NCBI GenBank assembly: GCA_903889425.1
Contig: CAISXI010000489.1
Coordinates: 1-43,527 of the forward strand
Reading direction: 5' to 3'
Source: an uncultured Roseiflexaceae bacterium
Lineage (GTDB): Bacteria; Chloroflexota; Chloroflexia; Chloroflexales; Roseiflexaceae
Length of the DNA stretch: 43,527 nt
Positions within the stretch are counted from its first letter, which is position 1. Every line of letters begins with the position of its first letter. Of the stretch, positions 1 through 43,527 are shown one piece after another. The notes beneath the pieces were generated by a model, which was not told the DNA's origin, ran no database searches, and saw nothing but the letters and a program-made list of their open reading frames with translations. Both the position numbers and the translations under genes were made by a program.

Positions 1-302
1 GCTCACGCGGAGGCGCGGAGGGCGCGGAGATGTTTTATGGTTGGTGGGGGCCGATGAATGTTGTCCAATGCGAAATATACTGTGGCTCGCACAGAGGACG
101 CAGAGGGCGCAGAGATGTTTTATGGTTGGTGGGGGCCGATGAATGTTGTCCATTGTGAAATATACTGTGGCTCACGCGGAGGCGCGGAGGGCGCGGAGAT
201 GTTTTATGGTTGGTGGGGGCCGATGAATGTTGTCCAATGCGAAATATACTGTGGCTCGCACAGAGGACGCGGAGCCGGGGAGATGTTTTTTGGTTGGTGG
301 GG
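1..302. repeat. 84/85-bp tandem repeat array, about 3.6 copies
   Basis: Units begin at 1, 85, 170 and 254 with the word gctcacgcgg or gctcgcacag. They share a core that includes gatgttttatggttggtggg and a purine-rich cgcggagggcgcggag tract. Units 1 and 3 match each other, and units 2 and 4 match each other, so there is also a higher-order period of about 169 bp. The last unit is cut short near 302, just before the deacetylase stop codon. The left end runs off the window, so the true copy number is unknown. The ORFs over it on both strands are repeat translations and not genes. It sits downstream of the leftward gene cluster. Confidence 0.9.
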
Positions 303-318
303 GTGATATTTATAGCCA

Positions 319-1359
319 TTAGAGGATTTGTGAAAGAGTCGTGACGATGATGCCTCGTTTGGCAAATTCATCGAGGATGCGTGGCAATGCTTCGGCCGTC
401 GATGCGTTGCCGATATGACAGAGCAAAATCGCACCGTTGAGTTGGTTGGCGGCGAGGGTATTGGTGAGGCGATCAACGATAAAGTCGGCACTTTTGGTTT
501 CGCCGACCGAATCTAAGCTATCGAGTGTCCAAAAAATCGGCAAGTAGCCGTTGGCAATCACGGCACGCAAGACGCGTTCGTCGTAGGCCCCAAAGGGTGG
601 GCGAAAGTAGGGTGCTGGCCAAATGCCAGTGGTGTCAAAAAACGCCTGTGCCATCTGGTACAGCTCGCTCGCAATGCCAGCATCATCGAGTTGGCGAAAG
701 TCTGGATGGGTTTGGGAGTGATTGGCGACTTCATGGCCATCAGCGATAATGCGTCGCGTTAATTCGGGGTTTTTTTGGACCCACTCACCGGTGAGAAAAA
801 ACGTCACGTGCACCTGGTGAAGTGCTAATGCATCGAGGATTGCGGTGGTGGGGGTACTATCGGCACCGGCATCAAATGTGAGGGCTACCGCAGATCGGTT
901 GGCACCCCGTTGCACCAAAATCGCTTGGCTGGTAATGGTGCTCGCTTGGGCATCGAGCTGGGGTATGATGAGCGGGCGCAAGGCCTCTGGCTCACCCGTA
1001 AATCGATTAAACGCCGCAATATACGCAGGAGTACTCCCGCTGGCGTTGGCAATAGCGGCGAGGGTATCACCACTTCGGACGCGATAGGCGATGTAGGCTT
1101 GGGGGCTTGGGAATGGGGTCGGCGTAGACTGAACTGTTGGTTCAGCGGTTGCGGTTGCGGTTTTTGCAATAATAGGTATCGCAGTGGTACTGATACGCAT
1201 TGTTGGGGAAAATGGCAGGGAGCTAGGAGAAATAGTGGCGGTGATTTGGGGATTGGGGGTAATTACGGTCACTTGTGTTAACCGCCACACTTGGAGTGTG
1301 GCGGCAATAACCATGCTAATGGTAATCAATATGAGGGTTGTGAGCACCCAGCGATGCAT
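319..1359 (-). CDS. LysM-containing polysaccharide deacetylase (NodB/CE4 fold), membrane-anchored
   Basis: This 346-aa protein probably removes acetyl groups from peptidoglycan or another surface polysaccharide outside the membrane. An N-terminal membrane helix (about residues 5-23) is followed by a Ser/Thr/Pro-rich linker. A LysM repeat (YRVRSGDTLAAIA, about 92-134) comes next, then a NodB domain from about 155 to the end. CE4 motifs seen are ALTFDAG, NHSQTH (HxxxH metal site), RPPFGAYD and WTLDSLD. The usual TFDDG second aspartate is alanine here, which may alter metal binding. I chose the ATG at 1359 because it overlaps the upstream stop codon as TAATG; the longer track ORF reads back into that gene. 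It is the last gene of a LysM/YcxB/deacetylase run, so translational coupling is likely. Substrate is not determined. Confidence 0.85.
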   Translation of the reverse strand: MHRWVLTTLILITISMVIAATLQVWRLTQVTVITPNPQITATISPSSLPFSPTMRISTTAIPIIAKTATATAEPTVQSTPTPFPSPQAYIAYRVRSGDTLAAIANASGSTPAYIAAFNRFTGEPEALRPLIIPQLDAQASTITSQAILVQRGANRSAVALTFDAGADSTPTTAILDALALHQVHVTFFLTGEWVQKNPELTRRIIADGHEVANHSQTHPDFRQLDDAGIASELYQMAQAFFDTTGIWPAPYFRPPFGAYDERVLRAVIANGYLPIFWTLDSLDSVGETKSADFIVDRLTNTLAANQLNGAILLCHIGNASTAEALPRILDEFAKRGIIVTTLSQIL

Positions 1360-1847
1360 TACTTGGTAACCTTGAGATGCGTATTGATTAGTTGGACAAA
1401 TGCTGATTTGTGTTGCGGGGTGATAAATGATCGTTGCGGAATCACAATATAATTCCACGATCCTGCTACCAACAATACATAGCTACGATTTTCGATGCTA
1501 CGGTTAAACTTTGTCCAAGGCACCAGTGTCGTCCGTTCACCTAGTACACGTGTGACGCCCGTGTCATCAATCTGTAAGGTAGTGGTGGTGTTTGGCTGAT
1601 TGAAACTGCTCATTACCATCAAGATTAGTGGGACTGGGTCGATGGCGAGTATCAAGGCAATTGCAATCAACATCAATTGATTACCGCCAAAGCTGGTACT
1701 AAATCCTTGCCAGAGTGCGAGTGCAAACAGCACTCCTGCTACCGCTTGATAGACGCGGTGCTTAATGGTGGTGGTCTGATAGAGTTGGGCTGCCGCAAGC
1801 GTGTCACGGATCGATGTTGTAATGGTAAGTTGAAGTGGCTCACTCAT
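1359..1847 (-). CDS. YcxB-like membrane protein
   Basis: This 162-aa protein has two adjacent hydrophobic segments (about residues 35-80). A soluble C-terminal part follows, with IDDTGVTRVLGERTTLVPW and a short YIVIPQRSF stretch. That layout, two helices and then a small beta-rich domain ending in a conserved 'xIPxRxF' run, resembles the YcxB family, whose function is unknown. The start ATG overlaps the LysM gene stop by 4 nt (ATGA), and its own stop overlaps the deacetylase start by 1 nt. The three genes are therefore tightly coupled. A role in envelope maintenance is inferred from the neighbours only. Confidence 0.6.
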   Translation of the reverse strand: MSEPLQLTITTSIRDTLAAAQLYQTTTIKHRVYQAVAGVLFALALWQGFSTSFGGNQLMLIAIALILAIDPVPLILMVMSSFNQPNTTTTLQIDDTGVTRVLGERTTLVPWTKFNRSIENRSYVLLVAGSWNYIVIPQRSFITPQHKSAFVQLINTHLKVTK

Positions 1848-2584
1848 GGTATATCGAGCTCCTGTCCGACGATAAGGTTATCGGGGTTTTGTAGATATGG
1901 GTTTACGTCTTCGATTTGTTGCACCGTGACGTTAAACTTACTTGCAATCGACAGGAGCGTATCACCAGATTCCACGAAATATTTCCGTGTTTTGACTGAT
2001 ACTGTAGGAATCGACACTTCGGTGATATTTGCGATTACGGTTGGCACTACTGGTACTGGTGTTGCTACTGTAGTAGGTGCTGGTGTTGCGATTGTTGTGG
2101 TATCGGGGAGGGTCGTGGTATCAGTCAGGGTCGTGGTATCAGTCAAGATTGTGGTATCGGTGAGTGTCATGGTATCGGTGAGTGTCATGGTATCGGTGAG
2201 GGTTATGGTGTCACTAATCCCGATTGTTGGCATGAGCGTGGGTACAATCGAGGGGCTCGGCGTAATGGTTACATCGGGCACAACCGTTGCCGTGCCGCTA
2301 TCACTATTGAGTTCAGCATCGAGGATATCACTCGATATATCAACGGGGCGATCAACTGCTGGTGCAATTGGTAGCAGCAAGGTTAAATTTGCAATACGCA
2401 GGCTACCAATACTAATGTTGGCCAAACTCAGCACGGCGCTCACAATAAGTATGGCCGTAATGGCAGCAACGACGACGGTGACTTGTGGGGTTGCAACGCG
2501 GCTCAGAATCCGCAATACGAGTGCCCCTACAAAGGGAAGTATAAGCGCAACGAGCAATAATACATTAATGACTGTTTGTGACAC
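1844..2584 (-). CDS. Membrane-anchored LysM-domain protein with Thr-rich repeat stalk
   Basis: This 246-aa protein probably binds peptidoglycan at the cell surface. Two hydrophobic helices (about residues 5-27 and 34-56) are followed by an acidic Ser/Thr/Pro-rich stretch. A low-complexity stalk of six-residue TDTMTL/TDTTTL repeats comes next, and a single C-terminal LysM domain (YFVESGDTLLSIASKFNV, about 201-246) ends the protein. No catalytic domain is visible. The stalk is encoded by an 18-bp tandem repeat (listed separately), so its length may vary between strains. It lies about 90 nt downstream of mutS2 and leads the LysM/YcxB/deacetylase trio. Which end faces outside is inferred from the LysM position. 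Confidence 0.75.
   Translation of the reverse strand: MSQTVINVLLLVALILPFVGALVLRILSRVATPQVTVVVAAITAILIVSAVLSLANISIGSLRIANLTLLLPIAPAVDRPVDISSDILDAELNSDSGTATVVPDVTITPSPSIVPTLMPTIGISDTITLTDTMTLTDTMTLTDTTILTDTTTLTDTTTLPDTTTIATPAPTTVATPVPVVPTVIANITEVSIPTVSVKTRKYFVESGDTLLSIASKFNVTVQQIEDVNPYLQNPDNLIVGQELDIP
2097..2213 (-). repeat. 18-bp in-frame tandem repeat (stalk of LysM protein)
   Basis: About six and a half copies of an 18-bp unit are present (for example gtggtatcagtcagggtc on the plus strand), starting at 2097, 2115, 2133, 2151, 2169 and 2187. The unit is a multiple of three, so copy-number change would lengthen or shorten the Thr-rich stalk without a frameshift. Confidence 0.9.
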
Positions 2585-2657
2585 AGGGTACCTCCAACAA
2601 AACGAGTGCGGTATGGTGAATCGTTGAATCGTAACAACGATAGCGATCTATGGACGA

Positions 2658-2677
2658 ATAGGATTTTGCGATCCTAT
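2658..2677 (-). terminator. Weak hairpin overlapping the mutS2 stop codon
   Basis: ataggat and atcctat form a 7-bp stem around a 6-nt loop at the end of mutS2. No strong T-run follows, so read-through into the LysM gene is plausible. Confidence 0.3.
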
Positions 2678-5154
2678 CGTTCCTTCAAGTGTACAACAGT
2701 CACCCCTTCGCCGCCACTTGCGCCGCCACCCTCAAACGATTTTACTTGTGATAGTGCCTTGAGTTGGTCACGCAAGGCTTGGCGTAATGCCCCAAGGCCT
2801 TTGCCATGGATAATTCGTACGTACGGCAATCCGGCACGATAGGCATCATCGAGGTAGCGGTCGACACGCTCGCAGGCATCCACCGCACGTAGCCCCCGGA
2901 CATCGAGTTCGAGTGCCACATCAGGAATTGCGGGGATATTGGTTGCGCGTGGGGAAATGACGGGTTTGTTTTCTTTGCGTTGGCCAGGGCGGAGCTCGCT
3001 GAGGACGACGGTCAAACGGAATCCACCCACTTGCACCTCGGCGCTGTCATCGGCTTCATCAATCGACACCACATCGCCAGTCAAATTCACCGATGGCACA
3101 AACACCGCATCGCCCACTTGGAGCGGCCGTGGCGCGGGTGCTGCTTGGGCGACTTGGGGGGCAGTGGCTTGCGGGCGGCGTTGCTTGGCGAGTTGTTCGC
3201 TGGCTTTGACTTGGGCATCATGCGCCCGTTGTTGCGCTTCTTCCATCCATTTTTTGGAAACAGATACTTGATTGACATCGTCGCGCACCCGACGTAACTC
3301 GGCGCGCACCGCTTTGACTTCGGCTTCGATGAGTTGTTGAGCCGCTTGGCGCTCGTTTTCGAGTTGCACTTCCATAGCGTGGCGCTCTGCCTGCATTTGC
3401 TGGCGCAAATTATCGGCTTCGCGGCGCACGGTTTCGGCATGTTGGAGCGCTAGGGCGGTATCGTGACGTTCTTTTTGGATGGCGGCGAGGAGCGTATCGA
3501 CGTGTAATTCTTGATCGGGCAACGATTCTCGTGCGGCATCAATGATGGCCACATCTAATCCCAAGCGCGTGGCAATGGCCAAGGCGTTAGAGCGACCGGG
3601 GACGCCAATTAGCAGGCGATAGGTGGGCGATAACGTTTCGGTATTAAATTCGACCGAGGCATTTTGCACACCAGGCGTGCTATAGGCATAGGCTTTGAGT
3701 TCGGCGTAGTGGGTGGTGGCTATTGCAAATGCCCCCCGGGTCAAAATATGCGCAATGATGGCGCGGGCCAGCGCCGACCCTTCGATGGGGTCGGTACCCG
3801 CACCGAGTTCGTCAAACAAAATCAACACCGGTAAATCATCAGCAAACACCGGTGCGACGGGTTGCCATTGATCGACGCCAATGGCGCGGATTTGAGAGGG
3901 TGCCGGATCAACGAAGTTATCGAGGCTATGTAATATTTTGATGATGTTGGTCATGTGTGACGAAAACGTCGACAGGCTTTGTTCGATGCTTTGTTCATCA
4001 CCGATATCCGCAAAAATCCGCCCAAAAATCGGCAAAATCGAGCCATCGGCAGCCGGGATAAATAAGCCCGATTGCGCCATGAGGGCTAGTAATCCGGTGG
4101 TTTTGAGCGATACCGTTTTGCCACCCGTATTGGGTCCCGTAATTAACAAAATTCGGGTTTGGTGGGGCATGGTCACATCCACTGGGACGACCACTTTGGC
4201 ATCAATCAAGGGATGACGGGCTTTCACGAGCTTAATTTCGGGATCTTGGCCTTTGAGCACATCAATCATGACCGGTTCACTCGCCCGCAAATGACCGGCA
4301 AAGCGTGCTTTGGCAAAGGCAAAATCGAGGGTTGCGAGGGCCGATACTCCGGCGCGAATGAACGCTCCTTGGGCGCCAACCATATCCGACAACTCCCCCA
4401 AGATGCGCGCAATTTCGTCGGCTTCATCGAGTTGGAGTTCGCGCAGTTTGTTGTTGAGCTCCACCACCACCAACGGTTCAATGTAGAGCGTGACCCCTTT
4501 GCCTGATTGGTCATGCACCAATCCGCGCACCATGCGTTTGTGGCTGGCTTTGACCGGTACCACATACCGGCCGTTGCGGACGGTAACGATAGCTTCTTGG
4601 AGTGCATCGGCGTATTGCCCCGACGAAACAATATGTTGTAGGCGCTCTTGGACGCGCGCCATGGTGGTGCGGATTTCGTTGCGGAGCGAGCCAAGTTTGG
4701 GGCTGGCACTATCGAGCAATTGGCCGTCGGTGTTGATGGAATGGTCGATACGTTCTTCGATATGTACAAGCGTTGGCAGTTGTTGGATGTATTCATCGAG
4801 GACAGGGATCCGTTTGGTGTCGATTTTTTTGAAGGTAATCCGCAGTCGGCGCATCGCACTCAGGGTATAGGCGATTTCACGCAGGACGAGGGCATCAATG
4901 ACGCCACCACGTTGGGCCAAATGCACGGCATCGCGCACGTCGCGGGCTGCGCCGATGGTGAGGTCGGGGATTTCGTCGAGGATATGGCGCGCCTCGCGGG
5001 TTTGTGTGAGTCCGATGCCGATGATATGGGCATCAATGCTCGGTTCGAGAGTTTCGGCAAGCTGACGTGATGCCGAAAAGCTGGTATGGCGTGCGAGCAT
5101 GGCTCGAATGGTGGGGAACTCTAAGGTCGCAAGCGTGTGTTGTGGTATGTTCAT
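2674..5154 (-). CDS. mutS2: MutS2 ATPase/nuclease
   Basis: This 826-aa MutS2-family protein is slightly longer than the usual 780-800. Family members act on branched DNA to limit homologous recombination, or on stalled or collided ribosomes in some bacteria. The N-terminal core and coiled-coil clamp are followed by the ABC-type ATPase, with Walker A GPNTGGKT (about 340-347) and Walker B ILFDELGAGTDP (about 443-455). A charged coiled coil (about 520-640) and a C-terminal Smr domain (about 745-820) complete it, the latter with LDVRG and the HGKG loop. The MutS1 mismatch-reading domain is absent, as expected. The start ATG overlaps the cvpA-like stop as TAATG. The cvpA-mutS2 pairing is also known in Firmicutes. 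All expected motifs look intact. Confidence 0.95.
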   Translation of the reverse strand: MNIPQHTLATLEFPTIRAMLARHTSFSASRQLAETLEPSIDAHIIGIGLTQTREARHILDEIPDLTIGAARDVRDAVHLAQRGGVIDALVLREIAYTLSAMRRLRITFKKIDTKRIPVLDEYIQQLPTLVHIEERIDHSINTDGQLLDSASPKLGSLRNEIRTTMARVQERLQHIVSSGQYADALQEAIVTVRNGRYVVPVKASHKRMVRGLVHDQSGKGVTLYIEPLVVVELNNKLRELQLDEADEIARILGELSDMVGAQGAFIRAGVSALATLDFAFAKARFAGHLRASEPVMIDVLKGQDPEIKLVKARHPLIDAKVVVPVDVTMPHQTRILLITGPNTGGKTVSLKTTGLLALMAQSGLFIPAADGSILPIFGRIFADIGDEQSIEQSLSTFSSHMTNIIKILHSLDNFVDPAPSQIRAIGVDQWQPVAPVFADDLPVLILFDELGAGTDPIEGSALARAIIAHILTRGAFAIATTHYAELKAYAYSTPGVQNASVEFNTETLSPTYRLLIGVPGRSNALAIATRLGLDVAIIDAARESLPDQELHVDTLLAAIQKERHDTALALQHAETVRREADNLRQQMQAERHAMEVQLENERQAAQQLIEAEVKAVRAELRRVRDDVNQVSVSKKWMEEAQQRAHDAQVKASEQLAKQRRPQATAPQVAQAAPAPRPLQVGDAVFVPSVNLTGDVVSIDEADDSAEVQVGGFRLTVVLSELRPGQRKENKPVISPRATNIPAIPDVALELDVRGLRAVDACERVDRYLDDAYRAGLPYVRIIHGKGLGALRQALRDQLKALSQVKSFEGGGASGGEGVTVVHLKER

Positions 5155-5708
5155 TATGGTGTTGGTGTGGAAAATAATTGATTGATATCACTAAAAACGA
5201 AAGGATCGAGGATTTGGAGTACAAGCGGTGCGACGGCATTGCTCAACGGTACGGCAACGCGAGCGCTGGCGACAGTACGAAGTGTTTCTGTGCCAATAAA
5301 CGAACGCATTTCACTGGGGGCAACGTCTGTGGGCAGAATCAACAATAAATGGGCAAATACCCCAATTAACAACAGTACGGTAATCCCACTAAACACGATT
5401 CCAATCAGCCGATTCACAATCGACTCGGTATTGCCCCGAAAAAACCGAAACGTATAAATCCCCATGCTACTCAACGTCAGCATGCACAATACGAATACGG
5501 CGATATAGGCCAAACTATAGCTTTCGAGTAACCCGATATTGGCAGCCAAATGCAACCAATCGCCGATGGTTTGAAAGTATAATCCAGCAATAATAAGTCC
5601 AATATAGGCCATAATCGTGACGATAATCATCCGCACTGCCCCCTGGAAAAAACCCAGGATAAGTGCAACCAACACGATGATGAGACTTACGAGGTCAAAC
5701 GAGTTCAT
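5154..5708 (-). CDS. CvpA-family membrane protein
   Basis: This 184-aa protein has four hydrophobic segments and opens with a CvpA-type first helix (LVSLIIVLVALILGFFQGAV). CvpA-family proteins are inner-membrane proteins linked to colicin V production and envelope homeostasis in other bacteria; their biochemical role is not settled. The gene is followed immediately by mutS2 (1-nt TAATG overlap). The sequence gtagggg lies a short distance before the ATG and serves as ribosome binding site. It is the first gene of the leftward run, and a candidate extended -10 lies just upstream. The C-terminal part is soluble or peripheral. Confidence 0.85.
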   Translation of the reverse strand: MNSFDLVSLIIVLVALILGFFQGAVRMIIVTIMAYIGLIIAGLYFQTIGDWLHLAANIGLLESYSLAYIAVFVLCMLTLSSMGIYTFRFFRGNTESIVNRLIGIVFSGITVLLLIGVFAHLLLILPTDVAPSEMRSFIGTETLRTVASARVAVPLSNAVAPLVLQILDPFVFSDINQLFSTPTP

Positions 5709-5739
5709 GACAATCCCCTACGACACAAGCAACGCTGAT

Positions 5740-5748
5740 AGTATAGCA
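5740..5748 (-). promoter_or_regulatory. Candidate extended -10 promoter for cvpA-mutS2
   Basis: Read on the minus strand, the sequence is TGCTATACT, an extended -10 (TGnTATACT), about 30 nt upstream of the cvpA-like start. No good -35 is visible. Confidence 0.35.
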
Positions 5749-5828
5749 CAGACCATATCTTTGGTGCGTACTTGGCGCATACTAGTGCGAAAAAATGGCG
5801 ATACGTTGTTTGTAAACAGCGTCAAACG

Positions 5829-6773
5829 TTATACACCATCGCCATCACGCCCATCGGCAGTCCGCCAGGCATGCGCCATGCGGGGCGTATTAAATGCCCA
5901 ACCGATACGACCGTGGCGATCAAGCAAAATACAGCCACCAATACCTTTGCCTCGATCGGCGAGGCGTTCGATGGCTTTGGTAGCGGCATCTTGGGGATGA
6001 CAGTCATCGCTGAGGTAATCAACGGCAGTTTTGGCCAACAAAATGCGCATAATTGACTCGCCCCAACCGGTAGTCGAACAGCCACCCAGTTCATTCATGG
6101 CATACAAGCCACCGCCGAGCAATGGGGCATCGCCGACTCGCCCAATCAGTTTATGACCGGTGCCACCGGTTGAGGTGCCAGCTACGACCCAGCCGTTTTC
6201 GTCGATGGCTACACAACCGACGGTGTCGCTAGGGCGATCAGGCCAACCGCCTTGGACGATGTCGGCGACGACTTCCCCTGGAGGGGCGGTTGCGCCACTA
6301 TCTGTGCTACTGTCGTAAGTGGCGATGAGTTTTTGATAAATTTGAAACTCGCGGTCGACAATCAGATCTTCGGGATCACAAAACGGAATCCCACGCTCTT
6401 TGGCAAACCGCTCAGCCCCGTCTGCCACCAACATCCCGGCGGGACTGTTGAGGACGTGGCGTGCGAGTGAAATTGGGTTGCGGATGCGACGGACACCCGC
6501 TACGGCGCCATAGTGGAGCAGGTCACCTTCCATCACGGCAGCGTCGAGTTCGACAAAGCCACCACGGTTGAGCACCGAGCCGACACCGGCATCATAGGTG
6601 GGGTCGTCTTCGAGGATGCGCACTGCGGCCTCGACGGCGTCCATGGCGCTACCGCCATTTGCCAATACGTGCCACCCGGCATCACGGGCGGTGCGACAAC
6701 CGTGTCGATGGGGGGCGACTTCGTTATCGGGGATGGCCCAGGCGCCACCATGCACGATGATTGCAATTGCCAT
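5829..6773 (-). CDS. Isoaspartyl peptidase / plant-type L-asparaginase (Ntn hydrolase)
   Basis: This 314-aa precursor belongs to the family that self-cleaves before a threonine to give alpha and beta chains. Members hydrolyse isoaspartyl dipeptides and L-asparagine in the cytoplasm. The start MAIAIIVHGGAW is the typical N-terminus. The predicted cleavage and nucleophile residue is Thr184 in SDTVGCVAID. Downstream, TSTGGTGHKLIGRVGDAPLLG carries the conserved substrate-binding Arg-Val-Gly-Asp stretch. Length is normal (about 300-320). It is single, not in an operon, and divergent from the APH-fold gene, with a 64-bp AT-rich gap between them. Isoaspartyl repair and asparagine use cannot be told apart from sequence. 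Confidence 0.88.
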   Translation of the reverse strand: MAIAIIVHGGAWAIPDNEVAPHRHGCRTARDAGWHVLANGGSAMDAVEAAVRILEDDPTYDAGVGSVLNRGGFVELDAAVMEGDLLHYGAVAGVRRIRNPISLARHVLNSPAGMLVADGAERFAKERGIPFCDPEDLIVDREFQIYQKLIATYDSSTDSGATAPPGEVVADIVQGGWPDRPSDTVGCVAIDENGWVVAGTSTGGTGHKLIGRVGDAPLLGGGLYAMNELGGCSTTGWGESIMRILLAKTAVDYLSDDCHPQDAATKAIERLADRGKGIGGCILLDRHGRIGWAFNTPRMAHAWRTADGRDGDGV

Positions 6774-6837
6774 GTGATAATCCTCGTTCGTTTAAAAAAT
6801 TACTAATTATTGTTATTATAACGACAAAAGGAATTTC

Positions 6838-7893
6838 ATGAATGCGATGAAATTATTTGATGTGGATTATCGTGAGCAGAAAGGGTTTTTACAAATGGAT
6901 ACGACATACGCCAAACTCACGCAACGCCAGCAACTTGCGATACTTCGGCCATTCGCTCTTGCCATATTAGCGCAATTTGCTATCCAACCTGCATCGTTGC
7001 GTGTGGTGAATCATGCATTTAATACCACTTATATGGTGCGTGATACGGCTGGTCAGCAGTATGCGCTCCGACTCAACACCTACTCACTTCGTGATTCACG
7101 TGGTATAGATGCCGAATTGCAGTGGATTGAGGCATTGTCTTCTGCGGGACTTGTCAGCGTACCAACGCCAGCCAAAACAATTACGGACGCATTTGCAGCG
7201 ATACTCGATTGTCCGCCACTTGGCAAAACACTCTATGCCACATTGGCACGCTGGCTGCCTGGTCGCATCGTTGGTGCTCGCCCAACGCGTCAACAATTGA
7301 CGCAGATTGGGCGTGTAACGGCGCTGCTTCATCAACAGGCCAAGGATTGGCGCCCCCGTGACGGTGCGTATTTCCCGCGCATCGATAGTATGTTGATGAA
7401 CAGCACTGACAACCTCACGAGCGCAAATGATGTCAGCCTGACCCCAGTGGTGCGCCAGCTCCTGGCTGATGCGACGGCGATTATCGAGCCGGTGTACGCA
7501 CAGCTCGCACAACGTTTTCCCATTCAACCGATTCATGCCGACCTGCATTGTTACAATCTGATGTGGCATGCAGGGCAACTCAGTGTTTTTGATTTCGACG
7601 ATGCTGGTATGGGGTGGCCGATCCAGGATTTGGCTATTACGTGTTATAACCTGCGTGATATTGTTGGTGCCGAGGAGCATGTGTTTGCTGGGTACCGCAG
7701 TGTGACTGCAATGCCAGCTGTGAGTAGTGCGGAATTTGAGGCGTTGTTGATGGCACGTGGGATTATATTGTTGAATGATTTAATTGTATTGCCGAGTGCC
7801 CAAGAACGTGCGTTTGTACCGGAATATTGTCGGCGCATGGAATTGCGGCTTCGGCATTTTCTCGACACGGGTACATTTCAACTATTGCAGTAA
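6838..7893 (+). CDS. APH/homoserine-kinase-II fold phosphotransferase
   Basis: This 351-aa protein has the aminoglycoside phosphotransferase/choline kinase fold and phosphorylates a small molecule with ATP. The catalytic loop is HADLHCYNLMW (HxDxxxxN, about residue 230), followed by FDFDDAG, the metal-binding DFD-type motif (about 249). The N-lobe contains NTTYMVRDTAGQQYALRLN, the usual strand with the ATP-contacting residue. Similar stand-alone genes are often homoserine kinase-like or 'Ser/Thr kinase RdoA'-like, and the substrate cannot be read here. The start at 6838 has a good ribosome site (aaagga). An in-frame ATG at 6895 also has one, so the first 19 residues are uncertain. A terminator follows directly. 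No resistance function should be assumed. Confidence 0.8.
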   Translation: MNAMKLFDVDYREQKGFLQMDTTYAKLTQRQQLAILRPFALAILAQFAIQPASLRVVNHAFNTTYMVRDTAGQQYALRLNTYSLRDSRGIDAELQWIEALSSAGLVSVPTPAKTITDAFAAILDCPPLGKTLYATLARWLPGRIVGARPTRQQLTQIGRVTALLHQQAKDWRPRDGAYFPRIDSMLMNSTDNLTSANDVSLTPVVRQLLADATAIIEPVYAQLAQRFPIQPIHADLHCYNLMWHAGQLSVFDFDDAGMGWPIQDLAITCYNLRDIVGAEEHVFAGYRSVTAMPAVSSAEFEALLMARGIILLNDLIVLPSAQERAFVPEYCRRMELRLRHFLDTGTFQLLQ

Positions 7894-7900
7894 TTGCATA

Positions 7901-7935
7901 AAAAAGCACTGTGCTCTGGTAGAACGGTGCTTTTT
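7901..7935 (+). terminator. Intrinsic terminator after the APH-fold gene
   Basis: aaaaagcactgt pairs with acggtgcttttt (12 bp with one G-T pair) and ends in a run of five T, 7 nt after the stop codon. The A-run on the left arm could also let it work on the other strand. Confidence 0.75.
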
Positions 7936-7950
7936 GCCAGGACATGTATA

Positions 7951-8099
7951 TACGTTGATTGCTCGTCTAGTGGCGGTAGCGATCAATACAAAAGTTGTGG
8001 TAATCCAAGTGACGTCCATGAAAACCCCTTTGCTGGTGTGGACTTACGCACGCACGTCGTAGCAACGTTTTTCATGGACGTCAACGAGCAATCAGCGTA
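7951..8099. other. Nested inverted repeat (possible structured RNA, cruciform or small mobile remnant)
   Basis: Two arm pairs nest. The outer pair is 7951-7966 with 8084-8099 (tacgttgattgctcgt, one G-T pair). The inner pair is 8010-8024 with 8069-8083 (tgacgtccatgaaaa, perfect 15 bp). On the right the two arms are contiguous, while on the left 43 nt separate them. The inner loop is 44 nt and can form a short stem (ttgct/agcaa). It lies in the gap between the APH-fold gene and the ABC exporter, 56 nt before the exporter start. No convincing ORF covers it. Confidence 0.7.
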
Positions 8100-8155
8100 A
8101 AAGAGTATACTTTAGACATTGTTAATAATTTTAAGAGTGCGAGGAAGTAACGGAC

Positions 8156-9916
8156 ATGCAGGACATTTATGTGCTGATGCGTTTTGCTAAGCCGTATTGG
8201 AAGTCGGCGGTGACGGCCTTTGTGTTGTTGACGGCATTGGTGTTTCTCGATTTGGCGATTCCCCGTTTAATTGAATACATAATAGACGTAGGTATTGCCA
8301 ATCACAACCAAGACGTGGTGGTACAAACCGGACTCATCATGGTGGGGATTTCGCTCGCGAGTGTGCTTGTTGCTGTTGGCAACAACTTGACGTCGATTCA
8401 GGTCGGCGAAGGAGTGGCCCGCGACTTGCGTGAGGCGTTGTTCATCAAAATCCAGTCTTTGTCGTTTGCTGACCTCGATCGTATGCGCACCGGGCAGTTG
8501 TTGGTGCGACTCACCAGCGACACGGCGGCAGTCCAGCGCTACTTTCAGATTAACCTACGCATCGGCACACGTGCACCGATGATGATGATTGGTAGCCTAA
8601 TTTTGATGTTTACTACCAGTCAAGCATTGGCGTTGCAACTTTTGCCATTGCTGTTGGTAACAGGTGTGATTATTGTGTTTTTTGTGTCGCGTATGGAGCC
8701 ACTCTACCGTACGATGCAACAGAAACTCGATATTCTCAATACGGTATTGCAAGAAAATGTCGCTGGCGCACGCCTCATCAAGGCTTTTGTGCGGGCAGAT
8801 GCACAGGCACAGCGATTTCTGACCACCAATGAAGATTTCGCAGATACATCGATCTCAGTCATGCAGTTTATGGCATTGATGATGCCTATTTTGACAATTT
8901 GTATCAATATTGGCATGGTACTGGTTATCTGGTCGGGTGGATTGAGTGTGTCACGCGGAGAAATGACGGTTGGGCAGATTATCGCCTTTACCAACTACCT
9001 GCTGACCACCATGACTCCATTAGTGATGATGACCATGCTGTCGAATACTTGGGCAAGTGGGGTTGCTTCGGCACGTCGTGTCAACGAAGTCTTTGATATG
9101 CAACCCACAATCACTGATCGCACGGATGCGCAGCCCTTGGCACAGACTGCAGGGCGGATCGAGTTTACCCAAGTACGCTTTGTGTATAATCTCGAAAATG
9201 CGGAGGCAGTGCTTGATGGCATCGATTTGATGATAGCGCCCGGCCAAACGGTGGCGATTTTGGGGGCGACTGGTGCCGGCAAAACATCGCTTGTGCATCT
9301 CGTGCCGCGTTTTTATGATGTGACAGCGGGGAGCGTACGGATCGACGGTGTCGATGTGCGTGACGTCGCACATATATCATTGTTGCAACAGATTGCGATT
9401 GTACCGCAAGAAACGATTTTGTTTTCGGGTACGGTGCGCGAAAACATCAGCTATGGTGCGCCAAATGCCAGCGAAGAAGCCATCGTCGCTGCTGCCCACG
9501 CAGCCCAGGCGCATGATTTTGTGACCAAACTGCCGAATGGATACGATACCCACATCGAAGAGCGCGGTGTCAATCTGTCGGGTGGTCAAAAACAGCGCAT
9601 TGCGATTGCCCGCGCTCTTTTGACGCAGCCACGTATTCTCATTCTCGACGACAGCACGAGTGCAGTCGATGTAGAAACCGAAACACACATTCAAGCAGCG
9701 CTGGCAGCCATGGCACATCAGCAAACCACACTCATCGTGGCGCAACGCATTAGCACGGTGCTCAACGCAGACAAAATCATTGTGCTCGACCAAGGGCGTA
9801 TCGTAGCCGAGGGAACACACCGCGAGCTGATGCAACAGAGTGAGATTTACCAAGAAATTTATGCAAGCCAGCTCGGTGATGGTGTCAAGGAAAATGGGTT
9901 GGCTGGTCGGGAATAA
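8156..9916 (+). CDS. ABC exporter half-transporter, subunit with degenerate ATPase site
   Basis: This 586-aa protein has an N-terminal six-helix exporter domain (about 1-310) and a C-terminal nucleotide-binding domain. The latter has Walker A GATGAGKT (about 368), signature LSGGQKQR, and Walker B ILILDDSTSAVD (about 494), where the catalytic Glu is Asp. The switch loop reads IVAQRIST, with Gln in place of His. These two changes mark the non-hydrolytic site of heterodimeric exporters of the TM287/288 or BmrCD kind. The partner follows 39 nt downstream. Together they probably export lipids, peptides or hydrophobic drugs; the substrate is unknown. Gaggaa upstream serves as ribosome site. Confidence 0.92.
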   Translation: MQDIYVLMRFAKPYWKSAVTAFVLLTALVFLDLAIPRLIEYIIDVGIANHNQDVVVQTGLIMVGISLASVLVAVGNNLTSIQVGEGVARDLREALFIKIQSLSFADLDRMRTGQLLVRLTSDTAAVQRYFQINLRIGTRAPMMMIGSLILMFTTSQALALQLLPLLLVTGVIIVFFVSRMEPLYRTMQQKLDILNTVLQENVAGARLIKAFVRADAQAQRFLTTNEDFADTSISVMQFMALMMPILTICINIGMVLVIWSGGLSVSRGEMTVGQIIAFTNYLLTTMTPLVMMTMLSNTWASGVASARRVNEVFDMQPTITDRTDAQPLAQTAGRIEFTQVRFVYNLENAEAVLDGIDLMIAPGQTVAILGATGAGKTSLVHLVPRFYDVTAGSVRIDGVDVRDVAHISLLQQIAIVPQETILFSGTVRENISYGAPNASEEAIVAAAHAAQAHDFVTKLPNGYDTHIEERGVNLSGGQKQRIAIARALLTQPRILILDDSTSAVDVETETHIQAALAAMAHQQTTLIVAQRISTVLNADKIIVLDQGRIVAEGTHRELMQQSEIYQEIYASQLGDGVKENGLAGRE

Positions 9917-9955
9917 GAGATTACGTGTGTGTAACGATGGAAATGGACAGCAACA

Positions 9956-11791
9956 ATGACGCATTCTTCGCCACAACGAGACGTACATACAAATGCCCGT
10001 GCCACCATGCAAGGTCGGCATCCGATGGCGATTGGGCGTATCGAAAAAGCCATCGATGCCCGCACCGCGTTACGGCGCTTGGTGGCGTATCTACTCCCGT
10101 TTCGTAGGGGGTTGATTGGTGCATTAGTACTGGTCGTTATCTATACTTTGTTGGGTTTGCTCGGTCCCTATCTGATCGGTATAGCAATCGATAAATACAT
10201 TATTCCGCATCGTGTTGCCGAACTCCCCTATATTGCAGGATTAATGCTGGTCACCTACTTGTGTAGCAACATCTTTCAGGTGTGGGCGGGACGCGTGATG
10301 GCCAGCGTATCACAACGGGCTCTACAAATGTTGCGGCAGGACTTGTTTACGCATCTGCAGCGCTTACCGATGCAGTTTTTTGATCGAAATCCCGCAGGTC
10401 AATTGATGAGTCGCCTGACCAACGACATCGATGCCATCAATCAGGCGGTATCACAGAACGTGACGTCGTTGATTGCCAGCGCATTGTCGTTGGTTGGTAT
10501 TTTGGTGGCGATGTTTGCGCTTGATTTGTGGTTGGCATTGTCAGCGTTGGTGGTGGTACCAATCATGTTTTGGTTTACCCGCTTTGTGGCTACGTATACA
10601 CGACGTGGCTTTCGTGATTTACAGCGGAGCATGGGTGACCTGAATGCAGTGATGGAAGAGGCAATTAGCGGCCAAAAAGTGGTCAAGGCCTTTGGTCGTA
10701 ATGAATCCGTGCTGGCAACCTTTCGCCAGCAAAACCAAGCCACTTACACTGCCGGCGTCACTGCCAACAACTACGCACTACTACTGATGCCGCTAACCAG
10801 TGTGTTGGGAAATTTCTTTATCATCGTGTTGGCTGGTCTCGGTGGCTGGTTGGCGTTGCGTGGGTTGGTGACGGTAGGGGTAATTGCTACCTTTATTATC
10901 TATGCGCAAAACTTTATCAATCCGCTTCGGCAAATCGCCAATATGTACAACGCTATCCAAGGTGCGCTGGCTGGTGCAGAACGTGTCTTTGAAATCATCG
11001 ACACACCAGCCGAAGTCGATGGCGCCGTGCCGACTGCGACTCCGATTTTGCTCCGTGGAGACGTGGCCTTTGCGGGTGTGCAGTTTGCCTATGATCCAGG
11101 GACGCCGATTATCAAAAACATGTCGCTGGTGGCCAAGCCGGGCGAGATGTTTGCCTTGGTTGGACCGACAGGTGCAGGTAAAACCACCATCATCAACTTG
11201 TTGAGTCGTTTTTATGAAATTAGTGGCGGGAGCATTCATATCGACGGCATCGATATTCAAGACATTCCCAAATCGAGTTTGCGGAGTCAGCTCGGCTTGG
11301 TATTACAAGATACCTTTATGTTTGCAGATACTGTCCTCGAAAACATCCGCTTTGGTCGGCTCGATGCCAGTGACGAAGAATGTATCCGCGCTGCAGAAAT
11401 GGCCGATGCCGATCACTTTATTCGGCTATTGCCCCACGGATACACCACGAAACTGTCGGAACGCGCCAGCAATCTGAGCCAAGGTCAGCGCCAGTTGTTG
11501 GCGATTGCGCGGGCGATTTTGGCCGATCCGCGGATTTTGATTCTCGACGAGGCGACGAGCAGTATCGACACCCGTACCGAAGTGCGCATCCAGCGTGCAT
11601 TGTTGCGCCTGATGGAAGGGCGCACGAGCTTTGTGATTGCGCATCGCTTGAGCACCATCCGTGATGCTAATCAGGTGTTGGTCATCAACGGTGGCGAAAT
11701 TGTCGAACAAGGCAACCATGCCGAGTTGCTCGCACAACGCGGGTTATATCACCATCTGTATATGAGTCAGTTTAAAGGGCAAAGCATATAA
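9956..11791 (+). CDS. ABC exporter half-transporter, catalytic subunit (TM288-like)
   Basis: This 611-aa exporter half has a six-helix domain (about 35-340) and a nucleotide-binding domain with Walker A GPTGAGKTT (about 402). The signature is NLSQGQRQLLAIARA, Walker B is ILILDEATSSID (about 526), and the switch region VIAHRLST is canonical. The LSQGQ signature, together with intact Glu and His, is the pattern of the catalytic partner in TM287/288-type heterodimers. It pairs with the upstream gene, which carries the complementary degenerate residues. An alternative start at MQGRHPMAIG lies about 16 residues in; the first 20-30 residues are not conserved-looking. The gene ends at a loop-less palindrome shared with the convergent DUF4013-like gene. 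Confidence 0.92.
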   Translation: MTHSSPQRDVHTNARATMQGRHPMAIGRIEKAIDARTALRRLVAYLLPFRRGLIGALVLVVIYTLLGLLGPYLIGIAIDKYIIPHRVAELPYIAGLMLVTYLCSNIFQVWAGRVMASVSQRALQMLRQDLFTHLQRLPMQFFDRNPAGQLMSRLTNDIDAINQAVSQNVTSLIASALSLVGILVAMFALDLWLALSALVVVPIMFWFTRFVATYTRRGFRDLQRSMGDLNAVMEEAISGQKVVKAFGRNESVLATFRQQNQATYTAGVTANNYALLLMPLTSVLGNFFIIVLAGLGGWLALRGLVTVGVIATFIIYAQNFINPLRQIANMYNAIQGALAGAERVFEIIDTPAEVDGAVPTATPILLRGDVAFAGVQFAYDPGTPIIKNMSLVAKPGEMFALVGPTGAGKTTIINLLSRFYEISGGSIHIDGIDIQDIPKSSLRSQLGLVLQDTFMFADTVLENIRFGRLDASDEECIRAAEMADADHFIRLLPHGYTTKLSERASNLSQGQRQLLAIARAILADPRILILDEATSSIDTRTEVRIQRALLRLMEGRTSFVIAHRLSTIRDANQVLVINGGEIVEQGNHAELLAQRGLYHHLYMSQFKGQSI

Positions 11792-11797
11792 CACTTG

Positions 11798-11833
11798 ATT
11801 GCGTGCGGAGGATGCGCATCCTCCGCACGCAAT
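11798..11833. terminator. Perfect 36-nt palindrome between convergent genes (bidirectional terminator)
   Basis: attgcgtgcggaggatgc (11798-11815) is followed at once by its exact reverse complement (11816-11833), an 18-bp stem with no spacer bases. It fills the space between the stop codons at 11791 and 11835. There is no long T-run on either side. Confidence 0.75.
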
Positions 11834-11834
11834 G

Positions 11835-12563
11835 TTAGGCGTCTTGGCCGTATTGGCTGCGTTCGAGTTGTTGGTCAATCAATTGTAGATCGACGCGATG
11901 ATAGATTTGCATGGTCACAAGGTGCACATAAAACAGACCACAAAAAAAGAGCCACGTGAAAATCACCGCACCAACCCAGGCATTACTGCCGCCAATCTCC
12001 AAAACCCAAGGGATAGCGGCAGCAATCGTAATCGGGATGATATATAACGGTAGGCTCCACAACCGTGCCGTGGCGTAATATTTCCATGCCTTACTGCGGA
12101 ATGCTTCCCGCAGTGGGTAGCCACTCAGGCAGCGTTCGGCGCCACTGTCATCGACATAGACGAGGCGACCAATGGCCGACACCCCACTCAAAAACATCAC
12201 TAACCACCAAAGGCCTAAACCAATCCCAAACAGCCACAACACGCTGGCTTGGGATTCATCAGCACGTTGCATGACGAGGGTCAGCCCACCACAAAAAAAG
12301 AACAGCATGGTTACCATGGTGGGTAACACATAAAAAACAAAATCAATTAGTACGGCAAACAACCCCATCAACCAGCGGGTTGTCCAGTCAACGAGTGGTG
12401 GTAACGGGGTAGCATAGCCTTTGCGGGTGTTTTCGAGATGCGAGATAATAAATCCCGCCCCAATCGGATAACCAAACAGGGTCATCCCATACAATCCTGC
12501 CACGGCCACTGCCCGCCACCACCGTTTATCCGCATGGATAACCCCAAGCGATTCACGCAACAT
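11835..12563 (-). CDS. DUF4013-like polytopic membrane protein
   Basis: This 242-aa protein has about five or six hydrophobic segments. The early stretch YGMTLFGYPIGAGFIISHLENTRKG and the large central hydrophobic pair resemble the DUF4013 family of uncharacterised membrane proteins found in archaea and Chloroflexota. No catalytic motif is visible. The gene is convergent with the ABC exporter and 30 nt downstream of the small membrane-protein gene, so the two may be co-transcribed. Function unknown. Confidence 0.6.
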   Translation of the reverse strand: MLRESLGVIHADKRWWRAVAVAGLYGMTLFGYPIGAGFIISHLENTRKGYATPLPPLVDWTTRWLMGLFAVLIDFVFYVLPTMVTMLFFFCGGLTLVMQRADESQASVLWLFGIGLGLWWLVMFLSGVSAIGRLVYVDDSGAERCLSGYPLREAFRSKAWKYYATARLWSLPLYIIPITIAAAIPWVLEIGGSNAWVGAVIFTWLFFCGLFYVHLVTMQIYHRVDLQLIDQQLERSQYGQDA

Positions 12564-12592
12564 AGAATGACATCCTTTGTGGTGCGAATGAA

Positions 12593-12823
12593 TTAGGCAT
12601 AGATATTGTCGTCGTCACGTTGCGGAGTGGTGCCATTTACCTGTTGTTGAAAGCGCGCGGTGAGTTCCGCTTCGTGGGCCGCGGCGGCTTCGCGCGCAGC
12701 GGCGACAAGTGATCCCACCAGGCTGTTGGGATCATCAAAAGCCCCAATGCGGCGCAACCACCAAATACCTACCGCAGTACCGGCAATTAACCCAAAGAGT
12801 AACCCAAAAATAAAACGACGCAT
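12593..12823 (-). CDS. Small single-pass membrane protein
   Basis: This 76-aa protein starts at MRRFIFGLLFGLIAGTAVGIWW, a positively charged end and one helix, followed by an Ala/Glu-rich amphipathic segment and an Asp-rich tail. I chose the ATG at 12823 because a strong ggaggg ribosome site lies just upstream. The longer track ORF runs through the thrS terminator hairpin and is rejected. It resembles the many YtxH-like small envelope proteins in layout but I do not recognise a family. Confidence 0.6.
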   Translation of the reverse strand: MRRFIFGLLFGLIAGTAVGIWWLRRIGAFDDPNSLVGSLVAAAREAAAAHEAELTARFQQQVNGTTPQRDDDNIYA

Positions 12824-12846
12824 GGTACCCTCCCTCATATGAAAAC

Positions 12847-12879
12847 GCGACACCGTTGACATGACGCCAACGGTGTCGC
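12847..12879 (-). terminator. Terminator hairpin downstream of thrS
   Basis: gcgacaccgttg pairs exactly with caacggtgtcgc (12 bp) around a 9-nt loop. On the minus strand it is followed by a short gttttc tract. It lies 12 nt beyond the thrS stop codon. Confidence 0.65.
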
Positions 12880-12890
12880 TTCGCGTTGAT

Positions 12891-14669
12891 TTATGCCTTG
12901 GTGGCGATTTCGAGTTGCGCCCGGGCAATGAAATCATCCAGTGCCAATGCGCCTAAATCAGTTCCCGTACGGGTCCGCACTGCTACTGCCCCTGCGCTCG
13001 CCTCGCGATCGCCGATGATGAGCATGTAGGGGATTTTTTGGAGCTGGGCATCGCGGATTTTGGCGTTCATGCGGTCACGGCTCATATTGAGCTCGACCCG
13101 CATCCCCAATGCCGTGAGTTTGGCTTGGACTTCTTGAGCGTAGGCACCTTGTTTTTCGTCCGAAATTGGGATAATGACGGCTTGTGTTGGCGCCAACCAC
13201 AACGGGAAGGCCCCAGCATAGTGCTCGATCATCACACCCATGAAGCGCTCAGTCGAACCGGTGACGGCGCGGTGAATCAACACGGGAGTGTGCATTTGGC
13301 CATCTTCGCCGACATATTCCACACCCAAGCGTTCGGGTTGGATGAAGTCGACTTGGACGGTGGACAACTGCCACTCACGGCCCAGCGCGTCTTTGGCCAA
13401 AAAGTCGGCTTTGGGGCCATAGAACGCCGCTTCGCCTTCGACGGCTTCGTAGACGACGCCGTTGGCATCGAGGGCTTGTTTGAGGGCGGCGGTGGCCCGC
13501 TCCCATTTGTCATCATCTTTGACGAATTTGCCTTCGTTGCCGCGCAACGACAAGCGCACGCGATAGTCTGACAGTTTATAGGCGGTCAAGACTTCGTTGA
13601 TGAGTTGCAAGCAGCGACTAAACTCGGCTTGAATTTGTTCGGGCGTACAAAAGACGTGACAATCGTCTTGGGTCAATGAGCGCACCCGGGTCAAGCCACT
13701 GAGGGCGCCACTATCTTCGTAACGATAGAGGGTGGCGAATTCGGCGAAACGCATTGGCAATTCGCGGTACGAATGGCGACCCATTTCTTTGAACAACGTC
13801 ATGTGTGACGGACAGTTCATCGGTTTGAGGCGGAAGATGGTATCGCCGTCGACCATGGGTGGGAACATTGAATCGCGGTAGTTTTCGTAATGTCCCGACT
13901 TGTGATACAGCGTTTCTTTGACCAAATGCCCGGTCCAGACGTGCTGATAGCCGTAGCGGGTTTGCACTTCACGGACGTACGATTCCATCAAGTAGCGCAA
14001 CATTTCGCCCTTGGGGGTAAACAGGGGCAAGCCGGCGCCGATATCTTCGGAGAAGTAGAACAAGTTGAGTTCACGGCCAAGGCGGCGGTGGTCGCGGCGT
14101 TTGGCTTCTTCGATTTGGAAGAGGTAGTGATCGAGCTCGGCTTTGGAGGCCCATGCGGTGGCATAGATGCGCTGGAGCTGGGGGCGTTTTTCGTCACCCC
14201 GCCAGTAGGCACCAGCCACGCTCATCAACTTGAAGCCATCGGCAGGGATTTCGCCGGTGGTGGCGACGTGGGGGCCGCGACAGAGGTCTTCGAAGTTGTC
14301 TTGGCGATAGGTCGAAATAACTACTTTGTCTTTGGTGGTATCGCCATTGTCATCGTGGCCGGCATCTAGTCCGTCGATGAGTTCGATTTTGTAGGGTTGA
14401 TCATGGAAAAAGGTACGGGCCTCGGCGGCACTGACTTCGCGGTACACGAAGGGGTGTTTGGCCGCAATGATGCGGCGCATGCGGGTTTCAATATCGGCGA
14501 AGTCGTCTTGAGTGATGGCGCGGGGTAAATCAAAGTCATAATAAAAGCCATCGTCAATCGGCGGACCGATGGCAATCAGGGCATCAGGGAAGATTTCGCG
14601 CACTGCTTGGGCCATTACGTGGGCCGCTGAATGGCGAATGCGATAAAGTTGATCGGGTGCTCCAGCCAT
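12891..14669 (-). CDS. thrS: Threonine-tRNA ligase without TGS domain
   Basis: This 592-aa class II synthetase charges tRNA-Thr with threonine in the cytoplasm. The protein begins directly at the second additional (editing) domain, RHSAAHVMAQAV, with the later CRGPHV completing its metal-type site. The catalytic core has MNCPSHM (zinc Cys), RYEDSGALSGLTRVR (motif 2) and HRAVTGSTERF (motif 3). The C-terminal anticodon-binding domain includes LWLAPTQAVIIPI. The N-terminal TGS domain of the E. coli-type enzyme (about 640 aa) is missing, which is seen in several Chloroflexota. I prefer the second Met (14669) because gaggag sits 9 nt before it; the first ATG of the track ORF precedes that site. 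A hairpin-forming leader lies upstream. Confidence 0.95.
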   Translation of the reverse strand: MAGAPDQLYRIRHSAAHVMAQAVREIFPDALIAIGPPIDDGFYYDFDLPRAITQDDFADIETRMRRIIAAKHPFVYREVSAAEARTFFHDQPYKIELIDGLDAGHDDNGDTTKDKVVISTYRQDNFEDLCRGPHVATTGEIPADGFKLMSVAGAYWRGDEKRPQLQRIYATAWASKAELDHYLFQIEEAKRRDHRRLGRELNLFYFSEDIGAGLPLFTPKGEMLRYLMESYVREVQTRYGYQHVWTGHLVKETLYHKSGHYENYRDSMFPPMVDGDTIFRLKPMNCPSHMTLFKEMGRHSYRELPMRFAEFATLYRYEDSGALSGLTRVRSLTQDDCHVFCTPEQIQAEFSRCLQLINEVLTAYKLSDYRVRLSLRGNEGKFVKDDDKWERATAALKQALDANGVVYEAVEGEAAFYGPKADFLAKDALGREWQLSTVQVDFIQPERLGVEYVGEDGQMHTPVLIHRAVTGSTERFMGVMIEHYAGAFPLWLAPTQAVIIPISDEKQGAYAQEVQAKLTALGMRVELNMSRDRMNAKIRDAQLQKIPYMLIIGDREASAGAVAVRTRTGTDLGALALDDFIARAQLEIATKA

Positions 14670-14697
14670 GCCGGTATTCTCCTCACACACTATGGGA

Positions 14698-14731
14698 CAC
14701 GGAGGGGCATCAAACCAAGAGCCGCTCCGTG
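14698..14731 (-). promoter_or_regulatory. Leader hairpin upstream of thrS
   Basis: cacggag and ctccgtg form a 7-bp stem around a 20-nt loop, about 30 nt before the chosen thrS start. It could be part of a leader control element. No T-box consensus is visible. Confidence 0.3.
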
Positions 14732-14758
14732 CACATCTATTGTTATCTCTATTCTACC

Positions 14759-15268
14759 TTATTTACCTGCGAGGGTGATTTCGATGACACCATCCATGAT
14801 ATGTAGCTCTTGGACGGGGGTTTTGTCGCGCAGGCGTTTGTTGATTTCGTCTTCAAACAGCTGTGAGATTTTTTCGATGGGTAGCAATGCCCCAATCACG
14901 CCATCGAGCCGAGGTTTGGCCAAAATGATATTGCCATTGGCCACCGCCAACCCTGTGGTTAACGTCCCTTTGATGCCACCGACCAACAAATCAATTGCGA
15001 CGCTATCTTTGCTGAGGGTGACGTTGGTGACTTTGGCTTGATCGGTGCCAATATCGCGAAGCTTTTGGTTGACTTCTTCTTGGGTAATGCGCACCACATG
15101 ATTATTGCTATCATTGTTGGTGGCGGCGAGGGCGGCAACAGTGGCCGTCGGCTCCGTGACCACGGTAGTTGGGATTGGTTTGACGGTGGGGGAGATTGGG
15201 CCGCTCGTGACATACCATACACCGATACCAGATATTACAATTGCAATAACGAGTAATAAAAATTTCAT
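14759..15268 (-). CDS. Membrane-anchored or secreted protein of unknown function
   Basis: This 169-aa protein has a signal or anchor helix (MKFLLLVIAIVISGIGVWYV), a Thr/Pro-rich linker and a soluble domain. The domain begins VRITQEEVNQKLRDIG and ends VQELHIMDGVIEITLAGK. The alternating strands and the closing 'inhibitor-like' LHIMDGVIEI stretch recall the DUF2993/LmeA kind of lipid-binding envelope proteins, but this is a weak resemblance. I set the start at 15268, where an aggag ribosome site is well placed; the 51 extra residues of the track ORF are non-coding-like. It lies just upstream of thrS on the same strand, divergent from the YfhO-like pair. Confidence 0.55.
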   Translation of the reverse strand: MKFLLLVIAIVISGIGVWYVTSGPISPTVKPIPTTVVTEPTATVAALAATNNDSNNHVVRITQEEVNQKLRDIGTDQAKVTNVTLSKDSVAIDLLVGGIKGTLTTGLAVANGNIILAKPRLDGVIGALLPIEKISQLFEDEINKRLRDKTPVQELHIMDGVIEITLAGK

Positions 15269-15314
15269 ACACAGACTCCTATTGGGTGACGCAGTTTCTC
15301 TACTACATAGTGTG

Positions 15315-15320
15315 ATTATA
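15315..15320 (-). promoter_or_regulatory. Candidate -10 for the minus-strand gene at 15268
   Basis: TATAAT reads on the minus strand about 47 nt upstream of the start. The -35 region is poor. The 184-bp gap also must hold the promoter of the divergent glycan region, for which I see no clear match. Confidence 0.3.
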
Positions 15321-15452
15321 AAGGAAAGTACTTTAGAATAGAATGGAACGGATGAGAAATAAATGAGGAGTTCAGTGCGGTGCGGATGTTTTGCGGAAAT
15401 CAATGGTGTATAGTGTGGCATATGTGGTATTGAAAACTATAGGAAGCGTTTT

Positions 15453-17735
15453 GTGAAAATCACATCCTATCGACAGGCATTATTCGTATATTGTGGCATT
15501 ATGCTTGCGCTGACCTTCCCGTATTGGGGGCTCGGTGAAGAACTCGTCTCGAGCTGTCATGCCGTGGTGATGGGTGTGTCACCGGCGACTCCCCAACAAC
15601 AAGCGTGTGAGCAGCGCAAATTTACTGATTTTGAAAATGATTTTTTGCCCGAGGTGTATAACCAAATCACCGCACCCCGGACGGGCTTCATGGCGCTCCA
15701 ATTCGCCGATAACGAAATGGGACGTCAAACCCGGATGTTGGCAGGCAAAACACCGGCCAATTTTTATACGTGGCTAATCTTTCAAATTAGTCATGACGCC
15801 TATCGGATTTTGACGATACTGGCGCTCAGTATGGCGTTTTTGGGCGGAATATTTGGATTGCTGGTATGCCGCGAGTTGCAGCTTACGCCGCTGGCCGGAT
15901 TAATCGGGGCTTTGTTTATCGCCACCAATCCCTTTACCGCATATTGGTTGACATTCCCGATGCACATCGCTTCTATTTGTTGGAGTGCGGGGGTGTTTTG
16001 GGGGATTGTGCGCATGCAACGGCGCGGTGATGCCGTGGCATGGGGCGTACTCGCATTCAGTGTGTATAGTTTGTTGATGATGGGGTATTTGCAGACGGTC
16101 GTGTATAGCGTATGGATTTTTGGAGCATATATCGTATGGCAGGCGTGGCAGCAAAAAACTGCGTGGCGTGCGATGCTGCTGTGGTGTCTCAGGCTGATTG
16201 GCGCAGCATTGATTGGCGCAGTATTGGTATTACCTGCCTATCTCGATTTATGGCAACAATACAGGATTAGCGCGCAACCGCGCTCAGCCAATAGTTTTTT
16301 TACGCACTTTATTCAAGTCATCAACAATTGGGACGGAGTCTGGTGGTATGTGAGTGTGCATACCATTCCCGAAGTATTTGGCAATCCTATGAGCGGCACA
16401 TATCCGTTTCAATTTGATGGCTTAAGTGTGCCGGTTTTTTATGGCGTTTTAATGGTGCTAGCTAGCGTATTGTGCTGGCGCAAGGTATGGCTGTGGGTGG
16501 TGTGGTTGGGGATTTTGTTGGCATTGTCGGTATCGCCTACCTTGTTTACGTGGATAATTCACGCCATTCCCGGTTTCCGTTTTTCGCAGTGGGCCCCGAT
16601 TTGGAGCGGTGTATTGCCATTGGCGCTCGTGGCTGCCTATGGGTGTGATGCGCTGCTGACGAGCCCACTCCGGCAACGCATTACCGCGACGATTGTCGGT
16701 TGTCTGCTAGGGTTGGTGGTGATTGGCGTGATGGCATTGCGGGTTGCCCAGCAACTGAGCATTGGGTTAATGTGGAATGTGGTTGCCGGTGTAGTGCTGA
16801 TTGCAATCGGATATGTCGTGATGACCCGTCGGGTAATCCCAAATCTAGTTGTGGGGATGGTGCTACTAACGATTGCCTACAGCACCTACCCGTTGATGCT
16901 CCATCAACCGCGCACCGCATTGGTGACACAGTCGCAACTCGTTGACACGATACAGCAGACGTTACGCCCGAGTGAGCGCTATGCCGTCGTATCTGCGGAA
17001 ATAGCAGATATATTGTCGCCCAATTTCAATACGATGCCAGGGCTAGCGTCGGTGCATAGTTACCATAATTTCACGTCGTTTTACTATCAAAACTATCTGC
17101 GGCAGATGGGCGGTAAATCAGTGACATTTGGGCGATTGAATCGCACGATTGCGCCTGATTATGCTGCCATGACGTTTTGGATGAGTAATATTGGGGTCGT
17201 GTTGTCATCTGCGCCGATTGATGATCCGCATGTGGTTTTGGTCAAAAAAACTGGTGCGGCCATGGTGTATCGTGTCACTCATCAAATGGGTGCGTTTTGG
17301 CGGATCCCCGTGAGTCTCCGCCCTGGGATTAGTGATATTAGAGTCGATGCCTACCATAATCGGCAGTTTCTGCCAATAACCACCGCAGAATATCGTGGCG
17401 ATAGCCAATTCGTGCGCTACCCTGTGATTGATCAAGCGAGCCTAATGGTATTGAGTCAACAATATGATGAATTATGGCAGGCCGAGGTCTATGATGGCGT
17501 GACGTGGCACCCCACGCGGATTGTCAGTGTCAATGGGGTGTTTATGGGGGTCTATCTACCTGCCCAAAGCCACGCAATAAGACTGACCTATCATGCGTAT
17601 ATGCAGTATATGTGGATTGCCCATTTGATCTGGGGTATCGGATTGAGTGTAATCGCACTATGGTGTGGGCGGCAGTGGTGGCGGAGGGATCTGGTGCAAC
17701 GTGATTCGGTGAATGGGGAATTGAGTCGCAGATGA
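15453..17735 (+). CDS. YfhO-like GT-C membrane glycosyltransferase, copy 1
   Basis: This 760-aa protein has about a dozen membrane helices and a C-terminal extracytoplasmic beta-rich domain plus a last helix. The first external loop carries FENDFLPEVYNQ, an acidic motif where GT-C transferases hold their catalytic acid. YfhO-family proteins transfer a sugar from undecaprenyl phosphate to a surface polymer. A GTG start with aggaag 6 nt upstream is clear. The next gene is a paralogue that starts inside this stop codon (4-nt ATGA overlap). Shared words include AYWLTFPMHIA, TFWMSNI and YMWI near the end. Sugar and acceptor are unknown; family assignment is by layout and context. Confidence 0.7.
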   Translation: MKITSYRQALFVYCGIMLALTFPYWGLGEELVSSCHAVVMGVSPATPQQQACEQRKFTDFENDFLPEVYNQITAPRTGFMALQFADNEMGRQTRMLAGKTPANFYTWLIFQISHDAYRILTILALSMAFLGGIFGLLVCRELQLTPLAGLIGALFIATNPFTAYWLTFPMHIASICWSAGVFWGIVRMQRRGDAVAWGVLAFSVYSLLMMGYLQTVVYSVWIFGAYIVWQAWQQKTAWRAMLLWCLRLIGAALIGAVLVLPAYLDLWQQYRISAQPRSANSFFTHFIQVINNWDGVWWYVSVHTIPEVFGNPMSGTYPFQFDGLSVPVFYGVLMVLASVLCWRKVWLWVVWLGILLALSVSPTLFTWIIHAIPGFRFSQWAPIWSGVLPLALVAAYGCDALLTSPLRQRITATIVGCLLGLVVIGVMALRVAQQLSIGLMWNVVAGVVLIAIGYVVMTRRVIPNLVVGMVLLTIAYSTYPLMLHQPRTALVTQSQLVDTIQQTLRPSERYAVVSAEIADILSPNFNTMPGLASVHSYHNFTSFYYQNYLRQMGGKSVTFGRLNRTIAPDYAAMTFWMSNIGVVLSSAPIDDPHVVLVKKTGAAMVYRVTHQMGAFWRIPVSLRPGISDIRVDAYHNRQFLPITTAEYRGDSQFVRYPVIDQASLMVLSQQYDELWQAEVYDGVTWHPTRIVSVNGVFMGVYLPAQSHAIRLTYHAYMQYMWIAHLIWGIGLSVIALWCGRQWWRRDLVQRDSVNGELSRR

Positions 17736-19975
17736 TAAACACTTACCGCCGTGCAATCATAATCTATAGTGTCTGTTTTGTGGTATTGGGAGGCTGGTTG
17801 GGGGTACGTGGCGATGTATTGGTGCCAGTCTGCCATGCGCAAATCAATGGTATGCAATATTTGACCCCTGCAATGCGTATCTGTGAACAGCGTAAATTGG
17901 CTGATTACGAAGAAGAGTTTTTACCAGAAATCGTCAATCAACAAACCCAGCCACATACTGGGTTTTTGGTGACCCGCAATGAGTTGAACGAATTTGGGCG
18001 TCAAGCCAAACATATTACTGGTAATACCCCGGCCAATGTATATACCTGGGTGTTGTTTCAATTAATCAAAGACCCCTATCAAATCCTCGCCACACAGTCA
18101 CTCAGTTTGCTTTTTTTGTTTGGGTTGTGGGTGTTGTTCATTTGTCGAGAGCTCGATATCACTCCGACAGCGGGATTGTTTGCGGCAGTGAGTGGCGTGG
18201 CCACGCCGTTTTTGGTTTATTGGTTGACATTTCCGATGCATATTGCCACGGTGTGTTGGACCGCGGCAGTGCTCTATGGCATGATGCGTATTTTTCGTCA
18301 GCGTGATGGGTGGGGCTGGCTGGTGGTGGCATTTGCTACGTATGGGTTGTTTTTGATGGGCTATCCGCAAACAGCGGTCTATAGCGTGTGGATGTTGGTA
18401 GGGTACGCTGGTGTCGTATGTTGGCCACAGCTACGCCGTGGTATGTGGTGGGATGTGGCACGTCCGATTGGGTTTATGGCGTCTGCGGCAGTTTTTGGTG
18501 CACTCCTCACTATCCCCGCATACCTCGATTTATATGTACGCTATCGCGATTCAGCGCGGTTTTGGGTAACAGACGAATTTTTCTTGCAGGCAATTCAATC
18601 GATTACATCAGTGAAAGCGGTGTTGCTCTATGTTGCCTCGCGGTTTGTGCCCGAATTATATGGCAATCCGCTGGGGACAACCTATCCACTCGAATTCGAT
18701 GGTGCAAATATCCCCTTATTCATAGGGGTGTTTTTGGTTATTGCATTTAGCTATCGGCGTCAGGTCGCTTGGTGGTGGTTGACGTGTGTGGGTGGTTTAT
18801 GGCTATTGACGCTATCACCAGCATTGTTTACGTTGGTGTTGCACCTATTCCCCGGTTTTCGTTTGTCAGCATGGACCCCGGCATGGAGTGCGGTGTTGCC
18901 GATGGCGTTGGTGGTGGCCTATGGGTGTGATGCATTTCTGGTATTATCGATGGTCGCACTCCGACGCATATTGGGTTGGGTGATATTGGCGCAATTGGTG
19001 ATTGTGGGTGTGGGCGGTATCGTCGCTGTGTGGTTTGCGTTGCCCATTGCGCCGTGGGATGTGGTACGGATTGGGTTGGTCATCGCCACCACGGTTGGGA
19101 TGTATTGGCGGGGCACGCCGGTGCTACTGTGGAGCGCATTGGCAGTCACTATAGCGGTGACGGCTGCGCCACTACTTGTGCTCCAACCACGGAGTGCCTT
19201 AATTGTGACGACGCCGTTGACACAATCACTCCACCAACAAGTGCCGATTGGGGCGCGGTTTGCGATTGTATCGGCGCCGCTTGAATATTTATTAGCGCCT
19301 AACTACAATGCAATGATTGGCGTGGCCTCCGTGCATAGTTACAATAATTTTTTTACGCCCTACTATCAACGATTAATCAATCAACTTGGCGGCAAAATAA
19401 CCGTATATGGCAAATTAAACCGTGCCATTGCCCCAAACTACGATGACACCACGTTTTGGATGAGTAATATTGCGGTAGTACTGGCTGCGCAACCACTCGA
19501 TCATCCCAATCTGCAATTGGTAACGCAGCACGATGATGTATGGGTGTTTCACGTGAAACAGCGCATGGGGCAATATTGGCGGATTCCAGTGCAACAAGTC
19601 GCCGATGTATCAGACATCCATATCCCTGATTATCATGTGCCGCAACCATTGCCGATTACACAATATCAACACCGGGGCGATGTGGTGGAATTGCATTATC
19701 CGGTAGCGGCTACGCAATCACTGGTGGTGTTGAGTACGTTGTATGAGTCAGGTTGGCAGGCCGAGAGTTTTGATGGGCATATATGGAAAAAAATCGTGCC
19801 GGTGAGCGTGAATGGGGCTTTTTTGGGGATAGTGGTGCCGGCAGAGAGCCGTGCGCTCACTGTGCGCTATGTGACTTACGTGCAATACATGTGGATTTCG
19901 CATCTGATGTGGCTATTGTGCTTCAGTGGAGTTAGCATATGGTATTGGCGTGATACGCGACGCACCCAAAAATAG
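17732..19975 (+). CDS. YfhO-like GT-C membrane glycosyltransferase, copy 2
   Basis: This 747-aa protein is a clear paralogue of the preceding gene. It keeps the loop acid motif (YEEEFLPEIVNQ), VYWLTFPMHIA, the SVHSYNNF/YYQ block, LNRAIAPNYDDTTFWMSNI and the C-terminal YVQYMWISHL. The two copies differ in most other positions, so the duplication is old. Overlap by ATGA implies coupled translation. The pair may act as a heterodimer, or transfer two sugars or to two acceptors. It lies 67 nt before fhs with no visible terminator. Confidence 0.7.
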   Translation: MINTYRRAIIIYSVCFVVLGGWLGVRGDVLVPVCHAQINGMQYLTPAMRICEQRKLADYEEEFLPEIVNQQTQPHTGFLVTRNELNEFGRQAKHITGNTPANVYTWVLFQLIKDPYQILATQSLSLLFLFGLWVLFICRELDITPTAGLFAAVSGVATPFLVYWLTFPMHIATVCWTAAVLYGMMRIFRQRDGWGWLVVAFATYGLFLMGYPQTAVYSVWMLVGYAGVVCWPQLRRGMWWDVARPIGFMASAAVFGALLTIPAYLDLYVRYRDSARFWVTDEFFLQAIQSITSVKAVLLYVASRFVPELYGNPLGTTYPLEFDGANIPLFIGVFLVIAFSYRRQVAWWWLTCVGGLWLLTLSPALFTLVLHLFPGFRLSAWTPAWSAVLPMALVVAYGCDAFLVLSMVALRRILGWVILAQLVIVGVGGIVAVWFALPIAPWDVVRIGLVIATTVGMYWRGTPVLLWSALAVTIAVTAAPLLVLQPRSALIVTTPLTQSLHQQVPIGARFAIVSAPLEYLLAPNYNAMIGVASVHSYNNFFTPYYQRLINQLGGKITVYGKLNRAIAPNYDDTTFWMSNIAVVLAAQPLDHPNLQLVTQHDDVWVFHVKQRMGQYWRIPVQQVADVSDIHIPDYHVPQPLPITQYQHRGDVVELHYPVAATQSLVVLSTLYESGWQAESFDGHIWKKIVPVSVNGAFLGIVVPAESRALTVRYVTYVQYMWISHLMWLLCFSGVSIWYWRDTRRTQK

Positions 19976-20042
19976 TACACTACAGATAATGGTTTTTTGT
20001 GACCCAGCGCGTTTTATATTTGATTTATGAGAGGAACGCCCA

Positions 20043-21728
20043 ATGCAGTCAGATTTAGCAATTGCTCAAGCCGCCACGTTACACCCCATTGCGACGATTG
20101 CCGATGCATTGGGGGTTGAGTCGGAGTATCTCGAACCATATGGGCGCTATATGGCCAAAATCGACACTGCCGCTATCCACGGTGCGCGGCGCGCCCGCTA
20201 CGTGGTGGTGACAGCGATTACCCCTACGCCCCTTGGTGAAGGCAAAACCACCACCACCATCGGATTGGGCCAGGCCTTGTCGGCCCGCGGGCATCGGGCT
20301 GTGGTGGCGATCCGCCAGCCTTCGATGGGACCGACGTTTGGCATCAAAGGTGGAGCTGCCGGTGGCGGCTATAGCCAGGTCGTACCGATGGAGCAATTCA
20401 ACTTGCATCTCACTGGCGATATCCACGCCATCGGGGTGGCCCACAATTTGTTGGCAGCGATGATCGACAATCATCTGCACCACGGCAATGTGCTGGGGAT
20501 AGACCCGTATTCGATTCGCTGGCCACGCGTCCTCGACATCAGCGATCGCATGTTGCGTTCGGTGGTGGTAGGGTTGGGGGGCAAGGGCGATGGTCCACCC
20601 CGCCAAGTGGGATTTGATATTACGGTGGCCTCTGAAGTGATGGCGGTATTGTCGCTGGCCAGCGACATTCACGATTTGCGGGCGCGCCTCGGGCGGATGG
20701 TGATTGGCCAACGCAAAGATGGCACGCCCGTGACGGCCGAAGATCTCAAGGCAGCCGGCGCGATGACGGTGTTGTTGCGTGAAGCACTCAAGCCCAATCT
20801 GCTCCAGACCCTCGAAGGGTCGCCAGCTTTGGTGCATTGTGGTCCATTCGCCAATATTGCGCATGGGAATTCGTCAGTCATGGCGGATCGGGTGGCGATG
20901 TCGCGAGCTGATTATGTGGTGACGGAGAGTGGTTTTGGCGCCGATATCGGCTTCGAGAAGTTTTGTCATATCAAAAGCCGTGTGTCGGGGGTGACGCCTG
21001 ACGCCGTCGTGTTGGTGTGTACGATTCGGGCCCTCAAGGCGCATAGTGGCCGCTACAAAATCGTGGCTGGTAAGCCACTTGACCCGCAATTGTTGGTGGC
21101 TAATCCGGCCGATGTGCAGGCAGGGTGTAGTAATTTGCGTGCCCAAATTGCGAATGTGGCGGCGTTTGGGCGACCGGTGGTGGTGGCACTCAACCGCTTC
21201 CCTAGCGATCATCCCGAGGAAATCGCGGTGGTGCGTGAAGTGGCTCTGGCCGCTGGCGCATTTGCGATGGTCGAAAGTGCCGTGTTTAGTGATGGTGGTG
21301 CCGGTGGTGATGCCTTGGCGGCGGCGGTAGAGCAAGCCTGTCTACAACCAGGTGAATTCCGCTATTTGTATCCGTTGGAATGGTCATTAACCAAAAAAAT
21401 CGAAACCTTGGCGACGCAGGTCTATGGCGCCAATGCGGTGGAATATAGTAGCGATGCCCGTAAACAGCTCGAGCGCTATGAAGCGCTCGGGTATGGCAAT
21501 TTGCCCATCTGTATGGCAAAAACGCAGTATTCGCTGAGCCACGATGCCAGTAAAGTCGGTGCCCCACGCGATTATACCTTCCCGATTCGCGAAGTACGGT
21601 TGGCAGCTGGGGCCGGGTTTATTTATCCGTTGGCTGGCGATATGCGTACTATGCCGGGGTTGCCGACGCATCCTGGTGCCGAACGAATTGACATCGATAG
21701 CGATGGGAATACCGTTGGGTTGAGTTAA
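20043..21728 (+). CDS. fhs: Formate-tetrahydrofolate ligase
   Basis: This 561-aa enzyme joins formate to tetrahydrofolate with ATP to give 10-formyl-THF, the one-carbon donor for purines and initiator tRNA. It has the P-loop TPLGEGKTTTTIGL (about 65-78), the long GPTFGIKGGAAGGGYSQV stretch and a typical C-terminus (RTMPGLPTHPGA). Length matches the family (about 556). gagagg lies before the ATG. It is embedded in the glycan region on the same strand. A promoter for the next gene begins within its last codons. No folD or gcv gene is nearby. Confidence 0.96.
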   Translation: MQSDLAIAQAATLHPIATIADALGVESEYLEPYGRYMAKIDTAAIHGARRARYVVVTAITPTPLGEGKTTTTIGLGQALSARGHRAVVAIRQPSMGPTFGIKGGAAGGGYSQVVPMEQFNLHLTGDIHAIGVAHNLLAAMIDNHLHHGNVLGIDPYSIRWPRVLDISDRMLRSVVVGLGGKGDGPPRQVGFDITVASEVMAVLSLASDIHDLRARLGRMVIGQRKDGTPVTAEDLKAAGAMTVLLREALKPNLLQTLEGSPALVHCGPFANIAHGNSSVMADRVAMSRADYVVTESGFGADIGFEKFCHIKSRVSGVTPDAVVLVCTIRALKAHSGRYKIVAGKPLDPQLLVANPADVQAGCSNLRAQIANVAAFGRPVVVALNRFPSDHPEEIAVVREVALAAGAFAMVESAVFSDGGAGGDALAAAVEQACLQPGEFRYLYPLEWSLTKKIETLATQVYGANAVEYSSDARKQLERYEALGYGNLPICMAKTQYSLSHDASKVGAPRDYTFPIREVRLAAGAGFIYPLAGDMRTMPGLPTHPGAERIDIDSDGNTVGLS

Positions 21729-21743
21729 CGCCTCATGTATAAT
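21715..21743 (+). promoter_or_regulatory. Candidate promoter for the downstream glycan genes
   Basis: TTGGGT (21715-21720), a 17-nt spacer and TATAAT (21738-21743) lie at the very end of fhs, 24 nt before the first start codon of the GT2 gene. Confidence 0.5.
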
Positions 21744-21766
21744 GACGACAAGTTGTGTAGGGATTT

Positions 21767-22705
21767 ATGGAGTATGCCGTGCAAAAGCCGTTGATTAGTG
21801 TCGTAATCCCGGTATATGGATGTCGAGCGTGTCTGGTTGCATTATGCGAACGGCTTTATACGACGTTGTCTACCATGACTATACCGTTTGAAATAATATT
21901 TGTTGATGATCGTAGCCCAGATAATGCGTGGGAAGAAATCGTGTTGCTCAAAGCACTCTATCCTCGCGTTGTGGGTGTGCGGTTAAGTCGTAATTTTGGG
22001 CAACATATTGCGATAACTGCAGGGTTACAGACAGCACAAGGTGAATATGTGGTCGTGATGGATTGTGATTTACAAGATCCGCCAGAGCTCATCCCCACGA
22101 TGTACGCCAAACTTCACGAGGGCTTTGATTTGGTGTTGGGGCGACGGGTGATGCGTAATCATTCGAAGTTCCGTACCACGATGGCTGCGGGGTACTTTGG
22201 CATGATGTCTTGGATTTCTGATTACAAAATCGACGGTACTGAGGGCTCGTTTTCAATATTGACCCGTAAAGTTGTGGATGGATATTTACAATTTAGTGAG
22301 CGAGAGCGGCACTATTTGTTTATTTTGCGTTGGTTGGGGTTCCGTCATGGAGTCGTTGATTTTACGCATGAGCAACGGGCTGCTGGCAAAAGCTCGTATT
22401 CTCTGGGGCGATTGATTCGACATGCGTTGAATGGGATGTTTTTTCAAACCACCAAATTTCTCGAATGGATTGCTATTATGGGCTTTTTGATTGCCATGGG
22501 TGGTTTTTTGATGGTTATATACTTGTTTGTTCGGTATTTTTTGTATGGGTTTCTTGAGGGTTGGACCAGTTTGTTTGTGATTGTGATTTTGAGTACGGGT
22601 GTGATCTTAATTTGCTTGGGGGTTGTTGGTCTCTATGTGGCACGTATTTTTGAGCAGAGCAAACAACGCCCACTGTTTGTAATTGATACTGTGATTGGCC
22701 AATAG
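21767..22705 (+). CDS. GtrB/CsbB-type polyprenyl-phosphate glycosyltransferase (GT2)
   Basis: This 312-aa GT2 enzyme probably moves a sugar from a nucleotide donor to undecaprenyl phosphate on the cytoplasmic face. It begins ISVVIPVYG and has DDRSPDN, then RNFGQHIAITAGL and the catalytic/metal DCDLQDPPE motif. A C-terminal pair of membrane helices (about 225-290) follows, as in GtrB and CsbB. The start is either the ATG at 21767 or a GTG at 21779; the latter has ggag at good spacing. It works with the GtrA flippase at 24928 and probably with the YfhO-like pair. Confidence 0.88.
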   Translation: MEYAVQKPLISVVIPVYGCRACLVALCERLYTTLSTMTIPFEIIFVDDRSPDNAWEEIVLLKALYPRVVGVRLSRNFGQHIAITAGLQTAQGEYVVVMDCDLQDPPELIPTMYAKLHEGFDLVLGRRVMRNHSKFRTTMAAGYFGMMSWISDYKIDGTEGSFSILTRKVVDGYLQFSERERHYLFILRWLGFRHGVVDFTHEQRAAGKSSYSLGRLIRHALNGMFFQTTKFLEWIAIMGFLIAMGGFLMVIYLFVRYFLYGFLEGWTSLFVIVILSTGVILICLGVVGLYVARIFEQSKQRPLFVIDTVIGQ

Positions 22706-22729
22706 TGTTGTAATGGAAAAGAGCCTCGC

Positions 22730-23356
22730 ATGACTGATCCGCGCCAATCAATTTATCGTGATGTTGCACAATATTACGCAGAAAAACTCCAAGCGCATGG
22801 TGAAACGCCTCAAGGGGTTGATTGGAATGGTGTTGAAGGGCAAACGGTGCGGTTTGCCCAGCTTGCGCAAGTCATCACCGCACCTACATATACTATTAAT
22901 GACATTGGGTGTGGTTATGGTGCAATGTATGAATTTTTGGCACCAAATCCGGCACTTCAGCAATATGTGGGTATCGATATCGCCGCTGAGATGATCGAAG
23001 CTGGGCAACGACGCTATGCCAATAATGCGCAACTTACCTTTATCCATGGTGCGAGTCCGGTGACACCCGCAACGTATAGCGTGGCGAGTGGTATTTTTAA
23101 TGTGCGCCTCGGTCGCAATGATGCCGAATGGTGGGAATACATGACTGGCGTGCTTGATGTGATGCATCAATACAGTACGCATGGATTTGCCTTTAACTGC
23201 CTTACGAGTTATTCGGATGCAGAAAAAATGCGCGATTATCTCTATTACACTGATCCCTGTCGCCTTTTTGATTATTGTAAACGCCACTACTCACGCAACG
23301 TTGCGTTATTGCATGATTATGGATTATATGAATTTACGATGATTGTGAGGAAGTAA
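22730..23356 (+). CDS. SAM-dependent methyltransferase (class I)
   Basis: This 208-aa protein has a Rossmann methyltransferase motif I (INDIGCGYGAMYEFL, about 63-77) and the following acidic VGIDIAAEMIEAG that holds the ribose. The region after motif II is FNVRLGRND, not the usual small-molecule pattern. Substrate is unknown; its place among sugar-modifying genes suggests a glycan or nucleotide-sugar target, which is inference. Its stop overlaps the NeuD-like start as TAATG. Confidence 0.8.
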   Translation: MTDPRQSIYRDVAQYYAEKLQAHGETPQGVDWNGVEGQTVRFAQLAQVITAPTYTINDIGCGYGAMYEFLAPNPALQQYVGIDIAAEMIEAGQRRYANNAQLTFIHGASPVTPATYSVASGIFNVRLGRNDAEWWEYMTGVLDVMHQYSTHGFAFNCLTSYSDAEKMRDYLYYTDPCRLFDYCKRHYSRNVALLHDYGLYEFTMIVRK

Positions 23357-24024
23357 TGCCAACCAAAAAACTTGTGGTGTTTGGGAGTGGCGACATCGGC
23401 CAACTCGCACATTATTACTTCACCAATGATAGTGATTATGATGTGGTGGCATTTACTGTTGATGCAGCCTATATCAAAGAAACTACCTTTTGTGGTGTGC
23501 CAGTGGTGCCATTTGAAGAAATCAGTGATCAGTACCCGCCCACTGAATATGATTTATTTGTGGCTCTCAGTTATGCCAAATTAAACCAAGTACGCCGTGA
23601 AAAATACCTCGCTGCCCGCGAAAAAGGGTATCATATCCCCTCGTATATCAGCTCACATGCCACCGTCCTCAATGATGGGCGGATTGGCGAAAACTGTTTT
23701 ATCTTGGAAGATAATACGATTCAACCATTTGTGACCATTGGCAATAATGTCACACTGTGGAGCGGTAATCATATCGGTCATCACTCTACGATTCACGATC
23801 ACTGTTTCTTGGCTTCACAAATCGTGGTGTCTGGGGGGGTGACTATCGATGAATCGTGTTTTATCGGGGTAAATGCCACACTGCGTGACCACATAACGAT
23901 TGGCAGCAAAAGTGTAATTGGGGCAGGGGTGTTGGTGCTCGCAGATGTAGAACCTGAGGGATTGTATATTGGTACGGCTACCGAGCGTTCGGCGTTTCCG
24001 AGTACGCGCTTACGAAAGATTTAA
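23356..24024 (+). CDS. NeuD-like sugar O/N-acetyltransferase
   Basis: This 222-aa protein has an N-terminal nucleotide-sugar-binding subdomain (VVFGSGDIGQLAHYYF). A left-handed beta-helix follows, made of hexapeptide repeats (IGENCFILEDNTIQPFVTIG, then IGHHSTIHDHCFLAS, about 110-200). NeuD, PglD and related enzymes acetylate amino- or keto-sugars using acetyl-CoA; His in HIGHHST is a candidate catalytic base. The last part ending SAFPSTRLRKI is typical. TAATG overlap joins it to the upstream methyltransferase, and the next gene starts 4 nt after its stop. Confidence 0.87.
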   Translation: MPTKKLVVFGSGDIGQLAHYYFTNDSDYDVVAFTVDAAYIKETTFCGVPVVPFEEISDQYPPTEYDLFVALSYAKLNQVRREKYLAAREKGYHIPSYISSHATVLNDGRIGENCFILEDNTIQPFVTIGNNVTLWSGNHIGHHSTIHDHCFLASQIVVSGGVTIDESCFIGVNATLRDHITIGSKSVIGAGVLVLADVEPEGLYIGTATERSAFPSTRLRKI

Positions 24025-24028
24025 CCAA

Positions 24029-24940
24029 ATGAGATGGCATAAGCTCGGTTGCGTCTATACTCCTACTCCTTTGCATCCGTTACTGCAAAGTCATGTGACC
24101 AACCCACTACCGGTGTGGCTCGCAGAGGATGTGTATCGGGTGTTTTATAGTGGTCGTGATGCGCAGAAGCGATCATCTGTCGGCTATATTGACCTTGATA
24201 TTGTGACCAGACAGGTAGTAGCTGTACATACCCAGCCACTGTTTACCTATGGACCGGAGGGGAGTTATTATGCTGCCGGGCTAAGTATTGGCGGCTGTTA
24301 TACGGTGGGTGATACACGCTATATGCTGTTTATGGGCTGGCAAAATCCCCCCGATGGACGCTGGCGTGGTGATATCGGCCGATTAATCGTAAGCGCTGAT
24401 TTACACACACTGACTCTCGCCGATGAAACACCGTTGATTGGGATCAACCCTACCGACCCGGTTAGTTTGTCTTATCCGTGGGTGTTGGGTGATGCAATGC
24501 ACGGGTATCGCATGTGGTATGGCTCTACGCACACATGGGATGGTGGCAATGGCGAAATGATACATCCGATTCACCATGCGACTTCGCATGATGGTGAACA
24601 CTGGGATCTGCAAGGATTAGTAGTACCCTTTGCTCGTGGGGTGGCACAAGCTTTTTCGCGGCCAACCGTTATCGGTAATGATCGTGATGGCTATGATATG
24701 TGGTTCTCATACCGTAGTGGTACGGGGCAAACATATCGAATTGGCTATGCATCAAGTGAAGATGGAGTGTCGTGGCGGTTACGCCTCGATGAGGTCGGCA
24801 TTGATGTGTCAGAGACGGGGTGGGATAGCGACATGATTGAATATCCCTATGTATTCGATCACAAGGGTGTCCGCTATATGTTGTATAACGGAAATGGCTA
24901 TGGGGCATCGGGATTTGGAGTCGCAATATGCGAAAACTAA
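24029..24940 (+). CDS. Five-bladed beta-propeller, GH43/GH32-like protein
   Basis: This 303-aa protein has repeated blades with W/Y-rich strands: VYRVFYSGRD, YMLFMGW, YRMWYGS, YDMWFSYR and YMLYNGNGYG. That is the five-bladed fold of GH43, GH32 and GH130 enzymes. No signal peptide is visible, so it is probably cytoplasmic. Similar proteins occur in O-antigen and capsule loci and may be glycoside phosphorylases, hydrolases or inactive sugar binders. I chose 24029 because it follows the previous stop by 4 nt; the track ORF starts inside the NeuD-like gene. The end overlaps gtrA by 13 nt. Confidence 0.72.
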   Translation: MRWHKLGCVYTPTPLHPLLQSHVTNPLPVWLAEDVYRVFYSGRDAQKRSSVGYIDLDIVTRQVVAVHTQPLFTYGPEGSYYAAGLSIGGCYTVGDTRYMLFMGWQNPPDGRWRGDIGRLIVSADLHTLTLADETPLIGINPTDPVSLSYPWVLGDAMHGYRMWYGSTHTWDGGNGEMIHPIHHATSHDGEHWDLQGLVVPFARGVAQAFSRPTVIGNDRDGYDMWFSYRSGTGQTYRIGYASSEDGVSWRLRLDEVGIDVSETGWDSDMIEYPYVFDHKGVRYMLYNGNGYGASGFGVAICEN

Positions 24941-25323
24941 TCACGCCTGAAATCGAAAAAATAATTCGGTTTGGGATTGTGGGAATAACATCGAATGCCG
25001 TCGGTTATGGTTTGTATTTGCTGTTTACTTGGTTGGGTGTGCCATATATGATTGCAACAACGGTGTTGTATATCATTGGTACAATTATGGGGTACTTTGG
25101 TAACAAAAAATTCACGTTTGATGATACGCAACAGATTCACAAAACAATTTTTTGGTATGTGTTGGCATATTTGGGCGGTTATATAATTCTCTATGCAATG
25201 CTGTATGTGTTTGTCGAGCGAATGCACGTGTTTCATGCCTATGTGCAATTAGTAGCAATTGTGGTTGTGGCGGTATATTTGTTTTTTATGATGCGATTTG
25301 TGGTATTTAAGGAACGTATATGA
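24928..25323 (+). CDS. GtrA-family flippase
   Basis: This 131-aa protein has four helices and the family hallmarks: FGIVGITSNAVGYGLYLL, then GYFGNKKFTFDDT in the first loop and FVVFKE at the end. GtrA and GtcA flip lipid-linked sugars across the membrane for extracellular glycosylation. It overlaps the propeller gene by 13 nt and the methyltransferase by 4 nt (ATGA). The GT2 partner lies four genes upstream, in the same run. Confidence 0.9.
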   Translation: MRKLITPEIEKIIRFGIVGITSNAVGYGLYLLFTWLGVPYMIATTVLYIIGTIMGYFGNKKFTFDDTQQIHKTIFWYVLAYLGGYIILYAMLYVFVERMHVFHAYVQLVAIVVVAVYLFFMMRFVVFKERI

Positions 25324-26186
25324 TTGTTTGTTGTAAATGTGCCCATTCAATTGAGGGTATTGCAAGTTGCTGTCCACAGTGTGGTTGGCAGGCTCCGCAG
25401 ATTGATGGGTTTGTGGCGTTTGCGCCAGACCTCGCGCATGAGGGCGGTGGATTCCATGCTGATGCATTTGAGCGGTTGTATGCACAAGAAAACCGCCATT
25501 TTTGGTTTCGTGTGCGTAATGACGTGATATTGACGTTGCTCCACCAGTTTTCGGCGACGATGAAATCGTTTTTCGAAATTGGCTGTGGTACCGGGTATGT
25601 CATGAATGCGGTGGCGCAACACTTTCCACACACCAAAATTTTCGGTGGTGAATTATTTGTCAATGGGTTGCACTTTGCTGCCCAACGCATTCCTACGGCG
25701 GAGTTTATGCAAATCGACGCCCGCTATATGCCGTTTGATGCCGAGTTCAGCGTGATTGGGATGTTTGATGTACTTGAGCATATCGCAGAAGACACACTGG
25801 TATTGCAGAGTGCCTATACCGCATTGCAACCTGGTGGATTCTTGATTTGTTCGGTACCACAGCATCAATGGCTCTGGAGCAATGTGGATGATTATGCGAA
25901 GCATCAACGCCGCTATCAGCGTGGTGAACTCGAACAAAAAACGCGCGATGCAGGGTTTACGGTATTGCGGAGTACATCGTTTAATAGTCTATTGTTACCA
26001 GTAATGTTTATTTCACGTTTATTGCAGCGCAAGCAAATGTCATCTCCTGATGGGATGGGGGAGTTTAATATCTCTCCACTGGTTAATCGTGTGTGTGAAT
26101 GGATTTTGCGGATAGAATTATGGTTTATCAAACGCGGGATTAATTTTCCTGTTGGTGGTTCACGTATTATCATTGTCCAAAAATAA
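25320..26186 (+). CDS. Class I methyltransferase with N-terminal zinc ribbon
   Basis: This 288-aa protein begins with a Cys4 element (CCKC then CCPQC, residues 4-21), a likely small zinc-binding knuckle. A methyltransferase fold follows, with motif I FFEIGCGTGYVMNAVA, the acidic motif-II region and the post-motif LEHIAEDTLVLQ/LQPGGFLI. A short hydrophobic segment near 225 may anchor it to the membrane. Similar genes occur in O-antigen and lipid-linked sugar loci, often annotated as methyltransferase domain-containing. Substrate unknown. It is last in the run and a strong terminator follows 4 nt later. Confidence 0.82.
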   Translation: MIVCCKCAHSIEGIASCCPQCGWQAPQIDGFVAFAPDLAHEGGGFHADAFERLYAQENRHFWFRVRNDVILTLLHQFSATMKSFFEIGCGTGYVMNAVAQHFPHTKIFGGELFVNGLHFAAQRIPTAEFMQIDARYMPFDAEFSVIGMFDVLEHIAEDTLVLQSAYTALQPGGFLICSVPQHQWLWSNVDDYAKHQRRYQRGELEQKTRDAGFTVLRSTSFNSLLLPVMFISRLLQRKQMSSPDGMGEFNISPLVNRVCEWILRIELWFIKRGINFPVGGSRIIIVQK

Positions 26187-26190
26187 CCAC

Positions 26191-26236
26191 AAAAAAGCCC
26201 TCCCACTGCGAACACCGCAGTGGGAGGGCTTTTTTT
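26191..26236. terminator. Strong bidirectional terminator
   Basis: aaaaaagccctcccactgcg pairs exactly with its reverse complement (20 bp) around aacac. Runs of A and T lie on the two sides, so it serves both the rightward methyltransferase and the leftward ctaA-ctaB gene. Confidence 0.92.
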
Positions 26237-26238
26237 GA

Positions 26239-27900
26239 TTAGGCGAAATAAATGCGGTCAATCACCATCGCACCAAACAGCAATGCCAAATAGAGCAACG
26301 AATAGCGATACAGTCCCCACGCCGAGGCAATCGTACCTTCGCGGTTGAGACGGAGGGCGTAGTAGGTGAAAATCGCTCCCAAACCGACAGCCATCACCAA
26401 ATATGCTGGTCCAAGCATCTGCAGTGGTGTGGGCATAATGGTGACAATAAACATCAAGATGGTGTAGAGTACGATTTGCCAACGGGTTTCGGCATCACCA
26501 GCCACTACCGGCAACATGGGCACTCCGGCGCGGGCATAATCTTTGCTGCGAATGATGGCCAACGCCCAGAAATGCGGCGGTGTCCAATAAAAAATAATTG
26601 CAAACAAAAAGAGTGACGGCAGAGTCAAACTCCCCGTCATAGCTGCCCAGCCGACCAGGGGTGGGAATGCGCCAGCACCACCACCAATTACAATGTTGTT
26701 GAAAGACGAGCGTTTGAGCCACATGGTATAAATGAACACATAGTAGACTAGCCCTGCAAAAGCCAAGGCCGCCGCCAACCAATTGGCATAGACCACCAAA
26801 ATAACGGCAGAGATTAGCATCAACACGACGCCCAACACGACGGCGTGCCAACCAGGGATGCGCCCACTGGGGATGGGACGACGACCGGTGCGCCCCATCA
26901 ATACATCAATGTCACGATCGAGATAACAGTTGAAGGCATGTGATGCCGCTGCCATCAACCAGCCACCCACCGCCGTCCAGAGTACCAAGGCGAGGCTGGG
27001 CATCCCGGCTGGTGTGATATACATACTGGTAATGGTCGTCAAGATGAGTAATGAAATAACGCCTGGTTTGGTGAGGCTGACATAATCTTTGATTTTTTCA
27101 CGCCAGGTATATGGTCCCACAAACTCATCTGCTTCGGCTGGTTTGGCAGGCGCTTCCGGAATTGCACTGATTGGCCACGCACTCCGATATGCCACGCTCG
27201 CAAGCAGGCTGGCAGTGATAATACTGAGCAAACTGATGCTGGTATGGACGATACTTTGCACTACCCCTTGCGTTAACACAAGTCCAACGACGATTTGCAC
27301 AACGAGGGTCAGTCCGACCAGCATACTAATGCGTCGCGGGGCTACTGCATCGGTAAATGTCCGTAGTGTTTGGGTGATCGCGATAAGCACAAGTAACCCA
27401 GCCACCACACTGAAAATCCGGTGACTGTTTTGCAGTTGGGCGAGGATACCGTTGTCGCCACAAAATGGCAGGGCGGTACAATTGATGGCACCGATATCGC
27501 CCATTACCGCCACCAAAACAAGTGCTACGATGGTGGCATAGAGCAGTACGAGGTAGCGCGCGCGTGCTTGCTCCCGTTTGCCCCCCAATCGATGTATTTG
27601 GGCAGCGGTCATGATACTCACAACGAATAAATGACTGGCACTTATCGCCACAACGATACTACTGATGAGCAGTGTGGGCCAAATGAGTAACGGAATGCAG
27701 TTCACCATCACAATCACTGATGGCCAGCGTAATGGGGCAGTATATACCCACGCCAAAATCATGGCGAGGAGTGCCACACCCGCAATAATTGAGGTGGCGA
27801 ATGGGATGATGGGAAGCATGAGTACCAGCCCGAGGATGGTAATCGTCAATACTTGGACAGTACGATTTGATGGGGCGAGGGTGGGGATTGATTCGTTCAT
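26239..27900 (-). CDS. ctaB: CtaA-CtaB fusion: heme A synthase plus protoheme IX farnesyltransferase
   Basis: This 553-aa protein joins a CtaA-like part (about 1-270, eight helices) to a CtaB part (about 280-553). The CtaB part carries NCYLDRDIDVLMGRTGRRP, the N-x3-D-x3-D prenyl-diphosphate site, and a typical helix count. In the CtaA part the second half keeps a Cys pair (CTALPFC) with SHRIF and VHTSI histidines, as in the C-terminal half of known CtaA. The first half lacks an ExxHR signature; only one helix His (SASHLF) is seen. CtaB makes heme O and CtaA converts it to heme A for aa3-type oxidases. No cox genes are in view. The start at 27900 has aaggag. Confidence 0.9.
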   Translation of the reverse strand: MNESIPTLAPSNRTVQVLTITILGLVLMLPIIPFATSIIAGVALLAMILAWVYTAPLRWPSVIVMVNCIPLLIWPTLLISSIVVAISASHLFVVSIMTAAQIHRLGGKREQARARYLVLLYATIVALVLVAVMGDIGAINCTALPFCGDNGILAQLQNSHRIFSVVAGLLVLIAITQTLRTFTDAVAPRRISMLVGLTLVVQIVVGLVLTQGVVQSIVHTSISLLSIITASLLASVAYRSAWPISAIPEAPAKPAEADEFVGPYTWREKIKDYVSLTKPGVISLLILTTITSMYITPAGMPSLALVLWTAVGGWLMAAASHAFNCYLDRDIDVLMGRTGRRPIPSGRIPGWHAVVLGVVLMLISAVILVVYANWLAAALAFAGLVYYVFIYTMWLKRSSFNNIVIGGGAGAFPPLVGWAAMTGSLTLPSLFLFAIIFYWTPPHFWALAIIRSKDYARAGVPMLPVVAGDAETRWQIVLYTILMFIVTIMPTPLQMLGPAYLVMAVGLGAIFTYYALRLNREGTIASAWGLYRYSLLYLALLFGAMVIDRIYFA

Positions 27901-28001
27901 TTGCGAAGCTCCTTGCGCGGTGCGCACATTCATCGTTAGTATACCAGCACTTTTGTGGTTTTTGTCACAAATTACGATTGTAGGTGGAAATTCGTGCACA
28001 G

Positions 28002-28045
28002 AAAAAAGCGACCAGTACCATACCGTGTATGGTACTGGTCGCTTT
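28002..28045 (-). terminator. Terminator of the export operon
   Basis: aaagcgaccagtaccata pairs exactly with its reverse complement (18 bp) around ccgtg. On the minus strand it ends in a run of six T. It lies 13 nt beyond the last gene of the export operon. Confidence 0.9.
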
Positions 28046-28057
28046 GGGAAGGCGAAA

Positions 28058-28777
28058 TCAGGCTGGTTGGGTATCTGGTGTCCCCGTCACTGATTCAAAA
28101 ATTTGCCCGTCACGCATGTGATGAATGATATCGGCGTATTTATGAACTGATTGATCGTGGGTGGCCATGATAAGGGTGACGCCTTCGCTTTTGACAATAT
28201 TGCGCATGAGGGTGAGCAAGTTTTTGCCGGTGGTGCTGTCAAGCTCTCCGGTTGGTTCGTCGGCGACAAGTACGGGTGGGCGGGTAACTAGGGCGCGGGC
28301 AATGGCGACGCGTTGTTGTTGGCCACCGCTCATTTCTGAAGGGCGATGGTCGCTCCATTGCTCGAGACCCACCAGGGTCAAGGCTTCATGGGCGCGTTTG
28401 CGGCGTTCGGCGCCTGAGCGCACACCAATTATACGTAAGGGCAGTTCGACGTTTTCCCAGGCCGACAAAATCGGCAACAATGCAAATGCCTGGAAGATAA
28501 AGCCGATTTGATTGCGGCGGATGAGGGTCAAGGCGTCTGATGACATGGTGGCCATATCTTTACCGAGGAACTCGATACTGCCGGTGGTCGGGCTGTCGAG
28601 GCCGCCAATCATATTGAGCAGGGTGGTTTTGCCTGACCCTGAACGACCCATGAATGCGGTAAACGACCCACGAGTAATGTCCAAGTTGACGCCCCGCAAG
28701 GCGAGTACTTGATCGTTGTTGACGGTGTAGGCCCGGGTCGCATTGACGATCCGGACAATTGGTTGATTGTTGGTCAT
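28058..28777 (-). CDS. ABC transporter ATP-binding protein (LolD/MacB type)
   Basis: This 239-aa ATPase has Walker [10 protein letters not shown] (about 44), signature LSGGQQQR-like [14 protein letters not shown], Walker [13 protein letters not shown] and the switch His (MATHDQ). It belongs to the family that powers FtsX-type mechanotransmission transporters. It is the last gene of the four-gene operon and overlaps the upstream ATPase gene by ATGA. There are two ATPases for one 10-TM permease, so a hetero-ATPase pair is likely. An intrinsic terminator follows. Confidence 0.93.
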
Positions 28778-29778
28778 TTGGTGCGCCTTTTGAATGCAGC
28801 CATTAGGCGGTCAAATTGGCTGGGACGGAGCTCTGGTGGGGCATCTGCATCAGTCAAACGTCGTTCGCGGTTGGCGTCGAGTTCGGCTTGACCATCCCCT
28901 TCGGGTGGCTTGATGAAAATACCTTGTTCTTGTTCTTCCATGATTAAGCGATCACGGATACCGTAGCGTTGGCGTAATTCCTTGGGGATTTGTAGGCGGC
29001 CGGCCGAGTCGAGCATGTGTAATTCTTCGAGGACGGCTGGGGTAACGATGGTGTTGTCTTCGGTCACCACGGCGGTGCGTTTATAGGTTTCGCTACTGGT
29101 TTTGCCGTCACGGATGGCCACCACACGATTGACGAAATGGGCGATATTGGGGTCGTGCGATACGAGGATAACGGTCAAGGCAAAGCGGCGGTTCAATTCG
29201 TGGAAGATATTGAAGACCACTTCGGCGGTTTGTGAGTCGAGTTCACCAGTTGGCTCGTCGCCGAGTAACAAGGCGGGGCGGTTGGCCAAGGCGATGGCAA
29301 TGGCGACCCGTTGTTGCTCACCGCCCGAGAGCTGGGCGAGTTTGTGACCGCGGCGATGATTGAGGCGCACGGCGTCAATCAATTCGCCGATCCATTCTCT
29401 GCGTTGCTTGGCAGGGATGCCGCTCATAATCATCGGTAGTTCGATGTTTTGTTCGACATCGAGGTAGGGGATGAGGTTACGGGCTTTTTGTTGCCAAATA
29501 AAGCCGACATATTGGCGACGGTAGGCATCGAGTGAGCCATCGCTGAGCTTGAGGAGATCATTACCCGCAACGAGGAGCTTCCCTGCAGTGGGGCGGTCAA
29601 GGCCACCGATGACATTGAGCAGGGTGGTTTTGCCCGACCCTGATGAACCAACCAAAGCCATGACTTCACCACGTTTGATGGTAAGGTCGAGTCCTTGCAG
29701 GGCCATGACTTCGAGGTCGTCGATGCGATAGAGCTTGACGAGATTTTCACAAGTAACAATTGCGTCGTTAGTGGTCAT
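28774..29778 (-). CDS. LolD-type ATPase fused to a C-terminal AbrB/SpoVT-like domain
   Basis: This 334-aa protein has a complete LolD-type ATPase (Walker A GSSGSGKTT, about 43; signature LSGGEQQRVAIA; Walker [13 protein letters not shown]; switch LVSHD). A C-terminal extension of about 90 residues follows. Residues about 253-290 read LDSAGRLQIPKELRQRYGI then a short beta hairpin, which is the swapped-hairpin AbrB/MazE pattern 'D..GRi.IPkelR..lgi'. A charged tail (about 295-334) ends the protein. AbrB domains normally dimerise and bind DNA, so this may link transporter state to DNA or only aid ATPase dimerisation. It overlaps both neighbours by ATGA. Confidence 0.9.
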   Translation of the reverse strand: MTTNDAIVTCENLVKLYRIDDLEVMALQGLDLTIKRGEVMALVGSSGSGKTTLLNVIGGLDRPTAGKLLVAGNDLLKLSDGSLDAYRRQYVGFIWQQKARNLIPYLDVEQNIELPMIMSGIPAKQRREWIGELIDAVRLNHRRGHKLAQLSGGEQQRVAIAIALANRPALLLGDEPTGELDSQTAEVVFNIFHELNRRFALTVILVSHDPNIAHFVNRVVAIRDGKTSSETYKRTAVVTEDNTIVTPAVLEELHMLDSAGRLQIPKELRQRYGIRDRLIMEEQEQGIFIKPPEGDGQAELDANRERRLTDADAPPELRPSQFDRLMAAFKRRTK

Positions 29779-32708
29779 ATGGCCTCTCCGAGTTTCACGG
29801 CTTGGAAGAGCTTCATGCGCCGGAGCAGAATTACGGTAATTGCCACTGTTGCCACCAACACAAATCCAAAGACGGCGTAGATAATCAAGATTTGTTCACT
29901 GGCAATTTGGACGGCAAATGGAGGGAAGAAGTCTTTTTCTTCTTGGGGTAATTGCAAGAACGGGATAAACAAGTTACTGGCAGTCACGCCAATAAATGTC
30001 CCGGCGATGCCCGCCACCCCAATGATGAATGTTTGTTCGATGGCGAGGAGTGTGCCGAGTTGCCCTGTTGATAATCCGATGGCACGCAACATACCAAGTT
30101 CGACGAAACGGCGTTGGAATGCCAAGATGGAATAAAACAAGAACCCGAGCATCGACAAAAAGGCTGCGGCGATGAAGCCAACCGACAACAATCCAAAGAA
30201 TCCTTGGCGTTCGGGGCGCAGGCGTTCTTTGGTGATGACGGCTGGGGCAAATTCGCGGATGAAGGTTTTCATACCTAGTTCGATGCTACTGCGATACAAA
30301 TCAGAATCGCTGATGCTACTCTCGGGAATCAAGCGGACCCATACATCGTAGGGGTATTGTCCACCTTGAATATCAAAAGAATATTCAAGGTTGCCGATAA
30401 TTGGGGCTCCTTCGGATGGATAGGCCGTTGGGAATAAATCAATGTAGCCTTTGACAATGACTGGGACATTGACTGTCGAGTCAAGGTTATTCATCTGGAT
30501 GATAAAACTATCGCCAATCCGCAGGTTTTGGGCGCTGGCATATTTGCGGTCAACTAATACGCTACTCGGATCTTCGGCCAAGAGATTCATGAGTTCGCCA
30601 AGTGATTGTTTAGCGTAATCGCTCCGCCAATAAACAACCGAGGGGAATTCGAGGCGATCAATCCCAAAATAATGGGCATCACTTGATTTGCCACCAACCA
30701 CCACCGTTACTTTGCTACTTGATACCCGTGTCGAGTGGGATACTTGGGGCATGTTTTGGTAATCAGTAACAGGCAAAAAGAAATACTTGGGACCAGCGAG
30801 CCGTTTGTCTTCGATGGTGGCTGTAACTCCAACTGGTGCCGAACCAGGGGCTGCGGGGCTGCTACTACTAGAGTCTTGACCCATGTCAAACATCAACACG
30901 TCACCGCCAGCAACATAATGGTTGCGCTCGAGTAAGTTTCCATCGAGTGATTTGGCCATTGACGCGGTAAACCCAGCCAAACTGAGGGTCACAATCAACA
31001 ACAAAATCGGCCCTGAATAAGCACTCGGTGTGCGGGCTAAATAGCGCAACGCCGTAATTCCCGAAATACCGGGCAAATAGCGTGTCACAAATTCGAGCAA
31101 GCGCATGATGAGTGGGAATATTCGGACGGCGATGAGGGCGGCTGCAAAAATAAACAGACTTGGGGCAATCAACAGCAAGGGGTTATTGAAGGGGTCGTTG
31201 GTGCCGTCACCACCGATGACGCCAAGTGATCCTTGTTGTTTGAGCATCCACCAGCCATAGCCGATGGGAATCATCAACAAAAAGTCGAGATAGGCTCGTT
31301 GCCAAAACGGCTGGAGCGTTGAGCGCGCCCGTTCGCTTTTGAATGAGACGATGGTGTATTTGGATGTAAAAAACGCCGGAATCAAGGCTGCAATGAGCAT
31401 CAATCCGACGATTTGGATGGCACGAATCCAGGCATCTTGCGACATGCCGATAGGCAAGAATTCATTAATCGGTTTGAAGTCTAGGAATGAACGTGTCCAC
31501 GTCATCGCGATAGCGGCGAATTGTCCCACAAACACGCCGATGCTGATGGCCAGCACGCCGATTAACAGCCATTCGATTAAGTAAATCCCCAACACTTGTA
31601 AGCGTGAGGCCCCGCGGCTGCGGAGCACGGCGATTTCATTGCTTTGGCGTTGCACGACCAGCCCCGCCACTAACACCACAAAGTAGGCAATCAATCCAAG
31701 CACGGGAATACTGAAAATGGTCAGGGTACCGGTGAGTTGGCGGACGCGGGTAATATGCCGAATCAATGCATCAATCGGTGATACATCGAGGCGCATTCCT
31801 TTGAGGATTTTGTTGGCCTCGGCCACCGTCCGATCGATCCGGCCACCAAATGCTGGCACGTCGTTGGAGCGCAATACGCTACCGTCGGCGACCACATACC
31901 ACAATGCGACATTGACGGGTTTGGGAGTGGATCGGAGTAATTGGCGCGCAAATGATTCTTCGGCAGTGAAGAGTGTTTCGTTGAGCACATCGGGTGCATA
32001 AAACCAATAATCATCGTTTGCGTCTTTGGGTTGCCAAATCCCAGCGATTTTGACCGGAATCATGCTTTTTTTGGGGAAGTCGCGTTGGGTGAAAATATAA
32101 TAGGTATCACCTGGCTGCAAGCCCAACCCAAAGGCGAAATCTGCAGACAAAAGCACTTCCATTGCGTCATCGACGGCTGTTGCTTGGGGCATGCGGCCAT
32201 CGATGACATCGACGTGATCAGCAAGGTGATCAGCATACGAAACCGAGACCCAGCTGAGTGGTTGTCCACCACCACCGGATTCGATGCGAAGTGGGACTTT
32301 GTCGGTCGCTAAATAACGAGTCTGATTGGTGATTTCGAGTCCGAGTCGCCCCGGTAATTGATCCGCAAAATAGCTATTGACTGGGGCGAGTTTATCGGGT
32401 TCGAGGTTGCCTGATTGTGCCCCAAGGTAGCGGTACATAAAGGCAAACGGCGGGCGTTTGGTGCCATTAACGGTGCTGGTGAGTTCTTCGCGCAAAATGC
32501 GATATCCCACAGCCTCGGCATAGACGGGAATACAGACCACAATTGCGACCGCAATGGTAAATCCGGTGGCAATCGCCAAAATAAGTGCCAGGTTGCTCCA
32601 TAAACGGCGCCCTACAACCACACTTATACCAAGTAACCATGCCCACGGAACTGCACGCCACTGGCGTGCAGTCGGGGTTGATTGAGATTCTGGAGAACGA
32701 GCGGACAT
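29775..32708 (-). CDS. FtsX-like permease, 10 helices
   Basis: This 977-aa protein has about ten membrane helices and two large external domains. A first helix (about 30-57) leads to an external domain, then an FtsX block of three helices (about 330-460). Two more helices, one further helix, a second external domain (about 600-815) and a closing FtsX block of three helices (about 840-970) follow. This is the BceB/YxdM-like size class rather than the four-helix MacB or LolC class. It probably moves hydrophobic molecules or peptides, or transmits force to the external adaptor. The adaptor gene is 20 nt upstream and the ATPase gene overlaps its stop by ATGA. Confidence 0.87.
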   Translation of the reverse strand: MSARSPESQSTPTARQWRAVPWAWLLGISVVVGRRLWSNLALILAIATGFTIAVAIVVCIPVYAEAVGYRILREELTSTVNGTKRPPFAFMYRYLGAQSGNLEPDKLAPVNSYFADQLPGRLGLEITNQTRYLATDKVPLRIESGGGGQPLSWVSVSYADHLADHVDVIDGRMPQATAVDDAMEVLLSADFAFGLGLQPGDTYYIFTQRDFPKKSMIPVKIAGIWQPKDANDDYWFYAPDVLNETLFTAEESFARQLLRSTPKPVNVALWYVVADGSVLRSNDVPAFGGRIDRTVAEANKILKGMRLDVSPIDALIRHITRVRQLTGTLTIFSIPVLGLIAYFVVLVAGLVVQRQSNEIAVLRSRGASRLQVLGIYLIEWLLIGVLAISIGVFVGQFAAIAMTWTRSFLDFKPINEFLPIGMSQDAWIRAIQIVGLMLIAALIPAFFTSKYTIVSFKSERARSTLQPFWQRAYLDFLLMIPIGYGWWMLKQQGSLGVIGGDGTNDPFNNPLLLIAPSLFIFAAALIAVRIFPLIMRLLEFVTRYLPGISGITALRYLARTPSAYSGPILLLIVTLSLAGFTASMAKSLDGNLLERNHYVAGGDVLMFDMGQDSSSSSPAAPGSAPVGVTATIEDKRLAGPKYFFLPVTDYQNMPQVSHSTRVSSSKVTVVVGGKSSDAHYFGIDRLEFPSVVYWRSDYAKQSLGELMNLLAEDPSSVLVDRKYASAQNLRIGDSFIIQMNNLDSTVNVPVIVKGYIDLFPTAYPSEGAPIIGNLEYSFDIQGGQYPYDVWVRLIPESSISDSDLYRSSIELGMKTFIREFAPAVITKERLRPERQGFFGLLSVGFIAAAFLSMLGFLFYSILAFQRRFVELGMLRAIGLSTGQLGTLLAIEQTFIIGVAGIAGTFIGVTASNLFIPFLQLPQEEKDFFPPFAVQIASEQILIIYAVFGFVLVATVAITVILLRRMKLFQAVKLGEAI

Positions 32709-32728
32709 GTGCGCTCCTCGCTACGAGT

Positions 32729-34258
32729 TTATTGACCGACGATGACGTCGCCTTCTTTGAGACCTTCGAGAATTTCGACCCGATCGCTACTGACAATCCC
32801 GATGCGCACATCTTGGCGGCGTTGAGAGGTGCCGTCTTTGATAACCACAAAGCGCCGACCTTCAAATGATCGTACGGCTTGAGGTGGTAACCACAAGGCA
32901 TCTTTTTCGCGTTTGAGGGTAATGACCACAGATGCTAAATCACCTACGGTGACTTTCATATCTGCGGGTACCTGGTAATCGACGTGATAGGCGGGGTCAG
33001 AATTGATTGTTGATGATGACGATGTGGCTTTGGTGGGCAACTTCACGATGCTCCCCGTGACTGCTACGGCAGGAGCGCGGGCAAAAAAGATATCGACGGC
33101 CATGCCAATCCCGATGCGGCTGGCGTCGTCACTCGATACATTTTGGATGAGCAGCTCTTTTTGGGCATCGTTGATTACCGTGATAACCGAACGGTAGGCT
33201 TCGACTTGTTTGCCGGGGCCTGTTGAAATTTCGGCGACGATACCATCAAATGGGGCAATCAACTGCCCAGCCGAAATCGCTGTTTGCAGATTTTCGAGCT
33301 GGAGCTTGGCGGCAGAAAGTTGCTTTTCGAGTTCGGGGTTGCTGGTTTGGGCGGCTTCTTGGACAGAGAGTTGGGCGCGTGTGACGGCGCGCTTTGCTGA
33401 TGCCAACGCCACAGGATCGGTGTTTTTGGTGAGGTCGTCATAGGCGATTTGGGCTTGATCGAGGTTGGCTTGGGCTGCATTAATCAACGGTTGGCGATTG
33501 GCTTGGGCCGCAATGAGATTTTGGTTGGCCGTATTCATTGCTGCAGTGCCGGCGTCAACGTTGTTTTGGGCATTGATATAGGCAGCGCGGCGGCGGTCGT
33601 ACATGGCGTGGTCGGGGTTGTCTTTGACCCCATCCCAATCATACAACGCTTGTGAAAACGCTTCTTGGATGAGGGGCAATGAGCGTTGCGCCGCATTGAG
33701 AGTTGCTTGTTGATCAGCGATGGCATTGGCGGTGCTGGCAATCACACTCGCCAAATTTGCTCTGGCGTTTTCGAGGGTACTGCGGGCCCGGGCCACATCT
33801 GATGGCAGTGGGTTAGTCAAGCGGTCTAAATTTGCCTGGGCTTCATCCAAATCGAGTTGGGCGCGCTGGCGAGCCAAATCACGTTGTTTGGCTGCATAAT
33901 CATATTGGATTTGTACTTGGGTCAAATTGACTTCGGCTTGGCGTAGTTGATTGGGCAATTCGCCGAGGTCAAGTTCTGCGAGGACTATTCCTTTGGTGAT
34001 GATATCGTTGCGTTCAATGCTGACTGATTTGACAAAACCGTTTTGGGCAAACGAAAGCTCTTGTTGTTTGAGGGCGGCCACGGTGCCACTGACTTTTATT
34101 TCGTCGACTACTTCGCCTTTGGCGACGGTGTAGGTCTGCTTTTCGAGGGCGGGTGCCGGTGGTCGTGGTGTGGGTGTGACGGTGTCTTGAGTGGTACTTG
34201 CCGTACTACACGCCGACAATGTAATTGCCATTAGCAATACAACGAGCGTTAAACGCAT
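32729..34258 (-). CDS. HlyD/RND-type adaptor lipoprotein
   Basis: This 509-aa protein has a lipoprotein signal (MRLTLVVLLMAITLSAC, lipobox LSAC) and a Thr/Pro-rich linker. A lipoyl-like part (VDEIKVSGTVAALKQQ), a long Ala/Gln/Asn-rich coiled coil (about 95-320), a second lipoyl half (LIAPFDGIVAEISTGPG) and beta-barrel and C-terminal domains (ALWLPPQAVRSFEGRRFVVI) follow. Such adaptors work with FtsX-type permeases, as in YknX of Firmicutes. The long helical hairpin would reach well beyond the membrane. The start at 34258 has aagggg 6 nt upstream. It is the first gene of the operon. Confidence 0.9.
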   Translation of the reverse strand: MRLTLVVLLMAITLSACSTASTTQDTVTPTPRPPAPALEKQTYTVAKGEVVDEIKVSGTVAALKQQELSFAQNGFVKSVSIERNDIITKGIVLAELDLGELPNQLRQAEVNLTQVQIQYDYAAKQRDLARQRAQLDLDEAQANLDRLTNPLPSDVARARSTLENARANLASVIASTANAIADQQATLNAAQRSLPLIQEAFSQALYDWDGVKDNPDHAMYDRRRAAYINAQNNVDAGTAAMNTANQNLIAAQANRQPLINAAQANLDQAQIAYDDLTKNTDPVALASAKRAVTRAQLSVQEAAQTSNPELEKQLSAAKLQLENLQTAISAGQLIAPFDGIVAEISTGPGKQVEAYRSVITVINDAQKELLIQNVSSDDASRIGIGMAVDIFFARAPAVAVTGSIVKLPTKATSSSSTINSDPAYHVDYQVPADMKVTVGDLASVVITLKREKDALWLPPQAVRSFEGRRFVVIKDGTSQRRQDVRIGIVSSDRVEILEGLKEGDVIVGQ

Positions 34259-34559
34259 AAAAAACCCCTTTTGTTTTGGTGATTTACTCACATACGTGTG
34301 ATAAACGTAATTATAAACTATTTTAATAGTGTTTTGGATGAGAAATCTCGCAAAGTTAAGTGTTTTTTGTCAAAATATTGAAAGCAATCAGTATTTTTTG
34401 GTGTTTCTAAAGAAGTGTATGGTATTTGCAGTGCTTGATATAGATTTAGACATGAGTTTACCGGTGCTGTGCACCGTGTTTGTGAATTGCCCGTAGATTT
34501 GTAGTATGAATGGTATAATTCAGATAATGGTTTTCAGTGGACGAGTATAGTGGTGTGAT
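34259..34559. other. AT-rich divergent intergenic region
   Basis: This 301-bp gap separates the export operon from the pseudo-PP2C gene. It holds the extended -10 listed separately, a small dyad cggtgc-tgt-gcaccg (34462-34476) upstream of that promoter, and a minus-strand TATAAT at 34310-34315 that could drive the export operon. No ORF or RNA gene is evident. Confidence 0.5.
34511..34519 (+). promoter_or_regulatory. Candidate extended -10 promoter for the pseudo-PP2C/zwf run
   Basis: TGGTATAAT is an exact extended -10, 40 nt before the ATG at 34560. No good -35 is visible, which is acceptable for this class. Confidence 0.5.
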
Positions 34560-37148
34560 ATGGTACGCATGCGAACCCGCAGTGTCCAATTTAGTGTGAG
34601 TCAAGGCGAAAATCCGCTTCCCAACGATACACTCCTCATCTGTGAGGCCGAAGACCCGTTATCGATGGAAGCGCGTAAAGGCGAACTTTTTATTATTGTG
34701 GAAAGCCAACAAGAATTGGCTCGCCATCGCCAACCGTTGCAACTTGTCTTGCGGACAGTGCGTAAGTTTTTTTATGAAAACGCCTCGTTTAGTGTGCAAT
34801 CATCGTTGCGCCGTGCCATCATGGCAGCCAATCAGGCATTGTATGAATACAACATGACCCAAGACCAAACCCGGCGGGTTTCGTTTGGGATGACCTGTGT
34901 GGTCATCAAAACCCAAGATGTGTATGTTGCACAAATCAACCCCACCCAAATGTACATCTTTGGTGATGGTCAACTCCGTGCCATCCCGTCGAGTGTGTTG
35001 TGGCGGACTATTCACTATACCCCGACCCCTGTCAATGTCGGTAGTATGCTGGGGAGTTCATTGAGTGTCGAGCCGGAATTCTTCCGTGCCATGTGGACAC
35101 CCGGCGAAACCTTGATGCTGGTAACGAGTAATTTGGCGCAAGTGCTTGATCGCGATACGGTGGGACGGATTTTGCGTCTGGTAAACCCCGCCAAAATGGT
35201 CCAAGCTTTGCGTGAAGTCTGCCACAGCAAAGAAATCGGTGATGCCTATGGGTTAACGATGGTGCTCGATGCCAATGTCGCAGATGAAGTACCGGCAGTG
35301 TCAGGTGGTTTTTCGAGTATTACCCAACAATTCGTCCTTGCTGGGGACACTACTGGTTTGTGGTTTGCGCATACGGTGAAGTGGATTCGTGGTTTGTTGT
35401 TAGGTAGCGAAGATTCGCGGTTTGCTTCTTCTGCCAAACGCTGGCGCGGTATCACTCGTGATGAACAACAACGCATGCATCGCCCGGCGCCTGAAGTTCC
35501 CTATGTCGTTGATCCAATTCCTAACCCAGTTCCGCTAGATTTGGGTGAATCCATCGAAGACCAAGCAGAAGCCTTGGCAGTGGCCAAATACGGCAAGCGC
35601 CGCACCGTGCAATCAGACGACCGCCCGTTGCGTGTGGTGCATGCAGTTGATGTCGAAGTGCCATATACCCCCGTTGATACTGATTTTACGCGGCGGAATA
35701 CCGGTTTCAAAGTACAAGTGACGGAACCAATTCGCTACGGGACTTTTTTTAGCACGTTGTTCCAGGGATTGTTTGTGCTCCGTTGGTTACCAAAAAACAC
35801 AACTGACGCCCGTCGCATGCAATCTGCCACCCGCGGTGAAGGATTGTCGTATCGCAAGCAACGCCCCCCATTCCCGTGGGCGATGTTGTCATTGATGATT
35901 GCACTCGTGTCAATCGTGTTTTTTTATGGCAAAAACGTCGCCACCGAACATCGCTTGCAACGGGGCGAAAACAGCATCCTGAGCGCAGAACAATCGATAC
36001 AAGCCATCTATGATTCGGCGAGTGAAACAGAAGCGACCCAACGCATCGAAGTATCGCGTTCGTTGCTCGATAACCTACAACAAAGCGGTATTATTACGGC
36101 AACCACCGAAAACCAGCAGCGGTTTTTGGCGATGGTGACCAAAATTGAAAAAGCCCAGAGTGTGGTACAACGCCGCGCATACCTTGATGATGTGACGGTA
36201 GTGGCTCAGCATCCGGTCAAGGGAGGGGTGTTTAGTACGATTGTAATTCCACCGCCATCCGATGGGTATGCCAACGTTGATAGTTTTAATTATTTTTATC
36301 TGCTAGATACGAACGCAGGTGTGGTATATCAGACGCCGCGCGATGGTGGCAGTCCTGTGCCGATGCTCCGTCCTAATGACCAAATTGGTGAAGTCACCGT
36401 TGCCAAGGTGTTTGATATTGCATGGCGTATTGACGGAGTGGTGGGCTTGGCGCAGAGTAGCAACAACGGGCCGGCGGTCTATTTGTTCCGTAATGGCAAC
36501 GACTGGAATTATAGTATTTTGGCAGGAAGTATGGAGTGGCAGATTGGCGATCATCATGTGCGGATGCAGAGCTATGGTGGCAATCTGTATGTCTGGGGCG
36601 TTACTCAAGCGAATATTCTGCGCTTTTTGTCGACCCAAATCGCCGACTTCCCTACCCCATGGATCCAAAACGACGGCGGTGTGGCGATTGACCCTGCCGT
36701 CGACATGGGGATTGATGGGCGGGTCTATTTATTGATGCCAGACGGCACAATCCATGTGTTCCAAGCAGTACCAGATGGGGAACGGGGCTACGAAAAAAGC
36801 ATCGTGCTGAAAAACATCACCCCAGCGATTCAATCGGTGGCTCGGTTGATTGTCACGGGTGATGGTGAATCTGGGTCGTTTTTTATCTTGGATAGCTACG
36901 CGGCACGGATTATTCAAATCGAAAAGCGCACCGGGCGGTTTATCCAACAAATCATACTCCCTCCTGACAGTCCAATTGTCCTTGATAATTTGACCGCGCT
37001 TGCGCTTGACGAAAGTCAAGCGCGGCCGGAATTATATTTTGCCAATGGCGGTGTGGTCTACAAGGCACCCTTGCCTGAGCCACCCTTGCCGTTTAATCAG
37101 CGGGTAGACAATGTCGTACTCCCGACTACTACTGTCCAAACACCATAG
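34560..37148 (+). CDS. PP2C-like (probably inactive) membrane protein with propeller-like C-terminal half
   Basis: This 862-aa protein has a cytoplasmic N-terminal domain (about 1-240) laid out like a PP2C phosphatase. LRRAIMAANQALYEYN, FGMTCVVIKTQDVYVAQINPTQMYIF and ETLMLVTSNLAQVLDRD match the family's helix, GTT/GDSR and SDGL regions. The metal-binding aspartates at those places are not present (INPTQ, TSNL). A linker follows, then one membrane helix (about 440-460). A coiled segment and an outer half of repeated beta strands, such as YFYLLDTNAGVVYQT and GRVYLLMPDGTIHVF, look like a propeller. The ribosome site is weak. It is divergent from the export operon and 9 nt upstream of zwf. Function unknown; a sensor role is inference. 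Confidence 0.75.
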   Translation: MVRMRTRSVQFSVSQGENPLPNDTLLICEAEDPLSMEARKGELFIIVESQQELARHRQPLQLVLRTVRKFFYENASFSVQSSLRRAIMAANQALYEYNMTQDQTRRVSFGMTCVVIKTQDVYVAQINPTQMYIFGDGQLRAIPSSVLWRTIHYTPTPVNVGSMLGSSLSVEPEFFRAMWTPGETLMLVTSNLAQVLDRDTVGRILRLVNPAKMVQALREVCHSKEIGDAYGLTMVLDANVADEVPAVSGGFSSITQQFVLAGDTTGLWFAHTVKWIRGLLLGSEDSRFASSAKRWRGITRDEQQRMHRPAPEVPYVVDPIPNPVPLDLGESIEDQAEALAVAKYGKRRTVQSDDRPLRVVHAVDVEVPYTPVDTDFTRRNTGFKVQVTEPIRYGTFFSTLFQGLFVLRWLPKNTTDARRMQSATRGEGLSYRKQRPPFPWAMLSLMIALVSIVFFYGKNVATEHRLQRGENSILSAEQSIQAIYDSASETEATQRIEVSRSLLDNLQQSGIITATTENQQRFLAMVTKIEKAQSVVQRRAYLDDVTVVAQHPVKGGVFSTIVIPPPSDGYANVDSFNYFYLLDTNAGVVYQTPRDGGSPVPMLRPNDQIGEVTVAKVFDIAWRIDGVVGLAQSSNNGPAVYLFRNGNDWNYSILAGSMEWQIGDHHVRMQSYGGNLYVWGVTQANILRFLSTQIADFPTPWIQNDGGVAIDPAVDMGIDGRVYLLMPDGTIHVFQAVPDGERGYEKSIVLKNITPAIQSVARLIVTGDGESGSFFILDSYAARIIQIEKRTGRFIQQIILPPDSPIVLDNLTALALDESQARPELYFANGGVVYKAPLPEPPLPFNQRVDNVVLPTTTVQTP

Positions 37149-37157
37149 GAGTACGTC

Positions 37158-38678
37158 ATGACAATGCGTGGAATTGATCGCGGCGCTTCGGCCGCGCGGG
37201 TGTCGGATCCGTGTACGATTGTTATCTTTGGGGCGACGGGGGACTTGACGCGGCGTAAGCTGGTGCCAGCGCTCTACAACCTGCGCCGCGAAGGGTTGCT
37301 CGATACCAACACTACCATCCTCGGCTTTGCCCGGCGCGATTGGAGCGACGACTACTTCCGGACGCTTCTTTTTGAAGAAGGCAGCAAACACTCGCGCTCG
37401 GGCATGTCAGACGAATTATGGCCGGCGTTTGCGGGGCAGGTGCATTACATCCGTTCAACCTTCGAAGATGCCGAAGGCTATATCGCCTTGGCACAACGCC
37501 TCGCCCAAATCGATGAACAACAGGGCACCCAAGGCAATCGACTGTTTTATCTGGCCACCCCCCCAGAATCATACGAAGATATCATCAAACAGCTGGGGGC
37601 GGCAGGGTTGGCCCAGGCACTGGGCAATAGTTGGACCCGCATTATCGTCGAAAAACCGTTTGGTCATGACCTCGAAAGTGCCCGCCACCTAAACAGTGTG
37701 CTGCATGATGTCTTTGACGAGCGCCAGATTTATCGTATCGACCACTATCTCGGCAAAGAAACCGTCCAGAATTTGTTGGTGCTCCGTTTCGCTAATGGTA
37801 TTTTTGAGCCGTTGTGGAATCGGCGCTATATTGACAATGTGCAAATCACGGTGGCCGAATCAATCGGCGTCGAAGGGCGTGGCGGCTATTATGAACAGGC
37901 TGGCGCCTTACGTGATATGGTGCAAAACCATATGATGCAACTATTGTCGCTCACCGCCATGGAGCCACCCGTGGGTGGGGCGAGTGCCGATGCGGTGCGC
38001 GACGAAAAAGTCAAAGTGCTCCGAGCCGTGCGACCAATAGCCCGTGAAGATGTCAATCGCTACACGGTGCGCGGGCGCTATACCGCTGGCCCTGGCTCGG
38101 CGCCGGCCTATTTGGACGAAACTGGCGTTGCCCGCAACTCAACCACCGAAACCTATGTGGCGCTCCGGCTCGAAATCGAGAGTTGGCGTTGGGCCGGCGT
38201 ACCGTTTTACTTGCGTACGGGCAAACGTCTGCCCGTGCGCGCCAGCGAGATTTCGGTGACGTTCCGCAGTGCGCCGTTAATGCTGTTCCAAGATAGTATC
38301 ATGTCACGGACGGCCCCCAACGAGCTGGTGATTCGCATTCAACCCAACGAAGGTATTTCGTTGCGGTTTAATTCGAAAGTACCTGGTCAAGCGGGCGATA
38401 TTCGACCGGTGACGATGAATTTTAACTATGTCGAGGCCTTTGGCAGTGAATCACCCGAGGCCTACGAGCGCTTGTTGCTCGACGCCATGATTGGTGATTC
38501 GACGTTGTTTACGCGCAGTGACGAAGTCGAAACGTCGTGGGCGTTGATGAATCCTATTTTGCAAGGCTGGGAATTATTGGGATCGCCGGTGCACGAATAC
38601 GTAGGGGGGAGCTGGGGACCCGATGCCTCGCACGAATTCATTGGTGCTTCGGGGCGGAGCTGGCGGCGATTGTCATAA
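37158..38678 (+). CDS. zwf: Glucose-6-phosphate 1-dehydrogenase
   Basis: This 506-aa enzyme oxidises glucose-6-phosphate with NAD(P)+, the first step of the oxidative pentose phosphate route. It has the N-terminal dinucleotide site IFGATGDLTRRKL (about 23-35) and EKPFGHD. The substrate and catalytic motif RIDHYLGKE is at about 193-201, and the C-terminal domain is typical (WEL.GSPVHEY). Length is normal (about 490-510). aggag overlaps the preceding stop codon, so translation is coupled to the pseudo-PP2C gene. No gnd or pgl is adjacent. Confidence 0.96.
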   Translation: MTMRGIDRGASAARVSDPCTIVIFGATGDLTRRKLVPALYNLRREGLLDTNTTILGFARRDWSDDYFRTLLFEEGSKHSRSGMSDELWPAFAGQVHYIRSTFEDAEGYIALAQRLAQIDEQQGTQGNRLFYLATPPESYEDIIKQLGAAGLAQALGNSWTRIIVEKPFGHDLESARHLNSVLHDVFDERQIYRIDHYLGKETVQNLLVLRFANGIFEPLWNRRYIDNVQITVAESIGVEGRGGYYEQAGALRDMVQNHMMQLLSLTAMEPPVGGASADAVRDEKVKVLRAVRPIAREDVNRYTVRGRYTAGPGSAPAYLDETGVARNSTTETYVALRLEIESWRWAGVPFYLRTGKRLPVRASEISVTFRSAPLMLFQDSIMSRTAPNELVIRIQPNEGISLRFNSKVPGQAGDIRPVTMNFNYVEAFGSESPEAYERLLLDAMIGDSTLFTRSDEVETSWALMNPILQGWELLGSPVHEYVGGSWGPDASHEFIGASGRSWRRLS

Positions 38679-38726
38679 GCAGGACTGGTTGCACGGTGTA
38701 ATGCACCGCTGGATGGGGAGTATAGG

Positions 38727-39653
38727 ATGCGGCGGTACCGAATTTTGTCGTTTGATGGTGGCGGGATCCTCGGCGTATTGACATTGGTGGTACTCGAGCG
38801 CATCATGCGCGAGTTCCCTGATTTCTTGGCGCATGTCGATTTATTTGCCGGCACATCGACGGGTGGGATTATTGCGCTGGGGTTGGCCAAAGGGATGCAC
38901 CCCCGTGATATTCGGGCCTTGTACGAAGGCAAGGGCGCGACGATTTTTCGTGATTCGTGGGTCGACGACGCCCTCGACTTTGGCAACATGATAGGTGCCA
39001 ATTACGATAATCGGGGTCTCGAACAAGAACTCAAACGCATATTTGGTGATACTACCCTCGGTCAACTCCCCAAGCGGGTGTTGGTGCCGGCATTTGATCT
39101 TGACAACGTATCACCCGACCCCAAATTACGCAGCTGGGAAGCCAAGTTTTTTTCGAATATGGGTGGGGCCTTTGGTGACCAAGAAGTGCCGGCGTACAAA
39201 GTGGCGATGTATACCAGTGCTGCCCCCACCTACTTCCCGGTATACGAGGGGTATATCGATGGTGGGGTAGTGGCCAACAACCCCAGTGTGGCGGCGATTG
39301 CCCATGCCCTCGACACCCGCAAAAACCCGGCAGCCCCCCACCTCGAAGACATCGCATTGTGTTCGTTGGGGGTGGGGCAGTCGTTGCGTCATTTAACCGG
39401 CGATCGCCTCGATTGGGGCTATGCCCAATGGGCGCGCCCGCTGGTTAATATTTTGATTCATGGGGTGATGGGGGTTGCTGATTATCAATGCCGGCAATTT
39501 TTGCGGGACCGCTATTGGCGGGTCAATCCGGTGTTCCCTCCAGGCATCGAAATCAATCTCGATGACGTGGACCAGGTAAGTTATATCAATGAATTTGCCC
39601 AACAAATCGATTTAAATGAAACGTTTTTGTGGATTGACCGTAGCTGGCGGTAA
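38727..39653 (+). CDS. Patatin-like phospholipase
   Basis: This 308-aa protein of the patatin family has a Ser-Asp dyad. SFDGGGILGVLTL is the oxyanion-hole loop, FAGTSTGGII holds the nucleophile (Ser44), and DGGVVANNP holds the Asp (Asp178). No signal peptide is seen, so it is likely cytoplasmic, acting on membrane lipids or storage esters. Patatins also occur as CBASS effectors, but no cyclase lies near. It is convergent with the small membrane-protein gene, with only 2 nt between the stop codons. Confidence 0.9.
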   Translation: MRRYRILSFDGGGILGVLTLVVLERIMREFPDFLAHVDLFAGTSTGGIIALGLAKGMHPRDIRALYEGKGATIFRDSWVDDALDFGNMIGANYDNRGLEQELKRIFGDTTLGQLPKRVLVPAFDLDNVSPDPKLRSWEAKFFSNMGGAFGDQEVPAYKVAMYTSAAPTYFPVYEGYIDGGVVANNPSVAAIAHALDTRKNPAAPHLEDIALCSLGVGQSLRHLTGDRLDWGYAQWARPLVNILIHGVMGVADYQCRQFLRDRYWRVNPVFPPGIEINLDDVDQVSYINEFAQQIDLNETFLWIDRSWR

Positions 39654-39655
39654 GT

Positions 39656-39907
39656 TTAGCTCCACACACGCATCACCATTTTGACGAGTTCCCATGCCGT
39701 CAACAACCCTAAAATGGTCGGTAATGCCGCCACGACAATCACGTATATGAGGCTGGCAATCCGGATGGTGGGTGGTGTCTGCATGACGGTAAAGCGCGGG
39801 ATGACACGGGTACGCAAGGTGTGTTGTACGCCAAGAATTACGATGATGCTTATGGCGGCAAACACGACGGCCGCCCCAAGGGAGATCAATCCTCCAACGA
39901 TATTCAT
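39656..39907 (-). CDS. Small two-helix membrane protein
   Basis: This 83-aa protein has two hydrophobic helices (about 5-28 and 51-76) joined by a short basic loop with TLRTRVIPRF. I do not recognise a family. Its start overlaps the stop of the upstream flippase-like gene by ATGA, which supports it as a real, co-translated gene. Its stop lies 2 nt from the convergent patatin stop, leaving no room for a terminator. Confidence 0.6.
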   Translation of the reverse strand: MNIVGGLISLGAAVVFAAISIIVILGVQHTLRTRVIPRFTVMQTPPTIRIASLIYVIVVAALPTILGLLTAWELVKMVMRVWS

Positions 39908-40917
39908 GTTGTGCGCTCCTTGGGCGTACTACGGGTCAGTACGCGATACAAAATCCCCCCAATAGGTAAAATCAACCAAAAACTTAGCAAGCGAAATAAA
40001 ATCGCCGCCCCTAACGCCCCTTTGAGTGGCACCCCTTGGAGATGTAACGTAAACGACAAGGCAGCTTCGACTGCACCACCTCCACCAGGTAACACGGTAA
40101 ACAAACTGGCAATCAGTGACATGCCGTAGGCTGCGAGTACATCTGGGTATGGCACAGCGAGGCGCATACTATGTAACAAAAACGTCAACGCTAAGGCGTG
40201 ACACGAAAAAATAATCATTTGCAAAAAAATAATCCGCCCAAAACGCCACGGTTTCGCTGCAAATATTGCCCGGCTCTTGGCGATTTCTTCGACCAACAAT
40301 TCCGCAGGGCGGATATTCCAGTCGATTCGGATGCGCCGTAAGGCGTGGTGGATTTTGAGGAGCCAGCGATTGACGGTGCTGGCAGGGCGGGTCACAATCA
40401 ATACCACAACGGATATGGTGATAAGCGCCGTTAATAATGCTGAAATAATCGGGAGTGGGGCAGTAAAGTTGGCGGTGACAGTTAAATAGAGTAACCCGCC
40501 ACTAAACATGAGTAGCGCTGCTCCATTCCAACTGAGTAATTCGGTGCCAGCTACGACAGCTACGCTACTAGGAGGGAAGCCGCGTTTGCGCAAGGCAGTC
40601 ACCAAAAACGCATAGGCCGCCACGCTCCCCATCGGCACTGTTTGGTTGAGCATGATGGCCACGAGGGCAGTGGCTATTAGCCACGGTGATTTTTCGTGTT
40701 GACCAAGGGCGGTAAGTACAGCCCCATAAATGAATCCTGCACAAATAAACCCCACCACAATCATGCCGAAGGCGGCAATCACGTACGAGGGTTCTGCAGT
40801 CTGGAGTAAATGCCACGCCTCGCTGATTTCGCTCCGATTATTGTAGGCAAGTGATATAACGACGCCGGTGAGGATAACACCAATCACCCACGCCCACGAA
40901 ATGCGACGAATTGCCAT
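39904..40917 (-). CDS. Flippase-like (UPF0104/AglD-type) membrane protein
   Basis: This 337-aa protein has about eight helices in the pattern of the lysylphosphatidylglycerol synthase membrane domain, without the synthase domain. Typical words are GSVAAYAFLVTALRKRGFP and the late VLPGGGGAVEAALSF (the 'pGGlG..E' motif). Family members are implicated in lipid or lipid-sugar flipping. I chose the ATG at 40917 since cggag sits 5 nt before it. The longer track ORF reads into the low-complexity repeat at 40965-41040. It leads the two-gene unit with the small membrane protein. Confidence 0.82.
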   Translation of the reverse strand: MAIRRISWAWVIGVILTGVVISLAYNNRSEISEAWHLLQTAEPSYVIAAFGMIVVGFICAGFIYGAVLTALGQHEKSPWLIATALVAIMLNQTVPMGSVAAYAFLVTALRKRGFPPSSVAVVAGTELLSWNGAALLMFSGGLLYLTVTANFTAPLPIISALLTALITISVVVLIVTRPASTVNRWLLKIHHALRRIRIDWNIRPAELLVEEIAKSRAIFAAKPWRFGRIIFLQMIIFSCHALALTFLLHSMRLAVPYPDVLAAYGMSLIASLFTVLPGGGGAVEAALSFTLHLQGVPLKGALGAAILFRLLSFWLILPIGGILYRVLTRSTPKERTT

Positions 40918-40964
40918 GAGACTCCGTTTCACGGACATAACTAATTTCGTATCATCATACCATA

Positions 40965-41040
40965 TTGAAGTTGGAAGTTTGAAGTTGGAAGTTTGAATTG
41001 AAAATGGAGAATTAAAAATTGAAATTGGAGAATGGAAATA
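40965..41040. repeat. Low-complexity direct repeats (ttgaagttggaagt)
   Basis: Two exact 14-bp copies of ttgaagttggaagt are at 40965-40978 and 40979-40992. Degenerate ttgaaaat/ggagaat words follow up to 41040. It sits between the flippase-like start and the cbiO stop and explains the false N-terminal extension of the flippase ORF. Confidence 0.8.
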
Positions 41041-41073
41041 GTAGCGCCGCTGCATGCAGCGGCTCTACTATTT
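41036..41073 (-). terminator. Near-perfect loop-less palindrome after cbiO
   Basis: aaatagtagcgccgctgca is followed directly by tgcagcggctctactattt, 19-bp arms with a single mismatch and no spacer. It lies 25 nt beyond the cbiO stop codon. Like the one at 11798, it has no obvious long T-run. Confidence 0.6.
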
Positions 41074-41098
41074 GCCTGTGTACGAATCGTCATGCTTA

Positions 41099-41914
41099 TT
41101 AATGGTCGTGGTCATGCCCAAAATGCAAGTGCGGATGCGAATGTGGCTTGTCGTCATCATGATAATGATGATGGGCATGCACGAGATTGGCATCGAGCAA
41201 GAGCTGATGGTTGGCCAACAAATTACGTGGGGTATCATGTGCCACGATTTTGCCTTGTTTAAAAATATAGGCGTCGTCGGCGATATCGGGTACGGTATCG
41301 AGGTCGTGGGTGGCGACGACGACGGTCTTTTTGCCGGCGCCCCAATCAACCAAGAAATCAACCACACGGCTTTGGCTTTTGGGGTCGAGAGCGGCGGTGG
41401 GCTCGTCGAGTAAAATGACTTCGGGGTCGAGGACGAGCACCGAGGCAATCGCCACGCGCTTTTTTTCGCCACCCGACAAGCGGTGAGGCGCGCGGTCACG
41501 GAGGTGGCTGATTTCGAGTAAATCGAGGGTTTCGGCGACTTTTTTGAGGATAGTCTGCTTTTCCCAGCGTAATTGCAACGGCCCAAAGGCCACTTCGTCA
41601 AACACCGTTGGATTAAACAATTGCACGTCGGGGTTTTGGAACACGAACGCGACGCGGCGCCGGAAGGCATGGGCGTAGGCTTCGTCCATCAAATGCGCCT
41701 CGTCGAGGGGATGATCAAAGGCCGTGACACTCCCTGATTGGGGGAAGTACAAGCCGTCGAGGATGCGCAACAAGGTCGACTTGCCCGATCCATTGGCGCC
41801 CAATATCGCCACCCGTGACCCTTGGGTGATGGTCATTGAGATATCATTGAGCGCCAAATCACTAGTGGTGGAATAGGCGTAATTGACGTTTTGTACCGTA
41901 AAAATAGCGTCCAT
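41099..41914 (-). CDS. cbiO: ECF-type cobalt/nickel transporter ATPase with His-rich tail
   Basis: This 271-aa ATPase powers import of cobalt or nickel with CbiQ and CbiM. Walker A is GANGSGKST (about 37), signature LSGGEKKRVAIA, Walker B VILLDEPTAALD and switch VVATHDLD. The C-terminal 27 residues hold 12 histidines (HAHHHYHDDD, HSHPHLHFGHDHDH), a likely metal-binding tail. I chose the ATG at 41914 because aggag sits 5 nt upstream; the track's extra nine residues overlap the cbiQ stop. Cobalt and nickel cannot be told apart. The tail may store or sense metal, which is inference. Confidence 0.93.
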   Translation of the reverse strand: MDAIFTVQNVNYAYSTTSDLALNDISMTITQGSRVAILGANGSGKSTLLRILDGLYFPQSGSVTAFDHPLDEAHLMDEAYAHAFRRRVAFVFQNPDVQLFNPTVFDEVAFGPLQLRWEKQTILKKVAETLDLLEISHLRDRAPHRLSGGEKKRVAIASVLVLDPEVILLDEPTAALDPKSQSRVVDFLVDWGAGKKTVVVATHDLDTVPDIADDAYIFKQGKIVAHDTPRNLLANHQLLLDANLVHAHHHYHDDDKPHSHPHLHFGHDHDH

Positions 41915-41921
41915 GTGACTC

Positions 41922-42770
41922 CTATGCGACGATAATCCCAAACCAAATCCCTAACCCACAAATCAGCGCAATCACGAGCATGGCAACATAATCGCGGGTA
42001 CTCAACGCAAATTCATCGAGGATATAGACTTCGCCCCGGAATCCCCGTGATTGCATCGCCATAAAAACATCGTTACTTAACTGGAAGCTTTTGCTGAGCA
42101 ATACGCCGACAGTGGCGGCGGCTAATCGGCGGGCTTCATTACCGGGGAGTTTGCCGATGACCCGGCTTTGCCGCGCCTCAAACATGTCGCTGGCCGATTG
42201 CAACATCAAAAAAATATAGCGATAGGTCATGCTCAAAATCACCACAATCAGCGTCGGTATGCCAAAGATACGCAATGACTTGAGGATATGCGTCCAAAGC
42301 GTGGTGGTAATCATGATAAACGACATGGTGATGCTGATTTCGGAGCGCAAAATCAAAAACGCCGCACTCCGCAACCCAGTGGCACTAATCTGCCAGCCCA
42401 GCCACGGAATGGTGGCGAGGATGGGCCCGGGGACCAAAAACAAGGCCGGTAATCCGATCATGCCACTAAAAACAAACATCCCAATCCAAATCGGGCTCAA
42501 GGTGCGCAACGAAATACGCGACAGCAGTGCCAGCCCAAATGCCACCACCGCCAGCGCAATCACGACTGTAATCGTGTGGGCTGATGCGGCGGTGGCAATG
42601 AGCAGCAAGGTGCCGACTAATTTGATACGAGGATCAAGGTTTTGTAATATACCGCGGCTACTCGCAAGCTGTTCCGCATAGAGTGACCGCTCCATGGCTT
42701 CGGCGAGGGCATCAATCGTCCGTTGCACAAAATTACCACGTTTTTTGCCGTGATGTGCCTCACCACCCAT
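41922..42770 (-). CDS. cbiQ: ECF transporter membrane subunit CbiQ
   Basis: This 282-aa protein has five or six helices. The first part reads LQNLDPRIKLVGTLLL, a CbiQ opening. The C-terminal coupling segment has the two Ala-Arg-Gly type motifs (EARQSRVIGK, then AMQSRGFRGEVY), which contact the ATPases. It links CbiO to the metal-binding CbiM. A cgagg ribosome site lies 7 nt before the ATG. It is 21 nt downstream of cbiM and 7 nt upstream of the cbiO start. Confidence 0.92.
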   Translation of the reverse strand: MGGEAHHGKKRGNFVQRTIDALAEAMERSLYAEQLASSRGILQNLDPRIKLVGTLLLIATAASAHTITVVIALAVVAFGLALLSRISLRTLSPIWIGMFVFSGMIGLPALFLVPGPILATIPWLGWQISATGLRSAAFLILRSEISITMSFIMITTTLWTHILKSLRIFGIPTLIVVILSMTYRYIFLMLQSASDMFEARQSRVIGKLPGNEARRLAAATVGVLLSKSFQLSNDVFMAMQSRGFRGEVYILDEFALSTRDYVAMLVIALICGLGIWFGIIVA

Positions 42771-42791
42771 AGTAAACCTCGATCCAATCGT

Positions 42792-43527
42792 TTATTGTGT
42801 GACGTTACTTCGTTTACGTAGTAACTCGTTGATATAACCCAGCAACACAAATGTCAAAATCACTAAGCCAGTTCCAATGAAGGCAGACAAAATATAGCCG
42901 AATTGTTCGTTGGATACGAAAGGCAATACGTAATCTGGTAAGGGTGCTTGCCACAAACTTGCAAAACGTTCGAGACCAGCTGGTACCGCAGTAAGCGGCG
43001 CAACAGATGGTTCGGTCGTGCCATTGATGAAATCTTCGACGCCCCATTCACCCCACGCAGTGCCGGCTGCGAGTAAACCGAGCGGTGAGAGGATCATTAA
43101 TGTCGCAATGATTACCCACAAGCGCCGGCTACCGTTCCAGCCACCAGAAGCGACCGTGGTTGCTACAGGTCCTGTGGATGCTAACAACGTCACATCACTG
43201 CGTTGTAAATAGGCCACCACACCGGCAGTGACAACTAATTCGGCGAGGCCGGCGATGGTCAAATGCCCAATCATCATGGCGGGAATGGCAATATCAAGGC
43301 CATACGGTGCATAGAGGGGTGTGCCGGCCGCATCGGTAAACCACAATGGCTGGACGCCGAATTCAACGGCGGTAATAAATGCCGCCACGTTGATTGCAAG
43401 ATATCCTGCCAATGCGGCCGCCACCACACGCCGTTTGTCGGTTAGTGCGCTTTTGCCGGCAACGCCTTGATAGACCCAATGGGAGACAAGTGAACCGACA
43501 ATTGCAATATTGAAACAATTGGCACCA
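42792..43527 (-). CDS. cbiM: CbiM with CbiN-like C-terminal part (N-terminus cut by window edge)
   Basis: The reading frame stays open to the window edge, giving at least 244 residues; the track's start at 43427 is internal. The visible part begins GANCFNIAIVGSLVSHWVYQ, the CbiM stretch after the first helices. Helices continue through YGLDIAIPAMMIGHLTIAGLAE. An extracytoplasmic loop with LGLLAAGTAWGEWGVEDF and a last helix (FIGTGLVILTFVLLGYI) looks like a fused CbiN/NikN part. The metal-coordinating N-terminal Met-His is outside the window. It forms the substrate-specific part of the Co/Ni importer with CbiQ and CbiO. Confidence 0.88.
   Translation of the reverse strand, partial: GANCFNIAIVGSLVSHWVYQGVAGKSALTDKRRVVAAALAGYLAINVAAFITAVEFGVQPLWFTDAAGTPLYAPYGLDIAIPAMMIGHLTIAGLAELVVTAGVVAYLQRSDVTLLASTGPVATTVASGGWNGSRRLWVIIATLMILSPLGLLAAGTAWGEWGVEDFINGTTEPSVAPLTAVPAGLERFASLWQAPLPDYVLPFVSNEQFGYILSAFIGTGLVILTFVLLGYINELLRKRSNVTQ

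Follow-up and report, generated by a model that had tools for sequence, protein, structure and literature searches.

A conserved Chloroflexota membrane protein with a degenerate PP2C domain and a predicted outer beta-propeller, probably a non-catalytic receptor or scaffold

PstP of M. tuberculosis combines a cytoplasmic PP2C domain with one transmembrane (TM) helix and an outer domain (PMC12088040), and PknD, a receptor kinase of the same species, carries a six-bladed beta-propeller sensor outside the cell (PMC3322341). TAB1 and PHLPP2 are eukaryotic PP2C pseudophosphatases that bind one metal, which in PHLPP2 is a zinc (PMC12002173). The PP2Cs that have been studied use five conserved aspartates to hold three metals, all required for activity (PMC3375153), and in bacterial PP2Cs the motif-5 aspartate is required for the third metal (PMC4524716).

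Here we describe a gene in a window of 43,527 nucleotides (the whole stretch of DNA that was analysed) from an uncultured Roseiflexaceae bacterium, whose 3.6 Mb draft genome has mostly Roseiflexaceae MAGs as its closest named relatives. PstP, PknD and TAB1/PHLPP2 each share part of the design of its product. The combination of these parts, with conservation across the phylum, appears to be undescribed in the literature searched; no bacterial receptor-type PP2C pseudophosphatase was found in the open-access literature, which is weak evidence, and nothing was found there on a Chloroflexi PP2C with NHL. To our knowledge, pseudophosphatases are known mainly from eukaryotes. We consider it probable that the protein is a non-catalytic transmembrane receptor or scaffold, that is, a receptor-type pseudophosphatase. 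The original prediction had proposed much the same, a TM receptor whose phosphatase serves as a scaffold or signal reader, and the analysis below supports this as the best reading.

Domain layout and predicted fold

The gene (34560..37148, + strand) was called as an open reading frame encoding 862 aa, in the order PP2C-like domain, linker, TM helix, stalk and propeller. Orthologs share its alignment start and have similar lengths, so we regard the gene model as sound. A Pfam scan of the 862-aa protein gave zero matches above threshold and found no kinase domain; a PP2C fold stands in its place. The Stp1/IreP family model NF033484 (NCBIfam) scored 34 bits (E 2e-8), below the curated cut-off of 230 bits, and the protein is accordingly not counted as a member.

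Two computational routes, profile comparison and predicted structure, agree in supporting a PP2C/PPM fold for the N-terminal domain (residues 1-240; 34560..35279, + strand), as the original prediction had read from its layout. A profile of residues 1-250, built from 28 sequences and compared with the PDB, matched the cyanobacterial PP2C tPphA (2xzv) with E 6.1e-12; Stp1 of S. aureus and PstP ranked below it. The AlphaFold model of the domain had a pLDDT of 84.6 and a pTM of 0.83 and was least certain at residues 151-160, the region of the flap, which is shortened relative to that of tPphA in the sequence alignment. Foldseek paired this model with PstP (2cm1) at E 2.2e-13 (TM 0.69/0.74) and with tPphA at E 1.2e-12, the query TM being 0.69-0.70 for both. 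Residues K40, G41, Y72, N91, Q125, P128 and W148 are conserved in the domain among orthologs.

The domain is followed by a linker of variable length and sequence (residues 241-427; 35280..35840, + strand) that is poorly conserved, carries indels among orthologs and is probably disordered. A juxtamembrane motif conserved in the ortholog alignment (G-L-S/T-Y-R-K/R; residues 428-440; 35841..35879, + strand) reads GLSYRKQRPPFPW in the window. Hydropathy places one TM segment at residues 438-456 (35871..35927, + strand), overlapping a helix that the structural model draws from 440 to 484. Because the basic residues of GLSYRKQRPPFPW precede this segment, the positive-inside rule predicts an N-in/C-out orientation, with the PP2C-like domain in the cytoplasm. 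Most orthologs have one TM segment and some have a second; in every member checked a TM segment separates the two halves, and it is usually the only one.

Beyond the membrane, the model of residues 428-862 (pLDDT 83.4, pTM 0.76) shows a long helix extending from the membrane, two further helices and then a run of beta-strands. We assign residues 459-536 (35934..36167, + strand) to an extracytoplasmic helical stalk and residues 539-838 (36174..37073, + strand) to an NHL-like beta-propeller, both on predicted structure. The solved folds nearest to the outer-half model in Foldseek were mostly six-bladed propellers (SMP-30/Drp35, the designed Pizza6, the TRIM2 and Brat NHL domains, and PknD), and 1rwl, the PknD extracellular domain from M. 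tuberculosis, matched at E 1.6e-7 with a TMt of 0.73. One membrane helix leading to an external beta-repeat half, as first read from the sequence, is thus what the predictions give. The layout is that of a PknD-type outer sensor, in which a TM helix leads into an outer propeller with six blades, a number read here from the best matches.

Set beside the described systems, the protein resembles PstP and the Stp1-type PP2Cs in its fold and in being a membrane protein with PP2C inside, but differs in the loss of its metal ligands and in having a propeller on a helical stalk as its outer half. Like PknD it is an integral membrane protein with an outer propeller of six-bladed type; unlike PknD, its cytoplasmic half is a dead PP2C rather than a kinase, and the propeller likeness is one of fold only. 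As modelled, the protein pairs an outer part resembling the sensor of a receptor kinase with an inner part resembling a dead receptor phosphatase.

Active-site positions and selective constraint

When the domain was aligned with tPphA, INPTQ (residues 126-130) paired with HVGDSR and TSNL (residues 189-192) with CSDGL, confirming that these two stretches stand where GDSR and SDGL are expected. In the HMM alignment, the position of tPphA D34, which we take to be the metal-bridging aspartate, is occupied by E48 (34701..34703, + strand), and that of D119 in the GDSR motif, presumably the third-metal aspartate, by P128 of INPTQ (34941..34943, + strand); here the tPphA numbering was matched to sequence alone. 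D193 of the SDG motif is replaced by S190 of TSNL (35127..35129, + strand). An aspartate is retained at D231 as D228 (35241..35243, + strand), and D24 (34629..34631, + strand) is a possible equivalent of D18, although this pairing is uncertain, since it comes from a MAFFT alignment and lies beyond the HMM-aligned range. The claim that the metal-binding aspartates are absent therefore stood for D34, D119 and D193 and did not stand for the two positions at which D24 and D228 align. The full set of five ligands (tPphA D18, D34, D119, D193 and D231) is not present in this protein.

We tallied these residues over 80 orthologs from many families. Two losses are near-fixed: the D119 position is proline in 79/80, and the D193 position is non-Asp in 78/80 (serine in 59, aspartate in only 2). 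Glutamate occupies the D34 position in 67/80. The positions of D18 and D231 are variable, with aspartate at the former in 45 of the 80 and aspartate or glutamate at the latter in 34 and 19, respectively. D34, D119 and D193 occur together in none of the 80.

With these ligands lost, the domain would be without catalysis. One residual metal, held by E48, D24 and D228, is possible by analogy with TAB1 and PHLPP2, and it somewhat weakens the receptor or scaffold reading. Taken further, the same three carboxylates at former ligand positions, with the frequent glutamate at D34, could be read as the altered metal centre of a divergent but active phosphatase. We regard this as very improbable. The motif-5 aspartate on which the third metal depends (PMC4524716) is the one replaced by proline nearly throughout, D193 is almost always gone where studied PP2Cs conserve all five ligand aspartates (PMC3375153), the D24 and D228 positions are unconserved, and the flap is shortened.

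The degenerate domain shows no decay. Compared with the three nearest relatives its dN/dS was 0.068, 0.068 and 0.091, and in two other close pairs it was 0.052 and 0.025; the outer half gave 0.035-0.075 in the same pairs (Nei-Gojobori estimates, for which some dS values approach saturation). These sequence-derived ratios indicate that the PP2C domain is under purifying selection. The fold is thus kept, the ligands are lost and the orthologs are constrained, as in a PP2C pseudophosphatase. TAB1 and PHLPP2 are alike in all of this, with a retained PP2C fold, lost metal ligands and a domain conserved for non-catalytic work, but they are eukaryotic, have other domain architectures and show different losses.

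Gene neighbours and distribution

The original prediction also linked the gene to its neighbours, holding that it is translationally coupled to zwf and divergent from an export operon. The zwf gene, encoding glucose-6-phosphate dehydrogenase (G6PD; 37158..38678, + strand), begins 9 bp downstream of the stop codon, and a Shine-Dalgarno-like AGGAG overlaps the TAG stop, an arrangement compatible with translational coupling. The divergent orientation was confirmed: a HlyD/MacA-like protein (32729..34291, - strand) belongs to a HlyD/FtsX/ABC export operon on the opposite strand. After zwf, genomes of the window's genus have a patatin-like phospholipase (38727-39653 in the window).

Adjacency to zwf is a family trait. 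Within the window's own family, 19/22 scorable genomes have zwf directly downstream, mostly at a gap of 9 to 32 bp or with a 4-bp overlap (some of these distances depend on the choice of ORF start); no locus examined outside the family has it there. The export operon adjoins the gene only in the window's genus. Coupling is therefore plausible locally, and the further idea that the protein links outside cues to central metabolism or export did not hold up, as the protein is conserved far beyond both arrangements. A regulator of G6PD or of the neighbouring ABC exporter would fit the short gap, the AGGAG and the divergent operon, but we judge it extremely improbable: such links fail to explain a phylum-wide gene, since one is family-only and the other genus-only, and the differing neighbours elsewhere speak against any role dedicated to metabolism or export. 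Moreover, in L037, a relative from another genus, zwf is followed by opcA, which is what one would expect if a G6PD operon merely lay downstream.

No gene partner conserved across the phylum was found among the loci examined; neighbours switch by family and include a small lipoprotein in family f4, surE with DUF6062 genes, and tsaD. The f4 gene follows the pseudophosphatase at L043:8425-9087, L044:11622-12149, L050, L097, L098 and L040. It encodes a small conserved protein with a lipobox-like signal (LSGC-type) and no Pfam match, which is a candidate outer partner; in L043 and L044 the two genes share 4 bp at the stop of the pseudophosphatase. A TPR-repeat protein of ~700 aa, encoded directly upstream on the same strand at five loci (L064, L068, L069, L099 and L102), is a candidate cytoplasmic partner. 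In families f31 and f20 (L078-L080, L091, L092, L101) the pseudophosphatase has dnaA-dnaN-recF or a BFN-domain gene close by. L105 and L109 are MAG records that bear the titles Singulisphaera sp. GP187 and Thermoflexus hugenholtzii; they hold close orthologs in a window-like zwf/HlyD context, and the titles look misassigned.

An order-level profile matched 148/158 genomes of the class and 91/93 of the good ones, a tally that includes one-half partial matches in more distant families. At 40 fetched loci inspected domain by domain, both halves matched within one ORF in nearly all. A broader profile (A5) matched 257/300 genomes at E <= 0.001, all of them from the phylum, with ordinary PP2Cs included among the weak matches. 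Strong full-length A5 matches were spread through many families and much of the phylum; families such as f19, f16, f26, f29 and f53 gave weak matches or none. That the same design and the same broken site are kept across most of Chloroflexota makes a non-catalytic role probable.

Intact-site relatives and the proposed role

Six relatives in families f28, f43 and f46 (L074, L075, L082, L083, L084 and L095) read RDDGDDD at the seven checked positions, an intact site. These families are, at a guess that rests partly on PP2C number, Ktedonobacteria-like. Pfam PP2C recognised all three of the intact-site proteins that we scanned. Each of the relatives has a TM helix and an outer module alignable to its counterpart in the dead forms (hhalign probability 98.1, E 1.2e-13 against a distant dead set; 96.3, E 1.5e-9 against a near set), so that domain order and outer module are shared and the catalytic positions differ. 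These PP2C-TM-stalk-propeller proteins are presumably active receptor phosphatases, and possibly undescribed ones.

In a 75-row tree of the N-terminal domain, the dead label needed 2 changes, the dead forms did not fall on one side, and several branches were very long. In a reduced tree a single branch with an SH-aLRT of 100 separated the dead forms from all other rows, and the active receptors grouped together with 95; this tree came from a quick search, is unrooted, and omits 13/75 rows dropped by our choice as long, truncated, near-identical or unstable. The sequence data thus favour, but do not prove, a single loss of the active site, and with unrooted trees we infer the direction, loss rather than gain.

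In the window's genome Stp1-type PP2Cs are matched separately, and there are eight Pkinase matches. The dead protein persists in two genomes (G296 and G165) that gave no Stp1-type match and only 1-2 kinase matches, so it is not simply an accessory of Stp1-type phosphatases, and a tie to the Ser/Thr kinase/phosphatase system, which we considered, is weak.

A cell-wall association was looked at through murG. Among 39 murG-negative genomes of the phylum a strong full-length ortholog was present only in three drafts of 90-95% completeness (G000, G188 and G369), and many murG-positive genomes carry one while many others are without the protein; the comparison was made by eye between two tables, with unlisted negatives deduced from numbering gaps. 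The window's own draft (G000, 90% complete) gave no murG match although G010 of the same genus has the gene, which probably reflects an assembly gap. The association hints at the envelope, but it tracks lineages and so does not count as independent evidence.

A purely structural tether, fixing the wall or some surface structure to a complex in the cytoplasm with the domains as binding modules and no signal, would leave traces identical to those of a receptor. It would suit a core-gene distribution with no conserved signalling partner, the near-confinement of strong orthologs to murG genomes, and the lipoprotein gene that comes next, in some genomes overlapping, in one related family. We nonetheless think a tether unlikely, as an ancestry in signalling is suggested by the PknD-like sensor fold and by a PP2C origin for which an intact-site relative exists, and the murG pattern is confounded by phylogeny.

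The receptor or scaffold reading draws its support from the PP2C fold, near-fixed ligand loss, constraint, wide distribution, TM helix, PknD-like outer domain and intact-site relative, and from the retention of the gene in G296 and G165. The lack of a conserved gene partner across the phylum weakens it. Domain order, fold, loss of active-site residues, a single TM helix and purifying selection are established at the level of sequence and structure prediction; ligand binding, the direction of signalling and a partner for the pseudophosphatase are suggested by analogy with the PknD sensor outside and a TAB1/PHLPP2-type dead PP2C inside. On that analogy, the outer propeller would bind a ligand, such as an envelope component, surface protein or lipoprotein, and binding would act on the stalk and the single TM helix, which couple the propeller to the cytoplasmic PP2C fold, by changing their conformation or clustering. 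That fold, no longer hydrolysing phosphate, would offer a protein-binding surface that includes the conserved residues listed above, and would bind or release a cytoplasmic partner.

We tentatively extend this to the history of a core TM receptor of Chloroflexota, in which an ancestral receptor phosphatase would have lost its site once and then been kept in most lineages as a non-catalytic envelope-sensing adaptor, with the active form persisting in the Ktedonobacteria-like ones. If true, this would be a natural enzyme/pseudoenzyme pair of shared architecture. Comparison with the intact-site relatives makes it possible to test directly which properties came or went with the death of the enzyme. 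Near-universal in good genomes of the class, wide in the phylum and lacking a Pfam match at threshold, the protein is probably part of the core cell biology of Chloroflexota.
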